Source: Palaeococcus ferrophilus DSM 13482
GTDB taxonomy: Archaea; Methanobacteriota_B; Thermococci; Thermococcales; Thermococcaceae
Assembly (NCBI RefSeq): GCF_000966265.1
Contig: NZ_LANF01000010.1
Location: forward strand, 64,001-128,000
Length of the DNA stretch: 64,000 bases
Direction of reading: 5' to 3'
The notes beneath the pieces were generated by a model, which was given only the letters and a program-made list of their open reading frames with translations, was not told the origin of the DNA and made no database searches. Shown one piece after another: positions 1 to 64,000 of this stretch (positions within the stretch are counted from its first letter, which is position 1; each line of letters starts with the position of its first letter). The position numbers were made by a program, and so were the translations under genes.

Positions 1-567
1 GTTCTTCCTGAGCCTCTCGAGGCCGTACTCGGCGTTCTTGATCCTTCTGATGCCCTCAACCGTGAAGGGGAGGGTGACTATCGAGACCGTAAGTGCGCCC
101 ATTTTCTTGGCGAGCTCGGCAACAACCGGGGCCGCACCGGTTCCGGTTCCGCCACCGAGACCGCAGGTGATGAACACCATGTCCGCCCCTTCAAGGGCGT
201 CCCTTATATCTCTCTCGCTCTCCTTGGCAGCCTCCTCACCGATTTTCGGGTTGTTTCCGGCACCGAGGCCGCGGGTTATCTCCTTTCCAATGAGTATCTT
301 CCTGTGAGACTTAACCTTGAGGAGGTCCTGAGCATCGGTGTTTACAGCTATGATCTTGGCGCCCTCAACGCCAACCTCCATCATGCGGTTTATGGTGTTG
401 CATCCGGCCCCACCAACACCAACAACGTATATCTTAGCCTGAGTCTGTTCGAGTATCCTCTTAAGCTCCTCATCAATGTCCGAATTGGTAACCGCCGGAA
501 CCTTGGTCTCGGAGGCTTTCGCTTCCTCGGATGTCCTTTCGATTACACCTTCAACCAGCTTCAACAT
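1..567 (-). CDS. ftsZ: Cell division protein FtsZ (3' end outside window)
   Basis: Tubulin-like GTPase that polymerises at the division site. I translated the minus strand from the ATG at 565-567 and got 189 codons without a stop to the window edge. After a ~40-residue N-terminal extension come the Rossmann-type [10 protein letters not shown] loop (about residues 50-60), the NTDAQDL segment and the tubulin signature [10 protein letters not shown] near residue 140, which binds the GTP phosphates. A GGAGGGTGA ribosome-binding site lies just before the ATG. The catalytic synergy-loop half lies beyond the left edge. Thermococcales carry several FtsZ paralogues and I cannot tell which this is. Confidence 0.93.
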
Positions 568-640
568 TTTCTTCACCCTCCACGGGAACCTTCGACTAAA
601 ATCTGATAACCTTTGTTTCAAAGCAATATATAAACTTTAG

Positions 641-1459
641 CTAATCCTTGATAAATTCCATCCCAAGCTCCCTCGCGAGTTCCCTTGCCATCTGTCGTGT
701 CTCGCCTTTACTTCCCTTCCAGTCCACGTATATAGCCTCAACCGCGCCGTTCGTCCGCTCAATGGCTTTTATCAACATTTCGCGTGGTACCGGGTGGGCG
801 TACTTTGGGACTATATGCGAGAACGCCAGATCGCTCTCGATGGCCATCTTTGTCTGCTTTGGTGCGTAATGGCCGCCGCCCACGCCGATGGCAACTTTAG
901 CGTCAACCTTTTTATAGCTATCGAGTACCCGGATTATGCTTTCCGCCAGGATTTCTCCCGCCCTATCGTTTCGCCACTCCTCCTCGCTCGAGCCTATTTC
1001 CATGAAGAGGCTCGGCACGTTGAGTTCACTCGGGCCGTGGTGCGTTGCTTCGTAGCACACCGTCCACCCAAGGTCGTTGAGCTCGTTTAGCGTTGTAAGG
1101 GCGAGTTTCATGGCCTTCGGCTCGGCTATGGCCAGAGATGCGTCCTTCCCCCCGTAAACCGCCTCCCCCCAGTTGCCCGTCACGTGGGTCGTTAGCGCGG
1201 GCAGTTTCTGCTTGCTCGAGTGTCTCGAGGCGAAGACTATGAGCTCTGGCTCCAGGTTGAGCTGCTTCCTTATCGCATCGTCCAGATTGTCGTAGTATAT
1301 CATCTCATCGTTCGTCGTTAGGATGAGCGTGTCCTTCCCCTCATAAACCGGGTTGCCGTCGAAGGTTCTCTCCCCTACCCTAAAACCAAAGCCCTCAACC
1401 AGCTTTTCTAATATGTTCATTGAGGCAACATCAACTTTCGTCGTCATAACTACCTTCAT
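641..1459 (-). CDS. dtdA: D-aminoacyl-tRNA deacylase, archaeal DtdA (DTD2/GEK1 family)
   Basis: Proofreading enzyme that hydrolyses D-amino acids wrongly attached to tRNA; it belongs to the archaeal/plant DTD2 family, unrelated in fold to bacterial DTD. The 272-residue length is normal for the family. Visible family blocks are FASRHSS followed by [10 protein letters not shown] (about residues 78-100), YEATHHGP (about 137-144) with its paired histidines, and [10 protein letters not shown] (about 193-202). The start ATG at 1459 follows a GGGATGA ribosome-binding site. It lies 73 bp upstream of ftsZ in the same direction, so the two may be co-transcribed. Confidence 0.93.
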
Positions 1460-1682
1460 CGTTCATCCCTCTGTGCCCTGAAGGGGGGTAGGATAAAAAG
1501 GTTGCCCTCCAGGGCCCATGGCGTTACCTTGTCAAATGTAAAGACATGTCCCAGATAGACGTTATTACCATCGGCACTTTTATGGCACTAAAACTACAAA
1601 ACTCCACTAAACGCCCAAAAATTTTAGAACGGCAGTCACACCTTCCGAAAAAATCGTGTTTTACGGCCCTGTAAAAGTTTAC

Positions 1683-1740
1683 AACCATAAAGTATATAAC
1701 CGTGCACGCGCACAGGATTTTACTGTAATGTCCTGTTTAG
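1683..1740 (+). promoter_or_regulatory. Promoter and inverted repeat before the TAXI-TRAP operon
   Basis: The 313-bp gap 1460-1772 holds no plausible gene. Near its right end lies a TATA-like AAGTATATAACC (about 1688-1699). It is followed within 12-35 bp by a perfect 6-bp inverted repeat, ACAGGA...TCCTGT (about 1711-1735), at or just downstream of the expected transcription start. That position suits repression of the transporter operon. The promoter is supported by position and composition; the operator role is inference. The rest of the gap is AT-rich and I recognise nothing in it. Confidence 0.5.
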
Positions 1741-1772
1741 TTGTTCCAAGAATAAAAAGGAGATGGTAGTGT

Positions 1773-2771
1773 ATGAAGTGGAAGGCAATTGGTTTGATGC
1801 TGGTGTTGGCTCTGGCAGTTGTGGCCGCGGGCTGTACCCAGCAGGGGGGCACCCAGAGCAGCACTCAGGCTACGGTAGAGATAACTATCTACACCGGTGG
1901 TACGAGCGGTGTTTACTTCCCCACAGGCTCCAAGTACGCCGAACTGCTCAACAAGAACGGTGTTAAGGCCAAGGCCGTGACGAGCGGTGCTAGCGTTTCA
2001 AACGCGAAAGCAATAGGAGACGGCACCGCCCAGGCGGCCATCCTCCAGAACGACGTTGCGTACTATGCGTACCACGGCCTTTACATGTTCGAGGGAAGCA
2101 AGATTTCAAACATACGCGGCGTTGCTGCCCTCTACCCCGAGACGGTCCAGTTTGTTGTGAGGGCCGATAGCGACATTAAGACCCTCCAAGACTTCGCAGG
2201 TAAGAAGGTCGCCATAGGCGCCGCCGGAAGTGGTACCGCGGTTGCTGCCGAGCAGGTTCTTAAGGCAGCTGGCGTCTGGGACAGCATTGAGAAGGTCAAC
2301 CAGAAGTTCAGTGAGGCCGCCCAGAGCCTCAAGCTCGGACAGGTGGACGTTGCGGTTATAGTTTCGGGCGCACCGACCCCCGCCGTCAACCAGATAGCCG
2401 TCCAGACCCCCGTTAGAGTTATTCCGATACCGGACGACGTTCTCGCCAAGCTCAAGGATCAGGGTTACATATTCTACGTCAGGCAGGTTCTCCCGAAGGA
2501 CACCTACAACGGCATGGAGGAGGACACCCCCACCATAGCCGTTAAGGCAATGCTCGCAGTCAGCGCCGACCTCCCGGATGACGTCGTTTACCAGATGACA
2601 AAGATACTCTTTGACCCGGCCAGCCTCGATGAGCTCCACCAGGTTCACGCCAAGACCAAGTACATCAGCCTTGACACGGCCCTCGACGGTATGAGCATTC
2701 CGCTCCACCCCGGAGCCATCAAATACTATGAGGAGAAGGGCATTAGCATCCCGGACGAGCTTAAGCCGTGA
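1773..2771 (+). CDS. TRAP transporter solute-binding lipoprotein, TAXI family
   Basis: Extracytoplasmic receptor that captures a small, probably anionic solute and delivers it to the TRAP permease encoded downstream. Residues 1-21 form a lipoprotein signal ending in a VVAAGC-type lipobox, so the mature protein should be membrane-anchored at Cys21. The TAXI-type body begins with IYTGGTSGVYFPTG; GAAGSGTAVAAEQVLKAAG (about 148-166) is the conserved ligand-binding turn. Length 332 is usual. It overlaps the next gene by 4 bp and heads a three-gene operon (receptor, DUF1850 protein, fused permease). The substrate cannot be read from sequence; known TAXI systems include dicarboxylate and glutamate importers. 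Confidence 0.93.
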   Translation: MKWKAIGLMLVLALAVVAAGCTQQGGTQSSTQATVEITIYTGGTSGVYFPTGSKYAELLNKNGVKAKAVTSGASVSNAKAIGDGTAQAAILQNDVAYYAYHGLYMFEGSKISNIRGVAALYPETVQFVVRADSDIKTLQDFAGKKVAIGAAGSGTAVAAEQVLKAAGVWDSIEKVNQKFSEAAQSLKLGQVDVAVIVSGAPTPAVNQIAVQTPVRVIPIPDDVLAKLKDQGYIFYVRQVLPKDTYNGMEEDTPTIAVKAMLAVSADLPDDVVYQMTKILFDPASLDELHQVHAKTKYISLDTALDGMSIPLHPGAIKYYEEKGISIPDELKP

Positions 2772-3235
2772 ACCGGGTGAGGTCGTTGAGGAGACCTCTT
2801 CCCCTTCTTTTTGCATTTTTGTTGGTGTTACCCCTACTGATTCCAGTTCATGCCCTCGTTGTAAGCGATGGGCACTCATCTCGTGTGTACCGCCTGGGGG
2901 ATGTGAGGGTGGAGATAGACTACATACACAGCGTCGAGAGGAGCGAGATAAGGGAGGTGCTTGAGGCAAACTCCAGCGGCCTCTACGCCAAGGAGATGTG
3001 GTGGAAGGACTTCGGGGCAGGACTGCCGGAGGACATCCAGTACATGGAGGACGGATTTTACGTTAAGAAGATAAACATCCCCCTGGGAAAGAGTTTGGAC
3101 TTCTGGTTCATTCCCTTAAACAGGGCTGAAATAAAGGTTAATGGCGAGACGATCTTCGCCCCTAAAGAGGAGACTCTCATGAGGTTTAGGGTTAAAAGAT
3201 GCCCACTTTTCGAAACACTCGTAGGGAGGTGCTGA
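2768..3235 (+). CDS. DUF1850 protein of the TAXI-TRAP operon
   Basis: Small exported protein of 155 residues between the TAXI receptor and the permease, the place where DUF1850 proteins are regularly found. It starts at a GTG overlapping the receptor stop codon (GTGA). A hydrophobic segment at residues 11-27 looks like a signal peptide or anchor. The body has the DUF1850 pattern: RVEIDYIHSVERSEIREV (a Tyr-x-His-Ser core), then WWKDFGAGLPED. Its biochemical role is not established; the operon position suggests an accessory role in TRAP uptake. It ends 1 bp before the permease start. Confidence 0.85.
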   Translation: MNRVRSLRRPLPLLFAFLLVLPLLIPVHALVVSDGHSSRVYRLGDVRVEIDYIHSVERSEIREVLEANSSGLYAKEMWWKDFGAGLPEDIQYMEDGFYVKKINIPLGKSLDFWFIPLNRAEIKVNGETIFAPKEETLMRFRVKRCPLFETLVGRC

Positions 3236-3236
3236 A

Positions 3237-5582
3237 ATGCCCGATATTGATAATGAACCGAAAGGATTGGAAGAGCTGGAGGAGCTGAAGGAGATCGAGG
3301 AGGAAAAAATTGAGGTCGTCCTGGAAAAGACGAGGACTCTCACACCGAAGCTGGAGACGCTGATAAAGATCGCAGCTATACTCATAGGCATATACGAAAT
3401 ACTGTTCATCTTCAACTTCAACTACACACTCTACGACATGTTCGCGAGGATGGGCCTCAAGATAGGCTTCCTGAAAACGACCCTCCAGACTAAGCAGGGA
3501 GAAGCCTTCGTCCTTGCCATGATCCTCCTGATAACGTACCTACTCTACCCGTTCCGCAAGAGGGAGGAGGAACTAAGGAAAGTGCCGTTCTACGACTACA
3601 TACTGGCGGCCCTCGGAGTCATCTCGTCGCTCTACCTCTTCGCCGTCTACCAGCGCTACGCGGAGTTTGCGGAGGTCTACACGCTTGACGTTGTCTTTGG
3701 AGTGCTCGCTATAATCCTCGTCCTTGAGGCAACGCGCAGGGTCCTTGGCTGGGTTCTCCCGCTTGTCGTGACGATATTCCTCATCTACGGCATTCAGAAC
3801 ATAGGCTTCAACTGGGTCCGCTTTACGCAGCAGCTCTACTTCGACGAGGGAATCTTCGGAATCCCGTTCTTCGTCATGACGATATACGTCTTTGCCTTCG
3901 TGTTCTTCGGCGCCTTCCTGCTGAAGATCGGCATAAGCGACTACATAACGGAGTTCATGATAACGCTCTTCGGAAAGCGGCCCGGCGGCCCGGCAAAGTC
4001 AGCAGTGGTTTCAAGCGGTTTAATGGGAACCGTCAGCGGCTCGAGCGTCGCCAACGTCCTCACAACCGGAACGTTCACAATTCCCCTCATGAAGAAAGCT
4101 GGCTATCCACCGGAGATAGCGGGAGCGGTTGAGCCGGTAGCATCAACGGGTGGCCAGCTCATGCCGCCAATTATGGGCGCTGCTGCCTTCATCATGGCGG
4201 AGTTCCTCGGGGTGCCCTACAACAAGCTCATCATAGCGGCGGTGATTCCAGCCCTCGTGTACTACTCCGGCGTTTACCTCTTCATAGACCTCGAAACCAA
4301 GAGGCTCGGCCTCAAAGGAATGCCCTCCGAGCACTTCGCCCCGCTGAGCTACTTCGTGAGGAAGCTCTACATCCTACTTCCCATAGCCGTCATCACGGTG
4401 GCGCTCGTCTGGGGAATCCCGCCGCACATCTCGGCCATATCCTCCCTGGGAATAGCCATATGGGTGGCATGGATTGCAAAGGATGAGATAAAGGGACACG
4501 AGGGGCTATACGTTGGCGTGGTTCTCCTCACAACACTCCTGATGTTCACGGGGAAGTCAATAGCAGCCCCCGTCGCCGGCGCGATGGTGCTCCTCTCCCT
4601 GGCCCTCGCGGGGATGGCGTTCGTTACAGACATGGTCGAGTTCAACGAGAAGCTCTACATCAGCCTGCTCTTCATGCTCTTCGTGGCCCTCACGAAGTAC
4701 CTCGGCATGTCGAAGGAGCAGATACTCCTCATGAGCGGTGTCATGGGCATAGTCTTCTCGCTCATCGTCGGCTACGTCTCCAAGAGCGAGGGCGGGAAGA
4801 AGATGTACGAGGCAACGTACCAGTCCATGATAGATGCTGGAAAGACGAGCACGAGCGTCATGCTGGCGGCGGCGAGCGCGGGCCTCATACAGGGCGTCCT
4901 CACAATGACGGGCCTCGTCACGAGCCTCGGCTATCGCCTAGTTGACCTCACCGCGGGAAACCTGTGGCTCCTCCTGCTCCTGACGATGGTCTTCAGCCTA
5001 ATCCTTGGAATGGGCGTTCCAACGACGGCCAACTACATCATAACCTCCCTCGTTGCTGCGCCGGCAATTTACAACGCCGTTCTTGGATTACAGCCCTACA
5101 GCTCCCCCGTTCCGGGCTTTGGAACACCAATAGCGCTGCTGGCCGCTCACTTCTTCGTGTTCTACTTTGGAATCCTGGCGGACGTCACGCCACCCGTTGC
5201 GCTGGCCAGCTACGCCGGTTCGGCTTTAGCGGGCGGCGATTTCTGGAAGACGGCAATGAACGCGGTGAAGTACGCCCTCGCGGGATACATAGGCCCCTAC
5301 ATCTACTTCACCCACCCGGAAATGTTCATCATAACGGTTCAGGAGTGGAGCGCGAGGATAGCGTTGACAGTTATCTACGACTTCGGGGCAACGCTCCTCG
5401 TGATGTACATCCTGGCGATAAGCCTCACGGGATGGTTCGAGATACCCATAAGAAAGGAGTTCAGGGCAGTTCTGGCCATCATAGGACTCGCTTCAGCCAC
5501 TTTGAACCCGATTCCGGTTGGGCTGGGGCTCGTCGCGGTGCTCGGCATAAAGTTCCTCGGAAGGAAGAAGGGTGAGGCCTGA
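3237..5582 (+). CDS. TRAP transporter fused permease (4TM + 12TM, DctQM type)
   Basis: Integral membrane subunit of a sodium-coupled TRAP uptake system in which the small DctQ-like and large DctM-like subunits are fused, as is usual for TAXI systems. Of 781 residues, the first ~45 are a soluble, very acidic extension (repeated Glu/Lys). Four helices follow, then the DctM domain from about residue 170. That domain contains the repeated helix-loop motifs GLMGTVSGSSVANVLTTG (about 262-279) and LGMGVPTTANYIITS (about 581-595), typical of elevator-type transporters. It is the last gene of the receptor-DUF1850-permease operon. A T-rich stretch follows the stop. Confidence 0.93.
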   Translation: MPDIDNEPKGLEELEELKEIEEEKIEVVLEKTRTLTPKLETLIKIAAILIGIYEILFIFNFNYTLYDMFARMGLKIGFLKTTLQTKQGEAFVLAMILLITYLLYPFRKREEELRKVPFYDYILAALGVISSLYLFAVYQRYAEFAEVYTLDVVFGVLAIILVLEATRRVLGWVLPLVVTIFLIYGIQNIGFNWVRFTQQLYFDEGIFGIPFFVMTIYVFAFVFFGAFLLKIGISDYITEFMITLFGKRPGGPAKSAVVSSGLMGTVSGSSVANVLTTGTFTIPLMKKAGYPPEIAGAVEPVASTGGQLMPPIMGAAAFIMAEFLGVPYNKLIIAAVIPALVYYSGVYLFIDLETKRLGLKGMPSEHFAPLSYFVRKLYILLPIAVITVALVWGIPPHISAISSLGIAIWVAWIAKDEIKGHEGLYVGVVLLTTLLMFTGKSIAAPVAGAMVLLSLALAGMAFVTDMVEFNEKLYISLLFMLFVALTKYLGMSKEQILLMSGVMGIVFSLIVGYVSKSEGGKKMYEATYQSMIDAGKTSTSVMLAAASAGLIQGVLTMTGLVTSLGYRLVDLTAGNLWLLLLLTMVFSLILGMGVPTTANYIITSLVAAPAIYNAVLGLQPYSSPVPGFGTPIALLAAHFFVFYFGILADVTPPVALASYAGSALAGGDFWKTAMNAVKYALAGYIGPYIYFTHPEMFIITVQEWSARIALTVIYDFGATLLVMYILAISLTGWFEIPIRKEFRAVLAIIGLASATLNPIPVGLGLVAVLGIKFLGRKKGEA

Positions 5583-5597
5583 GCCTCTGTCTTTAAT

Positions 5598-5705
5598 TTA
5601 TTGTAACTCCCATTTAGGAACTATGCCCAACCTCCCCTTAAAATACGCCTGCATCTTCTCTTTTTTAAGGCCTTGCAAATAATCACAATCCTCAAACCGC
5701 TTAAG
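5598..5705 (-). other. Short open frame after the 253-residue gene, possible frameshifted tail
   Basis: Directly beyond the 3' end of the hypothetical gene at 5701-6462, in another frame of the same strand, 35 sense codons run to a TAA at 5598-5600. The peptide is composition-wise protein-like: acidic and basic helix, then KGRLGIVPKWELQ. It has no start codon of its own before an internal ATG and no ribosome-binding site. A one-base frameshift could make it the true C-terminus of the upstream gene, or it may be the remnant of a separate small gene. No family recognised. Confidence 0.25.
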
Positions 5706-6462
5706 TCATGTTTGTTTGATAAAGTCTCCTAAAAAGCTCTTTGAGTGCATACAATTCAAGTCCAATTGCGCTTATTCTCTCCTGGAGCACCGTTTGCTCG
5801 TCCTCCGGTGAGAGTTTCTCTGAAAGTTTAGTGTTTACGAGTATTTTCCTGTTCAGGTACTCCCTTCTCGCTTCCAACATCTCTAAGTACTCCTCTGCAA
5901 GCTGAATTACATCCGTGACGAACTCCCTGAGGGTTATCGTAACTCTAACGATTTCGTCTTCCTTGCGTTTTTTAATCCACTCCGGACAGTTTTCAGTGCC
6001 CCAACTTTTGAAAACAATCGTGACGTCATAATCGTCCGAAGACTGCGACTTTCTCAGGAGGAAGAGCGCCCTCGAATAGTAGAATCCGAGGTCTTCGACG
6101 TAGTGGGTGAGAACACCCTCTCCAATCTCTACCCCAAGGGTCATCATGACCTCATGCCAGTACATAGCCTCGTCCTTGTATTCGGGCCCCTTTGGTGCGA
6201 GGGCGCTGGAGATGATTGTGAGGTAATCTTCCTTCATTGGTCCATTCGTTACCTCGGCAATTTTTTTCAGAAAGTAGAGGGAAACGTCCACCAGTCCTGC
6301 AACAAGGCTGGGGAGGTGGCAATCGTCTCCCTTTATTTGGTAGTTTTCACACCAGCCGCCGAGGAGTTCGTTCCCAACTACCAGCGCCGTGGGCACGTAG
6401 TCATCCACGTTTAGATTGATCTTGAAAGGCACACCCTCACGGATAACCCTGAAAACCATCAT
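5701..6462 (-). CDS. Hypothetical protein, 253 residues
   Basis: I do not recognise this family. The start ATG at 6462 follows a GGGGTGAT ribosome-binding site. The protein is predicted soluble, without signal peptide or membrane helix. The N-terminal ~60 residues look like beta strands, and the C-terminal third (from about residue 170) is long alpha-helix rich in Glu, Leu and Arg, probably coiled-coil. Spacing of acidic and aromatic residues shows no catalytic motif I know. It is convergent with the TRAP operon and lies 50 bp from the fucose-isomerase-like gene in the same direction. The C-terminus may be altered by a frameshift (see 5598-5705). Confidence 0.7.
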   Translation of the reverse strand: MMVFRVIREGVPFKINLNVDDYVPTALVVGNELLGGWCENYQIKGDDCHLPSLVAGLVDVSLYFLKKIAEVTNGPMKEDYLTIISSALAPKGPEYKDEAMYWHEVMMTLGVEIGEGVLTHYVEDLGFYYSRALFLLRKSQSSDDYDVTIVFKSWGTENCPEWIKKRKEDEIVRVTITLREFVTDVIQLAEEYLEMLEARREYLNRKILVNTKLSEKLSPEDEQTVLQERISAIGLELYALKELFRRLYQTNMT

Positions 6463-6512
6463 ATCACCCCTGGATTTTTATGTAGAAAAATAGAATAGCA
6501 AAAATTTCAAAG

Positions 6513-7721
6513 TCAGTATAGCATAACCTCGAACCCGAGCTCGCTCAACAGATCAGCCAGCTCCTCGCTGTCCGCGTAGATCAGCAGGTGGTGGTTCCCG
6601 ATAGTGCCGTCTATGAAATCCCTCGCCTCCTCTATGCGGAGCTTCACCTGCGTCCTGCACCTGTGCTCGCTCTTTTCTATGCCAGCGACCTCAACGCCGG
6701 CCACCACTGCTTTCCTGCCCCTTATCTTTAGGAGGCTCGCCTTCCCCTTTGGAAGCTCAACCGCTACGCCCACACCCGTCCCACTCTCGAAGTGGGTTCT
6801 AAGGACGTAGCCCGAGATGAGCGGTGCCGTGCAGTGGGCTATGAGCACGTAGTTGTCCCCGTAGTCCGCTATGTTGGCCATGAACGCCGGCTTGTTGAAA
6901 AAGCGCCTCGCTATCATCATGCCGAGGAGCGCGTTTAGCTCGCCCTCACACGCGGCCGGGATTCCCTCCGCGTTGAACATTGCCAGGGCAAGGCATGGAG
7001 TGGTATTTATCTTCCCTATGAGGTCGAAGCAACCTATGGTGAAGCCGTCAAGGTGGTAATCCCCGATGATCCTCTTCAGGGCCACGTAGACCTTCCCGGC
7101 CTTGGTAAGCTCCTCCCTGTTGGGCTCCTTTATGGCCCTGGCCCTTGCCACCACTCCCTCCACGGCCTTCCACCCTTCAGCGTCCGTGACGGCCTCGTAG
7201 TACTCGTAGAACTTCTTGAGGCTTATGTGAACGTAGGGGAGCTCAAAGCGCTCGTTAATGAGCCATGGGGAGGTTCTCCCGATGAGCCCGAGCCTCATCT
7301 TGAGGAACTTCTCAAAGAGCTCGCCCATGTCCTCGTAGCCGAGGATAGCGGCCCTAAGCTCCTCAAAGGTGTTCACAAGGGTGGCCGGAAGGAGACGCTC
7401 CCTGAAGAACTCCCTAAGCTCTATTCCCGCCGCTATCGAGTTGTTGAATGGATCCCCGTAGATGATCACGGGCTTTCTGTAGACGGCGAACTCCTTGAGG
7501 CTGTTCTCCGTCCCGCCAGTGAGTGGATAGAGGAGCAGAACGTCAGCCTCGTTGAAGTCAACCTCCTCCTTGAGCTCCCTGAAGTCCGCTTTCTTTGAGA
7601 CGAAGAGACCGCCCATTATCTCGAACTCCTCGGCGAGCTTCATGAGGAACTCAGAGGCCTTCTTTTCAAACGCCTTAGGGTCAGCAATCTCGCTGACTCC
7701 AAAAACAACGCCAACTTTCAT
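6513..7721 (-). CDS. L-fucose/L-arabinose isomerase-like protein
   Basis: 402-residue protein resembling the fucose/arabinose isomerase superfamily (COG2407 type), whose members interconvert aldoses and ketoses using a bound metal ion. The N-terminal half reads as a Rossmann-like domain with the LLLYPLTGGTENS turn (about 79-91). The C-terminal half has the family-like GCFDLIGKINTTPCLALAMFN segment, ACEGELNALLG (about 260-270, with Glu and Asp/Glu ligands expected) and a late IGNHHLLIY. The physiological substrate is unknown; many archaeal members are uncharacterised. It starts at an ATG after GGGTGATTGA and diverges from the RNA ligase partner gene, sharing a 52-bp promoter gap. Confidence 0.7.
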   Translation of the reverse strand: MKVGVVFGVSEIADPKAFEKKASEFLMKLAEEFEIMGGLFVSKKADFRELKEEVDFNEADVLLLYPLTGGTENSLKEFAVYRKPVIIYGDPFNNSIAAGIELREFFRERLLPATLVNTFEELRAAILGYEDMGELFEKFLKMRLGLIGRTSPWLINERFELPYVHISLKKFYEYYEAVTDAEGWKAVEGVVARARAIKEPNREELTKAGKVYVALKRIIGDYHLDGFTIGCFDLIGKINTTPCLALAMFNAEGIPAACEGELNALLGMMIARRFFNKPAFMANIADYGDNYVLIAHCTAPLISGYVLRTHFESGTGVGVAVELPKGKASLLKIRGRKAVVAGVEVAGIEKSEHRCRTQVKLRIEEARDFIDGTIGNHHLLIYADSEELADLLSELGFEVMLY

Positions 7722-7773
7722 TCAATCACCCAAGTGTTTTAAACTCCGGGGGCATAATAATGTTGTGGTGAAA

Positions 7774-8361
7774 ATGAGGTTCGTCCTCGACACGAGCATC
7801 TTCGTCAACCCGGACGTGAGGGGGGGCTTTGGCGAGAACCCCACGGAGGCCATGCGCACTTTTCTGAGCTATGCGGAGAAGCTCTTCGGGAAGGTAGAGT
7901 TCTACGTGCCCGCGGGCGTTTACAGGGAGATAATGCACTTCGTTGACATAGAGGAGGTCGCCCCCGAGGTCGAGCTGTACATCATCAAAAAGTCCCCCAA
8001 CGTGCACGACATAAGGATACCCGCCTTCGTGGTCTACGAGCTCATTGAAGACCTCAGAAGGAGGATAGACAAGGGGCTGAGGGTGGCGGAGAAGGCCGTC
8101 CGCGAGAGCGTCATAGAGGCCGACAACGTGGACAAGATAATCCAGAAACTGAGGAGGAACTACAGGAGGGCACTGCGCGAGGGCATAGTTGACAGCAAGG
8201 AGGACTTTGAGCTCATACTTCTAGCGAAGGAGCTCGACGCCATCATAGTCTCGGCGGACGTGGGCATACTCACGTGGGCCCAGAAGATGGGGATAAAGTG
8301 GGTCGATGCCGCCAAGTTCAAGGACGTCCTGGAGGAGCTGGCGGAGAAGCTCGGGGAGTAG
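7774..8361 (+). CDS. RNA ligase partner protein, PIN-domain family (MJ_0950 type)
   Basis: 195-residue PIN-like domain protein of the family that co-occurs with archaeal Rnl3-type RNA ligase; the ligase itself is at 14921-16060 here. The PIN fold is shown by the N-terminal FVLDTSIFVNPD (first catalytic Asp, residue 6), a central DSKEDFELILLAKELDA helix and the strand IIVSADVGILTWAQ, which supply further acidic metal ligands. Nuclease activity is therefore likely but unproven. I chose the ATG at 7774, preceded by GTGGTGA, over upstream in-frame starts that would run into the divergent neighbour. In this genome about 6.5 kb of other genes separate it from the ligase. Confidence 0.88.
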   Translation: MRFVLDTSIFVNPDVRGGFGENPTEAMRTFLSYAEKLFGKVEFYVPAGVYREIMHFVDIEEVAPEVELYIIKKSPNVHDIRIPAFVVYELIEDLRRRIDKGLRVAEKAVRESVIEADNVDKIIQKLRRNYRRALREGIVDSKEDFELILLAKELDAIIVSADVGILTWAQKMGIKWVDAAKFKDVLEELAEKLGE

Positions 8362-8378
8362 GAGTGTTAGGGGCCCCT

Positions 8379-9485
8379 TCACGGGGCTTTGAGGGCCTCG
8401 AGCTCCCTAACCTTCTCGAAGTCGTTCCGCTTTATCAGCTCGGCCGCGTAGGCGTAGAGGCCGAGTTTCAGGAGGTTCTCCGGAGTGGGGTCTTTCCTTG
8501 AGAGCTCTTTAACGGCGGAGGAGAGCTTCTGGAGGGCCTTCTCCTTGGCATTCTCGGAGTAGTCGGCGAACTCGAGGGCTTGAAGGATGGAGAGGACTTC
8601 GAGGAGGGCGTCGGAGGGGAGATTTGGCGTGGATTTCTCGGCGATGTGCTTCTCTGGTTTGGGAACAAGCTCCTCTGGTCTAATCCCTCTCTTCTTTAGG
8701 AATTCGTACCAGCGGTCACCGTAAACCTCCTCTGGCTTTGAGAACCCCGGGAACAATTTATTTAGTTCGAGTATGATGTCCCCCACTTTTTCAAGAAAGT
8801 CCCCTCCAAGAGTTTTTTCAGCGTATTCTATTGCTTTAAAACCCTCCGTTCGGTGCACTTTTGCAGATTCCGCTACCATGTGGTACCTGTTCTCATCTAT
8901 GCCTCTGAACATAACATGGAATCTTTTGCCATATTCCACTGCGAGCTCGAAAGCTCTTTTCAGCTTTTGGCGCTCCTCAGATGTTAACTTCCTGCCTATG
9001 ATCCTTTCTATGCTTTCCGTGGCTCGGTTTGCAAACTCTTCTTTGTGGTTCCTATAAAAGTCCTCGTATTTTGGGTAGTAGACTAGAATGTGCTGGTGGT
9101 GATTTTCCAGCTTTGGGTCGTCTGGATCAAATGCTTTTACGAATTCTCTGTCGTTTTCCTTTCCGAAACTCTGTAGTATGTGTAGTGTCGTTTCGACGGG
9201 AGCATGTGTTCCGGTCACTCTCTTTATAATCTCTTTGCCAATTGCAACCAACGCATCGTACCCCGCTGCGTCGTGGTGCCCTTCTACAACGTTTGCGTAA
9301 CGAATCTTTCCGACAAAGTGTATGTGTGTGGTGCCTACTCCTAATGCCTTTCCCAGGACGTTGTCAGCGAGTGGTGTCAGCCCAAGATGTTTCTCGTACA
9401 AGTATTCCTGCTCTATCTTTTTTTCTCTACCAAAAAGCCCCTTTTCGATGATGTATCCCTTTCTTTTACGGTGTGCAAGCAGCAT
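8379..9485 (-). CDS. Hypothetical helical protein, paralogue of the split gene at 10.5-11.6 kb
   Basis: 368 residues, start ATG at 9485 after GGGGGTGGAGAA. Family not recognised. The N-terminal part contains a His-rich stretch (THIHF, then VEGHHDAAGYDAL, about residues 53-78), which could bind metal. The remainder is mostly helical, and a proline-rich hinge near residue 300 leads to a C-terminal helical domain (LLEVLSILQAL...LGLYAYAAELIKRNDFEKV). The same order of blocks (HH...AIG, EEFA...EE, C-terminal LAGLYA helices) appears in the interrupted gene at 10544-11578, so the two are probably distant paralogues. It lies in the accessory island and is convergent with the RNA ligase partner gene. 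Confidence 0.75.
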   Translation of the reverse strand: MLLAHRKRKGYIIEKGLFGREKKIEQEYLYEKHLGLTPLADNVLGKALGVGTTHIHFVGKIRYANVVEGHHDAAGYDALVAIGKEIIKRVTGTHAPVETTLHILQSFGKENDREFVKAFDPDDPKLENHHQHILVYYPKYEDFYRNHKEEFANRATESIERIIGRKLTSEERQKLKRAFELAVEYGKRFHVMFRGIDENRYHMVAESAKVHRTEGFKAIEYAEKTLGGDFLEKVGDIILELNKLFPGFSKPEEVYGDRWYEFLKKRGIRPEELVPKPEKHIAEKSTPNLPSDALLEVLSILQALEFADYSENAKEKALQKLSSAVKELSRKDPTPENLLKLGLYAYAAELIKRNDFEKVRELEALKAP

Positions 9486-9612
9486 TTCTCCACCCCCTTA
9501 AACTTTGGCCTCACAAAGAAATAAGCCTTTCGAAGTCTCGGCACCCTTACCAGGGAAATCCCGCACAGGGCAACCTTTTCCCGGTTCTCCCTCCATTACC
9601 CCTGCCGCGGAG

Positions 9613-10432
<820 letters not shown>

Positions 10433-10499
10433 TTAGGGTTTTTGGTCTCTCAAGTCCCTCCGAACCAGGACAACTCCCAATCATGAGCTCAAAGGGAAC

Positions 10500-10526
10500 C
10501 CTTTTTAACTTACAGGGGTGCAAGTT
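10500..10526 (-). promoter_or_regulatory. mntA-hepT promoter with inverted repeat
   Basis: On the minus strand a TATA-like GTTAAAAAGGG (plus 10500-10510) is overlapped by an inverted repeat AACTT-N10-AAGTT (10507-10526) that can be extended imperfectly by two more pairs. The arrangement would let a dimeric repressor, possibly the antitoxin complex, block TBP binding. About 100 nt separate it from the mntA start, leaving a long leader. Inference from position and symmetry only. Confidence 0.4.
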
Positions 10527-10543
10527 AATGCTGTTCTCACTTT

Positions 10544-11578
10544 TCATAACTGGATGTCAAACCCCCTAAGGAACTCTTCAGCGCCATCAAGGTCGCCCTC
10601 GCGGAGGTAGCCGATGACGACGGCGTATAGTCCAGCGAGGGTTAAGTTGTCCCTGTGGGTCATTACTTCGCCCCAAAGCTTCTCCTCAAGGTTCCTCAGG
10701 GCTTTCTCGTCGGCACCGGCAAGCTTGAGCCCGCTGATGATCCCGAGGAGCCTTGAGGCCTCCTTGGAGAGGTCTGGGGAAGTTTCTATAGGGGCTTTTG
10801 AGGGGCGGGGCTTTTGGGCCTTCTTCCCGCTGATCTCCGCCAAGAGCTGACGGAACTCCTCCAGCTCCGGCTCGATGTCGATGCCCGCTTGCTTGAGGAT
10901 GTGGAGTGGGTTTTCAACACCTTTATTTAGCGCATCGGATGCTTTTTCAAGGTGTTCGGGGTCGTGGTTTTCCGGCCACAGCTTCTCGGCGATTCGTATG
11001 ATCGTTGGAAGCCCTTGTAGTATCACCTTTTTTGTCTTCTCCTCATCTGTTATTATTCCATTCTCTTTTAGTTCTCTTGCGACAAGCATAGCGAACTCTT
11101 CCGGGTTTTTCTTAATGTCTGCAATATCTCTCTCAGTTTCTCCTCCGAAGTAGTACCTGTTAATGGCGTCTCCTATTGCGTGGCCGATCTCGGGCAGCGC
11201 CTTCCCACCATGGTGCGTTATCAAGAGTGAGAGAAAACCGTGGACGATGTTCAGACCTCTTGGCGGTTTTTTCTCGAACTGTAGGAGTAACCCTGCTTTG
11301 CTTTGGTATTTTTTCCCCTAATGGCGGATATATATATTATCCTCTGAATACTGTGGTTCTGCCTCGAGGATCTTCATGATTCGCCCCTCGTTCTTATCCG
11401 GGTCCGCCTCCTTAAGGAGTTTTATGAAACCCTTGTTGACCCTTGCGTGCATGTGAGTTATTGCTACTTGCACAGATTCTGGCAGATTCGGCTTTTTCTT
11501 CTCAGCGGTCTTTTTTTCTTTCTTCTTCCCACCAAATATGAACATCCCAGTCAGCGGCAAGAGCGACAAGACCACCAC
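10544..11578 (-). pseudogene. Hypothetical gene interrupted by one in-frame TAG
   Basis: Reading from the ATG at 11578, a frame of 86 codons meets TAG at 11318-11320. The same frame then continues without a stop for 31 more codons into the 226-codon frame ending at 10544. The second part has only a TTG start at 11224 and no ribosome-binding site before it, so the whole looks like one ~344-residue gene split by a nonsense codon. The start of the downstream half (TAG side) reads PRGLNIVHGFLSLLITHHGG, then IGHAIGDAIN. These blocks parallel the His-rich region of the intact gene at 8379-9485, as do the C-terminal helices. Alternatives are two genes, readthrough, or a sequencing error. Confidence 0.6.
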
Positions 11579-11581
11579 CCT

Positions 11582-12895
11582 CTAAAGTTGGGCTTTGGAA
11601 GAGATAAGCCTTTCCCCGCCGAGGAGCCACTTTGCGAGGGACACTAACTCAATCTTTCCCCTCATGCCGTAGAGAGAGACCTCCTCGGTTCCCTCTTCCT
11701 CAAGCGTTATTATTTTCAGGTTATCGCACTTGAGCCTTTTCGATGCATGTAGAAGGGCCAAAAACTCCCTCTTCCTTGTTTTTTCATCGTCGAGCCTGAG
11801 GCTGACCTGAATCAGCTCCCTAGCTCCCTTCTCCGAGACGACGAAATCCACCTCCCTCCCCTGCTCGTCCTTCCAGTGGGTAACCTCGGCATTCGGCGAA
11901 TGCCTCCGCAGCAGCTCAAGGAAAACGACGTTCTCCATGTCCCTCGCCGGATCTTTTTCTCCAAAAACTGCCAGTCCAGTGTCTATGAGGTAGAGCTTTC
12001 TCGGAGCAACTATCCTGCCCTTAGGGGAGCGTTCATACCTTTTGACGAGGAAGATGGCGAAGGCCTCCTCAAGGTGGGCGAGGTAGTTGGCTATCGTTCT
12101 CTTCGTTACCTTCAGCCTGCCTTTAAAGAGCCTGTAGAGGGAATCAATGGAGACGTACTTTGAATAGCTCCGGAGGGAGAAGTAGAGGAGCTCATTCAGG
12201 AGGTAGACGTTTTTAACCCTGTGCCTCTCAAGGACGTCTTTTTTGATGAGGACGTCGAGGTAGTCCCTCAGTATAAGCTCTTTCACATCTTCAGGCGCCA
12301 AAGCTATCTCAGGATACGCTCCAAAACGGAGGTACTCATCGAGAAGCCCCATTATTTTTGGGTGATCCCTGTAGAAGTCCCTGCCCTCATAGCTGAGGCC
12401 CTTGAAGTGGAGGAACTCCCTGAAAGAGAGGGGGAAGAGGGTGTAGGTTAAGGACCGGCCCCTCAAATGGGTCGCCACCTCGCGGGAGAGGAGCTTTGAG
12501 GATGAACCCGTTACGTAGACGGTGTAACCTTCATCAAGCAGATAGCGGACGATTCTCTCCCAGTCGGGAACGGCCTGAACCTCGTCGAGCATGATAACCG
12601 GGCGTTTTATCTCGGGATAAAGCTCGTGGTAAGCATCGAGAACGTCTATGAAGTCCCTCGGCGTCATCGGGTGGAAGACCGGGTGCTCAAAGTCAACGTA
12701 GAGGTACTTTTCAGGGCTCTCACTTTCAATGAGGGAGAAGAGGTAGTAGGTTTTTCCCGCCCTTCTTGGGCCGATTATGACCGTTGCTTTTCCGGGCAGT
12801 GTTTTGACCTTCAGCTCCCTCGGGATTATCCTCCCAAACTCCCTCTCATGGAAGCTGAGGATGTACCTCTTGACGAGCGTTTTGTCGAGCATATG
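11582..12895 (-). CDS. AAA ATPase with DUF4143-type C-terminal domain
   Basis: ATPase of the archaeal/bacterial AAA_14-DUF4143 class, whose functions are mostly unknown and often tied to mobile regions. From the ATG at 12895 (437 residues) the order is: a short N-terminal segment, Walker A GPRRAGKTYY, Walker B VIMLDEVQ, sensor-like YVTGSSSKLL, then a winged-helix region and a nuclease-like C-terminus with HWKDEQGREVDFVV. The open frame continues upstream to 13177 (531 residues), but codons 80-95 of that extension lie in an AT-rich, TATA-like intergenic stretch. Other members of the family begin at about this Met, so I prefer 12895. The gene ends 3 bp before the split gene starts. Confidence 0.8.
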   Translation of the reverse strand, partial: HMLDKTLVKRYILSFHEREFGRIIPRELKVKTLPGKATVIIGPRRAGKTYYLFSLIESESPEKYLYVDFEHPVFHPMTPRDFIDVLDAYHELYPEIKRPVIMLDEVQAVPDWERIVRYLLDEGYTVYVTGSSSKLLSREVATHLRGRSLTYTLFPLSFREFLHFKGLSYEGRDFYRDHPKIMGLLDEYLRFGAYPEIALAPEDVKELILRDYLDVLIKKDVLERHRVKNVYLLNELLYFSLRSYSKYVSIDSLYRLFKGRLKVTKRTIANYLAHLEEAFAIFLVKRYERSPKGRIVAPRKLYLIDTGLAVFGEKDPARDMENVVFLELLRRHSPNAEVTHWKDEQGREVDFVVSEKGARELIQVSLRLDDEKTRKREFLALLHASKRLKCDNLKIITLEEEGTEEVSLYGMRGKIELVSLAKWLLGGERLISSKAQL

Positions 12896-13395
12896 TGAAA
12901 TTAAGGGTTCCAATATTTTAAGTTTTTGGTACCCTAACTTATTCCCACCCCTCAGGCCTTTCAGCTCTCCCCTGTTCCTCTCGGCACTTAGGAGTGCTGC
13001 CTTTCTTCTCTCCAGTGCGGGGACGTTCGCGAGGACTCTGGCGAGGCCGTCGTGTAGCTCATCGTAGTCCCCATCCTTCAGCGCCTCAAAGACGTAAGCC
13101 TCTGCGAGGAGGTAGCGGGAAGCCCTCACGTACGCGTACTCGAAGAGAAAGTCCTCAGCGCTCCCGTACCTTTCCATGAACCTTTTGGCCCTGAAGGGGA
13201 GGAGTAGGGTATCAACTAAATTCTCGGCCTTCTTCTACACTCAGATATGACTTCAGGTAGTTCTTCAGCTCTTTAGCCCGCTCCTCAGCTTCCTTCTCGG
13301 ATAGGCTACCCTCCGTGAGCAGAACGGCGAAGTCCTCAACCCTCTTCCTCGGGGAGTCCCTCCTCCGGAGGCTGAACGCATCGATTAGAGGTCAC
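12896..13395 (-). pseudogene. Decayed helical-protein gene, frameshifted and running into the ATPase
   Basis: Upstream of the ATPase start the minus strand carries two overlapping protein-like frames. One runs from about 13395 to a TGA at 13212-13214 and has no start codon; its product is a basic and acidic helix. The other begins near 13224 in the next frame and continues through the Met at 13177. A single shift near 13220 would join them into one helical polypeptide. The second frame then reads straight through an AT-rich stretch (12896-12950) into the ATPase. This looks like the remains of an older gene whose stop has been lost, not a designed fusion. Family unknown. Confidence 0.4.
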
Positions 13396-13449
13396 TGCTA
13401 TTTACTACTGCTCAATTCCATAAAACCCTTTTGAAGAGGTCTCCCTCAA

Positions 13450-14814
13450 CTACTCAAAATCCCCCAAGTCCCAGACAAGCCAGCCCTCTTCTCTAAGTTT
13501 TTCCTTCTCCTCGACGTTTTTAGCTACTAATCCGTAATGCTTCTCCCAATCCTCCAGCCCTACGAGCTCGGCCTTCCTCTCCAAGTCCTTCAAGATTCCC
13601 CTCGCCTCCCTCTCGCTCAAATCCTTCCACTTGACCTCGACGAAGAGCGCCTTCCTCTCACGCTCGTTGAGAGCAACGAGGCCAATCTCCTCGCCCTTAT
13701 GCCACCAGCGGCCGATTTTCGCGAACCTGAAGGGAAGCTTCCCTTCCCTGTTCAGCTCAAAAAGAAACTGCTTGGCTATCCCCTCAAAGGCAAAGCCGAG
13801 GTAGCGGTTGAAGCCCTCCTCGAAGTTTTTGAGGGGGGCATCGAGGAGGCCAGTCTCTATCTCGTCCTTGAACGGGTAAACAAAGGAGTAGTAGAACGCG
13901 AAGTAGTTGTCCCCTATAGAGTACCTCGCGTTTCTTCTCCGGCCCTTCTCCTTGCCCTTTAAGGTCACCGGCACTTCTTTCCTCACGATGCCGAGCTCGA
14001 TGAGAACGCCCAAATAGCGGGGGAGTTTAGAACCGTCTATCCCCGTTGCGTTCCTTAACTCACCAAAAGACCTGTGGCCGTAACTCAGGGCCTCAAGGAT
14101 TGTGTTGTAAGTGCTTAAGTCCCTGAGCTCGTAGCGGAGCAGAAGCTCTGCCTCCCCGTAAAGGAAGCCCCTCCCAAAGAACTCCCTCCGAATGTTCTCT
14201 TCCGGTGTGAGCGAAGGGCTAAAATGGAGGAGATACTCTGGGATGCCGTCAAGAACGGCGTACGTCTTAACGAGCTCTTCAACGGAGTAGCCGGGAAGAA
14301 ACTCGCGAACATGGAAGAAGGACAGAGGTTTAACCTTCAGGGCCAGGCTCCTTCTCCCGTAGATGGGGCTTCCGTACTGGGTGAGTTCTTCCATCATTGA
14401 AACGCTCGACCCGCACAGGACTACTGGGTTTTCCCCCCTAAAGTCGAGGTACTCCTGGAGGAGGCCAAGGATTCTCGGGTAGTTTCTCGCAAGAACCTGG
14501 AACTCATCGAAGATTAAAACCACACCCGATGGAAGAACCTCAAAGAACTCGTCAAAGGAAGAGAGAGGCTGCCTTACAAACCTCTCGTTCCCAGTGATAT
14601 TGAACAGTTTAAGGCTCAGGCTCTTCAGGGTCTCGCTCACTTCCTCCTCCTTGCAGAGATGGTAGATGTGCTGGATGTCCTTCACGGCCTCCACAATGAG
14701 ACGGGTCTTTCCAACTCTCCTTCGTCCATAGATGATTATCAGGGCGTTCCTTTTGAAAGCCTCTCGAAGCCTGGAGAGCTCCTCCTTTCTATTGACGAAC
14801 TTTTGCATAATCAT
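13450..14814 (-). CDS. Archaeal AAA ATPase with DUF234 nuclease-like domain
   Basis: 454-residue member of the archaeal ATPase family common in Thermococcales and Sulfolobales. Visible are the N-terminal FVNRKEEL box, Walker A YGRRRVGKTRL (about 29-39), Walker B VVLIFDEF, sensor LCGSSVSMME, a winged helix near residues 245-300 and a C-terminal PD-(D/E)xK-like domain (GRWWHKGEEIGLVAL then VEVKWK). The paralogue at 55566-56933 has Asp where this protein has Gly (GEEIDLVAL), so the predicted nuclease may be inactive here. A 12-bp palindrome abuts the start. Physiological role not known; it may be a mobile or selfish element. Confidence 0.85.
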   Translation of the reverse strand: MIMQKFVNRKEELSRLREAFKRNALIIIYGRRRVGKTRLIVEAVKDIQHIYHLCKEEEVSETLKSLSLKLFNITGNERFVRQPLSSFDEFFEVLPSGVVLIFDEFQVLARNYPRILGLLQEYLDFRGENPVVLCGSSVSMMEELTQYGSPIYGRRSLALKVKPLSFFHVREFLPGYSVEELVKTYAVLDGIPEYLLHFSPSLTPEENIRREFFGRGFLYGEAELLLRYELRDLSTYNTILEALSYGHRSFGELRNATGIDGSKLPRYLGVLIELGIVRKEVPVTLKGKEKGRRRNARYSIGDNYFAFYYSFVYPFKDEIETGLLDAPLKNFEEGFNRYLGFAFEGIAKQFLFELNREGKLPFRFAKIGRWWHKGEEIGLVALNERERKALFVEVKWKDLSEREARGILKDLERKAELVGLEDWEKHYGLVAKNVEEKEKLREEGWLVWDLGDFE

Positions 14815-14844
14815 GAGTATATACTCGCGATTATTTTATTTAAA
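14815..14844 (-). promoter_or_regulatory. Promoter and 12-bp palindrome before the DUF234 ATPase
   Basis: On the minus strand a TATA-like TTTAAATAAAAT (plus about 14831-14842) is followed by the perfect palindrome GAGTATATACTC (14815-14826), which touches the start codon. The transcript would be leaderless or nearly so. A palindrome at this point could serve autoregulation by the product's winged helix; that is inference. Confidence 0.4.
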
Positions 14845-14920
14845 GGTTTTGCATCACCGGCCAGTTTGGGGTTATAAAAGCGTGAGGAAAACATAAGAGC
14901 GAGAGAGCAGTCCAAACTCC

Positions 14921-16060
14921 TCAATCCACGAAGGCCTTGCCGTTCCAGAGTTCGAACATCTCGTGGGTTGCATCGGGGTAAACCCTCTTGAACGTTATCC
15001 TCCACATCCCATCGAGCGGTTCTATGTCATCTATGTGGATTTTGAGGCCGAGCCTCTCGAAGTGGGTCACCATTCTGTGGGCCGTCTCTATCCTCTTCAC
15101 CCTCACGGTAAAGGTTTCCTCAACCTCCTCGCCCTCGGAAACGGCCCATATGCTCTCCACGAAGGGCTGGAGGAGGGCTTTTCCAAGAGCTTTAGCGTAC
15201 TCCTCGAAGTCATCCCCTTTGATCCGGTTCTCCGCGAGATAGAAGGCCAGCCTCTTTATCCTCCCCATAAAATAGCCGTGGGGGAGGTCAAAGAAGATGT
15301 GGGAACCTATCTTGATGTCGTTTACGTTGGCGTAGGGGGTTACGTACTTGAGGATTCTCTTCATGTCGGGGCTCTTCATCACGATGCCCTCTCTCCTCTC
15401 CTCGCTTAGTCTCTCGATCAGCTCCTTCAGCTCGGTGATTTTGGAAGAGTCGTAGAGACCGAAGCGCTCCACCTGCGGAATCCCGTACTCTTCAGCAAGT
15501 TTATAGCGCTCCCCCACCGGAAGGCTCCTGCCGGTAAGCTTCTCCTGGATGTCGAAGAGGAAGAACTGGATGTCCTCTTTAACGTAGGGCGGCCCCTCGA
15601 CTATGTAGGGGCTCTCGGGCCCGGCCATCTCGCCGGCGAGGACAAGGTTGGGATAATCCTTGAAGAAGTCGGGGTTTATGAAGTCCTCAATCCTCTCGGT
15701 GGTGAAAGGGCAGACAAAGCCTCCCCTCGTGAAAGCCAGAAGTCGGCCCCTTATGAGGGCAACGCGGACGTTGTAGCCGTCCACCTTCTCCTCGACGTAG
15801 AAGGGCTTTCTTCTAAACAGCCTTTTCACCCCGTTCTCAAGGTGGACTGTTCGCTTTATGTGGGGGAAGCCGAGAATTACCTCCCGCCGGTCAAAGACGA
15901 CCGTCCCCCTCCTCAGCTTTCCCGCGGAGTCCCTGAAGCGGAGGAAGCGCAAACCCTCGAACTCATCCTCCACGAGGGCCCCCTTGGCCTCGAGGGCCTC
16001 CAGCCTCTCCTCCCTCACGCCGAGGTCGAGAAGAATACTCCTGAATCCCGGGCTTACCAT
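14921..16060 (-). CDS. ATP-dependent RNA ligase, Rnl3 family (archaeal)
   Basis: 379-residue archaeal homodimeric RNA ligase of the type characterised from Pyrococcus (Pab1020) and Methanothermobacter; it circularises or joins RNA through a lysine-AMP intermediate. The nucleotidyltransferase motif I is EEKVDGYNVR (Lys about residue 94), followed by motif III-like FFLFDIQEK, motif IV EGIVMKSPD and motif V LKYVTPYAN; the helical C-terminal dimerisation domain fills residues 240-379. I prefer the ATG at 16060 behind GGGTGCGAGGG to a GTG nine bases upstream. Its usual partner, the PIN protein, is at 7774-8361. Confidence 0.92.
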   Translation of the reverse strand: MVSPGFRSILLDLGVREERLEALEAKGALVEDEFEGLRFLRFRDSAGKLRRGTVVFDRREVILGFPHIKRTVHLENGVKRLFRRKPFYVEEKVDGYNVRVALIRGRLLAFTRGGFVCPFTTERIEDFINPDFFKDYPNLVLAGEMAGPESPYIVEGPPYVKEDIQFFLFDIQEKLTGRSLPVGERYKLAEEYGIPQVERFGLYDSSKITELKELIERLSEERREGIVMKSPDMKRILKYVTPYANVNDIKIGSHIFFDLPHGYFMGRIKRLAFYLAENRIKGDDFEEYAKALGKALLQPFVESIWAVSEGEEVEETFTVRVKRIETAHRMVTHFERLGLKIHIDDIEPLDGMWRITFKRVYPDATHEMFELWNGKAFVD

Positions 16061-16128
16061 CCCTCGCACCCGTGGTATATTCGCTCCCAGAGGTTATAAC
16101 GATTTAGGAGGGTCCTCTCAAAGTCCCG

Positions 16129-16875
16129 TTAACCCTTCCCATCAGGGAGCGTGATGTAGTAGTAAGGCTGGGCCGGCATCGAGTAGGTTTTTCCATTCAC
16201 TTTGTAAACTATGAGCGGCCTGATGACGTACAGGTCGTTTAGTTCGCCCGTGTTCGTGAGCCTCACCGTCAGGTTGGCCTCTCCTCCCGGGTGCACATCC
16301 CGTGGGTCGAAGCCCTCAACCCCGAGCCCCGGAACGTCAAAGGTCACGTTGACTATCTCCACCCGCTCATCGAAGGGGTTTGAGAGGGTGTATACCAGCC
16401 TCGGCATCGAGGGGGTCGAGCCCCTGGAGGCCTCAACGTAGGTGGGGACTCCGAGGGTTTGCTCTCCCGAGGGCTCCATGACATCAAACTCGACCCTGCC
16501 GAGGGGGGCCTTCTTTAGAGACTCCCCGCGCCTGACTTCAAGGTAGGCTTTATCCATAACGCAGCGGCCCGGTTCTTTGAGCCTCAGCGCAATGCTCATC
16601 ACAAAACCATTGGGGGGATATCTGCCAACGGATACCCCCTCAGACTCGAGGCACGGCGGGAGGTTCCTCACTCCAACGGTGCCGTTAAAATTGGCATTGT
16701 TTGTGTTTAACAGGTAGACGTGGAGGGGGACCGTCTCGTTCACGTAGCCCGCGACGTAGCCCACGTAGCTGGAGACGAAGGACTCATCGGTGGGGACTTT
16801 CAAAGGTGGGTTAGACTTTTCGAGGGCATAGATGTAGATGGAGGCAATCAAAAAAAGCTCCGAGTATGATAACAC
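16129..16875 (-). CDS. Predicted membrane-anchored surface protein, 248 residues
   Basis: Starts at a GTG after GGGAGCAG. Residues 5-18 form a short hydrophobic segment, then the protein continues as extracellular-looking beta-rich sequence with several Asn-x-Thr/Ser sites and three Cys. The C-terminal half resembles a CARDB/DUF11-like beta-sandwich (YTLSNPFDERVEIVNVTF, then LTVRLTNTGELNDLYV, ending LIVYKVNGKTY). The protein at 63029-63898 shows the same order (LNPLNTTVYVMNITY, PKIVYRIADK) and is probably a distant paralogue. Function unknown. A promoter with TATA GATATATAC lies 40-50 bp upstream, and an older promoter-like repeat lies at about 16951. Confidence 0.7.
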   Translation of the reverse strand: MLSYSELFLIASIYIYALEKSNPPLKVPTDESFVSSYVGYVAGYVNETVPLHVYLLNTNNANFNGTVGVRNLPPCLESEGVSVGRYPPNGFVMSIALRLKEPGRCVMDKAYLEVRRGESLKKAPLGRVEFDVMEPSGEQTLGVPTYVEASRGSTPSMPRLVYTLSNPFDERVEIVNVTFDVPGLGVEGFDPRDVHPGGEANLTVRLTNTGELNDLYVIRPLIVYKVNGKTYSMPAQPYYYITLPDGKG

Positions 16876-16950
16876 CTGCTCCCTTCCTCTTCACGGGAAC
16901 TTCTTCCTTTCGTATATATCGGGGTTTTCATAAACCAAATGGACACTACA

Positions 16951-17004
16951 TCATATAAACTTTTCCTTTTGCCATGTGTAAAATCTCTTCTTTTTTTTCG
17001 AGTA
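16951..17004 (-). repeat. Promoter-like repeat, copy 1
   Basis: On the minus strand this stretch reads GTACTC, a purine-rich tract, then AAAGTTTATATGATGT. The segment 17979-18032 has the same order: GTACTC, AGAGATTT, GCAAGAGGAAACGTTTATATGGTGT. Both precede secreted-protein genes in the same direction. The shared BRE/TATA core and upstream GTACTC suggest duplicated promoters, and possibly co-regulation. Confidence 0.4.
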
Positions 17005-17072
17005 CAAAAAGGAGAACCGGACAATAAGCGCACTGATGAATACATCCAAATAAAAGGTTAAAGATAAACTCG

Positions 17073-17960
17073 CTAGGAACTATCACTGTTCGGTGTGAAC
17101 GTTAGCGTCCCGTTGCAGTAGGTGGCGCTCCCATCGTACAACCCAAAGGTTGCACAGCCATTTTTGTCTATCCTGCCCCCTCCGGGTATGATGTAACAGA
17201 GACACGTTGGGTCCTTCATGCGGAAGAGCCTCTGGAAGATTACCTCCTTTCCGTCCAGAATCATAACATATCCAAAGTAAGGCGAGCCGTCGAGCTGGGG
17301 TCTTTCAAATCCCATCAGCACATAACTGCCGTTGGAGACGAGGAACGCGTTTCTAACCGGAACGACGCCACTCCCGAGGTCGAACTTTTTGACGGTTCCA
17401 TTTTCCCCCAGGATGTAGAAGTAATCATCAGATACGTATCTCCTTACGTCCCGGACGTTCTGAGGGGAGGTTTGATACACGAGGGCGTAGAGATACTCGC
17501 TTGTATTGGCTATCAAAACCTTGGGAACGGCTGTCCCGTTGTACCTGTAGTATTTTCCTTTGTCATATGCCCACAGGTAACCGGGGAACTCCATTTTCCA
17601 GAGGGCACCTCTTTCATAATTGCAGGCCTCCAAAAGGACAACCGGAACGCTGGCTGTTACGTTTTCAACGGTTACGTTGGTCTTGCCGTAGATGTCAACG
17701 CTGAAGTTCACGAGGGGAACGTTCCTCACCTCGCTCACGTTTTGGAGGGCCACTACACCCCAACTGAGGGCGAAAGTCCTGTTTTCGGAATCCATTCTAA
17801 AGGGACACAGCTCAAAACCGTTGTTTTGATGTGAAGGAGCAGTGGCATTTTCATTTCCATCCGGCTGATAGCTCTGATGGGCATGGGCAAGAACTATTCC
17901 CACTACGAGAATAAAGACAAAGGTAAAGAGGAGACGCGAATGTCTCACCGCAACCACCAT
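17073..17960 (-). CDS. Predicted exported protein, paralogue of 53681-54643
   Basis: About 295 residues with an N-terminal hydrophobic segment (LLFTFVFILVVGIVLAHA) that acts as a signal peptide or anchor. The mature part has four or more Asn-glycosylation-type sites and a Cys-rich C-terminal block: CLC, GGGRIDKNGCATFGLYDGS, TYCNGTL. The 323-residue protein at 53.7-54.6 kb keeps this block (CLC, RIYPDGCVLFGLLEGT, FYCKG), so they form a family. It may fold as a beta-propeller or beta-sandwich with disulfides. TATA TTTATATG at 17980-17988 places the transcription start near 17960, so I take the ATG there over the one at 17972. Function unknown. Confidence 0.72.
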   Translation of the reverse strand: MVVAVRHSRLLFTFVFILVVGIVLAHAHQSYQPDGNENATAPSHQNNGFELCPFRMDSENRTFALSWGVVALQNVSEVRNVPLVNFSVDIYGKTNVTVENVTASVPVVLLEACNYERGALWKMEFPGYLWAYDKGKYYRYNGTAVPKVLIANTSEYLYALVYQTSPQNVRDVRRYVSDDYFYILGENGTVKKFDLGSGVVPVRNAFLVSNGSYVLMGFERPQLDGSPYFGYVMILDGKEVIFQRLFRMKDPTCLCYIIPGGGRIDKNGCATFGLYDGSATYCNGTLTFTPNSDSS

Positions 17961-17978
17961 AGCATTATACACGTCACA

Positions 17979-18032
17979 CCATATAAACGTTTCCTCTTGC
18001 GGTTCAGGAAATCTCTCACTTTTGTGAGTACG
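17979..18032 (-). promoter_or_regulatory. Promoter-like repeat, copy 2 (before 17073-17960)
   Basis: Minus-strand GTACTC, AGAGATTT and GCAAGAGGAAACGTTTATATGGTGT form the likely BRE/TATA promoter of the secreted-protein gene at 17073-17960. The arrangement is matched by copy 1 at 16951-17004. Just outside it, at 18051-18082, lies an 8-bp inverted repeat CTCCCAAT/ATTGGGAG with a 16-nt loop, which may be a terminator-like structure after the tRNA-binding protein gene. Confidence 0.45.
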
Positions 18033-18120
18033 AATTCATCGAGGGTCATTCTCCCAATGAGGTGAGGGGCCAGAATTGGGAGGAGCAGTCGGATTAATAT
18101 GCTCATCAAAAAAGAAAGGG

Positions 18121-18846
18121 TCACCCCTTCAAAAACGCCTCAACCAGGTTCCTCGTCTCGTTGAAGGCCTCGAGGGGAACTCCCTTCGGCAGGCCGCCGA
18201 TTTCGCCCTTGACGTCCTTGAGGACACCCTCTCCAGCGCCGAGGAACATGCCCTCACTCACGATCCCCCGGAAGTTAGCCGGCGGAAGTAATGCCACGGC
18301 AACGCGGTTGCCCTCCTTGACCGTTAGGTCATTTGTGACGACGGTTATCGCCCTGTCGCCGATGTTGACGTTCGTAACGAGAAGCCTGTCCGCGTTCGGG
18401 TGCTTTCCGACGCTCATGACCTCCCCGACCTTGATGTCCACCGCTATGACCGGGTCGTTTATCTTCCCGAGGGCGAGCCTTTTCTCCAGCCCAAGTATCG
18501 TGTTGAGGAAGAAGCGGACCTTCGCAACGGCCTCCTCGACCTTCTCGCGCTCGCCCCTATCCGCTAAACTAAGGAACTTGTGGTGCCAGTCCTCGCCGCC
18601 TAAGGCCTCTATTATGCCCTTCGCCTTCTCCTTCAAGGCTCCCATCTGGGGGGTTTTGACGAGCTCCGCCGGATCGAGGTAGGAGTAGCGCATGGCCTGA
18701 ACTTCCGGTATCATCTCCTTGGCGAGCTGGATTGCTTTCTTCTTGTCCCACTTACCCTTGAACTTGGCCCCCTCAATGCTCTTGAGGAAGTACTCGACGG
18801 CTTTCTCGGCCACCATAAGCCTGTAATCCTTACTCGTGTCCCACAT
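18121..18846 (-). CDS. tRNA-binding (EMAP/Trbp-like OB-fold) domain protein
   Basis: 241 residues. The C-terminal ~110 residues are a tRNA-binding OB-fold of the kind found in MetRS C-termini, Trbp111 and Arc1p: [28 protein letters not shown], then the signature SEGMFLGAG. The N-terminal ~120 residues are helical and not recognised. It probably presents tRNA to a synthetase or other partner. I take the ATG at 18846, 10 nt after AGGAGG; a TTG lies three codons upstream. It overlaps the upstream helical-repeat gene by 17 bp, making a three-gene operon with that gene and the zinc protein. Confidence 0.85.
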
Positions 18847-19897
18847 CTCCTTCAAGCCTCCTTAGGGTCTCTTCCCTCAACCTATCGTTTGAAATGCCCA
18901 GTGCTATGTTTAAAGCCTTACCCCTCTCCCCGCGCCTCGCCAGGGCGAGCGCGATATCCTTGAGGAGGAGGGAAGCCTCGTCCCTATCCTCCATCGCCCC
19001 CGCCAGCACGAGGGCTTCATCCAAGAGGCCGATTTTTATGAACTTCTTGGCGCTGCTCATGAGCTCGGTGTCGGCCGGTTTTATCTTCTCCCGCAGGATG
19101 GCATCGAAGGCATCGGAGATGAGGCTCATCGCAAGGTCTTTCCTGTCGTGTATGACGAGCCAGTATGCTATCTCGAGGAGCGCCGCTATCCTCTCCTCAT
19201 CCGTGAGGTACTTCACCAGCGCTATTGCCCGCTCCATGTCCCCCGTTTCAAGGGCCTTAACCACCGCGAGCGTCCTCTCCTCCGTGGCTTCGTTAACGAT
19301 TCTTATCTTGGCGTCCATCTCGGCCGCACGCAGGGGCAGCGAGAGGGAGTTGTATATCTCCTTCGCGAGCCAGTAGAACTCCGTCGCGGAACTCTCGGAG
19401 AGGTAATCGCCCGTCTCGACGAGCAAGTCCGCGAGCTCCTTGAGCTTTTGAATGCCCATGGAGTAGGGTAGCTTTAAACTCCTTAACGTCTCCAGCGCAA
19501 TGTTGAAGTAATAGATTGCATCCTCCGCAAGCCCCATTCTCGCCATGTAACTGGCCACGCGCGCAAGGGCCTCGCTCCTCCAGAGCGGGTCGTCTATATC
19601 CTTGGCCTCCTTGATGGCGCCCCTCATGTACCTCTCCGACTCATCGGCACCCGCTACCCAGAGGGAGTGCGCGAGGCACGCCATACCCTCCGCCCTCTCG
19701 GGCCCCTCGAAGTCACCCAGAAGAGAGTGTATCTCGTCCATTATCGCCGGGTACTCCGTGAAGGCCGGACCCAGCTCTTCTATAATGTAGCAAAGCATAT
19801 TGAACCTTTCCTTTTTGTCCTCGAGGGAGAGCACCAGCTCTATTGCCCCCTCGACCTTCCCCTCGCGGATGAGGGCCCTGATATTGTCGAGCATCAT
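18830..19897 (-). CDS. Helical-repeat (TPR-like) protein
   Basis: About 355 residues built from repeated helix-turn-helix units with Ala/Gly/Leu at small-residue positions: [68 protein letters not shown]. This is the look of TPR or related alpha-solenoids, which mediate protein contacts. Start choice: the ATGATG at 19892-19897 overlaps the TGA of the upstream gene and follows GGTGAAGGGGAG; the longer frame to 19921 would need a GTG inside that gene. Coupled to the zinc-protein and tRNA-binding genes. Partner unknown. Confidence 0.75.
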
Positions 19898-20223
19898 CTC
19901 CCCTTCACCCTCTTGTCCCACTCCTCGAGCATCGTGTCGAGGGCGAGCAGGTTGGTGAGCTTCAGCCTCACGCGTGAGTTCTCGTAGTCGATCCCGCCCT
20001 TGAAGTCGTTGAGAAGCTCAAAAACCTTGAGTGCCTCCTTCTCCGGGAGGGAACGCCCGTAGAATTCCTCACCGCAGTGCGGACATTTGAACACGAAGTC
20101 TTCAAAAACGGACATGAAGCGCTCCCTGCTCGTCAGCAGCTCCCTGAAGTCCTCCCTCGAAAGCATCTGCTCGATTAGCTCCTCCCATTTAAGCGCCTCA
20201 CCACAGATAGGACACCTCGCCAT
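19894..20223 (-). CDS. Small zinc-ribbon-like protein
   Basis: 109 residues with two Cys pairs, CPICG (residues 4-8) and CPHCG (about 47-51), consistent with one zinc bound across a ribbon. The intervening and C-terminal parts are helical. No family assignment beyond zinc-binding is possible. Its stop TGA overlaps the ATGATG of the helical-repeat gene, so it heads the operon that ends in the tRNA-binding protein. ATG at 20223 follows GGGGTGATAAG. Confidence 0.75.
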   Translation of the reverse strand: MARCPICGEALKWEELIEQMLSREDFRELLTSRERFMSVFEDFVFKCPHCGEEFYGRSLPEKEALKVFELLNDFKGGIDYENSRVRLKLTNLLALDTMLEEWDKRVKGR

Positions 20224-20283
20224 CTTATCACCCCTTGAGAAGAGTTCTGCATCAGGACAATATAAGGTTTGGCCTCGGGGCCC

Positions 20284-21258
20284 CTACTCCACTCCCCTGA
20301 GGAACCTCTCAAGTTCCCCCACAAGAAGCTCCATAGCCTTATCGAGGTTCTCCCTGCCGTTTGCACCGGCGGCACCGGCGTGCCCCCCTCCCGAGCCGTC
20401 TATGATGGGCCCAACCTTCTCCATGAGCTTTCCGAGGTGGAGGCCCTTCTTGACGAGCTGATCCTTGGCCCGGGCCGAAATCCTTACCCCTTTCTTCTCA
20501 CTCCCCACCACGGCAACGTCCGCCCCGAGCTGGAGGAACACCTTGCACGCCAGGGACTCGTAGGCAGAGACCCTGGAGTATGCAATTATGAACCGCCCCA
20601 CCTTCTTCAGCTCCATGCGCTGGCAGGCCTTGAGAATGGCCATCCTCTTCGACTGGTCAACGTTCTCATCGCTGACTGGAGCAACGAGGGCCTGTATCTC
20701 CCCTATAGAGATTTCAAAACGGCGCAGTATTTTCGAAAGAATCTCAAAGGTATCGGCGTTGGCGAAGCGGAAGCTGGCTGTATCGGTTACTATCCCCGCG
20801 AGAATGGCCCTCGCGGCGGTCTCATCATAGAAACCAGCGTACTCAAGAAATTCCCACACTATCTCCGCCGTTGAGCTCCGGGATGGGTCAACGAGCCGTA
20901 TATCGGCCCTTATCGGTCTCTCCTTCTCGGCGTGGTGGTCAATGAGGATGACTGGCCTATCGGGGGGAATCTCCACGGGCTCGAGCTGTTCCATGGAGGA
21001 TGTATCGAAGATTACCACCACGTCCTCCTCAACGGCGGGGTTTACTTCAGCGCTTTTGAACTCGAGGAGCCTTTTCGCGTAGGAGGAGACGCTCTGGGCC
21101 ACCCCTATGCGGTTCTCTATTCCGAGAGAATCCAAATAGCGCGAGAACGCTATGGCGGAGCCGAGGGAGTCAGGATCAGCGTTGTGGTGGCAGAGCAGGA
21201 GGAAGGACTTCTCCCTTGAGGCCTCAATGAAGCGTTTGAGCCTGAGTTTTCCCCTCAT
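20284..21258 (-). CDS. DHH family phosphoesterase (NrnA/RecJ-like)
   Basis: 324 residues of the DHH-DHHA1 phosphoesterase family, metal-dependent enzymes that degrade nanoRNA, cyclic or linear dinucleotides or 5'-phosphorylated single strands. Metal-binding motifs are CHHNADPDSLGSA (about 23-35), VVIFDTSS (about 84-91), the DHH box VILIDHHAEKE (about 106-116) and the DHHA1 glycine motif SGGGHAGAAGANG (about 297-309). The exact substrate (oligoribonuclease or pAp phosphatase) cannot be decided. It overlaps the stop of the upstream HEPN gene (ATGA), so it may be co-expressed with that module. Confidence 0.9.
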   Translation of the reverse strand: MRGKLRLKRFIEASREKSFLLLCHHNADPDSLGSAIAFSRYLDSLGIENRIGVAQSVSSYAKRLLEFKSAEVNPAVEEDVVVIFDTSSMEQLEPVEIPPDRPVILIDHHAEKERPIRADIRLVDPSRSSTAEIVWEFLEYAGFYDETAARAILAGIVTDTASFRFANADTFEILSKILRRFEISIGEIQALVAPVSDENVDQSKRMAILKACQRMELKKVGRFIIAYSRVSAYESLACKVFLQLGADVAVVGSEKKGVRISARAKDQLVKKGLHLGKLMEKVGPIIDGSGGGHAGAAGANGRENLDKAMELLVGELERFLRGVE

Positions 21259-21641
21259 TTCAGCTCCTCCAGGGCTTTTTCCACTCTTTCCACGAACCTC
21301 CTGGCCTCTTTGACTATCTCCTCAGCTTCTTCAGGGGTGGGTCTGAACGTTGAGTCATAGTCTGCCCGCTCTCTCAGGCTCTCGGCTAGGGCGAGGGCTT
21401 TGGCGTAGTATGCCTCGACCACCCCCTTCTTTACGAATTCGAGACCAAATTTTGCTATAACCCCTCGATGACTTTTTGCAACAATTCCTTTAGACCTGAG
21501 GAGCGCGCTGGCGGCATAAAACATAGCGTAATATGCCCTGCTCATTGAGTCACGGTAAAGACCGTTTTCAAGAAGCAGTTCCGCCGAACTGAGGGATTCG
21601 TGGGCATGCTCCAGGAGGAGGAACACTTCTTCACTGACCAA
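21255..21641 (-). CDS. HEPN-domain protein, partner of a nucleotidyltransferase
   Basis: 128 residues; a classic HEPN domain (Pfam HEPN) with SRAYYAMFYAASALL (about 34-48) and the C-terminal RERADYD motif. Unlike HepT at 9613-10023 it lacks an obvious Rx4-6H ribonuclease motif, so it may serve as a non-catalytic substrate-binding partner. It begins at a TTG (or an internal GTG at 21626) overlapping the stop of the nucleotidyltransferase gene by 11 bp, and its stop overlaps the DHH gene start. Toxin-antitoxin function is possible but not established for this subclass. Confidence 0.82.
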   Translation of the reverse strand: MVSEEVFLLLEHAHESLSSAELLLENGLYRDSMSRAYYAMFYAASALLRSKGIVAKSHRGVIAKFGLEFVKKGVVEAYYAKALALAESLRERADYDSTFRPTPEEAEEIVKEARRFVERVEKALEELK

Positions 21642-21954
21642 GTGAGACTCCCTCCCTGCGGATGTTGGTATAGAACGCGGTGTTTATGTCCTTCATAAGC
21701 TCGAACTCCTCAACGCTCACGACTTTGGCAGAGATATAGGCACCCTGTTTCAGGAGATACTCCACCACCAGGTCGGAGACCCTCTTTTGAATCTCCCAGG
21801 GATCAGTGTCAACGACGATGAGAATGTCTATATCACTGTCGCCTCTATAATCCCCCCGGGCCACAGAACCGAAGAGTATGATATCCCTAACCACATCTCC
21901 AAGGGAGTTCCTAACGTCCTCTGCAAACTTCTCCGCCATTGTACGATAGTCCAT
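21631..21954 (-). CDS. Minimal nucleotidyltransferase (MNT) of an MNT-HEPN pair
   Basis: 107 residues with the minimal nucleotidyltransferase signature GSVARGDYRGDSDIDILIV (about 29-47), including both Asp of SDIDI. The third acidic residue is probably in the following SAKVV strand region. Start ATG at 21954 lies behind GGTGGGAGG; a GTG three codons earlier is less likely. It is the first gene of the MNT-HEPN-DHH run and is separated by 27 bp from the DUF3194 gene. Confidence 0.85.
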   Translation of the reverse strand: MDYRTMAEKFAEDVRNSLGDVVRDIILFGSVARGDYRGDSDIDILIVVDTDPWEIQKRVSDLVVEYLLKQGAYISAKVVSVEEFELMKDINTAFYTNIRREGVSLGQ

Positions 21955-21990
21955 GCCTCCCACCGTCGTAATTTATCTTTGTTTTGTGAT

Positions 21991-22293
21991 TTAATCTTTT
22001 CCAGCGATCTCCCTGAGTCTCTTCTCGACGGCCGCGTAAGCCTCCTCGAGGGCCTCGTCAACGAGCCTCTCTACATCCACCCTCACGAAGACCGGAACCT
22101 CAACGTAGGCCTCAACCTCGAGGTCAAGGGTCTCATTGCGGTTTATCCTCGCGGTCACCTCAATGTCCTTAACGTCGCTCCTGTGGAGGACGGAGAACAC
22201 TTTTTTCAAAACGACCCCCTGGGCAAGCTCTCCAATCTCGATAAGCTGCTCCTCCGACAGCTCCGGAAGGCCCATGTGAATAACACGTTTCAT
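21991..22293 (-). CDS. DUF3194 family protein
   Basis: 100 residues: two amphipathic N-terminal helices, then a beta region (VTARINRNETLDLEVEAYVEVPVFVRVDV) and a C-terminal helix. This matches the archaeal DUF3194 family, which is commonly encoded next to prefoldin beta; that holds here, with 28 bp between the genes. Function is not known. The position suggests a role linked to protein folding or the translation superoperon. Confidence 0.8.
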   Translation of the reverse strand: MKRVIHMGLPELSEEQLIEIGELAQGVVLKKVFSVLHRSDVKDIEVTARINRNETLDLEVEAYVEVPVFVRVDVERLVDEALEEAYAAVEKRLREIAGKD

Positions 22294-22321
22294 GGTCTCA
22301 CCCGAAAGAAAAAGAGAACGT

Positions 22322-22672
22322 TCAGCCGGCGACTCCCCTAAGGACGCCCTGTATCTTCTGGGTGAGCTCTTTGAGGGTCTCGTTGAGCTTCTGCTCCTGC
22401 CTCTCGAGGGCCCTGAGGCGAACTTCGAGGGTCTCTATCTTTTCCTTGAGTTCCTCCACCGCCTTCGCCTTCTCCGTTCTCACGATGAGGGTTCCAACGG
22501 TCTTGTAGACCGGGGTCTCCTCCTCGACCTTCTCGATCTCCTCAAGGGCATTCTTAGCGTCGTTTAAATCGAGCTGAACCTTCTGCTTCTGCTGAACAAC
22601 GAGCTGAAGCTGCTGCTGGTAGCTCTCAAGCTGCCCCAACATCTGCTGAACCTGAGGGGGAATGTTCTGCAT
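22322..22672 (-). CDS. pfdB: Prefoldin subunit beta
   Basis: 116 residues forming the long helical hairpin of prefoldin beta: an N-terminal coiled coil very rich in Gln (QQMLGQLESYQQQLQLVVQQ), a beta turn (TPVYKTVGTLIV) and a C-terminal coiled coil. Six such chains (two alpha, four beta) form the archaeal jellyfish-shaped chaperone that hands unfolded proteins to the thermosome. Start at the ATG behind GGAGGTG; the longer TTG start is not needed. It sits between Pcc1 and DUF3194, as in other archaeal versions of the exosome superoperon. Confidence 0.95.
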   Translation of the reverse strand: MQNIPPQVQQMLGQLESYQQQLQLVVQQKQKVQLDLNDAKNALEEIEKVEEETPVYKTVGTLIVRTEKAKAVEELKEKIETLEVRLRALERQEQKLNETLKELTQKIQGVLRGVAG

Positions 22673-22746
22673 GGCCAACACCTCCGTAATCGCAATACCG
22701 GGTTAGAATAGGGCGGAGAGTTTAAGAAAGTTGTGGACGAGAAAAG

Positions 22747-22992
22747 CTAAATCTCGAAGGAGTCCATAGCCACCTTTATCCACCTCAGGTAGGAGTTGAG
22801 TGTTCCCCTGAGGGCGGAGTTGTCGGCGGCGGTGAACTCGATGACGACCTTCCTCCCCTCCTGCCTGAACTCTATTCTGCTCCTCCTGTAGGGCACGCTC
22901 TCGTGCTCCAGTTTTACGCTTTCGTAAACCACCCTCGCCACTTCCTCGTTTGGAAACTCAATCTCTATGATGCCCCTGATGGGTTCACTCAT
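22747..22992 (-). CDS. pcc1: KEOPS complex subunit Pcc1
   Basis: 81 residues of the Pcc1/CTAG family: IIEIEFPNEEVARVVYESVKLEH, then IEFRQEGRKVVIEFTAADNSALRGTLNSYLRWI. Pcc1 is the dimerisation subunit of KEOPS (Pcc1-Kae1-Bud32-Cgi121), which adds threonylcarbamoyl to A37 of ANN-decoding tRNAs. The ATG at 22992 overlaps the TGA of the Kef-type antiporter gene (ATGAGTGA), so I prefer it to a start 15 nt further up. Confidence 0.92.
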   Translation of the reverse strand: MSEPIRGIIEIEFPNEEVARVVYESVKLEHESVPYRRSRIEFRQEGRKVVIEFTAADNSALRGTLNSYLRWIKVAMDSFEI

Positions 22993-24145
22993 CTTCCCCA
23001 CCCCCAATGTGACTCAGTACCAACCCCACGCTGGCTGAGACGAATATGCCAAGTATGCTCGCGAGCGAAGCAAGCGCGTACATGTGCTCGCTTAGAACTC
23101 CATAGGAGTAACCCAACTCACCGACGAGCAGGCCGAGCACTCCAAAGCTCGCTATCCCTGCACCCCTGGTTAAGGAGACCTTCAGGTCCTTTTCCCATAC
23201 GAGCACGGTTGTGAGGAGAATCCTGACGATGTATATAACCACAAAGAAGTAAACAACATCTAGGGAGAACTCCGTCTCAAAGTTTATGCCCCTCCAGGCG
23301 AAGAATATGGGGGCAAATATGCCGTAGGTAACGCCGGATATTATCGTGTGCACCCTCTCGAACTGCTTAGTTCCCATGAGGTCGCTGTGGAGCATCAAAC
23401 CAACGAGGAACGCCCCAATACTGAAGTGGAGGCCGAGCTCTTCACTGATGAGGGCCAAAGAAGTTGCCAGAATCATCACCATGCCGAATACCGCTTCATC
23501 GCTCTTCAGCCTGCGGAGCTTCGTTGTTATCAAAACCCTGTGCTTTATCCCGATGGCGTAGTTTATCCCGAGGACTACGGTAAGGAAGAGGGCATCCTTC
23601 AGGAGCTCCAGGCCCAGCTCCACATAGCTCAGGTGGTGGAGCTCGAAGTTTATGAGGAGGTAGAGGATGACGAGGGCCCCCACCTCGCTTATCACCGCAT
23701 AGGAGAGGGCAACGTGGAGGAAATCCCGGCCGAAGAACCTCGTGAGGCGGAGCACTATGGGAGCCGAGGCCACGGCAAGTATTGACGCCACTATGAAGTT
23801 GTCAGTCTCCACACGATAGTCCGTGAAGGGGAGCGTGAGGAAGAACATCGCGAGTAGGGTGATGGTGTAGATAGGAAAGCTCTTCCTCCCTCCTATACGC
23901 ACCTCCTCAGGAGTGAGCTCAAGGCCCGCGTACATCATGAGGAAGAACACCCCAAGCTCGGCCAGGAGGCTCAAATCTTCACGGGGCAGGTCGTTGAGGA
24001 CAACTCCAAGCACGAGGCCCGCCGAGATTTCCCCAAGGAATCCGGGATAACCCAAGCGCTCGGAAACCTCGGCCAGGAGGCGCGCAACGGCGATTATAAT
24101 GAAGACGTAACCGATAACGTCAAAAGCCAAGCGGCATCCCCACAT
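22985..24145 (-). CDS. Cation:proton antiporter, CPA2/Kef type
   Basis: 386-residue membrane protein with about 12 hydrophobic helices and no C-terminal RCK domain. Family blocks are GFLGEISAGLVLGVVL (about 35-50), LAELGVFFLMMYAGLEL (about 60-77), the unwound-helix region with SEVGALVILY (about 153-162) and HFSIGAFLVGLMLHSD. It exchanges Na+ or K+ for H+ across the cytoplasmic membrane. TATA TTTAAACCC about 20 bp before the ATG predicts a nearly leaderless transcript, so this is likely the first gene of the antiporter-Pcc1-prefoldin transcription unit. Confidence 0.88.
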   Translation of the reverse strand: MWGCRLAFDVIGYVFIIIAVARLLAEVSERLGYPGFLGEISAGLVLGVVLNDLPREDLSLLAELGVFFLMMYAGLELTPEEVRIGGRKSFPIYTITLLAMFFLTLPFTDYRVETDNFIVASILAVASAPIVLRLTRFFGRDFLHVALSYAVISEVGALVILYLLINFELHHLSYVELGLELLKDALFLTVVLGINYAIGIKHRVLITTKLRRLKSDEAVFGMVMILATSLALISEELGLHFSIGAFLVGLMLHSDLMGTKQFERVHTIISGVTYGIFAPIFFAWRGINFETEFSLDVVYFFVVIYIVRILLTTVLVWEKDLKVSLTRGAGIASFGVLGLLVGELGYSYGVLSEHMYALASLASILGIFVSASVGLVLSHIGGGEDE

Positions 24146-24214
24146 ATTGTAGTGCCCAGGGTTTAAATGCTTTGAGATGGCAAGCTATTTTAGGATGGGC
24201 AGGGAGTGGAGGAT

Positions 24215-24622
24215 ATGAGGCACTACGAGCTCATAAAGGTTAAGGAAGATGGAAAGGTGGAGATCCCGCTCGAGTTCGCCTACGAGCTCGGGCTCGTCAA
24301 AGGAGCCTACTTCCTGGTAGAGGTTGACACCGACCTCAAGGAGGCCCACATGGAGAGGATAGCCCTCCCGGGGAAGAGACTGGTCGAGGTTGAACTCGTT
24401 GTGGAGGACAGGCCCGGGGTTCTGGCCAAGGTCAGTGGGCTCTTTGGAAAGCACGGGATAAACATCCTCTTCAACGAGAGCGAGGAGCTGGGCGAGCTGG
24501 GTCTCGCTGCCATAGTGGCCATCGTGGACGTCAGCGGAAGCAGGGTTTCACTTGAGGAGCTTGAAAAGGCCCTTAAGGGGCTGGAGGAGGTCAGGGAGCT
24601 AACCCTGAGAGAGGTGGAGTAG
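24215..24622 (+). CDS. ACT-domain protein
   Basis: 135 residues. The C-terminal half is an ACT regulatory domain (VELVVEDRPGVLAKVSGLFGKHGINIL, about 58-84), the fold that binds amino acids. The N-terminal ~50 residues (KVKEDGKVEIPLEFAYELGLVKGAYF) look like a SpoVT/AbrB-type swapped-hairpin element. It may be an amino-acid-responsive regulator; this is inference. Start ATG at 24215 behind GTGGAGGAT. Its last 24 bp overlap the 3' end of the convergent mrpD-like gene. Confidence 0.8.
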   Translation: MRHYELIKVKEDGKVEIPLEFAYELGLVKGAYFLVEVDTDLKEAHMERIALPGKRLVEVELVVEDRPGVLAKVSGLFGKHGINILFNESEELGELGLAAIVAIVDVSGSRVSLEELEKALKGLEEVRELTLREVE

Positions 24623-26086
24623 GAGGAGCAGAAATAGGGCGAAGAGGGCCGCGCCAGTGTTCACCTCCTCCGGTACTATTTCCTCTTTTTGAAGCTTTAA
24701 CCTAAACACACCGCTTGTTTTGAGGAGCAGAAAGAGCAAGACCCCTCCGGCGAGGAGGTAAGCATCCATAACCTTTGGAGAGCCTCCGAGCGAGACTCCA
24801 GCGAGGAGTGCCGCGAGCGCCATCATGGAGGACGGAAGGGCCAGCGCGCCGCTCCTCTCTCCTCCACCCCTCATGAGATGGTAGTTGAGCTTTGTGAAGG
24901 AAGCGAGCGTCCCCAGACCGGCGAGGTAGAACAGTTCCCTACCATGGGGAAGCGCCTTCAGGAGGGCTGCCTTCGCCGGAGAGCCGACGAAGGGCCATAT
25001 CCCCCCTATCGCGAGGCTCAGCATCAGGACCGAGGTCATCAGGAGGGGGTCGCCCCTGTAGGAGAGCTTCTCAAGTTCTCTCGTCCTGGCTTTGTCCACC
25101 ATAGCCCCGGCGGATAGGAAGAGGCCGCCCTTGAAGAGCATGTGGGCGAAGGCGTAATAGACAACCCCCTGCGGGTTGAGCGTGGCTATCCCGAGGAGGA
25201 CGTAGCCCATCTGGGAAACCGTCGAATAAGCTAAAAAGCGCTTTATGTCTCTCTCCAGCAGCATCATCACAACCCCAAAAAACATCGAGGAGAACGCTAA
25301 AACGAGAAAGGTCGTTTTGAGGTTTTCCGGAAGCGGCAGGTAGAGCGAGAGGAGGAGCATCCCGTAGGCTGGGGCCTTGACAACAGCACCAGAAAGGAGC
25401 GCCGAGACCGGGGAGGGGGCGTTGGCGTGTGCATCGGGAAGCCACGTGTGGAGGGGGAAGATACCGGCCTTGAGGAGGAGAGAGGTGAAGGCCACTGCGA
25501 CGGCAGCCCTTATTTCCGCTGCGGGCGAAGCCTGGGAAATCAGCTCAAGGTTCAAATAGCCCGTCTTAAGGTAGATGACGCCTATCGAAAATACGAAGAA
25601 GTAGGAAGCGAGGAGGGAGAGCATGAGGTACTTGTATGCCGCCCTGGTTGCCCTTCTCTCTCCGGAGAAGCCCACCAATGCGAAGGAAGACACCGAGGCT
25701 ATCTCCATGAAGATGTATAAGTTGAAGAGGTCCCTGCTTATAAACGCTCCAAGGAGGCCCGCATGGACCAGGAGTAGCAGGACGAGGGCCTTTACTTCCT
25801 TTTTGAAGTAGTTAATGGAGTACAGGGAAACGGCGGAGAAGAGGATAAGCTCGCCGAGCACGAGGAGGGAGTTGTAAGCGTCGAGAGCTACTTCTATGCC
25901 GCCAATCTTCGGCCAGCCGCCCACAACCTCGCTCCCACTCCCAGTGAGTAGGTAGGCCAGCCACGGGAGCAGTGAGCCGGCCAGAAAAGGGTACTTAGCG
26001 TACTTTTTCATTCTAACGGGGATTGTTAGGGCAGTGAGGAAGGCAAAGAGCAATGGGATTGCAACAAGAACGGCTATCAAGTCCAC
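24599..26086 (-). CDS. Mrp/Mbh-type antiporter subunit D (NuoN/MbhH-like)
   Basis: 495-residue, ~14-helix membrane protein of the proton-pumping complex I/Mrp D family. Visible are the discontinuous-helix Lys/Glu region (EIASVSSFALVGFSG), the HTWLPDAHANAPSPVSALLSG signature (about 220-240) that holds the pump lysine/histidine residues, and YSTVSQMGYVLLGIATL. It is the only large antiporter-like subunit in the cluster; there is no full-length MrpA. It is the last gene of an eight-gene operon in the order E-F-G-A'-A''/B'-B-C-D, the order of mbhA-H in Thermococcales. Confidence 0.92.
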   Translation of the reverse strand: MDLIAVLVAIPLLFAFLTALTIPVRMKKYAKYPFLAGSLLPWLAYLLTGSGSEVVGGWPKIGGIEVALDAYNSLLVLGELILFSAVSLYSINYFKKEVKALVLLLLVHAGLLGAFISRDLFNLYIFMEIASVSSFALVGFSGERRATRAAYKYLMLSLLASYFFVFSIGVIYLKTGYLNLELISQASPAAEIRAAVAVAFTSLLLKAGIFPLHTWLPDAHANAPSPVSALLSGAVVKAPAYGMLLLSLYLPLPENLKTTFLVLAFSSMFFGVVMMLLERDIKRFLAYSTVSQMGYVLLGIATLNPQGVVYYAFAHMLFKGGLFLSAGAMVDKARTRELEKLSYRGDPLLMTSVLMLSLAIGGIWPFVGSPAKAALLKALPHGRELFYLAGLGTLASFTKLNYHLMRGGGERSGALALPSSMMALAALLAGVSLGGSPKVMDAYLLAGGVLLFLLLKTSGVFRLKLQKEEIVPEEVNTGAALFALFLLLLLHLSQG

Positions 26087-26367
26087 TCCCCTCCATTGCG
26101 CAGTATCATCGCCAGGGCCAGCGCGGTTATGGCAACATCCACAACGAGCGTTGTCAGCATGAGCGTCGCCGGGAGGGGGTCAACCGGGTTGGAGGGCATT
26201 ATGGGGAAGCTCCCTCCCTCCACGTAGCCTGCCCCTATGAAGAACAGTATCAGGCCGAGGGAGATTACGTTGATTGAGAGCACCTGCTTTATCGGGTTCT
26301 CCTTCGATATCAGGCCGTAGAGGCCGATGAGCATCACGATTATTCCAGCTGTTTCGGCGTTAATCAC
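26077..26367 (-). CDS. Mrp/Mbh-type antiporter subunit C (NuoK-like)
   Basis: About 96 residues, three transmembrane helices, homologous to NuoK/MrpC: TAGIIVMLIGLYGLISKENPIKQVLSINVISLGLILFFIG, with the conserved Asn-Pro loop and final DVAITALALAMIL, which holds an intramembrane acidic residue. I favour the GTG at 26367, spaced 8 nt after GAGGTG, over the longer frame to 26400. The start overlaps the 3' end of the MnhB gene, and the 3' end overlaps subunit D. Confidence 0.9.
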   Translation of the reverse strand: MINAETAGIIVMLIGLYGLISKENPIKQVLSINVISLGLILFFIGAGYVEGGSFPIMPSNPVDPLPATLMLTTLVVDVAITALALAMILRNGGEWT

Positions 26368-26767
26368 GGTCAACCCACCTCGAAAGGATGTAGAATACAA
26401 GGACGAAGGAAGTTCCCACCTTGAGGGCGACTCCTATGTTGAAGGTCATTACGGTCCCCCCGGGAACGTAGGGGCGGAGGAAGTTGAGGAAGAAGGCCCC
26501 GAAGGCAAGGCCCATCAGCGCGGTTCCCACAATGAATAGGGCCGCGGAGGACTCCACGAGCTGGACGGTCCTTAGTGGGAAGTGTTTTCTAGTCCTCCTG
26601 TAGCCGTAGGCGGTCATGAGCAGGATAACGCTCACGGCGAAGATTACCCCCGCCTGGAAGCCGCCGCCGGGGCTCTCGTAGCCGTATATGGTGAGGTAAG
26701 CTCCATAGGCGACCAGGAACGGGGCAACGAGCTTGGTCGTCGTCCTCACCACCAGGCTCATCTTCAT
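26360..26767 (-). CDS. Mrp/Mbh-type antiporter subunit B (MnhB domain, MbhF-like)
   Basis: 135 residues, four transmembrane helices with the MnhB signature PFLVAYGAYLTIYGYESPGGGFQAGVIFAVSVILL (about 16-50), the GGGFQAG turn being diagnostic. Part of the Na+/H+ antiporter module; starts in a 4-bp ATGA overlap with the upstream 81-residue gene. Confidence 0.92.
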   Translation of the reverse strand: MKMSLVVRTTTKLVAPFLVAYGAYLTIYGYESPGGGFQAGVIFAVSVILLMTAYGYRRTRKHFPLRTVQLVESSAALFIVGTALMGLAFGAFFLNFLRPYVPGGTVMTFNIGVALKVGTSFVLVFYILSRWVDRD

Positions 26768-27009
26768 CTCTTTCTCCCCCCGAGGAGCAGGTAAAAGCCC
26801 GTAACGGCTGCAAAGAGGAGCGTTGCCTCGCCAAGACTGTCGTAGGCCCTCCAGTCTGCTAATATGGCCGTCACAAGGTTGGGTATCCCAACCTCACGCC
26901 AATGGCTTATGTAGTAGGCGTAGCTCCCCCCGGAAACTTTAGTGTAGTCAAGCCCGAGGAGCTCCAGCAGGAGAGCCGAACTGATGAGCGCTCCGATGAG
27001 GCGCTTCAC
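26764..27009 (-). CDS. Mrp/Mbh-type antiporter subunit, MbhE-like
   Basis: 81 residues with two hydrophobic helices separated by a soluble loop. The pattern NLVTAILADWRAYDSLGEATLLFAAVTGFYLLL (about 43-75) corresponds to the C-terminal MrpA/N-terminal MrpB hinge found as a separate small subunit (MbhE) in Thermococcales; YDSLGE is the conserved part. Flanked by ATGA overlaps on both sides, so firmly inside the operon. Confidence 0.88.
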   Translation of the reverse strand: MKRLIGALISSALLLELLGLDYTKVSGGSYAYYISHWREVGIPNLVTAILADWRAYDSLGEATLLFAAVTGFYLLLGGRKR

Positions 27010-27236
27010 TCCCCCACCTCCTTTATGGTGTAGAGGAACAAGCCAGTGACTATCGCCCCAACCACGACGGCTGAAAGGGCAACGTCTGGAGCCCTTAGCT
27101 GGATCAGGACGATGACGAATGCTAGGCCGAGGAGACCGTAGCGCAGCACCGCGGAGGTGAGCTTTTTAGCTTCGATCACCGAGACCGAGAGGAGTACTAT
27201 CGCCACGAGGAGGACTTCATGGATTGTCCCAGGCAT
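27006..27236 (-). CDS. Mrp/Mbh-type antiporter subunit, DUF4040 (MbhD-like)
   Basis: 76 residues, two to three helices: LRYGLLGLAFVIVLIQLRAPDVALSAVVVGAIVTGLFLYTI. APDVALSAVVVGA is the DUF4040/MbhD signature, and this domain is fused into MrpA in bacteria. Here it is a separate chain, as in the mbh-type module. Overlaps its neighbours by 4 and 20 bp. Confidence 0.9.
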   Translation of the reverse strand: MPGTIHEVLLVAIVLLSVSVIEAKKLTSAVLRYGLLGLAFVIVLIQLRAPDVALSAVVVGAIVTGLFLYTIKEVGE

Positions 27237-27531
27237 ACATGTCCACCACCGCTTTCGGCTTTATCCCACTCTTATAGGCGGCCCTCGCTATCGCGTGGCT
27301 GACCATCGGGTTTATCATGGCTATCATGAACGCTATAACAAGAAACTTCAGCTTCCCTGTAAGGGAGAAGTGCGATGCTAGGGCCAGGGCCAGGAGTATG
27401 CTTATTGCCCCTCCCGTGTCGCACTTCGCTGTTGCGTGGAGTCTCGTGTAAACGTCGGGGAAGCGGAGCAAACCGAGGGCCCCGAATAACATTATGAAGA
27501 GGCCGAAGAGGAGGAAGAGGAGAGCTATCAC
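27217..27531 (-). CDS. Mrp/Mbh-type antiporter subunit G
   Basis: 104 residues, three helices, with the MnhG pattern FGALGLLRFPDVYTRLHATAKCDTGGAISILLALAL (about 16-51), then MINPMVSHAIARAAY. The RLHA(A/T)(T/S)K motif is diagnostic. Starts in an ATGA overlap with the subunit F gene. Confidence 0.93.
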   Translation of the reverse strand: MIALLFLLFGLFIMLFGALGLLRFPDVYTRLHATAKCDTGGAISILLALALASHFSLTGKLKFLVIAFMIAMINPMVSHAIARAAYKSGIKPKAVVDMYAWDNP

Positions 27532-27800
27532 GCCCTCACCTCCATGTACTTCGCTATGATGAGCCCGCCTACGGCGTTGACCATGAGGAGCACTACGCTC
27601 ACGTCGAGGAGGTAGGGAGCATCGTAGAGGAGTGAGAGCATCGCTATTATCACCACAGCCTTCGTCGTTGCCGTGTTCAGCGCGACTGCCCTGTCTGCGA
27701 GCGTTGGCCCGAAAATAACACGGTAGCTAACCAGTGTCGCAGTAAACACGAGGAAAGCCACTGCGTAGGGCAGAATCACCAGAAGATTTTCCTCAGCCAT
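27528..27800 (-). CDS. Mrp/Mbh-type antiporter subunit F
   Basis: 90 residues, three helices; RVIFGPTLADRAVALNTATTKAVVIIAML (about 27-55) matches MnhF, with the conserved GPTxADR. Overlaps the preceding subunit E gene by 25 bp and the following G gene by 4 bp. Confidence 0.93.
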   Translation of the reverse strand: MAEENLLVILPYAVAFLVFTATLVSYRVIFGPTLADRAVALNTATTKAVVIIAMLSLLYDAPYLLDVSVVLLMVNAVGGLIIAKYMEVRA

Positions 27801-28381
27801 TCCTCAAGCTCCCCCTTTATCTTCATTCCAGCCTTCTCCTGGTCGAGGGTTTCGACCTCAATCCAGTGCACGTAGAGGTAGGCCTCACCGAGCTTCTTGT
27901 TCACGTCCAGTGTGAGAGTACCGGGCGTTAGTGTTATGGAGTTCGCGAGAACGGTTAGGCCCGTGTTGGAGTGAAGGTCAGCCTTCACCTTAACTATCCC
28001 GGGATTTATGTCCATGAAGATGACGTTCTTGACGACCTTAAGGTTGCTCTCAAGCAGGCGAAAAGCCATGATGAAAAGGTACTGCGGAACCAGGAAGAGG
28101 AATATGTAGGCCGCCTTCGAGAGGAGGTGCCCCGTCTGCCTTATGTCGTCCGTCAGAAAGTCCCTCGTTACCATGGCAACCATGAGGGTCACAAGAGCCC
28201 CTGTGATAATGTGGGAAGGTGAGAACTTGCCGCTTACGACGAGCCAGAAGGCGAAGAGTGCAAGCCAAGTTATTCCCACCCTCTCCCACGCGGGAAGCTT
28301 CCTAGCCTCGTAGCTCTCGTAGAGAACCCTTCTTTGAACCTCCTCGAGGCGGCTCTTGAGGTAGAAGTGGATGCGGCTCAT
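27776..28381 (-). CDS. Mrp/Mbh-type antiporter subunit E
   Basis: 201 residues. After a charged N-terminal segment come two or three helices (WLALFAFWLVVSGKFSPSHIITGALVTLMVAM), then a soluble domain with NSITLTPGTLTLDVN (about 147-161) and a YVHWIEV strand, which are MnhE signatures. First gene of the antiporter operon, 10 bp downstream of the Brix gene in the same direction, so probably transcribed with the exosome superoperon. Confidence 0.93.
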   Translation of the reverse strand: MSRIHFYLKSRLEEVQRRVLYESYEARKLPAWERVGITWLALFAFWLVVSGKFSPSHIITGALVTLMVAMVTRDFLTDDIRQTGHLLSKAAYIFLFLVPQYLFIMAFRLLESNLKVVKNVIFMDINPGIVKVKADLHSNTGLTVLANSITLTPGTLTLDVNKKLGEAYLYVHWIEVETLDQEKAGMKIKGELEEWLRKIFW

Positions 28382-28391
28382 ACACAGAGTT

Positions 28392-29048
28392 CTACTCCAA
28401 ACTTAAAAAGTCTTTTGAGGCCTGTTCTCCCCTCTTCAGGCCGAGGGCCTCCTTGTAGTCCCACCTTCTACCGTCCTCCATTATCCATATCTTAACGCTT
28501 ATGAGCGGACCAACCGCCCTCTCCCTCTCCACATCCATGCGGTGGAAGTTAATCGCTATTCCCCTTGGATGCCGCTCGACGACGCCTATAACGTCCGTGT
28601 TGTACTTGTCCGCTATGGTGGTGAGGCTGTAGTTCCTCCTCGGGACGAAGGTTCCACCTGTCAGTTCCGCAAAGACCTGGGCGAAGGAGAGGTGGTCAAT
28701 TCCAGTTCTCTTGGCCACCGTGACGACGAGGGGCATGTCCTCCTTTATGGGCCTCAAATCCCTGAACCCTATCTCGCGCTGGAGCTTTATGCCGTGGAGG
28801 TAGAGGTAGCCGAGGTAGCCCCAGTCCTCGGGGTCAACCTTGATGAAGGTCATCTTGAGGGGGTTGCCCTTCCAGACGTTGATTATCAAAAGCCTCTCAT
28901 AGCCCCTGTCGTAGGCCTCCATGAGAAGATCCTGGAGCGTCTTCTTTCCCCGGGTGAGGTAGAGGGAGTTGGGGAAAACCCTCTCCAAGTCGTGTCCGAA
29001 GCTCCTCGTCCTTCTTGTGGGTCTGTGGGAGGTGGTTATCAGCATCAT
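28392..29048 (-). CDS. Brix-domain ribosomal biogenesis protein
   Basis: 218 residues; archaeal single-Brix protein (Imp4-like). N-terminal LITTSHRPTRRTRSFGHDLERVFPNSLYLTRGK is the sigma70-like Brix box; LIINVWKGNPLKMTFIKV and the C-terminal GPLISVKIWIM complete the domain. Eukaryotic relatives bind pre-rRNA during ribosome assembly. The ATG at 29048 (an adjacent ATG is at 29045) follows GGGTG; a GTG three codons up would be too close to that site. Next to rpoP, as in other archaeal exosome superoperons. Confidence 0.88.
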   Translation of the reverse strand: MMLITTSHRPTRRTRSFGHDLERVFPNSLYLTRGKKTLQDLLMEAYDRGYERLLIINVWKGNPLKMTFIKVDPEDWGYLGYLYLHGIKLQREIGFRDLRPIKEDMPLVVTVAKRTGIDHLSFAQVFAELTGGTFVPRRNYSLTTIADKYNTDVIGVVERHPRGIAINFHRMDVERERAVGPLISVKIWIMEDGRRWDYKEALGLKRGEQASKDFLSLE

Positions 29049-29075
29049 GGCTCGCACCCGGGGTAAAAAAGAAAC

Positions 29076-29225
29076 TCAAATCGCCTTTACGCGCCTTGCC
29101 ACCTTTGGCCTGGGCTTGTAGAGAATCTTGCTCCCGCAGTAGGGGCAGCGGACTTCCCTAACGGTCTCCAGATCAAGCGTAAACTCCTTACCGCACTTCA
29201 AACACCTGTACGTGGCCTCGACCAT
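29076..29225 (-). CDS. rpoP: DNA-directed RNA polymerase subunit P
   Basis: A 49-residue protein I found by translating the gap between L37Ae and Brix. Two Cys pairs, CLKC (residues 8-11) and CPYC (27-30), form the zinc ribbon of RpoP/Rpb12, followed by GSKILYKPRPKVARRV, the conserved basic tail that contacts the core. ATG at 29225. Position directly after L37Ae is canonical. Confidence 0.93.
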   Translation of the reverse strand: MVEATYRCLKCGKEFTLDLETVREVRCPYCGSKILYKPRPKVARRVKAI

Positions 29226-29254
29226 GGCTTTCACCAAAAAGAGTTTTTGGGGGC

Positions 29255-29536
29255 TCAGCCCCTAGCCTTGGTAACCCTCTGGGCGACCTTTCCAACGGGG
29301 GTGCTCGGGAGGTACGCACCACCGGCGAAGGTCGCACCGCACTTCTGGCACTGCCAGATGCCAGTGCTTATCCTCTTGACGGCTTTCCTGCCGCATACGG
29401 GGCAGATGTGCTTCTGCCTCATCCTGGCCTCGACGGCCGCAACCCTTCTCCTAATCTTGAGACCGTAGCGGGGGCCAAACCTTCCGGCCGACCCGACCTT
29501 ACCAACCTTCCTGCTCTTCTTCTTAGCTTTAGCCAT
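29255..29536 (-). CDS. rpl37ae: Ribosomal protein L37Ae (eL43)
   Basis: 93-residue zinc-ribbon protein of the large subunit: basic N-terminus ([19 protein letters not shown]), then Cys pairs CPVC and CQKC (about 46-49 and 65-68) and the typical [17 protein letters not shown]-terminus. The ATG at 29536 behind GGGGTGATG is the right start; the reading frame to 29575 is an extension into the leader. Confidence 0.95.
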
Positions 29537-29703
29537 ATGAGCATCACCCCTAATGATGATTGTGCTGAAGGCCATATGATATGGCCATTTAAAAGGCTTT
29601 TCCTTAAAATTTTAGGGAGCTATCTCCGCCAACCTTAGCTCTAATCAGCCACTTATAAGTCTTTTGCTTGAGAAAAGCCAAAAGAGGACGGAGAGGAGTT
29701 GCC

Positions 29704-30513
29704 TCACTCCCCCTTAACCGCCTGAAGCACTGCCTCCCTGAGCTCCGCCGCCTTCCTGAGGGCGATGTCAACGGCCGCACCAATCTCCTCAAGCTTGAAG
29801 CTTCCGGCTTCGCTCTTCTGGACGGCGGATATGTAGCCGTTCTCGTCCGTTGTAATGGTCAGCCTCGAGTCCATGACGTTCTCCTCGTCGAGGTTCGGGT
29901 CAACGAGAAGGACATCCCTTATCTTGGCGAAGGTAACCGGGATGGGGACCTTCGTTACGGGAAGGGGCTCGTACTCGTCGAGGGTCTCAAGCTCTCCAGT
30001 TTCTTCGTTGTAAACGACCTTCGGCAGTTTTGTGCTCATGAGGGCCGCTATTATCGCTATCCCCGTGGCGTCGAAGAGGTTTCCGTCGTGGTCTAAGACA
30101 TGGACGTCTATGAATATAACCCTGACGAGCTTTCCGGGAACTATGACGAGCTTTTCGAGGTCAACCGCCTCGCTTTCTCTTATGCCCCTGTCAACCACAC
30201 GCGCGAGCTCTATGGCCCTCTCATCCGGCGGGCCGGGCTCGAAGGTCGGTGAAGCGAGGGGAACGAGCTCGACGTTGGTGGTCATGACACCCCTGTTGGG
30301 CAGGTCGGGGAACGGCTCCCCCACGTCGGCCTTTATTCCCACGAGAACCTGCGTGTCTCCGAGTCTCACCCACGCGGAACCCTCCGCCTTCTCGATAACG
30401 TTGACTTTAACTTCGAGGGGCCTGTACTCGTCAAAGGCCCTGCCGTCAGCCCTCTTGCCCTCCTTAAGGAGCTCGAGGATGTAATCCTTCATAATCGTGG
30501 CTACAACGTTCAT
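29704..30513 (-). CDS. rrp42: Exosome complex component Rrp42
   Basis: 269-residue RNase PH-fold subunit, the non-catalytic partner in the archaeal hexameric exosome ring. GKRADGRAFDEYRPLEV (about 18-34), ARVVDRGIRESEAVDLEKLVI and FIDVHVLDHDGNLFDATGIAIIAAL are family blocks. The ring degrades or tails RNA phosphorolytically once joined to Rrp41 and capped by Rrp4. ATG at 30513 behind GGAGG, only 3 bp after the rrp41 stop. Confidence 0.95.
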   Translation of the reverse strand: MNVVATIMKDYILELLKEGKRADGRAFDEYRPLEVKVNVIEKAEGSAWVRLGDTQVLVGIKADVGEPFPDLPNRGVMTTNVELVPLASPTFEPGPPDERAIELARVVDRGIRESEAVDLEKLVIVPGKLVRVIFIDVHVLDHDGNLFDATGIAIIAALMSTKLPKVVYNEETGELETLDEYEPLPVTKVPIPVTFAKIRDVLLVDPNLDEENVMDSRLTITTDENGYISAVQKSEAGSFKLEEIGAAVDIALRKAAELREAVLQAVKGE

Positions 30514-30516
30514 CTT

Positions 30517-31254
30517 TCATTCCTCCTTGAGCACGTTGAGGTATTTTTCCTTCAGGGCCTCGCGCTGCTTCTGGTATATCGCCTTGGCGCCCTTGATAGC
30601 TAACCTGACTGCCTCCATGAACTCCTCCTTGGTGAGGTAGCCGTCCATCTGGAGGAGCGTTATGTTGTTCTTTATGGGCATTATGGCAACCGGCACGTCA
30701 GCTCTTCCGTAGTTGTCCTCCTCCTTGTTGAGGTCGAGCACTATCGTGTCCTCTATCTTTCCGGCGGCGCAGGCCGAGACGAGGTCCTTCATGGGTATTC
30801 CCGCGTCGGCGAGGGCGAGTGAAGCGGCCACTATTCCCGCGACCCTCGTTCCAGCATCCGCCTGCAGAACCTCGATGAACACGTCAACCGCTGTCCTCGG
30901 GAAGAGCTCGAGTATTACCGCAGGCTCAAGGGCGCCCTTGATGACTTTGCTTATCTCCACACTCCTCCTGTCCGGTCCGGGCTTCTTCCTATCCTCAACG
31001 CTGAAGGGGGCCATGTTGTAGCGAACCCTCAGGATCCCCCTGTCCGGCCTCTGGAGGTGCTTGGGATGGATCTCCCTCGGGCCGTAAACGGCGGCCAAAA
31101 TCTTGTTCTTGCCCCATTCTATATAGGCCGAACCGTCGGCGTTCTTAAGGACGCCCACCTCCATTGTGATGGGCCTGAGTTCGTACTTCTTTCTTCCGTC
31201 TATCCTCTTTCCGTTCTCATCAATGAGCTTCAAATCCTCGGGTTTTCCCATCAT
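30517..31254 (-). CDS. rrp41: Exosome complex component Rrp41 (catalytic)
   Basis: 245 residues; the catalytic RNase PH-like subunit. [30 protein letters not shown] (about 68-97) holds phosphate- and RNA-binding arginines, and [27 protein letters not shown] plus [24 protein letters not shown] contain the catalytic acidic cluster (Asp of the LDLN strand and EDNYGRAD). Starts at ATGATG overlapping the rrp4 stop. Confidence 0.96.
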
Positions 31255-32006
31255 TCTCCCTCGCCTCCCTCGATTTGGGGTACCTCCTCAATAACACCCT
31301 GCTCCTTTAGCTCCTGAAGGCGTCCAATTATGTACTCCTTCACCCTGTCCGTGAGCCCCTGGGTGTGGCTCTCCCTGTTCACCTTTATTATCGCCTCAAT
31401 GGCAACCTTCTCAAGCTCCTTCTCCTTTCCGCTGACCCACACCCAGCCGTTCTGACCCACCACTATCCTCGTCCGGGTGAGGCTCTTGATCATGTTTATC
31501 ATGGAGCCACCCTTTCCTATGAGCCTCGGAACCTTTGAGGGCGTTATTGTGACGAGCTGGCCTCCCCTGAGGGGACCACCGCGGAAGGGCATGCCCTTCG
31601 TGGTGAGGTCAATCTGGTTTATCTCGTTGAATGCCTTCACCCTGGCGTAGATTATGTCCCCTATGTCGAATATCCTCCTAAGGTCCGTCTTAGCGAGGTC
31701 TATACGCTCGTCCGTTGCGTCCTGGACGCGAAGGCCGGCCTGATAGGGGGCGCCTATATCAACGGCCCAGTTCGAGAAGCGGACGTCAACTATCATGCCT
31801 ATGACGTTGTCCCCAACCTCAGGTATGTACGGCCCCTCGAGGGGGATCACTCTAACGAGGTCGTTCCTGACTTCCACAAGCCCTATAACTGCCGCGTAAA
31901 CCCTGTTCCCTTCCCTAAAAGTGCCTTTACCTGCCTTGAATGGTCCCTGAGCTATCAGAGTTCCCGGAACCACCAGTTCCTTACTATTCACAAACACCTT
32001 CTTCAT
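31251..32006 (-). CDS. rrp4: Exosome complex RNA-binding cap protein Rrp4
   Basis: 251 residues: N-terminal domain, S1 domain ([29 protein letters not shown], about 63-91) and C-terminal KH domain ([33 protein letters not shown], about 164-196, with the GKGG loop). It forms the RNA-admitting cap on the exosome ring. The start overlaps the SBDS stop as ATGA. Confidence 0.96.
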
Positions 32007-32713
32007 AAGCCCTTCCTCTCTACCAGTTTAGTTACGACGGTGCCCTTCGTGAGGGCGTTGAGCTTCTCATAGAACTCGTTCTCAAGTCCGCCGGGAATCT
32101 CGATTAAAAACATCCACGAGCCGTCGCTGGCCCATTCCTCCTTCTTGATGGTTCCAAAGTGGCGAACCTCCCCGAAGGCCCTGCCCGTGTATTCGGAGGG
32201 TATCTTGACGGCTATCACCTTTGTCTCGATCTTTATTGGGAGAATTCTGCGTATGGCCTTAAGCACGTTCGGCACCTGGGCCTCAGCATCTTTAAAGAGG
32301 TCAACGTGGACTCCAGCCTCGTCCATTGCCTTGAGGATTCTCTCCGGCGGATGGGGGTAGCCGGTTCTCGGGTCAACGCCGTTACGGTGAATTATGACCG
32401 CTATCTGCCTTCTCTTCTCCTCGAGCATCTCACGCCTCTGCTGGGCCGTGAGCTGGACTTCGCCCTTCCTAAGGATTACCTTGGCCACCTCGTAGGGATC
32501 GCTCGTGCCAAACACCTTCTCCATCTCGTGCTCGCTCGCCTTGTCCCCCTTATGGGCATCCTTAAAGACGTAGGGGGTGGCAAGGATCTCCTCCATCGGA
32601 ACGTCCTTGCCCTCCTTGAAGTCCCTGGCGAGGTAGGGGTCAACGAGTACCTCGAAGGTCTCACCGTGTGTCTTTAACCGGGCAATCACTGCCTTGTCAA
32701 CGCTTATCGGCAT
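32003..32713 (-). CDS. Ribosome maturation protein SDO1/SBDS
   Basis: 236 residues, archaeal orthologue of Shwachman-Bodian-Diamond protein, which releases anti-association factor 6 from the large subunit. N-terminal FYSH domain ([29 protein letters not shown], about 9-37), central helical domain ([38 protein letters not shown]) and C-terminal ferredoxin-like domain. Between proteasome alpha and rrp4, the canonical place. Confidence 0.95.
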
Positions 32714-32724
32714 GCGCCCCCACC

Positions 32725-33507
32725 TCAGTAGTTGCTGTCGAGTTCGGAGTAGTCAACTTCCTCTTCCTCGACTTCCTCTTTTTCGGCCTCTTTGAGGGCC
32801 TCCTCGAGGCACTTGGCGACCTTCTCCTTCTCGACCTTCATGAACTTCTTGTCCTTGACGGTTATGACTGCAACCTCTATGCTCTCGGGGCTGGGTTCTT
32901 CTATAGTCTTGGCGAGGGCCAGAACCGCGAGCCTTATGGCCTCGTCGAGGCTCATGTCCTCCTTGTAGTGCTCCTCGAAGATGGCCATGGCGGTGTTCCT
33001 TCCGCTGCCTATGGCGACGGCCTTCCACTCAAAGTAGGCACCGCTCGGATCCGTCTCGTAGAGTTCGGGCTTCTCGTTAACACCCGCCATGAGCAGGGCC
33101 GCACCGAAGGGCCTGACACCGCCGTACTGAGTGTGCATCTGTTTGAGGTCGCATATCTTCTTAACGAGAACGTTCAGGGGAACGGGTTCGCCGTAGGTGA
33201 GGCGGTAAACCTGGGCCTCCAAGCGGGCCCTGTCCACGAGAATCCTCGCATCGGCAATTATTCCACTTGAGGCGGCAGCTATGTGCTCATCAATCTGGAA
33301 TATCTTTTCGTAGCTCTCGGGCTCGATAAGCCTGCTCGTAACCCTCTTCTCAACCGCCAGAACCACGCCTTCCTTGCACTTTACTCCAACGGCCGTAGCA
33401 CCGCGTTTCACGGCCTCCCTTGCATACTGCACCTGGAAAAGCCGTCCGTCAGGGCTGAAAACAGTTATTGCCCTGTCGTAGCCGGCCTGTGGTGGTACAA
33501 ACGCCAT
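32725..33507 (-). CDS. psmA: Proteasome subunit alpha
   Basis: 260 residues; alpha-type 20S subunit with the N-terminal gate and signature [27 protein letters not shown] (about 9-35). It forms the outer heptameric rings that bind PAN. The C-terminal 40 residues are highly acidic. First gene of the exosome superoperon, with TATA GTATATAAG and a second TATTATAAAAAG element upstream on the minus strand (about 33540-33570). Confidence 0.96.
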
Positions 33508-33612
33508 TTTACATCACCTCATGAGTTATCGTAACTTTTTATAATCCGACTTTCACTCTTCCCCTTATATACCCTCCGCCGGTTTTTTATTAAGTTTTTC
33601 CACGCCCCCTTT

Positions 33613-33641
33613 CGTTAACCACAAAAATTTTAAGGTTAACG
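33613..33641 (+). promoter_or_regulatory. Candidate BirA (biotin repressor) operator over the bioY promoter
   Basis: A perfect 8-bp inverted repeat CGTTAACC-N13-GGTTAACG. The 13-nt spacer (AAAAATTTTAA core) is itself the BRE/TATA region of bioY, 24 bp before its ATG. The half-site resembles the GTTAACC/GGTTAAC type described for biotin regulons of bacteria and archaea. A BirA with an N-terminal HTH is encoded at 36293-37024, so biotin-dependent repression of uptake is the natural reading. The symmetry is seen directly; the ligand response is inference. Confidence 0.75.
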
Positions 33642-33664
33642 TTATAGTCCCCCCGGTGGTTGAA

Positions 33665-34174
33665 ATGAAAGGACGTGAGGTAGCGTTCGCGGGACTCTTC
33701 GCGGCCCTTACAGCGGTAGGAGCTCAAATAAGCATTCCCATAGGCGAGGTTCCAATAACGCTCCAGGTGCTCTTCGTTCTCCTGAGTGGAACGATTCTGG
33801 GGGCGCGTCTCGGAGCAATCAGCCAGCTCGTGTACATTATAGCCGGAGCGGTGGGCTTTCCGGTGTTCGCGGGTCTATCCGGTGGACTGGCCGTCCTGTA
33901 CGGACCCACGGGAGGCTACTTAATGGCCTTCCCCATAGCGGCCGGTATAGCGGGCCTCTTTGCTGAGAAACGACGCCTCGAGTACTGCATCTTTGGAGCA
34001 CTCGTCGCTATAGGAGTGATATACCTCCTCGGCTGGTTCCGCCTCGGGCTGTTCCTCCACGACTTCAGGAAGGCCCTCCTCGTAGGGGTCGTCCCGTTCG
34101 TAGTTTTCGATCTGATCAAGGCCGCGGTAGCCGTTAGCGTGACGGGAAGGGTAAGAAGGGCCCTCTCCCTCTAA
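33665..34174 (+). CDS. bioY: Biotin transporter substrate-binding component BioY
   Basis: 169 residues with six hydrophobic helices. Family blocks: GAQISIPIGEVPITLQVLFVLLSGTILG (about 18-45) and GAVGFPVFAGLSGGLAVLYGPTGGYLMAF (about 59-87), the latter holding the BioY GPTGGYL motif. It is the S-component of an ECF transporter that captures biotin; the ATPase and EcfT are at 37048-38597. ATG at 33665 behind GGTGG. Convergent with the nucleotidyltransferase-like gene. Confidence 0.95.
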   Translation: MKGREVAFAGLFAALTAVGAQISIPIGEVPITLQVLFVLLSGTILGARLGAISQLVYIIAGAVGFPVFAGLSGGLAVLYGPTGGYLMAFPIAAGIAGLFAEKRRLEYCIFGALVAIGVIYLLGWFRLGLFLHDFRKALLVGVVPFVVFDLIKAAVAVSVTGRVRRALSL

Positions 34175-34764
34175 ACTCCCCCATTTTCCAGGTTCTTCTC
34201 CGCGAACCTGAGGTCAAAGGGAGTTCTCACCTTGAAGAAGCTTAGCGTCACCTTCGGGTTCCTGGCACTCAGCTCCTCTATGGATACGGGCTCGTAGTCG
34301 AGGTGGTGGGGGATGCATGAGATACGGCTCTCCCCCTCGGCCAGGCACGCATCTAGGGTAGCTCTCAGTGCCTCAACCTCGTAAAAAGCATGTGTCACCT
34401 CAAGGCTCCCGTTGGCCCAGCGGGGTATTAAAGCCTCAGCATCGCTCTCAAGGAAGAGCGTGGAGAGGTAGTTCACGAGGAACGGCATGAGAAGCGGCAT
34501 GTTGCCTCTCACGAGGAACACTTCCCCCGAGCGCGGCAGGGCATTCAGGAGTGCTTCCACCTCGTTCTTTGCCCGCACACCAATGGGGTTCCCCACATGA
34601 AGGGAATAGCGCTTCACCTTCCCGGAGGGGACCACCGTGAGAACATCCCCTATCCTCTTGGCCTGTCCGAGCCTCCTCTCCACGAGCGATACCATCGGCT
34701 CATCGTCGAGGGGCGTGAGGTACCCGATTCCCCTCTCCCTGAAGGCGAGAATTACTCCGAGCAT
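34171..34764 (-). CDS. MobA-like NTP transferase domain protein
   Basis: 197 residues of a GT-A/MobA-like nucleotidyltransferase fold: MLGVILAF at the N-terminus, an LTPLDDEPMVSLVERRL segment equivalent to the KPL-P site, and GEVFLVRGNMPLLMPFLV equivalent to the GD(M/Q)P catalytic strand. Both signatures are divergent: the usual LAGGxSxRMG glycine loop is lost, and Asp of GDxP is replaced by Asn. Activity is therefore uncertain; related archaeal proteins are annotated as GTP:adenosylcobinamide-phosphate guanylyltransferases. ATG at 34764 follows GTGGGAG. Confidence 0.6.
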   Translation of the reverse strand: MLGVILAFRERGIGYLTPLDDEPMVSLVERRLGQAKRIGDVLTVVPSGKVKRYSLHVGNPIGVRAKNEVEALLNALPRSGEVFLVRGNMPLLMPFLVNYLSTLFLESDAEALIPRWANGSLEVTHAFYEVEALRATLDACLAEGESRISCIPHHLDYEPVSIEELSARNPKVTLSFFKVRTPFDLRFAEKNLENGGV

Positions 34765-34824
34765 ACTCCCACATGCGCGCAATGGTTTTTAAGGGCATTG
34801 CCCTAGTGAGCCCAGGTGGTGAGA

Positions 34825-35271
34825 ATGCAGGCACACCATGTGAGGATAAGCACCTTCATACACGCAACCGAGGACGAGGACAAGGTGCTCGAGGCGCTCT
34901 CAACCTTTATCCCCGGTGAGATTGACGATGAGGACGTGAACTTCGAGGTGGTATCAACGGAGGGTTACTTCGGCAACCCCATCAAAGTTGTTACCGCGGA
35001 GATAAAGCGCTCAAAGGCCGTCAGGGCCTTTCTGAAACACCTGAAGAGCCTCCTCACGGAGGATGATGTGGACTACATCCTCGAGCACCTCGACGAGAAG
35101 GTTGACGAGGACGGGACACTCTACATCCGCTTCGACAAGCAGAAGGCCTACCTCGGGGAGGCGGAAGTGGCCGAGGGCGAGGACGTCATCAAGGTCATGG
35201 TCAAGGTCAAGGCGTTCCCCATGAGGAAGGAAAGCGTTGTGAAAGCGGTTGAGGAGTGGCTGGCGGGATGA
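34825..35271 (+). CDS. RNA-binding protein, COG1325 (DUF54/exosome-associated)
   Basis: 148 residues of the archaeal COG1325 family, predicted RNA-binding and described as exosome-related. Blocks: VRISTFIHATEDEDKVLEAL (N-terminus), VVSTEGYFGNPIKVVTAEI (about 45-63), and LHIRFDKQKAYLGE-like LYIRFDKQKAYLGE (about 109-122). It overlaps the start of rnp3 as ATGA, forming an RNA-processing cluster with the RNase P genes. ATG at 34825 behind GGTGGTGAGA. Confidence 0.88.
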   Translation: MQAHHVRISTFIHATEDEDKVLEALSTFIPGEIDDEDVNFEVVSTEGYFGNPIKVVTAEIKRSKAVRAFLKHLKSLLTEDDVDYILEHLDEKVDEDGTLYIRFDKQKAYLGEAEVAEGEDVIKVMVKVKAFPMRKESVVKAVEEWLAG

Positions 35272-35903
35272 GATGGGTTGAGCCGGACGTGAGGAGCGAG
35301 GAGGCCTACGAGAGGGCGGAGGAGCTCTTCGACGAGGTGGTTTACACTAAGGTTCTCCGCCTCGAGAAGAGCCCCGACTACGGAAAGCTCAAGGAGGAGC
35401 TTAGGGAGCTCCGCGGGAAGTACGACCACGTTGCCCTCCTAATAGAGACCACGAAGCCATCCCTGATCAGGGAGGTTAAGAGGCGGAACCTAAAGGCCCT
35501 AATCTACGTGCAGGGCGGGAACCTTAGGGTGAACCGCTTCGCGCTGGAGAGTGGTGTTGATGCGCTCATAAGCCCGGAGTTCGGGAGGAGGGATTCGGGG
35601 TTGGATCACGTCCTGGCACGTCTCGCGGCCAAAAACGACGTCGCGATAGGCTTTTCCTTGGCGCCCCTCCTCAGGGCTAACCCCTACGAGAAGGCTGCGA
35701 TGCTGAGGGAGATGATGCGCAACTGGCGCCTCATTGAGAAGTACCGCGCCCCAAGGTTCATAACGAGTTCGGCTGAAACCAGATGGGGCGTTAGAGATCC
35801 GCGGGACCTCGTGAGCTTCGGCGTCGCCCTCGGGATGGACTTACCCCAGGCCAAGGCCTCCCTAACGGTTTTCCCGGAGAGGATGCTCCTCAGGCAAACT
35901 TAA
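35268..35903 (+). CDS. rnp3: Ribonuclease P protein component 3 (Rpp30)
   Basis: 211 residues with a PHP-like TIM barrel: opening [27 protein letters not shown], then [30 protein letters not shown] (about 84-113) and a C-terminal [22 protein letters not shown]. Rpp30 pairs with Pop5 on the specificity and catalytic side of archaeal RNase P, which matures tRNA 5' ends. Its ATG overlaps the upstream stop. Confidence 0.95.
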
Positions 35904-35929
35904 TAAACCCCGCCTCCAATCCCTCCCCC

Positions 35930-36289
35930 ATGAGCGAGAAGCCGAAGACCCTCCCACCGACCCTAAGGGACAAGCACAGGTATCTGGCCATCCAGGTTAT
36001 CGGTGAGAGGCCCTTTTCCTCCAAGGAGATAAAGAACGCCGTCTGGGAGGCGGCGCTCTCAACGCTCGGAACCCTCGGGAGCGCGCGGGCAAAACCGTGG
36101 TTCATAAAGTTCAACGAGAAGAGCCAGACGGGAATAGTGCGGTGCGACAGAAGGCACGTCGAAGAGGTACGCTTCGCCCTCGCGCTCATAACGGAGATAA
36201 ACGGCTCCAAGGCAGCTTTCAGGGTTCTCGGAGTCTCGGGAACCATAAGGAGGCTCAGGCTCAAGTTCCTCAGGGAATTCGGGTGGTGA
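35930..36289 (+). CDS. rnp2: Ribonuclease P protein component 2 (Pop5)
   Basis: 119 residues; RRM-like Pop5 with [14 protein letters not shown] at the N-terminus and [28 protein letters not shown] (about 60-87). It partners Rpp30 encoded directly upstream. It ends 3 bp before birA. Confidence 0.95.
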
Positions 36290-36292
36290 AGT

Positions 36293-37024
36293 GTGAAGCC
36301 CCTCCGCGATTCTCCGGTTAGGCGGAGGCTCCTGCAGCTTCTCCGGGAGAAGGAATACGTTTCCGGTGAAGAGGTAGCCAGGGAGTGCGGCGTTTCGAGG
36401 ATAGCAGTGTGGAAGCACGTTAAAGAACTAAACGAACTCGGCTACACCATAGAATCCACACCCAGGGGATACAGGCTTCTTGGCGAGGCGGACGTTCCCT
36501 ATCCCTGGGAGCTGGACGTTAAGGCCTACTACCTCCCAGTTACCCATTCAACCATGGACGAGGCGAGAAAGCTGGCCGAGAGGGAGGAATTTGCCCTCGT
36601 CATAGCGGGACGGCAGAGCTCGGGCAGGGGAAGGGTGGGCAGGGAGTGGGAATCTCCCCCCGGCGGCCTCTACTTCTCCGTGCTCCTGAGGCCCCGCCTC
36701 CCCCTTGAGAGGGTTAGGGAGCTCTCCATACGGGCGGCGGAAGTGGTCGCGGGGGTCATTGGCGAGATGGGGATTGAGGCGGTGGCAGATAACGGCGACG
36801 TCTTCGTTGAGGGAAGGAAGATAGCGGGAACCCTCGTGGAGGCCTTCGGGGAGGCCGACATGGTGAGGTTCGCCATCCTCGGGGTGGGAGTGAACGTAAA
36901 CAACCCCGTTCCCCAGGGGGGCACATCGCTCTCAACGGAACTGGGGGAGAGGGTGAGCCTTCTGGGGTTTGCCCGGAGGCTTTTCGATGAGCTCGTGAAG
37001 GCCCTCCAGCCCACACCTTTTTAA
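36293..37024 (+). CDS. birA: Biotin protein ligase and repressor BirA
   Basis: 243 residues. N-terminal winged helix-turn-helix (VSGEEVARECGVSRIAVWKHVKELNELGYTIES, about 23-55), then the ligase domain with QSSGRGRVGREWESPPGGLYFSVLLRP (about 105-131; GRGRxGR is the biotinyl-AMP loop) and GRKIAGTLVEA (about 177-187). It activates biotin and transfers it to a carboxylase carrier protein. The HTH shows it can also repress. It starts at a GTG and lacks a sizeable C-terminal SH3-like domain. The likely target is the repeat at 33613-33641. Confidence 0.95.
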   Translation: MKPLRDSPVRRRLLQLLREKEYVSGEEVARECGVSRIAVWKHVKELNELGYTIESTPRGYRLLGEADVPYPWELDVKAYYLPVTHSTMDEARKLAEREEFALVIAGRQSSGRGRVGREWESPPGGLYFSVLLRPRLPLERVRELSIRAAEVVAGVIGEMGIEAVADNGDVFVEGRKIAGTLVEAFGEADMVRFAILGVGVNVNNPVPQGGTSLSTELGERVSLLGFARRLFDELVKALQPTPF

Positions 37025-37047
37025 GTCCGGCCCTGAAGTTTTGAGAG

Positions 37048-37839
37048 ATGATAGAGGTAAGGAACCTTCACCACACCTACCCCGATGGAAAGGAGGCACT
37101 GAAAGGGGTTTACCTCACCGTGGGCGAGGAGATAGTGGCGTTAGTGGGGCCCAACGGAAGCGGAAAGACAACGCTGGCGAAGCACCTCAACGGTTTGCTC
37201 AAGCCAACCTCGGGGGAGGTTCTGGTGGACGGTGTGGACACTAGAGAGGCGAGCGTGGCGGAGCTGAGCAGAAAGGTGGGCTACGTTTTTCAGAACCCCG
37301 AGCACATGTTCTTCGAGGAGAACGTTTTCAAGGAGGTCGCTTTCGGGCCGAGGAACCTCGGGCTGAGCGAGGATGAGGTGGAGGAGAGGGTGAAGTGGGC
37401 CCTAGACGTGGTCAACCTTCGGGGCTACGAGGACAGGAGCCCCTACTCCCTGAGCGGTGGGGAGAAGCAGAGGCTGGCGATAGCGTGCGTTCTGGCTATG
37501 AGGCCGAAGTACCTCGTTCTGGACGAGCCAACGACGGGTCTGGACGAGAGGAGCGCGGCCAGCGTTAAGGAGGTCATAAGGAGGCTCCACGATGATGGCC
37601 ACGGGATAGTTCTCATAACCCACGAGATGGAGCTCGTCCTTGAGCTGGCGGAGAGGGTCGTGATGCTCCAGAACGGCAGGAAAATCTTCGAGGGCCTTCC
37701 GGAAGAGTTTTTCTCCCTCGACCTGAGGATGCACGGACTTGAAAAGCCCTCCCTCCTGAAGATAGCCGAAAGGGCGGGGATTGGCTTTGTCAGGAGCGTG
37801 GACGAGTTCATAGAGCGGCTGGGGAGGGAGCTGCCGTGA
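37048..37839 (+). CDS. Energy-coupling factor ABC ATPase (BioM/EcfA)
   Basis: 263 residues, full ABC ATPase: Walker A GPNGSGKTT (about 33-41), Q-loop FQNPEHMFFEENVF (typical of ECF ATPases), signature LSGGEKQR (about 135-142), Walker B YLVLDEPTTGLD (about 155-166) and switch His in THEME. It drives vitamin uptake with EcfT and a BioY-type S-component. Only one ATPase gene is present, so it may act as a homodimer. 23 bp after birA. Confidence 0.93.
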   Translation: MIEVRNLHHTYPDGKEALKGVYLTVGEEIVALVGPNGSGKTTLAKHLNGLLKPTSGEVLVDGVDTREASVAELSRKVGYVFQNPEHMFFEENVFKEVAFGPRNLGLSEDEVEERVKWALDVVNLRGYEDRSPYSLSGGEKQRLAIACVLAMRPKYLVLDEPTTGLDERSAASVKEVIRRLHDDGHGIVLITHEMELVLELAERVVMLQNGRKIFEGLPEEFFSLDLRMHGLEKPSLLKIAERAGIGFVRSVDEFIERLGRELP

Positions 37840-38597
37840 TATACAACCTCTACGTCCAGAGGGATTCGCTCCTTCACTCCCTCGACCCTAGGGTTAAGAT
37901 AATCGGCGCTTTCCTTGGTATCGTCGCGGTGGTGACCTTCAACAGCCCTTACCTCCTCGGCGCCCTCTTCCTAATGCTCATCGCGGGCCTCAGGCTCCTG
38001 GGGAGGATAACGCTGGGGGAGCAGTGGAGGGTTCTAAAGCCCCTCCTTCCCCTAATGATTATCACCGCTGCCATATGGCCCTTCATTTTAAAGCCCCCGC
38101 TCTTCGGCCTTCTCTTTGGCGCGGGCTACGCCTTCCGCCTCGGGAGCATGGCTTTGATAACCTTCTCCCTCCTGCTGACCACGAAGCAGAAGGAACTCGT
38201 GCTCGGCTTCATAAAACTCGGCATGCCCTACGAGATAGGCCTGACCCTCACGATAGCCCTCCGCTACATCCCAACCCTCTACATTCTCGCCACCAACATA
38301 ATGGACGCCCAGAAGGCCAGGGGCCTTGAGCTGGAGAAGGGTAACTTCCTTCAGAGGGCGAGGAAGACCGTCCCGATCCTCGTACCCCTAATAGTGTCCT
38401 CCATAAAAACGGCCCACGAGCTGGCTATAGCCCTTGAGAGCAGGGGCTTCGGGGCGGGGAAGAAGAGGACGCTCCTCCACGATATCGAGATGAAGGGAAG
38501 GGACTACGCCGCGCTGGCCGTTCTGATGGCCGGTTTTGCCGTGCTGATGTTTCTGCGCTACCGCTACGGCCTCGGCCACGTTGAGTTGAGGTTTTAG
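37836..38597 (+). CDS. Energy-coupling factor transmembrane protein (BioN/EcfT)
   Basis: 253 residues with five or more helices and the two coupling-helix Ala-Arg-Gly motifs: DAQKARGLELEKG (about 155-167) and ALESRGFGAGKKRT (about 197-210, SRGFG). It links the ATPase to BioY. GTG start overlaps the ATPase stop (GTGA). Its end overlaps the convergent DUF389 gene by 4 bp. Confidence 0.93.
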   Translation: MIYNLYVQRDSLLHSLDPRVKIIGAFLGIVAVVTFNSPYLLGALFLMLIAGLRLLGRITLGEQWRVLKPLLPLMIITAAIWPFILKPPLFGLLFGAGYAFRLGSMALITFSLLLTTKQKELVLGFIKLGMPYEIGLTLTIALRYIPTLYILATNIMDAQKARGLELEKGNFLQRARKTVPILVPLIVSSIKTAHELAIALESRGFGAGKKRTLLHDIEMKGRDYAALAVLMAGFAVLMFLRYRYGLGHVELRF

Positions 38598-39590
38598 CTC
38601 ATGAGCTCCATGGCGAGGAGAGCACTAAGCATCAGCCCCATAACGAGCATCGTCCTTTTGGTGTAGAGCTTCGCGGCCCTCTTCTCGTAGTAGCTCCTCG
38701 GTGAGACGTTGAGGATGTAGAGGGAGAGCAGGGAGCCGCTCAAAAGGCCGAGTACGTTCTCCGCGGTGAGTATCAGGGAGCCCCTGAAGACCTCCAACCA
38801 GCCCATGGCGAGGGATATCCCCACAACCGTCGTCGGGGGAACGAGAGCGGCCGCTATGGATACCCCCGCAAGTATCTCCGGGATTCTGCTCACTATCGCA
38901 ACCACCCCGGCGTAGCCAAGGATTATGGCCAGCACTATGTACACGAGGCCCGATTCACCCCTCGCGAGGATTTCCCCCGTGGGAGCGGGCGGCATGAGGG
39001 AGAGAGACCTCATAAGGAGCGAGACCACAAGGGATGAGGTGAATACAACCCCAAGGAGCTTTAGAATGGAGTAAACAGCCTTCAGTGCGTCCCTTCCCCA
39101 TGACGATGTTGAGGGAGAAGCCGTAGAGTGGCCCGAGGATGGGCGAGAGAAGCATGGCGGAGATGATCATAACGACGCTCTCGTTTATCAGGCCGAAGAG
39201 GGCTATTATAGAAGCCACCGCCCCGAGGGTCAGCTGAATCGGGTCAACCTCCGCCTGCCTGTTGGCCTTTTCCACGAGCCCCTCTATGTCCGCCATCGTC
39301 CAGCGCCCCCTGAACTTCTGGAGGGCCCTTACGGAGTTGGAGTACTTGACGGACCTGCCGCTAACGGGGGCCCACGTTATCGAGGAATTCACCCTGCGGA
39401 GGTCCACCGACTTCATGAGCTCGTCCACAAGGTCGTTTATGGCGAACTCGGGAACCAGAGCGGTGAACCTCAAAACAACCTCGCCGCTGCCCCGTACCTC
39501 CTCAACGTAGAACTGCACCTTCCAGCGGGAGAGAATCTCCGATACCTTCTCCCCCTCGTTTTCCGCGCAGTAGAGCTCAAGGCGCAGCAT
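38594..39590 (-). pseudogene. DUF389 (TIGR00341-type) membrane protein gene, frameshifted
   Basis: Two overlapping minus-strand frames encode one protein of the DUF389 family. The first (start ATG 39590) has the soluble N-terminal domain, then VDPIQLTLGAVASIIALFGLINES and SAMLLSPILGPLYGFSLNIVMGKG. After this Gly the frame loses sense. The second frame restores the family sequence (AAALVPPTTVVGISLAMG and more helices). The shift lies at the GGG (plus CCC, 39091-39093): removing one G restores the continuous reading ...MGKDALKAVYSIL. Either a real inactivating mutation, a programmed slip or a sequencing error in the short G run. Function of the family is unknown. Confidence 0.8.
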
Positions 39591-39707
39591 GGGACATCAT
39601 GGAGGTGTAGGGCTCGCGCCTAATAACGTTTCCGGCACGCTTTTTGGGGGTAAAAGAAGTATCAACGGCACAAAACCTGAAAATCCAGAAGAAGAATGGA
39701 AGGGGCT

Positions 39708-40292
39708 TCACTTGCCCCTGCCCTTGTTGGCCCTTATGCTGGGCCTGACCTTCTCGGCACCCTTACCCTTGTTCCTAAGTCCCCTGCTCTTCTTTCCAGC
39801 GGAGGTCAGACCGCGGAAGACGCGTCCCTTGTGGGCCTTGCCGGCTATCCACGCTATCTTCGGGTCGCTCTTGATGACGGGGTGATGCGGGTCAACCATG
39901 ATGACCTCAAACCACTTGTACATACCGTCCTCGCCGACCCAGTAGGAGTTGAGAACCTCGAGGTTCGGGTACTTCCTCGCTGCCCTCTCCTCGGCTATCC
40001 ACTGGAGGCTCTTCTTGGGGGAGTACCTCACCATACCCATCTTGGAGGGCTTCCTGCCGCCCTTCCACCTGGGCCTCTTCCTTCCTCCCCTCCTCACGCG
40101 AACCCTAACGACGACGTAGCCCTGCTTTGCCTGATAGCCGAGGTTTCTAGCGCGGTCAAGCCTCGTGGGCCTCTCAATCCTTGTAACTGAAGGCTCTCTC
40201 CTCCACTTTATCATCCTGCTCCTGAGGAGCTCCTTAACGTAGCTCTCCTTCGGGGCCTTCCAGGCTTCCCTTATGTACTTGTACATTCCCAT
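39708..40292 (-). CDS. rpl15e: Ribosomal protein L15e (eL15)
   Basis: 194 residues: [21 protein letters not shown] at the N-terminus, [30 protein letters not shown] (about 43-72) and a C-terminal basic tail [11 protein letters not shown], all typical of eL15. ATG at 40292 follows GGAGGGAACGAG; the frame to 40310 includes the ribosome-binding site and is too long. Confidence 0.96.
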
Positions 40293-40448
40293 CTCGTTCC
40301 CTCCTTCCATGTTTGTGGTTCTCCCTTACGGGAACATCCCGCGGGTCTACCCCGCCAAGTCATGGGAAGTTCGAGGTTGGGTTTTTAAGGGTTGCGGAAT
40401 TAGGTGCTGAACCTCAAATGTTCTCAAACCCTGTGAACAGCCGGAACT

Positions 40449-41465
40449 TCAGCCCCGCTTTTCATCAACTAAAAGCACTTTATCCGACCTGTAGTCGTAT
40501 GTGATTATCGCATTGACATCCCTACCGTTGCTGTATCCACCGATTAAATAGATATACCTCCCATCCCAAACAACGGGAGCCTGGGCGAGGGGAAACGGAA
40601 GTTCGCTCTTCATTTTCTCCACCGAGTTCTCCTCGGGACTGAATTTGAAGATCTCCGTGCTGAAGTTCTCCCACGTTAGGAAGCCACCGAATATGAAGAT
40701 GCCATCGTCTGTGGCAACCGCGCTTCGGGCGTAATATTTCGTGGGCAAGGTCACGTTAAGCCACTCGAACGAGAGTGACTGCGGGTCGAACAGGGCTATC
40801 CTGTCCCGGAACACGAGGTAGCCTCGCCCTCTGTACCACACCGTGGAGTACTTACACGTTCCGGGGTTATCGAATCCATCGGGATACGTGACGTTTAACA
40901 TTTCAAGTCCCGGGTTATCCGGATCAAACCTGTAAACGAACCTTTCCTCTAAATCAAATGATTTTAAGAATAGGTATACGTACCTCCCGTCCCATAGTGC
41001 GGCTTTGCCCGAATTGGGATACGGCAAGGAGACGTTCAGGGTCGTCAGCTGATTTGTTTCGGGGTTGTATAAGTACACATCGGGTGTTTCATACGCCGTC
41101 CCCTCGTTTTCAGTGCCCCCGAAGATGATGACTTCCTTTCCCGTCCAGGCGGCAGTCTCACCGGGAATTGGTTTCTCTCCAATGGGAATTCTCAGGGCAA
41201 CCTTTTTCTTCTCTCCATAAATCTTGTAAATTCGGAATTCTTTGGTATCCGTTTCTTTGCTAAGAACATCCGCCCCCACAACAATTTCTTTCCCGGTCCA
41301 TACGGCAAAACGGGCGTGAAGGTAAACGCTGTCATCGAGTTTTGGGACTCCTCCGAAGGTACCTTCCTCAATGCCGTCAAGGTACTCATTCTCCAGTATC
41401 TTTACAGCTGCAATGCCCGTTAGGAGCAGGAGCAAAATGAGAAAAAATGGGAGGGGTCTTTTCAT
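40449..41465 (-). CDS. Secreted kelch-repeat-like protein
   Basis: 338 residues with an N-terminal hydrophobic segment (LPFFLILLLLLTGIAAV, residues 5-21) as signal or anchor. The rest is a series of ~50-residue units ending in W-D/T-G-(K/R)-x-(V/I) turns: AVWTGKEIVVGA, AAWTGKEVIIFGG, ALWDGRYVYLF, VVWDGRYIYLIGG, which is the kelch/beta-propeller pattern. Six or so blades are expected. Several N-glycosylation-type sites indicate an external location. Function unknown; likely a cell-surface binding protein. ATG follows GGGGAGGATG. Confidence 0.8.
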   Translation of the reverse strand: MKRPLPFFLILLLLLTGIAAVKILENEYLDGIEEGTFGGVPKLDDSVYLHARFAVWTGKEIVVGADVLSKETDTKEFRIYKIYGEKKKVALRIPIGEKPIPGETAAWTGKEVIIFGGTENEGTAYETPDVYLYNPETNQLTTLNVSLPYPNSGKAALWDGRYVYLFLKSFDLEERFVYRFDPDNPGLEMLNVTYPDGFDNPGTCKYSTVWYRGRGYLVFRDRIALFDPQSLSFEWLNVTLPTKYYARSAVATDDGIFIFGGFLTWENFSTEIFKFSPEENSVEKMKSELPFPLAQAPVVWDGRYIYLIGGYSNGRDVNAIITYDYRSDKVLLVDEKRG

Positions 41466-41710
41466 TTTTCATCCTCCCCGTGGTGGTATTTCCGTCATCC
41501 TATTTTAAACATTGTCTCCCTCTCCTCCCTCTGAGGCAGTAACCCTTATAATTTTTTCTTTTAATTTGGGTTATTTTTAAACCAAAATAAATAGTTATAA
41601 AACTTGCTCCAGCCGAAAGAAACCAGAGTAAAAGAATGGACAAATATATACATCCCATGTCAAAATGAAAAAGCTTTAAGGGATTACACGAACATTTGTG
41701 AGGTGATAGA

Positions 41711-42784
41711 ATGAGGCTTGACCGCTTTTTAAAGCTCATGAACACGACTGGATACGACGGCGCCCTCATAAGCCCCGGCTCGAACCTGTACTACCTCACG
41801 GGTCTCCACATCCACGAGGCGGGGGAGAGGCTTACCCTCCTCCTCGTGAGCTCCGAAGGTGAATATCAGCTGCTCGCACCGGGTCTCTATGAAAACACCA
41901 TTGTGAACTTCCCCGTCACGTTCTGGCGCGATGGAGAGAACCCCTACGAGAAGCTCGCGTGGCTCTTAGGAGAGCTCGGAATTTCCGGGAGGATTCTCGT
42001 CGAGGATACGATGAGGGCCGACTGGCTCATAAACATCCTCCGCGTCGGGAACAGGGGCTTCGAGTTCTACCCATTAAGCTCCGTGATGAGGGAGCTCCGC
42101 ATGAGGAAGGACAGATGGGAGCTCGACAATATGAAGCACGCGGCGAAGGTCGTTGACCGCGTCTTTGAGGAGCTTTTGAGCTGGGACATTCTCGGAATGC
42201 GCGAGAGGGAGCTGGCCCTCAAAATTGAACTCGAAATAAGGGAGTTGAGCGATGGGATTTCCTTTGAACCCATAGTGGCCAGCAGTGAGAACGCGGCAAA
42301 TCCCCACCACGCACCTGGCGATAGGAGGATAAGGAAGGGGGACATGGTCATCCTCGACTACGGGGCAAAGTGGAAGGGCTACTGCTCGGACATAACGCGA
42401 ACGATAGCAGTTGGAAGGCCCGATGAGAAGCTCCTTGAGGTTTACGAGGTTGTCAAAGACGCCCAGGAAAAGGCCTACAAATCAGTAAGGGCAGGAAAGA
42501 AGGCGAAGGAGATAGACAAAGCTGCCAGGGAAACCATCGCGAAGGCCGGTTATGGGGAGTACTTCACCCACAGAACGGGCCACGGGATAGGCCTTGACGT
42601 CCACGAAGAGCCGTTCATAGGGCCCGACGGTGAGGTAGTCCTCGAGGATAGGATGACCTTCACGATAGAACCCGGGATCTATCTTCCAGGCCTCGGAGGG
42701 GTTCGCATAGAGGACGACGTTGCGGTGATTGATGGCCGGGGGAAGCGGCTGACCAAGGCAGAGAGGGAGCTCGTGGTTCTTTAA
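41711..42784 (+). CDS. pepQ: Xaa-Pro dipeptidase (prolidase), M24 family
   Basis: 357 residues. Creatinase N-terminal domain, then the pita-bread M24 domain with metal ligands Asp (VILDYGAKWKGYCSDITRT; both Asp), His (RTGHGIGLDVHEEP, about 287-300) and Glu (TIEPGIYLPGLGGVRIEDD, two Glu). It hydrolyses dipeptides with C-terminal proline, binding two metal ions (Co2+ in the well-studied Pyrococcus enzyme). ATG follows GAGGTGATAGA; an AT-rich promoter region fills the 245 bp upstream. Confidence 0.95.
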   Translation: MRLDRFLKLMNTTGYDGALISPGSNLYYLTGLHIHEAGERLTLLLVSSEGEYQLLAPGLYENTIVNFPVTFWRDGENPYEKLAWLLGELGISGRILVEDTMRADWLINILRVGNRGFEFYPLSSVMRELRMRKDRWELDNMKHAAKVVDRVFEELLSWDILGMRERELALKIELEIRELSDGISFEPIVASSENAANPHHAPGDRRIRKGDMVILDYGAKWKGYCSDITRTIAVGRPDEKLLEVYEVVKDAQEKAYKSVRAGKKAKEIDKAARETIAKAGYGEYFTHRTGHGIGLDVHEEPFIGPDGEVVLEDRMTFTIEPGIYLPGLGGVRIEDDVAVIDGRGKRLTKAERELVVL

Positions 42785-42880
42785 AACCCCCCCAATACCC
42801 TTTTTACGGCTCAGCTCTATTTAGGAGGGCCGTTAAGCTAATGAAGGGGAAGCCCCTACAAAAACACGGGGTGGGGTTCG

Positions 42881-43096
42881 ATGAAAGCCGTTCTGCTTAT
42901 ACCCGATATGGAGTCACAGGATTCTCTGGAGAAGGTGCGGGAGGCACTGGAGAGCCTGGGAGTAATGGGAGAGATAAGCCTCGAAAGGAAAACCGCGGTC
43001 ATAGATTTCAACCCCAGACGGGTGACCATTGGGGAGATAATGGAGGCCATAAGGGAGAGGGGCTTCAACGTGAAGATGGGCCCCGCCGGATGCTGA
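42881..43096 (+). CDS. Small HMA-like ferredoxin-fold protein without the CxxC motif
   Basis: 71 residues with the beta-alpha-beta-beta-alpha-beta order of heavy-metal-associated domains: LLIPDMESQDSLEKVREALESLGVMGEISLERKTAVIDFNP, then ITIGEIMEAIRERGFNV. The usual metal-binding GMxCxxC is replaced by DMESQDS, so it should not bind Cu+ in the canonical way; the only Cys is the last residue. Start behind GGGTGGGG. It lies alone between prolidase and the surface-protein genes; TATA-like TTTTTACGG lies upstream. Function unknown; metal-free HMA relatives can act in protein contacts. Confidence 0.7.
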   Translation: MKAVLLIPDMESQDSLEKVREALESLGVMGEISLERKTAVIDFNPRRVTIGEIMEAIRERGFNVKMGPAGC

Positions 43097-43169
43097 GGGC
43101 CACTCCCCTCTTTTCACCATCTCAACTTTTCTCAGGGCGTATAAACGGTTTTGGCACTTCTTGTGGGTT

Positions 43170-44378
43170 TTACTGCGGCTGGAGCTTTAGGAGCAGCACC
43201 CTATTCCCCTTTATCCCCACCACCCCCTCATCAATGGTTCCAACCACCCTAGCGCCCTCGAGTTCGTAGGTTTCCCCTGAGGGTATGATGTGGAGGAGCG
43301 TTTTATCCCCCTCGTAGCGCACGAGGAGGAAGCCGTCAGCGAGGGGATAGGCCTCATCGTACCTCCCTTCAACACGGAGAACCTCCCCGGTGCAGTTGAA
43401 TAGTGAGGTATGGTTCCTGTAGAGGGCGAGGAGACGACCGCCAGCTGCTAGAACCTTCGTCGTGAAGTCCGCCTTGAAAGTGAAGTTTTCCGCGTAATAG
43501 TCCCGCCCGGCCCTATAAAAATAGAGACCGGAGCCCTCTCCCATGTAAGTCATCAAAGCGACACACCCGTCAAAAACCGCCGCCCCTCTAACCACGGTTA
43601 GGTTCTCGGGCGGTTCCTTGGCAAAGCTGAGGCAGTAACCCCTGTTCAACCCTATCGTCCCGAAGCCCGAGGAGTTGAAGTAGCCCACCGCGTAGCCCTC
43701 GCTCGAAATGACGTAACCGGAGCCGTCTTCATTGAGGAATACGGTGAAGTAAGGATAATCCCCGTAACCGCACTCCACAGGGAGGGAACCTTCCCACAGG
43801 AGCTCGCCATCCTTGAAGTAGTAGAGCCTCCACGTATAGGGCACTCCGACAACGGCGTATTCCCCATTTGCCACTGCCCTGGGCGCGGTGCCTTTGCGGT
43901 CGCTTCTGAAGGAGTACTCCTTTTTCTTCCCACTCTCGGGGAAATAAAAGAGAACGTTCACCTTCAGCTCCCTATCGTCGTGCTCCGCGGTTACGATAAA
44001 ATCCCTCCCAACGGCCACGGAACTCCCTAATTTCAGCGACTTAGACCACTTGTCGTTCAAGATAAGACCATTGGCACGTTTCACGTGTACCTTGTAATTC
44101 AGGTAAGTTACGATATACTCCCCCACGGCCCCCACTATCTTCCCACTCCCGATTCTATAAGCCCTGGTGCTGTCTTTCCTCACCAAATAGGCGGTTCCAC
44201 CGGAACGCACAATCACCCCATTCGATACTGCCACACTGTCAATCCTATCAAAAGGGTAGCTTATGATGGTGCGATTACCCTGATGCTCAACTCCGGGAGA
44301 TGGTGTGTCAAGGGGCCACAGTGCCAGCAGGAGAAGGATTATCGCAGAGGATGCCAAAACAACGTATCTCCTTTTCAT
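43170..44378 (-). CDS. Predicted surface propeller-like protein, tandem copy 2
   Basis: 402 residues with an N-terminal anchor (YVVLASSAIILLLLALWPL). The body is beta-rich with repeated strand-turn units. Family blocks shared with the upstream neighbour: PVECGYGDYPYFTVFLNEDGSGYVISSEG (neighbour: PVECGYEDYGGFTIWL), LFNCTGEVLRVEGRYDEAYPLADGFLLVRYEG, GTIDEGVVGIKGNRVLLL. The start ATG overlaps the stop of that gene (ATGA), so the two are a duplicated, coupled pair. Probably an external beta-propeller with Asn-linked sugars and disulfides; function unknown. Confidence 0.75.
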   Translation of the reverse strand: MKRRYVVLASSAIILLLLALWPLDTPSPGVEHQGNRTIISYPFDRIDSVAVSNGVIVRSGGTAYLVRKDSTRAYRIGSGKIVGAVGEYIVTYLNYKVHVKRANGLILNDKWSKSLKLGSSVAVGRDFIVTAEHDDRELKVNVLFYFPESGKKKEYSFRSDRKGTAPRAVANGEYAVVGVPYTWRLYYFKDGELLWEGSLPVECGYGDYPYFTVFLNEDGSGYVISSEGYAVGYFNSSGFGTIGLNRGYCLSFAKEPPENLTVVRGAAVFDGCVALMTYMGEGSGLYFYRAGRDYYAENFTFKADFTTKVLAAGGRLLALYRNHTSLFNCTGEVLRVEGRYDEAYPLADGFLLVRYEGDKTLLHIIPSGETYELEGARVVGTIDEGVVGIKGNRVLLLKLQPQ

Positions 44379-45589
44379 GTGGAATCCCTCCACCCATCTA
44401 CCTCTGGACTAAAAATAAGGAGTTTTCCTCCCCTGATTCCCACAATATTCCCGTTTAAAACTCCTATAACCTTTAAACCTTCCATCTCAAATTTTTTCTC
44501 CGATGGGAGGAACGTTAGAGTGGTTGTGCCTCCATTGTAGCCAACCAAGAGAAAACCACCCCTGAAGGGATAGATCTCATCGTAGGGCCGGTGGACTCTC
44601 TCAACTTCCCCCGTGCAGTTGAAGAGCACGGAAACGCTATCATAGCGGGCCAGAACGTAGCCCCCCGAGCCAATGAGGTCGGCCGTGTAGGGGGCCCTAA
44701 AGACGAGCCCGGGAACAGCGCGGTTGACGTCGTAGAAGCCGAGATAGTCTTCATCTCCATGGACTGTGAGCACGAGGCAGCCCCCAATGGCAACGCCGCC
44801 CTCCGCCGTGGTGAGGCTCACCCGCTCCGAGGGGCTGAAACAGTGCGGGGGATTTAGGGAAACGGTCCTAACTCCCCGCCCATCAAAGTAGCCCGCCGTC
44901 CCGTTCATGCTCGTGAGCGTGTAGCCCCTCCCCTTTTCCCCGAGCCATATTGTAAAGCCGCCGTAATCCTCGTAGCCGCACTCCACGGGGATTTTGGTCC
45001 CGTAGGCCCTGCTCCCGTTGATGAAGTAGTAGAGGTTCCAATCGGGATAGCCTCCGAGGACTGTGACATTCCCCCTCACGAGAAGTTTGAGAAACCTGGG
45101 ATTTTCGCTTAGGACGTACCTAAGGGTTTTCCCGGATTCGGGATAGTAGAAGGTCAGCCGGACGTGGTAGTCATCAAGGGGCTCCAGCAGGGCCAGGTAT
45201 TCGTCCCCTACTCCGAATTCAAGGGGGATTGTCTCGTTTATCACTCCCGTCACCAGAACCTTTCGAAGAACCTTGCTCTTCGGGGCTCTAAAGAGGCTTT
45301 TCTCCCCCATGACCTCCAGGTAGTTAGCGCTCTCAACCACGAGGAATTCACCGATGTTACCCAGTACTGTGCCGTTTGGCCTGGGCAAAGTTTTCACACT
45401 TCCATCGGGGGCTATTATGTGGACGCCATCATCGGACTCAACTATAGGGCCGTTGCTCAAAATCACGTTCTTTATGCCGTCAAAGGAGTACTCGGTCGTT
45501 TCAAGACCACAGGGCCTTTCAGAAAGGGAGAAATAAAGCACCAACACAACGAGAAGAAAAATGGGGAGCGCAAGATAGGCCTTTTTCAT
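44375..45589 (-). CDS. Predicted surface propeller-like protein, tandem copy 1
   Basis: 404 residues, first of the tandem pair. Hydrophobic residues 5-20 (YLALPIFLLVVLVLYF) anchor it. The body has the same units as copy 2: KNVILSNGPIVESDDGVHIIAPDG, PVECGYEDYGGFTIWL, SLNPPHCFS, LFNCTGEVERVHRPYDEIYPFRGGFLLVGY, VIGVLNGNIVGIRGGKLLIF. Four conserved Cys suggest two disulfides. Nothing identifies a substrate. It is preceded by 4 bp from the unknown secreted-protein gene at 45594-46658 and may be co-transcribed with it. Confidence 0.75.
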   Translation of the reverse strand: MKKAYLALPIFLLVVLVLYFSLSERPCGLETTEYSFDGIKNVILSNGPIVESDDGVHIIAPDGSVKTLPRPNGTVLGNIGEFLVVESANYLEVMGEKSLFRAPKSKVLRKVLVTGVINETIPLEFGVGDEYLALLEPLDDYHVRLTFYYPESGKTLRYVLSENPRFLKLLVRGNVTVLGGYPDWNLYYFINGSRAYGTKIPVECGYEDYGGFTIWLGEKGRGYTLTSMNGTAGYFDGRGVRTVSLNPPHCFSPSERVSLTTAEGGVAIGGCLVLTVHGDEDYLGFYDVNRAVPGLVFRAPYTADLIGSGGYVLARYDSVSVLFNCTGEVERVHRPYDEIYPFRGGFLLVGYNGGTTTLTFLPSEKKFEMEGLKVIGVLNGNIVGIRGGKLLIFSPEVDGWRDST

Positions 45590-45593
45590 TGAA

Positions 45594-46658
45594 TCACCTC
45601 TGGATTTGCTGCTGGTGCCATATACTAGAATACAGTTTTAAAGAGATATGTGTCTCAGAACCACCTCCAAATTCCCTGTAGGAAAATATAGGATACGGAG
45701 TATACCCTTCCATCGCAAATCCCGCACTTGTATGTACTTCCCCATTATTTTTAATTATTTCCGCTCCTCCATCACGATCATTAGGATATCCTTCCCCATC
45801 CCATGTTCCTGAATCCGGATAATAATTGGCTTCGCTCCAAAGCTCAATCCAGCTGTAATAGTATGCAATGTATCCTGCAATCGTGGTGCCCATGTTAATA
45901 CCTAAGCTCCATCCTTCATAATAGACTCTTTTAGCTTTGGCATTGGTAAAATATTTTATGTGTATCATTTCTACCATATTTTCAGTTATGCCGTATTTCT
46001 GATTTAGATCATTTAGAACCCAGTTCTTCTCATCTTCAGGAGGGGTATACATTGTCCACGTGTAATCATAGTGCTCAGGGATTATTCCATTTCCTTTGGG
46101 AGTTGATTTACCCACATACTCATCTTTTATGTATACGTATGTGGCCATTCCTACATATTGAGCGTCTAAGATATCAAATTTTAGTTTGGTGCGTGTTTGA
46201 ACGTATATTTTCTTGGAAGGGTCGTAAATGTCGTAAATTGTGTCAACTTCTGTTGAACCCATAGGTTTAATGGGTTCTTCCACTGTGAGAATCTTTAAGG
46301 CATTATCATCAATCCTCTTACCAGTTCTTTGTTGATAATACTGCTTGGCTAGCGCTATTGCCTCATCCGTTGTTATTATCTCATGAGTCTCCCTAATCCT
46401 CCTCTCAAGCATTAATAAAAAGTCTTTTGTATTAACCCCATTCAACTCCATGAATTTAAGAATTTTATAATACTCCTGCACTCTCGGATCAAAACGCTCT
46501 TTTTGTATCAGATCCAACTCCGCACGATCGAAGACCTCCGTTGCATTGGAATATCCCTGAACACTACCTGAAGCGCTCACTGTGCCCAGTGCTGTCTCAA
46601 ACACCAACAATCCTAGCACCAAACCAAACAATTTCTTCCACACTGTAGACCACCTCAC
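45594..46658 (-). CDS. Secreted protein of unknown function, AT-rich gene
   Basis: 354 residues; signal peptide at residues 8-29 (KLFGLVLGLLVFETALGTVSASG). The first ~100 mature residues are helical (IQKERFDPRVQEYYKILKFMEL, then TTDEAIALAKQYYQQRTG). The C-terminal half is aromatic-rich and beta-like (YEGWSLGINMGTTIAGYIAYYYSWIELWSEANYYPDSG). The gene's A+T content is clearly higher than its neighbours, as for 51762-53456, which suggests recent acquisition. No family recognised. TATA-like TTATAAAATTTT lies upstream (about 46676-46688). Confidence 0.7.
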   Translation of the reverse strand: MRWSTVWKKLFGLVLGLLVFETALGTVSASGSVQGYSNATEVFDRAELDLIQKERFDPRVQEYYKILKFMELNGVNTKDFLLMLERRIRETHEIITTDEAIALAKQYYQQRTGKRIDDNALKILTVEEPIKPMGSTEVDTIYDIYDPSKKIYVQTRTKLKFDILDAQYVGMATYVYIKDEYVGKSTPKGNGIIPEHYDYTWTMYTPPEDEKNWVLNDLNQKYGITENMVEMIHIKYFTNAKAKRVYYEGWSLGINMGTTIAGYIAYYYSWIELWSEANYYPDSGTWDGEGYPNDRDGGAEIIKNNGEVHTSAGFAMEGYTPYPIFSYREFGGGSETHISLKLYSSIWHQQQIQR

Positions 46659-46841
46659 GCTGAGTTAAAACTCCAGACTTTATAAAATTTTCTATTGCAA
46701 ATTGTATTTTAATCAACAATAAAAATAATATTTTCCAACTGCATCCTTTTGGACAGCTCCGACAAAAAGAAGCCAAAGTAAAAAAACTCATAAATGAAGT
46801 ACCCCTAGAGCTGGAGAAGACAGGTGTTATACTCTCCACAT

Positions 46842-48446
46842 CTAAACCCTCTCCCCGCCAACGTAGGTCGCGAGCACCTTTATCTCCTTCAGCTCCCTCT
46901 CATCGGTCTCAAAGGGGTCCCTATCAACCACGACGAAGTCCGCGAGCTTACCCTCCTCGAGCGTGCCTAAATCTTCCTCCGCGCCCAGAACGTAGGCGGA
47001 GCCGTGGGTGTAGGCATAGAGTGCCTCCTCGAGGCTCAGACACTCCCCTTTGGTGTGCTCGTACGTCTCAACCCCCTCGTACTTCCCGCGCGTTACCGCC
47101 GCGTAGACGGTCTCCCAGGGGTTTGTGGGCTCTATCGGGGAGTCCGTACCAAAGCCGAGGACTATTCCAGCCCTGAGCATGCTTTTGAAGGGATAAACCC
47201 ACTTCGCTCTTCGCTCTCCAACGCGCTTCACAACCCACCAGTCGGTTATGACGAAACGCGGCTGGACACTCGCTACAACCCCAAGCCCTGCCATCCTCTC
47301 AACTTGATCCGGCCTAAGGATTGAGGCGTGCTCAATGCGGTGCCTCAGCCTTCCTGGACTCTCGAGCGAGGAGTAGGCATCGAGTATCATGTCTATCGTG
47401 GCATCGCCTATGCCGTGAACCGCCATCTGGAGGCCGGCTTCATGCGCCTCCCCCACGATTCTGCCGAGGAGCTCCTTCGAGACGTTTGGGTAGCCCCTCG
47501 TATCTGCGTCGCTGTAGGGCTCGCTCAGCCACGCCGTTCTCGCCCCCAGGGAGCCGTCGGCGAGTACCTTTATCCCCGCTATCCTGAGCCTTCCCCTCCC
47601 GAAGCCCCGCTTTACCCCGAGCCTCTTCAGGGCCTCGAGGGTTTCGAGGTTCCCGAACATTCCCCCTTCGCTTACCTCCCTCTTCCCGGGGTCGAGGTAA
47701 GCAAAGACCCTCACCTTAAGCTCCCCACGCTCCTCAAGGTTGGAAAGGGCTTTGAGGGTTTTCTCCTCAACGCTGACTGTCCCAACGGCAGTTACTCCAA
47801 GGGAAGCGGCATAATCTGCCCCGAGCCTCACGAAGTGTTCGTAATCCTCCCCTGTCAGTGACTTCTTGAACTTCTCGCGCGCTATTTCAAAGGCTTCCTC
47901 CTTGACTACGCCCGTTGCCTCCCCTTTCTCGTCCCTAACTACGCCGGGGAGGTCGGCATCTATGAGGCCCGCGAGCTCCATCGCCCTCGTGTTTAAAAGG
48001 GCCGCATGAAGGCAAACCCGTGAGAGCATCACCGGCTTATCCTCCACCACACCATCTATATCCCACCTCGTCGGCCAACGCTTTTCCTCGAAGAGCTCCT
48101 GGTCCCAGCCGTGCCCGAGAATCCAGCTTGTGGTTGAGGTTTTCGCGTATTCCCCAAGCCTCTCCTTAAGTTCCTCTATGCTTCTCACGCCCCTCAGGTC
48201 GAGGGTCTCGAGGGCCATACCGAGCTCCTCAAGGTGGAGGTGGGAGTCAATGAACCCCGGGAGGACGGTTTTTCCGTTGAGGTCAACTACCTCCCCACCG
48301 AGGTCTTCTGCGATTTTCCTTGCTCTCTTGCTCGAACCTGCGTAGAGAACTCTGTCAGACGCCACCAGAAGGGCTTCCACACTTCTCGCGGGAGTGAATG
48401 AGACGTAAATCCTTCCATTAACGAACGCCGTGATCAACGCTTTCAC
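46842..48446 (-). CDS. Amidohydrolase family 3 (YtcJ-like) metal-dependent hydrolase
   Basis: 534 residues of the amidohydrolase superfamily: N-terminal composite beta-sandwich (VNGRIYVSF), then PGFIDSHLHLEELG (metal-binding HxH), GTVSVEE, ADGSLGARTAWLSEPYSD (family-3 signature), MAVHGIGDATIDMILDAY, HRIEHASIL and FGTDSPIEPTNPWETVYAAVTR (final catalytic Asp), ending GKLADFVVVDRDPF. The substrate is unknown; amide, N-acyl or cyclic amide hydrolysis is typical. It overlaps the tautomerase gene by 4 bp, so the two may act in one degradative step. Confidence 0.9.
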   Translation of the reverse strand: MKALITAFVNGRIYVSFTPARSVEALLVASDRVLYAGSSKRARKIAEDLGGEVVDLNGKTVLPGFIDSHLHLEELGMALETLDLRGVRSIEELKERLGEYAKTSTTSWILGHGWDQELFEEKRWPTRWDIDGVVEDKPVMLSRVCLHAALLNTRAMELAGLIDADLPGVVRDEKGEATGVVKEEAFEIAREKFKKSLTGEDYEHFVRLGADYAASLGVTAVGTVSVEEKTLKALSNLEERGELKVRVFAYLDPGKREVSEGGMFGNLETLEALKRLGVKRGFGRGRLRIAGIKVLADGSLGARTAWLSEPYSDADTRGYPNVSKELLGRIVGEAHEAGLQMAVHGIGDATIDMILDAYSSLESPGRLRHRIEHASILRPDQVERMAGLGVVASVQPRFVITDWWVVKRVGERRAKWVYPFKSMLRAGIVLGFGTDSPIEPTNPWETVYAAVTRGKYEGVETYEHTKGECLSLEEALYAYTHGSAYVLGAEEDLGTLEEGKLADFVVVDRDPFETDERELKEIKVLATYVGGERV

Positions 48447-48628
48447 CCCCTTCTTCTGTCAGAGAGGAGCTCACCGTCAACGCCGACGTTTTCAGGGAGA
48501 TTCTCCTTTATCAGCACGGTAACATGGGGTATTCCGTACACGTCTTTAACGACCTCCGTTATCCTCCTGACCAGTTCCCTCTTCCCCTCGATACCTATCT
48601 TCGGGCCCTCAACGATAACCGTGGGCAT
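48443..48628 (-). CDS. 4-oxalocrotonate tautomerase-like protein
   Basis: 61 residues beginning Met-Pro, the Pro being the catalytic N-terminal base of 4-OT family tautomerases. PTVIVEGPKIGIEGKRELVRRITEVVKDVYGIPHVTVLIKENLPENVGVDG follows the family beta-alpha-beta pattern, with an acceptable Arg39-like position missing and a GV(D)G turn. It interconverts keto and enol acids; the natural substrate is unknown. Its TGA overlaps the amidohydrolase ATG (ATGA). Confidence 0.85.
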   Translation of the reverse strand: MPTVIVEGPKIGIEGKRELVRRITEVVKDVYGIPHVTVLIKENLPENVGVDGELLSDRRRG

Positions 48629-48679
48629 ATGATCACCGTTAAAATTCCCGTCGAAATGGTATAAAAGGTTCGCGTGTCC

Positions 48680-48843
48680 AAAACTTTTAAATACTCAAAA
48701 CCGCAACTAAGCCCGATGCCAATGAGGGGGGAGTGTCTTCTCCAGCGGCAGGACATGCGTTCGTCCGTACAGTAAGCCCCCTACGGCCTATTCTGGATTA
48801 TATCATTCTAACCGTTCTGGAAAAACCCTTTGGAGGTATAGCC
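48680..48843 (+). promoter_or_regulatory. leuS promoter and structured leader
   Basis: A TATA-like CTTTTAAATACTC (about 48684-48696) predicts a transcript start near 48715, about 130 nt before the leuS ATG. The leader contains AGGGGG (48725-48730) pairing with CCCCCT (48777-48782), enclosing a second stem GGAC...GTCC (48751-48766) with an 8-nt loop. The two stems are separated by internal loops of roughly 20 and 10 nt, which resembles the layout of an H/ACA-type guide, but I see no good ACA box at the 3' side. No convincing ORF fits. Candidate regulatory or guide RNA. Confidence 0.35.
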
Positions 48844-51738
48844 ATGGCTGAGCTTAATTTCAAGGCCATTGAGGAGAAGTGGCAGAGGCGCTGGATGGAG
48901 GAGAAGGTCTTCGAGCCAAAACGAGAGGGCAGAGAGAAGTTCTACATAACGGTCGCATTCCCCTACCTCTCGGGCCACCTCCACGTCGGCCACGCGAGGA
49001 CCTACACGATACCCGATGTTATAGCGCGCTTCAAGAGGATGCAGGGCTACAACGTCCTCTTCCCGATGGCTTGGCACATCACCGGCGCGCCGATAGTCGG
49101 TATCGCGGAGAGGATAAAGCACCGCGACCCCAAGACGATACACATCTACAGGGATGTCTACAAGGTTCCAGAGGATGTGCTCTGGAAGTTCGAGGACCCG
49201 AAGGAGATCGTCAAGTACTTCATGAAGTCCGCCAAGGAGACCTTCATAAGGGCCGGCTTTGGAGTGGACTGGACGCGCGAGTTCCACACGACTTCGCTCT
49301 TCCCGCCCTTCAGCAAGTTCATCGAGTGGCAGTTCTGGACCCTCAAAGATATGGGGCTTGTAGTTAAGGGCGCCCACCGCGTCCGCTGGGATCCGGTCGT
49401 CGGAACGCCGCTCGGAGACCACGACATAATGGAGGGTGAGGACGTCCAGATACTGGACTACGTTATAATCAAGTTCGTTCTTGAGGAGAACGGCGAGGAA
49501 ATCTACATGCCAGCCGCCACCCTGAGGCCCGAGACGGTCTACGGAGTAACCAACATGTGGCTGAACCCCGAGGCGACGTACGTGAAGGCGAAGGTGAGGA
49601 AGGGCGACAGGGAGGAGACCTGGATAGTGAGCAAGGAGGCAGCGTACAAGCTCTCCTTCCAGGACAGGGAGATAGAAGTCATCGAGGAGTTTAAGGGCGA
49701 GAGGCTCATCGGAAGGTACGTCAAGAATCCGGTAACCGGCGACGAGGTCATAATCCTGCCGGCGGAGTTCGTCGACCCGGACAACGCCACCGGTGTCGTC
49801 ATGAGCGTTCCTGCCCACGCTCCCTTCGACCACGTGGCCCTCGAAGACCTGAAGAAGGAGACCGAGATACTGCTCAAGTACGATATAGACCCGCGCGTGG
49901 TTGAGGAGATAAGCTACATATCTCTCATCAAGCTCGAGGGCTACGGCGAGTTTCCGGCTGTGGAAGAGGCCGAGAGGCTCGGCGTGAAGAGCCAGAGGGA
50001 TGTGGAGAAGCTCGAAGAGGCTACCAAGAACATCTACAAGGCCGAGTACCACAAGGGAGTCTTCAAGGTTGAGCCCTACGCCGGAAAGCCCGTGCAGGAG
50101 GCCAAGGACCTCATCGCCAAGGCGCTCCAGGAGAGGGGCATCGCCGAGATAATGTACGAGTTCGCAGAGAAGCCCGTCATAAGCCGCTTTGGAAACCAGG
50201 CGGTCATCAAGATAATCCACGACCAGTGGTTCATAGACTACGGCAACCCCGGGTGGAAGGAGAAGGCCAGAGAGGCGCTGGCGAACATGAAAATCTATCC
50301 CGAGAGCAGGAGGGCACAGTTTGAAGCAGTTATAGACTGGCTTGAGGAGAAGGCCTGCGCGAGGAAAGTCGGTCTTGGAACACCGCTCCCGTGGGACCCG
50401 GACTGGGTCATCGAGAGTTTGAGCGACTCAACCATCTACATGGCCTACTACACGATAAGCAGGCACATGAACCGCCTGAGGGAGGAGGGCAAGCTCGAAG
50501 CGGAGAAGCTCGACAGGGACTTCTTCGACTACATCTTTAGAGAGGAGTTCAGCGAGGAGAGGGAGAAGAAGCTGAGCGAGAAGACCGGAATTCCTGCGGA
50601 GACCATCCACGAGATGAAGGAGGAGTTCGAGTACTGGTACCCGCTCGACTGGCGCTGCTCGGCGAAAGACCTCATCCCGAACCACCTGACGTTCTTCATC
50701 TTCAACCACACGGCTATCTTTGACAGGAAGCACTGGCCAAAGGGCATAGCGGTGAACGGCTTCGGGACGCTGGAAGGCACCAAGATGAGCAAGAGCAAGG
50801 GCAATGTGCTGAACTTCATAGATGCCATAAAGGAGAACGGTGCCGACGTCGTCAGGCTCTACATCATGGGTTTAGCAGAGCACGACAGCGACTTCGACTG
50901 GAGGAGGAAGGAAGTTGGAAAGCTCCGCAGGCAGGTCGAGCGCTTCTACGAGCTGATAAGCGAGTTCGCCACATACGAGGCAAAAGAAGGCGTTGAGCTG
51001 AGGGACATAGACCGCTGGATGCTCCACAGGCTTAACAAGGCCATTGACGGAGCTACTAAAGCACTTGAGGAGTTCAGAACGAGGACAGCAGTGCAGTGGG
51101 CCTTTTACACCGTCCTCAACGACCTGCGCTGGTACATGCGCAGAACCGAAGGAAGGGACGACGAGGCCAAGCGCTACGTTTTGAGGAAGCTCGCCGACGT
51201 TTGGGTCAGGCTGATGGCCCCGTTCACGCCACACATAAGCGAAGAATTATGGGAAAAGCTCGGCGGAGAGGGCTTTGTAAGCCTTGCTCCCTGGCCCGAG
51301 CCGGTTCCGGAGTGGTGGAACGAGACGGTAGAAGCGGAGGAAGACTTCGTCCAGTCGGTCATAGAGGACATCAAGGAGATCATCAGGGTTGCCAAGCTCG
51401 AGGACGCGAAGAGGGCCTACATCTACACAGCTCCAGAGTGGAAGTGGAAGGTCGTTGAGGTCGTTGCTGAAAAGAGGGACTTCAAGGCGGCGATGGCCGA
51501 GCTGATGAAAGACCCGGAGATAAGGAAACACGGCAAGGAAGTTAGCAAGCTCATACAGCGCCTAATTAAGGAGAGGACCTTCGAGGTCAAGCGCATAAAT
51601 GAGGAGAAGGCCCTGAGAGAAGCCAAAGACTTCATTGAGAAGGAGCTCGGCATCGAGATAGTCATCAACGCCGAGGAGGACAAAGGCGGAAAGAAGAAGG
51701 CCGCGATGCCGCTGAAGCCCGCAGTGTTTGTGGAGTGA
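48844..51738 (+). CDS. leuS: Leucyl-tRNA synthetase
   Basis: 964 residues, archaeal/eukaryotic-type class Ia synthetase charging tRNA-Leu. HIGH motif as GHLHVGH (about 44-50), the connective-peptide 1 editing domain with [13 protein letters not shown] (threonine-rich region and the editing motif), [10 protein letters not shown] (KMSKS, about residues 648-657), anticodon-binding helices and a lysine-rich C-terminal extension ([18 protein letters not shown]). ATG at 48844 follows GGAGGTATAGCC; the longer frame from 48733 adds 37 residues not typical of the family. Confidence 0.97.
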
Positions 51739-51761
51739 GGGTTTTCTCTCCTTTATTTTTC

Positions 51762-52310
51762 CTATGTCTTGTCTGCATCCAGGAGCAGTTCTCTGCACTT
51801 GCTGTTCATTTCATTCAGCCCTTTTATAATGTTCTCGTAGGTTGGTGGATAAACATAGGTAAAGTTTATTATTGCGTCAATACCCTTGCTGGCGAGGAGT
51901 ATATCTTTGTTGGTCATGTTCCCGCTTTGGATGGACGAGTACACAACATCAAGAAGCTCCACGCAGTCACCTCCAGATGGGAGGAGGATATCGTTCTTAT
52001 ATCCCAGCCAAGTTCCCAGATACTCCGCGTCCATCTCCAGCTTTGAGAGGGAGTATTTCGTGTTGTTTAACTCAATAAGCAGGGCGAGTTTTGATTCATT
52101 ATTTTGATGGCTGCCCATGAGCCTTTTCACGAGTTTTGCATGATGCCTGACCTCGAAGATTTCATGGGTAAGCTGAGAAGTAATGAGGTTCTCCTTTATG
52201 CTTTCTTGTTCTCTTTTCAACTTCCCGTTTTCGTGTGAGGTTACATAGAGCTGGGCAATCAAAAGAAAAATAATGAAAAGGTACAATGCATCCCTTACCC
52301 CAAGCCTCAT
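51762..52310 (-). CDS. Membrane-anchored coiled-coil protein, AT-rich
   Basis: 182 residues: short N-terminal membrane helix (ALYLFIIFLLIAQLYV), then a coiled-coil segment (SHENGKLKREQESIKENLITSQLTHEIFEV) and a C-terminal globular part with PSGGDCVELLDVVYSSIQS. Two Cys in the external part. ATG at 52310 follows GGGTGATACT; an ATG four codons earlier is the alternative. Next to another AT-rich secreted gene; function unknown. Confidence 0.65.
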   Translation of the reverse strand: MRLGVRDALYLFIIFLLIAQLYVTSHENGKLKREQESIKENLITSQLTHEIFEVRHHAKLVKRLMGSHQNNESKLALLIELNNTKYSLSKLEMDAEYLGTWLGYKNDILLPSGGDCVELLDVVYSSIQSGNMTNKDILLASKGIDAIINFTYVYPPTYENIIKGLNEMNSKCRELLLDADKT

Positions 52311-52340
52311 AGTATCACCCATGTGCCTCAATTCAGGAGC

Positions 52341-53456
52341 TCAGCCATCCCATACGCTCCAGGGGAATGCAAAGACCGTTACGTCTATTGGGTCAGTACT
52401 TTTGACCACTGACCCTGCCCAAGTGTTAAACTTGAAAGATGCCGTCGCATGGTACTTGAAAACTGCCGCTCTCGTCGAAGTTGACGACGGCTCAACTATC
52501 ATTATCACCGCAGGTCTTGCTGTAAAAGACTTGCCCCATGCGGGTGCGGATAATGAACCGTATTTCCTATGGAAGTCATAAAAACGGAACGTTACTTCCG
52601 TATTTGGATCAAATGCATGGGTGTCCCACCTGAAGTAATATCCATCGTTGGTTTCCATGTTGTAGCCGGCACTTGCAGAAAACACCAGAGTGGTACCGTC
52701 AAACCCAAATGATGAACTCTCAGAGTACGTAGTTTTGGGGCCTCCATGGCCATCCGGCAAGTAATGGCCGTTTCCTATGAATTCGTATCCAGTAGGAGCG
52801 GATACAACAAGCTTGAGTTCATTGATGGCTATTTCTGATGAACTCATATCCCCACTGTGATAGACCTTCGCATAATAAGCATACTGACCGGAAGTGCCTT
52901 CAGTGTACCAGTAATCGGAGGATAAGCTCTGGTACGCATTACCTGGGGTGAGAGGATAGCTCGTTGATTTTGTGATGGTCCTGATAGAGCCAATCCAGTG
53001 CCACTCTCTGGAAGGTTCACTTGCTATGCTAAATCTTCCTTCTATCGGGCGATTCAAAACATCATTGACTACCCTTTGGAATTCCCACCTGAACTTTTCA
53101 ATATCCTCATGCCTAAGGCCGTCTCCGATAAAGTATATGGGTGCATACTTTCCATTTGGAATGGGGCGGAGTACCACCGCAAAAAAGGTAATATTGTGCT
53201 TTGAGAGCTCCGAAAAGTTCAATTCGAGAGTTATTTGGCCCCCAAAGGTTTTTAAGAATCTTTTTCCTTTTTCAACGCTACCAGGGCCTGTGAAAATGTG
53301 CTGGGACACATTAACTGGCTTAATTGGCCGTTCTAAACCCCACACAGGTGTCTCGGAGTCATACCCACCAGAGGATGCGGGGGATGGAGCCGCTTTAGCC
53401 GCCACTCCAATCATCAGCAGTCCAATGAGGACTGCCATTAAGGGTTTCCACTTCAC
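52341..53456 (-). CDS. Secreted beta-rich protein of unknown function, AT-rich
   Basis: 371 residues. Signal peptide in residues 5-22 (LMAVLIGLLMIGVAAKAA). The mature part is rich in Ser, Thr, Tyr and Gly and looks beta-sheet throughout (STSYPLTPGNAYQSLSSDYWYTEG, TTYSESSSFGFDGTTLVFSASAGYNMETNDGYYF). I choose the GTG at 53456, well spaced behind AAGGAGGTG, in preference to the ATG at 53483, which would place that site inside the gene. No homologue recognised. Composition differs from the housekeeping neighbours, suggesting transfer or a rapidly evolving surface gene. Confidence 0.65.
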   Translation of the reverse strand: MKWKPLMAVLIGLLMIGVAAKAAPSPASSGGYDSETPVWGLERPIKPVNVSQHIFTGPGSVEKGKRFLKTFGGQITLELNFSELSKHNITFFAVVLRPIPNGKYAPIYFIGDGLRHEDIEKFRWEFQRVVNDVLNRPIEGRFSIASEPSREWHWIGSIRTITKSTSYPLTPGNAYQSLSSDYWYTEGTSGQYAYYAKVYHSGDMSSSEIAINELKLVVSAPTGYEFIGNGHYLPDGHGGPKTTYSESSSFGFDGTTLVFSASAGYNMETNDGYYFRWDTHAFDPNTEVTFRFYDFHRKYGSLSAPAWGKSFTARPAVIMIVEPSSTSTRAAVFKYHATASFKFNTWAGSVVKSTDPIDVTVFAFPWSVWDG

Positions 53457-53680
53457 TAGGTTCACCTCCTTACAGATTTGCATTATATTTTACAATGAAC
53501 ATCTTTATGAGTTTTACTATTCTAAGTTTTAATATGGTTTTGTTAATAGTAATTTTATTAATACCTCTGTGATTTCGACTTCTTTGGAAAAATAGGCCAT
53601 GAGTAAAAGAGTTGTGCGCTTATGTAATTGAGTAACATGAGCCCAAACCAGAGTTTTTAGAAAAAGAGTGGACTTAAAAC

Positions 53681-54643
53681 TCAGCCGTTCTCCTTGGGAG
53701 TGTATTTGAAATTGCCCTTGCAGTAAAATCCTGTCCCTTCGAGGAGCCCAAAGAGCACACAGCCATCGGGGTAAATTCTCGCCCATCCATGAATCACGTT
53801 GCACAGGCACTCCGGGTTCCGCTCAAACCTCTTCCTGAAGATGAGTTTGGAGCCCTGGAATACCAAAACCTCGCCGTAGTTAGGAGTTCCGTCTTCGAAA
53901 GTCACCTGGAAGCCGAAAACGGTGTAATTCCCCGCGGATAGCAGGAACCCGTTATCTACCTCGTACCTTCCAGAGATGTTGAACTGCTCCAAAAGGCCAT
54001 TACTTCCATAGATGTAGAGACTGTTGGAAATTCCCTTAACAGATGCCGGGAGGTTCACCGTGTTTCCAAGATGCCTTGGAAGCTCCGCTATGAAGAAGTA
54101 TCCACTGTTGTTTGAAATCAGTATTCTCGGGTAAGAGACATTCTTCTCATAAGCCTTCTTTCCATAGCCGATAAGTTCCCAGATGTAAGGGGGCTGGGTC
54201 TCATGAACCCAGAGGGGATTGCCCTCGTAGTCGTACGCTTTTATCCGGGTCGTTTCGACCACCGCGGTGGTGTTCTGAGAGCTCTCACTGTATATTGTAG
54301 TGAGATTGGCCCTCACGAGTGGAACCTTCCTGAGCGCAGGGGCCTTTTCAACCACCACGAACCCCCACGGGAAGAAGTACGCCTTTGAAACGTTTAGGAA
54401 AGCTTTAGTGCCATTCTTAGAAATCACGTAGCCATAGGTGGCTCTCATCACCGTAATGTTTCCATACTTTGCCAGAGTGCCAAGTTCGATAACCCCCCGA
54501 GGTACGTCAGTTAAAGGGAGTAGAGAGTTTGTAAGGTTATTGTGAGACAAAGGGTTATCCGTATCCCTGTTCTCGCCATACCCAATGCACGCAGATGAAA
54601 AAACGAGGAAGAGTAATACTAAAGACACGATGGTTTCTCTCAT
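53681..54643 (-). CDS. Predicted surface lipoprotein, paralogue of 17073-17960
   Basis: 320 residues with a lipoprotein-type signal (VSLVLLFLVFSSAC, lipobox SSAC), so the mature protein is probably lipid-anchored outside the cell. About ten Asn-x-Ser/Thr sites. The C-terminal block NPECLCNVIHGWARIYPDGCVLFGLLEGTGFYCKG matches the DPTCLC...TYCNG block of the protein at 17073-17960, with Cys positions conserved; the middle section (VFGFQVTFEDGTPNYGEVLVFQG) also matches. Function unknown. ATG at 54643 follows GAGGGATTGGTAG. Confidence 0.72.
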   Translation of the reverse strand: MRETIVSLVLLFLVFSSACIGYGENRDTDNPLSHNNLTNSLLPLTDVPRGVIELGTLAKYGNITVMRATYGYVISKNGTKAFLNVSKAYFFPWGFVVVEKAPALRKVPLVRANLTTIYSESSQNTTAVVETTRIKAYDYEGNPLWVHETQPPYIWELIGYGKKAYEKNVSYPRILISNNSGYFFIAELPRHLGNTVNLPASVKGISNSLYIYGSNGLLEQFNISGRYEVDNGFLLSAGNYTVFGFQVTFEDGTPNYGEVLVFQGSKLIFRKRFERNPECLCNVIHGWARIYPDGCVLFGLLEGTGFYCKGNFKYTPKENG

Positions 54644-54779
54644 AGCTACCAATCCCTCACTTCTTCAATCCGCTCCTGATGCCAAATGTTTGAGTATATT
54701 TTCAGTATCCCATGAGTTTCACTTGTGGAACCAAATGAACGGGTGGAAAGTTTCGGGTAGGGGGTGTACGTTTTCATGG

Positions 54780-55211
54780 GGAAGCCCGCTAAAGTCTTTA
54801 TTGCCTTCCCGCTGACCTCCTCCCCGTCGTGAATGGCGAGGGTTCCAGCGGTTTAACCCCTCGCCTTAACTTTTCGGGAGGTTTACGGGCGACTCATAAC
54901 CTACTCGGCGTTACCGCCATCTGGTTCAACCCGAGGGGACGGTCTCGCCCCCGTTACCCTCCCCAAAGGGGAATGTGGGGTTATGCTTTGAGAGGCCAAA
55001 CCTTTGGTTTTTGACCGCTTCATCGGGCAGTTTTTGAAGGACGCTTAACAGCGTCCTGACCACTTCGAGGAAGAGTGGTAACGTTAAACCTCTCATCTCA
55101 TCGGGTTTCCAACTTTGGTCTCTCCGAGGTCTTATTATACTTTAAAAGTATTTAAGGATTTTTGAGAATGTAATTTTTCAAACACTTCATCCCCACCCTA
55201 AAGGGCGAGGC
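54780..55211. ncRNA. Hairpin-rich non-coding element, possible IS200/IS605-derived remnant or omega-RNA-like RNA
   Basis: This ~560-bp gap (54644-55211) has no plausible gene but is GC-rich and contains a run of perfect short hairpins: 54835-54865 (GGCGAGG/CCTCGCC), 54932-54947 (CGAG/CTCG), 54961-54971 (CCCC/GGGG), 54996-55007 (CCAAA/TTTGG), 55039-55056 (GGACGC/GCGTCC), 55059-55079 (ACCACT/AGTGGT). It ends in CTTCATCCCCACCCTAAAGGGCGAGGCTTTC-like sequence with the hairpin CCCT/AGGG (55196-55205), which from memory resembles right ends of IS200/IS605 elements in Thermococcales. A minus-strand TATA (55140-55157) could drive transcription leftward. Orientation and class are uncertain. Confidence 0.5.
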
Positions 55212-55541
55212 TTTCAAAAGAAAAAGAATAACCTAAGGGAGGAGATTTTCGAAGCCCTCTTCGGCGAGAAGGACGACCTGCACTACTTCCCGCTGGAAAA
55301 GCTGACGGACTCCGTGGAACGCGCCGGAGGAAGAATCGTTGAGAGCGGAACCTTTGAGCCCAACCTGCCGCACTACCTCGCATACATACCGCAGAAGTAC
55401 GCAGCACAGATAAAAGACGAGAAAAAGCGCGCCGAACTCCTGGAGCGCTTGGGTAGGGCCTATGAAAAGTGGAAAAACGGGGCCGAGCATCCACCCGTGG
55501 GATGGCTGGTTGCCGAAAGCGAGGCCAACCGAAAACCTTAA
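55212..55541 (+). pseudogene. C-terminal fragment, possibly a class I SAM methyltransferase
   Basis: A 109-codon open frame ending in TAA at 55539-55541 begins without a start codon exactly where the hairpin element ends (in-frame codons follow 55212); a later ATG gives only 75 residues. The segment YFPLEKLTDSVERAGGRIVESGTF, then PHYLAYIPQKYA and the ending EHPPVGWLVAE, resemble the C-terminal subdomain of archaeal class I methyltransferases. The N-terminal Rossmann part is absent. I infer that the gene was cut by insertion of the element or by deletion. Family assignment is weak. Confidence 0.4.
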
Positions 55542-55565
55542 ATTAATAACGCGATATTAAATAAC

Positions 55566-56933
55566 ATGATACTAAAATTCATCGATCGGGAAGAGGAGCT
55601 CCGGGCACTTGAGGAGCTTTACGCCCAGGACAAGGCTCACCTTATCCTCATCTACGGCAGGAGAAGGGTGGGAAAGACCGAGCTTGTGAAGCAGTTCATA
55701 AATGGAAAGAAGGCCTTCTACTTCTTAGCTAAAAAAGAGCCGATGGAGCTTGAGCTGGATAGGCTCGTAAGGGCCTTCAACAGGAAGTTCAACGTCTTCA
55801 TCGAGGCTGAGAACCTTGAGGAGTTCTTTGGGCAGGTAAAAGAATTCGGAAAGATAGCCTTCGTACTAGACGAGTTCCCTTACTGGGTTGAGGAAGATAA
55901 AGGGATTCCCTCAACATTCCAGTACATCTGGGATGAAGTGCTGAAGGACTCAAAGGTTTTCCTTATTCTGCTCGGCTCTTCGATCTCGACGATGGAGAGC
56001 CTTATGAGTTACAAGAACCCTCTCTACGGCAGGAGGACTAGTCAGATAAAGCTCCGTCCCCTTGAATTCTTCCACCTGAAGGAGGCTTTCCCGCGCTACA
56101 GCTGGGAAGAGCTCGTTAGGGTCTATGGAACCATAGACGGAATTCCAGCTTACTTCCAATACTTCGACGACTCTCTTCCAGTGGAGAAAAACATCGAGAA
56201 CAACTTCTACAACCGGGTGAGTGTCCTCTATGAAGACGCCGAGAGATTGCTGAAAGACGAGCTGAGGGAACCGATTACGTACCTCAACATCCTGAAGGCC
56301 ATAAACGACGGAAAGACGAAGCTCACGGAGATAGCTAATGAGACAAGGGTCGCTGTGACGAACCTCCCAAAGTACCTCAAAGTTCTTGAGACCCTTGACC
56401 TCGTGAAGAAGGAGTATCCGATAAACCAGAGAAAGCGCGGGCGCGGTGTTTACAGGGTGAAAGACTTTTACTATCGCTTCTGGCTCCGCTTTGTCTACCC
56501 CTACCGCGATGACATAGAGATCGGAGCAATAAGCTTTGAGGACTTCCAGAGCGACTTCAACCGCTACCTCGGCGAGGTCTTCGAGAGCGTTGCTGGACAG
56601 TTCCTGATTAGGATGAACCGTCTCGGAAAGCTGCCCTTCAGGTTCACGAAGCTTGGAAGATGGTGGCACAAGGGGGAGGAGATTGATTTGGTTGCCCTCA
56701 ACAGCATCACCGGGGAAGTGGGCTTTTTCGAGGCCAAGTGGAAGAACTTGAGCGAAAGAGAAGCGAGGGGGATCCTAAAGGACCTCAAAAGAAAAGCGGA
56801 GCTCACGGGAATACCAGGGAGCTACTTCGGACTGATCGGGAGGAGGATAGAATGCAAAGAGAACCTCAGAGTGGAGGACTACCTCGTCTTTGACCTCGAG
56901 GATTTCAATGAAGTTGGGAAGGAAGGACGTTGA
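55566..56933 (+). CDS. Archaeal AAA ATPase with DUF234 nuclease-like domain, second copy
   Basis: 455 residues, paralogue of 13450-14814 (shared FIDREEEL, Walker A YGRRRVGKTEL, Walker B IAFVLDEF, sensor LLGSSISTMESL, arginine region LYGRRTSQIKL, winged helix near residues 250-300). The C-terminal PD-(D/E)xK-like domain is intact: GRWWHKGEEIDLVAL supplies Glu and Asp, FFEAKWK supplies ExK. Start at an ATG after an AT-rich stretch with TATTAAATAAC. The C-terminal identity with the first copy is high over 100 residues. Convergent, without overlap, with the M20 peptidase gene. Confidence 0.87.
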   Translation: MILKFIDREEELRALEELYAQDKAHLILIYGRRRVGKTELVKQFINGKKAFYFLAKKEPMELELDRLVRAFNRKFNVFIEAENLEEFFGQVKEFGKIAFVLDEFPYWVEEDKGIPSTFQYIWDEVLKDSKVFLILLGSSISTMESLMSYKNPLYGRRTSQIKLRPLEFFHLKEAFPRYSWEELVRVYGTIDGIPAYFQYFDDSLPVEKNIENNFYNRVSVLYEDAERLLKDELREPITYLNILKAINDGKTKLTEIANETRVAVTNLPKYLKVLETLDLVKKEYPINQRKRGRGVYRVKDFYYRFWLRFVYPYRDDIEIGAISFEDFQSDFNRYLGEVFESVAGQFLIRMNRLGKLPFRFTKLGRWWHKGEEIDLVALNSITGEVGFFEAKWKNLSEREARGILKDLKRKAELTGIPGSYFGLIGRRIECKENLRVEDYLVFDLEDFNEVGKEGR

Positions 56934-58253
56934 CTACCCCCTAACCAGCCTCCTCGCGAGCTCGGTGTAGAGCGCCGGCATCCTGCGGAGCGACTCTACC
57001 TCAACGTACTCGTTCGGGCCGTGAATGTTACCTCCCCTAGGGCCGAAGTCTATCGCCTTTACTCCGTGGGGCGTGAAGAACCTCGAGTCGGCCGCTCCGG
57101 GCCCTTCAACAGGCCCCGCTTTCTCGCCGAGTTCCTCAAGGACTTCCAGCGTCGTCCTTACGATCTTTTCCTCTGGGTGAGTGAAGAGGTAGCCGGCCCT
57201 CTCATTGGTGGCCACTTCTACTTCTGCTCCCTGAAGGTTGAACTCGGCGACTTCCCTCATCGCCCGCTCAATCTCATCCTTCGAGCGGCTCATCGCCCTC
57301 ACGTCGATCTTGAGGGTGTGCATACCGTCTTCAATAGAGTACATGTTGGGCGTGATCGAGACGCCGTAGTCGCTGTACTTCTCCGCTTTTATTGGCGCCC
57401 TCACGAAGGGAATCACGGCCCTGAGGAGCCTCGTGAGGCCGAGGTCCACCTCGACTTCCTCACCATCACCGGGAACAACGTACGTAAGGATCACTTCACC
57501 CGGCACGACGTTGCCCTTGAGGAACTTCCCTTCGAGCGAAAGGGCGAAAGCTTCTCTGCTCCGAAGGAAGTGCGAGGCCGCTATAACCGGATGGGTATCA
57601 ACGCCGGGCAGGAAGTATGCTGCGTGCCTGGTCTCCAGCACCGGCGTTCTTATCCTGAAGGTCTCCTTCCTAAGGGCACCCTTGACTTTCGCTTTTTCGG
57701 AGGGGACGCGCACGGTCACGCCAAAGCCCTTTCTCCTGCGGATTATTGGCCTCATTCCGATTCCATCGGCGTTCACCATGTACTCGGGAAGTTTTTCCTC
57801 TTGAGCGAGCTTTTCGGCTAGATGCATGGCCATTCTGCCGCCGATTTCTTCATCGCCCGTGAAGGCAAAGAGAACTTTCCCATCGAGCTTCTCCCTTGAG
57901 AGCTCCTTCAGCGCGAGCATTATGGAAGCAACGTTGCCCTTGTCGTCGGCGCTCCCCCTGCCGTAGGCGCGGTCTCCTTTTACTGTGAGCTTGAAGGGAT
58001 CAGTCTCCCACTCCTCCCGGTTGACGGGCACAACGTCGAAGTGGGCCATGAAGAGGAGCTTCGGTTTTCCTTTCCCTATCTCTCCGTAGACTGCGTAGTA
58101 GCCGTCGCGTTCTATCAGTTCACCCTCTACCCCCCAGGAAGCAAGCGTATCCCGTATAAATTCCGGACATTCGCGGGAGGGCCTTATTCCTCTGGTCGGG
58201 TCGTTAACCGTCTCAAAGGCAACTAACCTAGAGAGAAGTTCGAGAACGTCCAT
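56934..58253 (-). CDS. M20-family peptidase/deacylase (ArgE/DapE-like)
   Basis: 439 residues with the dizinc hydrolase motifs: MAHFDVVPV (first metal His/Asp), GRGSADDKGN (bridging Asp and catalytic Glu nearby in FTGDEEIGG) and the late ligands in GPGAADSRFFTPHG and GGNIHGPNEYVEV. A dimerisation lid domain sits in the middle. Known relatives deacylate N-acetylornithine, succinyl-DAP or act as carboxypeptidases; the archaeal substrate is not fixed. ATG at 58253 behind GGTGG, with a longer start at 58277 possible. It is separated by about 100 bp from idsA. Confidence 0.88.
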   Translation of the reverse strand: MDVLELLSRLVAFETVNDPTRGIRPSRECPEFIRDTLASWGVEGELIERDGYYAVYGEIGKGKPKLLFMAHFDVVPVNREEWETDPFKLTVKGDRAYGRGSADDKGNVASIMLALKELSREKLDGKVLFAFTGDEEIGGRMAMHLAEKLAQEEKLPEYMVNADGIGMRPIIRRRKGFGVTVRVPSEKAKVKGALRKETFRIRTPVLETRHAAYFLPGVDTHPVIAASHFLRSREAFALSLEGKFLKGNVVPGEVILTYVVPGDGEEVEVDLGLTRLLRAVIPFVRAPIKAEKYSDYGVSITPNMYSIEDGMHTLKIDVRAMSRSKDEIERAMREVAEFNLQGAEVEVATNERAGYLFTHPEEKIVRTTLEVLEELGEKAGPVEGPGAADSRFFTPHGVKAIDFGPRGGNIHGPNEYVEVESLRRMPALYTELARRLVRG

Positions 58254-58354
58254 GGCAACCACCGTTAAGATAAACATCGAAATGGTATTTAAGGGTTTAG
58301 CGCGTGGAAATGAGAGTATTCAAAGGGAACAGAAGGGGGAGAGAAGACAGAGGC

Positions 58355-59389
58355 TCAGAACTCCCTCTCAACGAGGAACTCTGCGAGAAGCTCAAGGTCT
58401 CTCCTAGCTTCGCTCTCCGGGAGCACCTTGAGGGCCTCGTTAGCTTCCCTGATGAGGTTCTTGGCGTAGTTTGCCGCGTAGTCTATGCTGCCGTACTTCT
58501 TAAGGAGCTCAATGGCTTTTCTAACTTCTTCCTTGACCCTCTCATCGTGTATCAGCGCATCGCCCTTTGCATCTCCTGCGTACTTGCCGAAGACCTTCAT
58601 GAACTCGGCCTTATCTTCTTCGCTCGCGTTGTCGAAGAAGTGGCTTACTATGAGCGTCTTCTTACCCTTCCTTATGTCGCTCCCGACAGGCTTTCCGAGC
58701 TTTTCCTCGTCGGCAATCAGGTCAAGGACGTCGTCCCATATCTGGAAGGCGATTCCGACGTTCATGCCCCACTTGGAGAGGGCCCCAATGTACTCCTCGT
58801 CCTCCGTTCCTACAATAGCCCCGATCTCGGCCGAACCCTGGAAGAGCGCGCCGGTTTTGCCGCTTATCATTTTGAGGTACTCCTCGACGGTGACCTCTTC
58901 CCTCGTCTCAAACTCTATGTCGAGGGCCTGGCCCTCGCAGAGCATGTTTGAAGTCCTGACGAGGACGTCGAGGATTCTGGCCTTCTTCTCGGCCGGAACA
59001 TCGGCCTTAGCTACCGCCTCGAAGGCCTTGCTGAAGAGAAGGTCTCCGGCAAGGATCGCCATGTTGACGCCCCAGAGCTTGTGGACGGTCGGCCTGCCCC
59101 TCCTGAGCTCGTCCATGTCCATGATGTCGTCGTGGACGAGGGAGTAGTTGTGGATGAACTCGACGGAAGCGGCTGGATAGAGGGCCTTTTCCGGGTCGCC
59201 GCCAACCGCCTCGGCCGCGCGGAGGACAACGAAGGGCCTAACGCGCTTTCCTCCAGCGAGGGGATAGTGCCTCGCCGCGTCGTAGAGGGTTTTTGGCTCC
59301 ACATCGGGGATGAGCTCGAGGATTTTCTCATCAACGTCCTTTGCCAAGGTTTTAACTCTTGCAAACAGGTCATCGTACCGTCCCATCAT
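58355..59389 (-). CDS. idsA: Bifunctional short-chain isoprenyl diphosphate synthase (FPP/GGPP)
   Basis: 344 residues, all-alpha prenyltransferase. First Asp-rich motif DDIMDMDELRRGRPTVH (about 90-106) with the DDxxD variant DDIMD; second, DDVLDLIADEEKLGKPVGSDIRKGKKTL (about 218-245, DDVLD). It condenses IPP with allylic diphosphates to give FPP and GGPP, the precursor of archaeal ether lipids. Starts at ATGATG after GGGGTGGT. Last gene of the ipk-fni-rnj-idsA cluster. Confidence 0.95.
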   Translation of the reverse strand: MMGRYDDLFARVKTLAKDVDEKILELIPDVEPKTLYDAARHYPLAGGKRVRPFVVLRAAEAVGGDPEKALYPAASVEFIHNYSLVHDDIMDMDELRRGRPTVHKLWGVNMAILAGDLLFSKAFEAVAKADVPAEKKARILDVLVRTSNMLCEGQALDIEFETREEVTVEEYLKMISGKTGALFQGSAEIGAIVGTEDEEYIGALSKWGMNVGIAFQIWDDVLDLIADEEKLGKPVGSDIRKGKKTLIVSHFFDNASEEDKAEFMKVFGKYAGDAKGDALIHDERVKEEVRKAIELLKKYGSIDYAANYAKNLIREANEALKVLPESEARRDLELLAEFLVEREF

Positions 59390-59455
59390 ACCACCCCATG
59401 AGTAGTGAGTGCTATCCTACAATGAGAGTGAGGGCATTCTTTATCAGTTTTACCC

Positions 59456-60778
59456 TCACTTGATATCCACCACGTAGCCGTTCCTCGACACGAAGACGTC
59501 CCTTCCTATGAGATAGCCCTCCTCCTCGGCGAGCTCGGCGTAGTGGGTCAGCATCCTGAACTCGCCGTGTGCCGGAACGATGTTCTCCGGGTTGAGCATC
59601 CTTATGAGATAGCGGTGGTCTTCCCTGCTCGCGTGGCCGGAAACGTGGAGGTCTTTAATCATTCTCACGCCCTTCATTTTGAGCTTGGTCTCGAGTGCAT
59701 AGCGCTGGGCTATGTTGAGGGGATTGGGTATCGTCCCGGCGGAGAAGACTACGGTGTCGTTGCTTCCGAGGTCATAGAGCTCCCCGTTCGCCATTCTGGT
59801 TAGAACTGCCCCAGGTTCGCCCTGGTGGCCGGTGACTATGAGCAGGTAGTTCTCCCTCGCCTGTGAGACTTCTTTGAGGACTTTTTTAACGGCGTTGGGG
59901 CTCCTGACGGCGCGGGCTCCTTTCATCCTTATGAGGCCGAGCTGTTTTGCTATGCCCGTGTACTTTGAAAGGGAGCGGCCAATAAGAACGGCCTGCCTGC
60001 CCATCGCGTTGGCTATGTCAATGAGTTCCTGAAGGCGGGGTATGTGCGAGGCAAAGGTTGTCGCTATTAAGCCCTTCTCCTCGAGCCCCTCGTAGAGGAA
60101 GAAATCTTCAAGGAGCATCTTGGCAACGGCCTCGCTGGGAGTTTTTGTCGGCTCTGAAACGCGCGTGGACTCGGGTAGAAGGATTTTAACACTCTCTTTT
60201 CCAAGTTCTTTTAGGCGTTTGTAGTCGGGCTTCTCGCCGAGCGGGTTGTTGTTATCGAACTTGAAGTCGCCGGTGTGGACAACGGCTCCCTCGGGAGTGT
60301 GAACGACGACCATTGAAGCCTGCGGTATGGAATGGGTTATCCTCACGAACTCTATTGCCAGGTTCTCGCTCACCTGGACTATCTCACCGAACTCGGTCTC
60401 GTACATCGGGTTCTTAACCTCAAAGTACTTCTCGCTCTTGACCTCGTTTTTGGTGAGCTTTACCGTATAGGGCGTCCCGTATATTGGGGTGTTTGGATAG
60501 TGGGGGGCGAGTTTACCAACGGCGCCGATGTGGTCGAGGTGGCCGTGGGTGAGGGTTATGGCCACGACCTTCTTATCACGGAGCATCTTGTCGTTTGGAA
60601 TGGCCCCGAGCTTCCGAAGGTCCTTTGAGGACATCTGCTGGAAGTTGACGTCCTCGTGGATAAGAACACGGTCGAGGCGAAGCCCCATATCTATTATAAC
60701 GACCTCCCCGTTGTATTCGACGGCGGTCATGTTCTTGCCCACTTCTTCGTAACCGCTGACGGTGTAGATTCTTATCAT
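59456..60778 (-). CDS. rnj: Archaeal RNase J
   Basis: 440 residues; metallo-beta-lactamase/beta-CASP ribonuclease of the euryarchaeal aRNase J group, a 5'-3' exoribonuclease. Motifs: LTHGHLDHIGAV (motif 2, HxHxDH), GDFKFDNN (motif 4 Asp), beta-CASP motifs A LLPESTRVSEPTKTPSE, B GRSLSKYTGIA and C LHVSGHASREDHR (His). No KH domain is present, so it is not aCPSF. ATG at 60778 follows GGAGGAGATGA. It is preceded by a leader with two strong hairpins (60800-60853). Within the mevalonate cluster, as in other Thermococcales. Confidence 0.94.
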   Translation of the reverse strand: MIRIYTVSGYEEVGKNMTAVEYNGEVVIIDMGLRLDRVLIHEDVNFQQMSSKDLRKLGAIPNDKMLRDKKVVAITLTHGHLDHIGAVGKLAPHYPNTPIYGTPYTVKLTKNEVKSEKYFEVKNPMYETEFGEIVQVSENLAIEFVRITHSIPQASMVVVHTPEGAVVHTGDFKFDNNNPLGEKPDYKRLKELGKESVKILLPESTRVSEPTKTPSEAVAKMLLEDFFLYEGLEEKGLIATTFASHIPRLQELIDIANAMGRQAVLIGRSLSKYTGIAKQLGLIRMKGARAVRSPNAVKKVLKEVSQARENYLLIVTGHQGEPGAVLTRMANGELYDLGSNDTVVFSAGTIPNPLNIAQRYALETKLKMKGVRMIKDLHVSGHASREDHRYLIRMLNPENIVPAHGEFRMLTHYAELAEEEGYLIGRDVFVSRNGYVVDIK

Positions 60779-60888
60779 TTCATCTCCTCCTTAATCTGTT
60801 GGAGCGGAGCAGTGCTCGGCTCCGGCCCGTGGGTGGTGGAGCGGGGCTCCACCGGGTTAAGGTGTAATAGGCTGGAGGGTTTAAAAAG
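60779..60888 (-). promoter_or_regulatory. RNase J promoter and double-hairpin 5' leader
   Basis: On the minus strand a TATA box CTTTTTAAACC (about 60878-60888) puts the transcript start near 60858. The leader of about 80 nt folds into two perfect hairpins: GGTGGAGC/GCTCCACC with a 3-nt loop (60835-60853) and CGGAGC/GCTCCG with an 8-nt loop (60805-60824). The ribosome-binding site GGAGGAG follows. Strong 5' structure on the mRNA of a 5'-end-dependent exonuclease suggests protection or autoregulation; this is inference. Confidence 0.55.
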
Positions 60889-60913
60889 GTGCGCATTTTG
60901 GAAAGAAGAGAGG

Positions 60914-62038
60914 TCAGAAACTCCTGCTCCTGAGGTAATCCCAGAGGTCAATCCTCCCCTCAAGCCACTCCCTTGTGAAACCAGTTACCACGAGCGGCAC
61001 TTTTCTAAGCTCCCCGACGTTTTTAGCCCCGACGAGGAACATGGCGTTGCGAATCTCCTCAATGTAGCGCCTGAGGATTTTTATAACCCCATCAACGTCG
61101 CCCTTGACCGCGGGCCTGAGGAGAGGCAGCGCAACACCCGCGAAGGTGGCTCCCATAGCTAGGGCCTTTGCCATCGCTATGCCGTCCCTCATCCCACCGG
61201 TCGCTATTATCGGGAGTTCTGTGGCGTACCTAACTTCGGCAACGCTGATAGCTGTTTTTATGCCCCAGTCCCAGAAGCGGAGCGCTAAGTCCTTCCCGAG
61301 CTCATCCTTGGCGCGGTAGTATTCAACTCCACTCCAGCTTGTTCCGCCGAGGCCACCCACGTCAATAGCGTCAATTCCTATGCTCTCAAGCCTCACCGCG
61401 ACCTCCATGGAAACTCCCGCTCCGGTCTCCTTCGCTATTATCGGGTAGGGGAACTCGGCCTTGAGCTCGGCGAGTGCATTTAGGACGCCCCTGTACTGAG
61501 TGTCCCCCTCCGGCTGGACGCTCTCCTGGAGCGGGTTGAGGTGTATGGCCAAAGCGTCGGCCTGGACGGTCTCGACAGCCTTCAGGGCCTCCTCTATGCC
61601 GTAGCGGCTAGGCATGGTCTCGGCAAACTGGGGTGCACCGAGGTTACCGACGAGGAAAACATCCGGAGCGACGTCCCTGACGTAGTAGCTCTCCCAGGTC
61701 TCGGGCTTCCTTATCATTGCCCGTTGGCTCCCAACGCCCATGGGGATGTTGAGCTCCTGAGCTGCCTGAGCGAGAGTCTTGTTTATCTTCCCCGCGAGCT
61801 GGGAACCCTTCGTTCCACCCGTCATGCCGGCAATGAAAATCGGGTAGTCAAACTTCCTCCCCAGAAACTCGACGCTCAAATCTATCTCGTCCTTGTCTAT
61901 CTCCGGAAGGCTCATATGGACGAAGTGAACATCCTCAAAACCGTTGCTGATGTGAGCCTGCACGTTCCGCTTTAGGCAGTGCTCTATGTGCTCGAACTTC
62001 CTGATGACCGTAAGTTCCTCCTTATCAAACTCCCCCAT
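60914..62038 (-). CDS. fni: Isopentenyl-diphosphate delta-isomerase, type 2
   Basis: 374 residues, FMN-dependent IDI-2 (TIM barrel). [62 protein letters not shown] (about 68-107), then [17 protein letters not shown] (His/Gln catalytic block) and [32 protein letters not shown] are diagnostic. It interconverts IPP and DMAPP. ATG at 62038 follows GGTGG. About 110 bp downstream of ipk. Confidence 0.96.
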
Positions 62039-62150
62039 TAATACCACCAGAGAAGAGAGGGTGGTGAAAGTTAAGAGGTTTTGGGTGGATAAATTCCCCG
62101 AAGTATTGGGCTACCAAAAGCAAGATACGAAGGCCATTGATTCCAAACCA

Positions 62151-62948
62151 TCACCTGCTAGGGTCCCAAACTATCTTCGTTCCAATAGCCCCTCCTTTTA
62201 TGGCCCCGAGCAACCTTTCGGGAACTTTCCCGTTAACGAACCAGACCTCTGAGTAGCGGGCGATTTTAAGGGCCTCCCTTAACTTGTTGCCTATGCCCCC
62301 CGTGACGTCAACGCCGGCCGCCTCGGAGCTCTCAAGAAGGTGCTCTATCTCTTCCCCCGTGAGCTCATCGAGGAGCCTTGAACCGGGCTCCCGCGGGTTC
62401 CTGTCGTAGATTCCGTCAACGTCCATGAGGAATATCACTTTTTCTGGCTTGAGAGTCCTTGCAAGGTATGTTATTATCTGGTCACCGGAGAGTATGTCAA
62501 TGCCCTTCGCGAGGTCAACGGAAACATCACCAAACAGTACGGGGATGAAACGGCGCTCAATGAGCTTTCTTATTACCTCAACGTCGCCGTGGACAACTTC
62601 ACCGTTTCGGGTTATGAATATGGAGGATGTGGAAACGGAAAAAGCCGGCAGGCCCTCATCGAGGAAAATCTTGACGATTCTGTCGTTGGCCCTCAGCATG
62701 GCCCTGTGCGTCTCGGAGAAGCCTATCCTCTTCACTTCCGGACACTCGGCGAGTCCATCCCTTATGCGGTACCTTCTGGCCTGGGGATGGCCAAAGCTCC
62801 CACCGCCATGGACTATTAAGAAGTCCTCCCCTCTCAAATAAGCCTCCCCGACCTGGCGGGCTATTTGTCTAACGGTCTTCTCGTCGAGGTTTTCGGGCTC
62901 TCCCCCCTTGTCGCTGAAGACGCTCCCACCGATTTTGACGATTATCAT
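62151..62948 (-). CDS. ipk: Isopentenyl phosphate kinase
   Basis: 265 residues of the amino-acid-kinase fold: MIIVKIGGSVFSDK, HGGGSFGHPQARRYRI (His implicated in IP binding), GDVSVDLAKGIDILSGDQIITYLARTLKPEKVIFLMDVDGIYDRNP, VDVTGGIGNKLREAL. It phosphorylates isopentenyl phosphate to IPP, the final step of the archaeal mevalonate pathway variant. I take the ATG at 62948; a second at 62960 lies four codons upstream. The promoter, on the minus strand, has TATA CCATATAAATTT and an upstream 17-bp palindrome. Confidence 0.95.
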   Translation of the reverse strand: MIIVKIGGSVFSDKGGEPENLDEKTVRQIARQVGEAYLRGEDFLIVHGGGSFGHPQARRYRIRDGLAECPEVKRIGFSETHRAMLRANDRIVKIFLDEGLPAFSVSTSSIFITRNGEVVHGDVEVIRKLIERRFIPVLFGDVSVDLAKGIDILSGDQIITYLARTLKPEKVIFLMDVDGIYDRNPREPGSRLLDELTGEEIEHLLESSEAAGVDVTGGIGNKLREALKIARYSEVWFVNGKVPERLLGAIKGGAIGTKIVWDPSR

Positions 62949-62977
62949 GATGAACACCAAAAAATAAGAAGCGAGTA

Positions 62978-63009
62978 AATTTATATGGGTTGCGACTTAT
63001 AATAAGTCG
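62978..63009 (-). promoter_or_regulatory. ipk promoter with perfect 17-bp palindrome
   Basis: TATA CCATATAAATTT on the minus strand (plus 62978-62990) is immediately preceded, on its upstream side, by CGACTTAT-A-ATAAGTCG (62993-63009), a perfect inverted repeat of 8 bp around one base. The position beside the BRE suits binding of an activator or repressor for the isoprenoid operon. It could also be a bidirectional terminator remnant for the gene to the right. Symmetry is seen; role is inference. Confidence 0.5.
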
Positions 63010-63028
63010 ATAAGACCTGTGTTTTAGA

Positions 63029-63898
63029 TTAACTTCCCTCGGAATTGCATCTCTCGTGTATTCTCACAAACTCCATAATACCTCCAGCCATTGTTTCGTT
63101 CTTATCCTTATCTGCGATTCTGTAAACGATCTTTGGTTTTATTAGAAGCATCTTTACTGATGGCGTTATGTTCATATACATCACGATGAATCTCTCTTCT
63201 TCAGGTGGAATAGCACATCCCTCTTGAGGTAACAATGAGTCTTTTGGGATATTTTTAACATTGTACAGCTCAGGAGTATCAAATATTGATGTGGCATTAT
63301 AACATGCAATGGCAACGGTAGATATGCCGGAGATCCCTGAGTAAGTTATATTCATTACGTACACTGTGGTATTTAGGGGATTTAATATGCCTACTTTGTA
63401 CGAAATGAATGAGTATCCCTCATTGAAAGAGAACACTTTTTCGGTATATTCAGTAATGTTCAGAGGATTCATGTGGTCAGATACTTCAAAACTCCAATTC
63501 CCAAGAACCAATGAATACTCTCTTTTTGTGTCATCTAAAATTTTAACTGTCGCCGAGAGATTCGTAAGGGTAACGTTGTGATTAAATAGGACATGTAAGG
63601 GGACTTGAAGTTCCTTGTACCATCCAGGGCCGGTTTGGAGCAAGGTGCCATTATAAACAACCCATACCTTTAACTGGGGAATTTTAACTACTATTCGAGA
63701 GCGAGAGGTGACATTGTGGGATGAACACCAATAAATAGTAACATTAAACTTATCTCCCGGGGATGTATACACATATGACTCATACTGAGAGAGAAAAAGA
63801 TCGTAGCATTCCGCTCTCTCGGCACTTTCGTAGAGCATGGTTCCAAAAATTAATAAGGAGACAAAAACACCTGCGACCCCCAGATATATTTTCTTCAT
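63029..63898 (-). CDS. Predicted membrane-anchored surface protein, AT-rich
   Basis: 289 residues with one N-terminal membrane helix (YLGVAGVFVSLLIFGTMLY). Extracellular-looking remainder with many Asn-x-Thr/Ser sites and five or so Cys. Beta-sandwich-like repeats (LHVLFNHNVTLTNLSATVKIL, VGILNPLNTTVYVMNITYSG) and the ending LIKPKIVYRIADKDKN parallel those of the 16129-16875 protein, suggesting distant paralogues. Lower GC than the neighbouring ipk gene. ATG at 63898 behind GGTGGAGGAT. Function unknown. Confidence 0.68.
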   Translation of the reverse strand: MKKIYLGVAGVFVSLLIFGTMLYESAERAECYDLFLSQYESYVYTSPGDKFNVTIYWCSSHNVTSRSRIVVKIPQLKVWVVYNGTLLQTGPGWYKELQVPLHVLFNHNVTLTNLSATVKILDDTKREYSLVLGNWSFEVSDHMNPLNITEYTEKVFSFNEGYSFISYKVGILNPLNTTVYVMNITYSGISGISTVAIACYNATSIFDTPELYNVKNIPKDSLLPQEGCAIPPEEERFIVMYMNITPSVKMLLIKPKIVYRIADKDKNETMAGGIMEFVRIHERCNSEGS

Positions 63899-63918
63899 AT
63901 CCTCCACCCAGCAGGTGC

Positions 63919-64000
63919 TTATGAGTTACATGTTCCAAGGCATTCTGGGACATCCTCCTCACGGGCATAAGCATCGGCATATTCATCTGTAGGGTGCTCC
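63919..64000 (-). CDS. C-terminal end of an unknown gene (5' part outside window)
   Basis: On the minus strand a frame open from the right edge encodes 26 residues and stops at TAA (63919-63921), 11 bp before the ribosome-binding site of the next gene. The acidic ending (DAYAREEDVPECLGTCNS) is protein-like and contains two Cys. Too short to name. The spacing suggests co-transcription with the surface-protein gene downstream. Confidence 0.45.
   Translation of the reverse strand, partial: EHPTDEYADAYAREEDVPECLGTCNS

Follow-up and report, generated by a model that had tools for sequence, protein, structure and literature searches.

A tnpB-less IS200/IS605-type element of Palaeococcus ferrophilus with a putative guide-RNA gene

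TnpB, the ancestor of Cas12, is thought to hold its transposon in place by cutting the site that the transposon has vacated, and the ends of IS608 and ISDra2 suffice for mobilisation by TnpA. Guides acting in trans have reportedly been found for IscB. PATEs (PMC3119063) and omegaRNAs are already known, and circular omegaRNAs of IS200/IS605 elements have been described in haloarchaea (PMC12558985). TnpB trims its own mRNA to make the omegaRNA (PMC10278001). Searches of openly accessible papers gave no description of the element family presented below, of tnpB-less elements with a selected guide-RNA gene, or of HgcC as an omegaRNA.

We analysed a window of 64,000 nucleotides from P. ferrophilus DSM 13482, to which all positions refer. 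Between 54812 and 55227 it holds, on the minus strand, one complete IS200/IS605-type element of 416 bp without tnpA or tnpB, its left end at 55227 and its right end at 54812, as delimited by copy alignment, autonomous copies and empty sites. A blastn search with 54700–55260 against relatives returned full-length copies of about 400 bp at 66–79% identity, at least 10 of them in one genome. The alignment of 21 copies has abrupt limits, one at GAGGTCAG and the opposite one in the stretch that separates TTAC from TCTTTTGAAAG. Similarly, five near-identical tnpA-tnpB copies in genome G113 have in common a sequence that runs from TTTTTCTTCTGAAAG, directly after TTAC, to the end of GAGGTCAG, and share nothing outside it. 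Since the borders are fixed by the copy alignment and these autonomous copies, the hairpin at 55191–55210 (minus strand; CCTCGCCCTTTAGGGTGGGG, kept across copies) belongs to the left end and 54815–54850 to the right end. A preliminary description of the locus had rightly reported an IS200/IS605-type terminal hairpin at the former position but mistaken its place, as it is the left end on the minus strand; it had also extended the element to 55541, although the element stops at 55227, and had read 54815–54850 as a second right-end-like stretch of a compound element. This stretch forms the element's own right end; a compound element with two right ends is ruled out, the single element having one left and one right end. 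The right-end hairpin (54822–54841, minus strand) is an alternative pairing to an RNA stem at 54835–54865, and both pairings were counted. The left end region (55132–55227, minus strand) is common to tnpB elements, blastn query positions 433–526 matching the left ends of tnpB loci.

The GC content rises to 59% at 54800–54999 against 41–44% in the flanking windows, the GC-rich part being 54812–55131. ORF inspection gave no convincing ORF or protein gene inside the element, in agreement with the preliminary description, and no Rfam gathering match or tRNA was found inside it. The sole Rfam gathering match in the window is an eL15-Euryarchaeota ribosomal protein leader (RF03144, 39.4 bits) at 40312–40355 on the minus strand. 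Positions 54812–55131 correspond to a structured RNA of about 320 nt on the minus strand, predicted to continue into the 3′ flank and marked by fold z-score, covariation and G.U bias. Its folding energy was −128.6 kcal/mol, against −104.5 ± 5.6 kcal/mol for shuffled sequences (z −4.3 on the minus strand and −3.1 on the plus strand). The GC-rich structured region announced earlier thus stands for its composition and folding, but not for its hairpin count, which is not significant taken alone: six perfect hairpins had been claimed, and our own scan (stem of at least 5, loop of 3–8) gave four, against 2.5 ± 1.4 in shuffles. The features that exceed random expectation are how stably the region folds and how its copies covary, rather than the number of perfect hairpins. 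In 19 copies, a ten-helix structure had 95.8% of its cells paired, compared with 41–49% when slid, and 14 pairs showed double changes.

Upstream of the conserved 5′ hairpin lies a predicted archaeal promoter (55149–55162, minus strand; BRE AAAATCC and TATA TTAAATA), whose spacing from the RNA start is nearly constant over 65 aligned rows and whose consensus is GAAACCCTTTTAAA. The position of the TATA box allows any of the first few bases of this hairpin as the putative RNA start. The BRE/TATA position is common to tnpB elements, within the shared left end, and there would serve tnpB.

The 5′ domain of the RNA, D1 (54985–55131, minus strand), occurs in tnpB-less copies only and was the basis of covariance model R1. 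It contains a 5′ hairpin (55117–55131) and further hairpins at 55060–55078, 55038–55057 and 55014–55031, all on the minus strand and indicated by covariation. Among 67 distinct copies, 15 of 25 pairs had double changes, in 158 cells altogether (shuffles: 45), and none of 500 shuffles reached the observed values; the alignment was fitted to the model and leans towards it, and alignment A1, made without structure, agrees. The local 5′ hairpin had double changes in all five modelled pairs; the window copy has lost two of its six pairs. An alternative long-range pairing between the 5′ end and the right end (GACCUC/GAGGUC) paired in 98% of cells but never changed on both sides in 19 copies, and the local hairpin was preferred. 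A degraded protein gene, named beforehand as an outcome that would overturn the description, is ruled out by these structure-preserving changes and the absence of an ORF: the domain covaries as an RNA. Nor was D1 retained as a tnpB remnant, R1 giving weak matches only (E 0.03–0.9), always at the same position close to the 3′ end of tnpB. At several homologous tnpB loci these concern mainly the shared AUAACCC junction, and D1 is therefore without clear tnpB counterpart. It also contains, at 55087–55107 (minus strand), the GAU..UGA motif AACCCGATGAGATGAGAGGTT, which we take to be K-loop-like; the motif CCGATGAGRYRA is found in 40 of 60 copies, and this sequence hints at L7Ae as a possible partner.

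With model R1 we detected 185 D1 copies in 48 of 94 Thermococcaceae genomes, with the same outcome when the search was repeated, so that the homologous copies whose absence was to count against the description do exist. D1 was absent from all 21 other genomes of the class searched with this model, and in the five genomes checked no D1 copy adjoined a tnpB match. The element gave no match in plasmids and phages; viral contigs had no match to one pattern, and a one-pattern scan of genome contigs found five Thermococcales metagenome contigs and no others. The copies of genome G015 (L031–L040) look mosaic, with blocks shared in varying combinations, as if they recombined or converted each other.

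The rest of the RNA, D2 (54812–54984, minus strand; model R2), corresponds by homology to the 3′ end of tnpB elements; it is an omegaRNA scaffold and takes in the right end. Both ends of the element match full tnpB and tnpA-tnpB elements of this and other genomes, with sub-terminal hairpins as in PATEs: the match takes in 95 bp at the left extremity and about 150–170 bp at the right one, and the middle is unmatched. The stop codon of tnpB, where the gene is present, falls inside the right end, which thus doubles as 3′ coding end and omegaRNA. Although R2 was built from tnpB-less copies only, it recovered every one of the 30 cognate tnpB ends (E 5e-18 to 9e-38); three non-cognate tnpB loci gave no match. 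In a joint alignment of 46 sequences, two helices differ in pair type on both sides between the tnpB-less and the tnpB groups. The GGUC just before the predicted guide (54814–54817, minus strand) pairs with a GACC/GGCC hairpin loop 117–131 nt upstream (GACC at 54941–54944, minus strand) in 46 of 46 rows; with few changes and pairing kept, this pseudoknot is supported by conservation more than by covariation. A comparable one is found in the ISDra2 omegaRNA (PMC10097598). Shared ends and scaffold homology support the earlier suggestion of a non-autonomous, tnpB-less element whose structured RNA is related to the guide RNA of TnpB.

Helix exchanges in D2 went through G.U rather than A.C at a ratio of 30:1. 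The RNA is thereby assigned to the minus strand, and a role as DNA alone becomes less likely. The bias is weaker within D1 (39:20) because hairpin H5 tolerates mismatches. These results bear on a simpler scenario, an ordinary PATE: a deletion derivative moved by TnpA only, with the scaffold kept through young copies and as a DNA right end, TnpB being uninvolved. The ends alone are enough for mobilisation by TnpA, some copies sit in genomes without a cognate TnpB, and core deletion is a documented origin of PATEs (PMC3119063). However, D1 lies outside both ends and is nevertheless kept with double compensatory changes across genera, the G.U exchanges of the scaffold are expected of RNA rather than of DNA hairpins, and the pseudoknot, useless for TnpA, persists in every row of the alignment. 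We thus regard this scenario as unlikely.

For the element family and for tnpB ends, Rfam searches gave sub-threshold but significant matches to HgcC and sot0042. HgcC (RF00062, Pyrococcus/Thermococcus) scored 25.8 bits for the window copy and 31.5–42.6 bits for other copies, below the curated cut-off of 50 bits; its 3′ end, GAGGAGGUCAG, is common to the element family. True HgcC, an RNA of 130 nt, differs in its 5′ part and is, in two loci, divergent from a tnpB start. The high-scoring HgcC loci (L069 and L090, also L070, L091 and L071) are short and RNA-gene-like, with a TATA-like box and a GAGGAGGTCAG right end, L069 and L090 being those with the divergent arrangement; HgcC may act as guide RNA in a tnpB design of divergent type. 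Sot0042 (RF02656, a sense overlapping transcript family) matched D2 and the cognate tnpB ends at 24–39 bits against a cut-off of 88. It lies within tnpB and is not known to have D1 or a separate promoter.

Genome G029, which we take to be T. kodakarensis KOD1, belongs to a species with genetics available and has six HgcC-like matches. Three are at its three cognate tnpB ends, one at a D1 copy (1474300–1474447), one directly behind a putative M50-type metalloprotease gene (L223), and there is one more. The D1 copy (about 1474300–1474620, minus strand) lies inside a hypothetical gene, in the same direction, and has no left end. At L223 (about 1620–1690; G029:C1:1630043) we observed a terminal-only element, its left end fused to the right-end hairpin. 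Published transcripts of T. kodakarensis (PMC4247193) place HgcC1–3 inside three transposase genes, HgcC4 where TK1679 begins and HgcC5 within the membrane metalloprotease gene TK1820. Cognate TnpB of this species is the product of TK0298, TK0495 and TK0850. Gene order makes the D1 copy at G029:1474300 the probable source of transcript HgcC4, and the terminal-only element fits HgcC5.

Mobility was examined through the junctions. Directly 5′ of the left end the window copy has TTAT (55228–55231, minus strand) for the usual TTAC; among 35 readable copies, the preceding tetranucleotide was TTAC in 34 and TTAT in one. Joined flanks of 15 copies, searched within the family, yielded nine empty sites in relatives, ungapped or nearly so across the junction (identities 96%, 95%, 95%, 94%, 92%, 89%, 87%, 84% and 83%; the best, 96%, over 160 ungapped bases). 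No target duplication was seen at these sites; insertion is precise and 3′ of a fixed motif, as in PATEs. The element is accordingly no classical MITE, lacking target duplication at the empty sites of family copies and having ends that are not inverted repeats. In genome G032 a copy splits a PH1704-type deglycase gene, and joining its flanks restores the gene, 1g2i matching across the junction. Two pairs of genomes have a copy at a common site (L147/L148 and L160/L167); these insertions predate the species splits or moved with their locus.

The 3′ flanks were distinct in 52 cases among 55 copies. Together with the differing sites and the precise insertions, this shows an RNA that travels as a transposon, with shared sites only between pairs of related species, and it makes quite improbable a domesticated RNA of incidental transposon origin that acts on host mRNAs or proteins, for instance on L7Ae through the K-loop-like motif. 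Such a role would agree with the presence of that motif in many copies, with the retention of D1–D2 in two copies without left end (L038 and L045), and with the T. kodakarensis copy, which lacks the left end and is probably transcribed.

The window copy has no clean empty site. On its left-end side, the plus-strand reading frame that follows 55227 is indeed N-terminally truncated, as had been noticed: homology to an intact protein of 279 residues begins at 55230 with residue 171. The fragment (55230–55541, plus strand) is the C-terminal part of a SAM-methyltransferase-like gene cut by the element and is 84% identical to residues 171–273 of the intact homologue in G015. Residues 1–170 are missing from the far side of the element and from the rest of the window; hence DNA was deleted or rearranged during or after the insertion. 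The same gene is N-terminally truncated in another species of the genus (L104, G001), with different upstream sequence.

Conservation ends at GTCAG and a variable flank follows. From the anatomy, the predicted guide is the first 20 nt of this 3′ flank, CGGGAAGGCAATAAAGACTT (54792–54811, minus strand). As the flank of the window copy is not the remainder of the interrupted gene, this copy may no longer have a target; no second target for its guide occurs within the window.

Cognate TnpB is available in the same genome, in line with the earlier proposal of a TnpB encoded elsewhere: P. ferrophilus has three intact cognate genes of 439–443 codons. Its only Y1 transposase has as neighbour a tnpB of a different type, whose right end also differs, and a Y1 TnpA was detectable in 22 of the 48 genomes with the element. 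Cognate TnpB was found in 42 of 48 genomes with D1 versus 20 of 46 without (Fisher p 8e-6, phylogeny ignored), and copy numbers of D1 element and cognate TnpB correlated (rho 0.65, phylogeny again ignored); this co-occurrence could stem from shared TnpA alone. At the threshold used, six genomes had D1 without cognate TnpB (G028, G035, G074, G092, G104 and G021), some of them incomplete and some with old copies, so the element is able to persist after its helper has gone. The tnpA-tnpB elements of G113 (L206–L210), inserted at five different sites, are a recently active autonomous cousin.

Element copies can outnumber tnpB (14 vs 7 in G015, 6 vs 1 in G115). This would suit an RNA that acts against its helpers, as a decoy titrating TnpB away from full elements or as a regulator of transposition, and so would the mimicry of the omegaRNA scaffold by D2; inhibition of the RNP by part of the tnpB mRNA is on record (PMC10278001). 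Every intact copy, however, retains a right end that runs into a variable flank where a guide would lie, an arrangement for which a decoy would have no use, and we consider such action very improbable.

We favour as likely a PATE-kind non-autonomous IS200/IS605 element that holds the guide-RNA gene alone and uses TnpA and, presumably, TnpB in trans. TnpA of cousin elements would excise and insert the element, and its RNA would load through D2 onto TnpB from cousin elements. The flank would act as guide and TTAC (TTAT for the window copy) as TAM, and the complex would cut the vacated or unoccupied site, composed of TTAC and the flank, with repair restoring the element. Cutting of the vacated site is the role proposed for TnpB (PMC8612924). 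As TnpB trims its own mRNA into omegaRNA, the simplest guess is that D1 is probably a stable 5′ leader that replaces the tnpB frame and lets the RNA work outside tnpB mRNA. The wider reading, which we lean towards with some reserve, is a guide-only transposon family whose copies would be independent guide genes with their own promoter and D1, parasitising TnpA through the DNA ends and TnpB through the RNA. A single cellular TnpB would then take its targets from as many as about 20 different mobile guides; it would be a shared resource, exploited by non-autonomous elements that keep the guide RNA and not the nuclease. Such elements would also form a natural intermediate between guides tied to the gene of their nuclease and the CRISPR arrangement, in which guide genes stand apart, and the long-unexplained HgcC RNAs of Thermococcales would gain a chemical identity.

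Compared with the omegaRNA (reRNA) of ISDra2 TnpB (PMC8612924, PMC10097598), the RNA described here similarly stops at the right end with the flank in guide position, has the target-site motif in the place of the TAM and forms a pseudoknot between pre-guide bases and an upstream loop. Unlike a TnpB omegaRNA, it has its own promoter and about 150 nt of extra 5′ RNA (D1), and lies outside any tnpB 3′ end in a tnpB-less element. A canonical omegaRNA is encoded in the same element as tnpB; because this element contains no tnpB, we class its RNA as related to canonical omegaRNA and not as one. With the PATEs of Haloquadratum walsbyi (PMC3119063) the family shares the absence of a transposase gene and of terminal inverted repeats, IS605-like sub-terminal palindromes, insertion without target duplication and multiple copies. 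In published accounts PATEs are fused ends or core deletions and lack a conserved RNA, whereas the present family has kept, across genera, a promoter, a scaffold of omegaRNA type and, in addition, a covarying domain.
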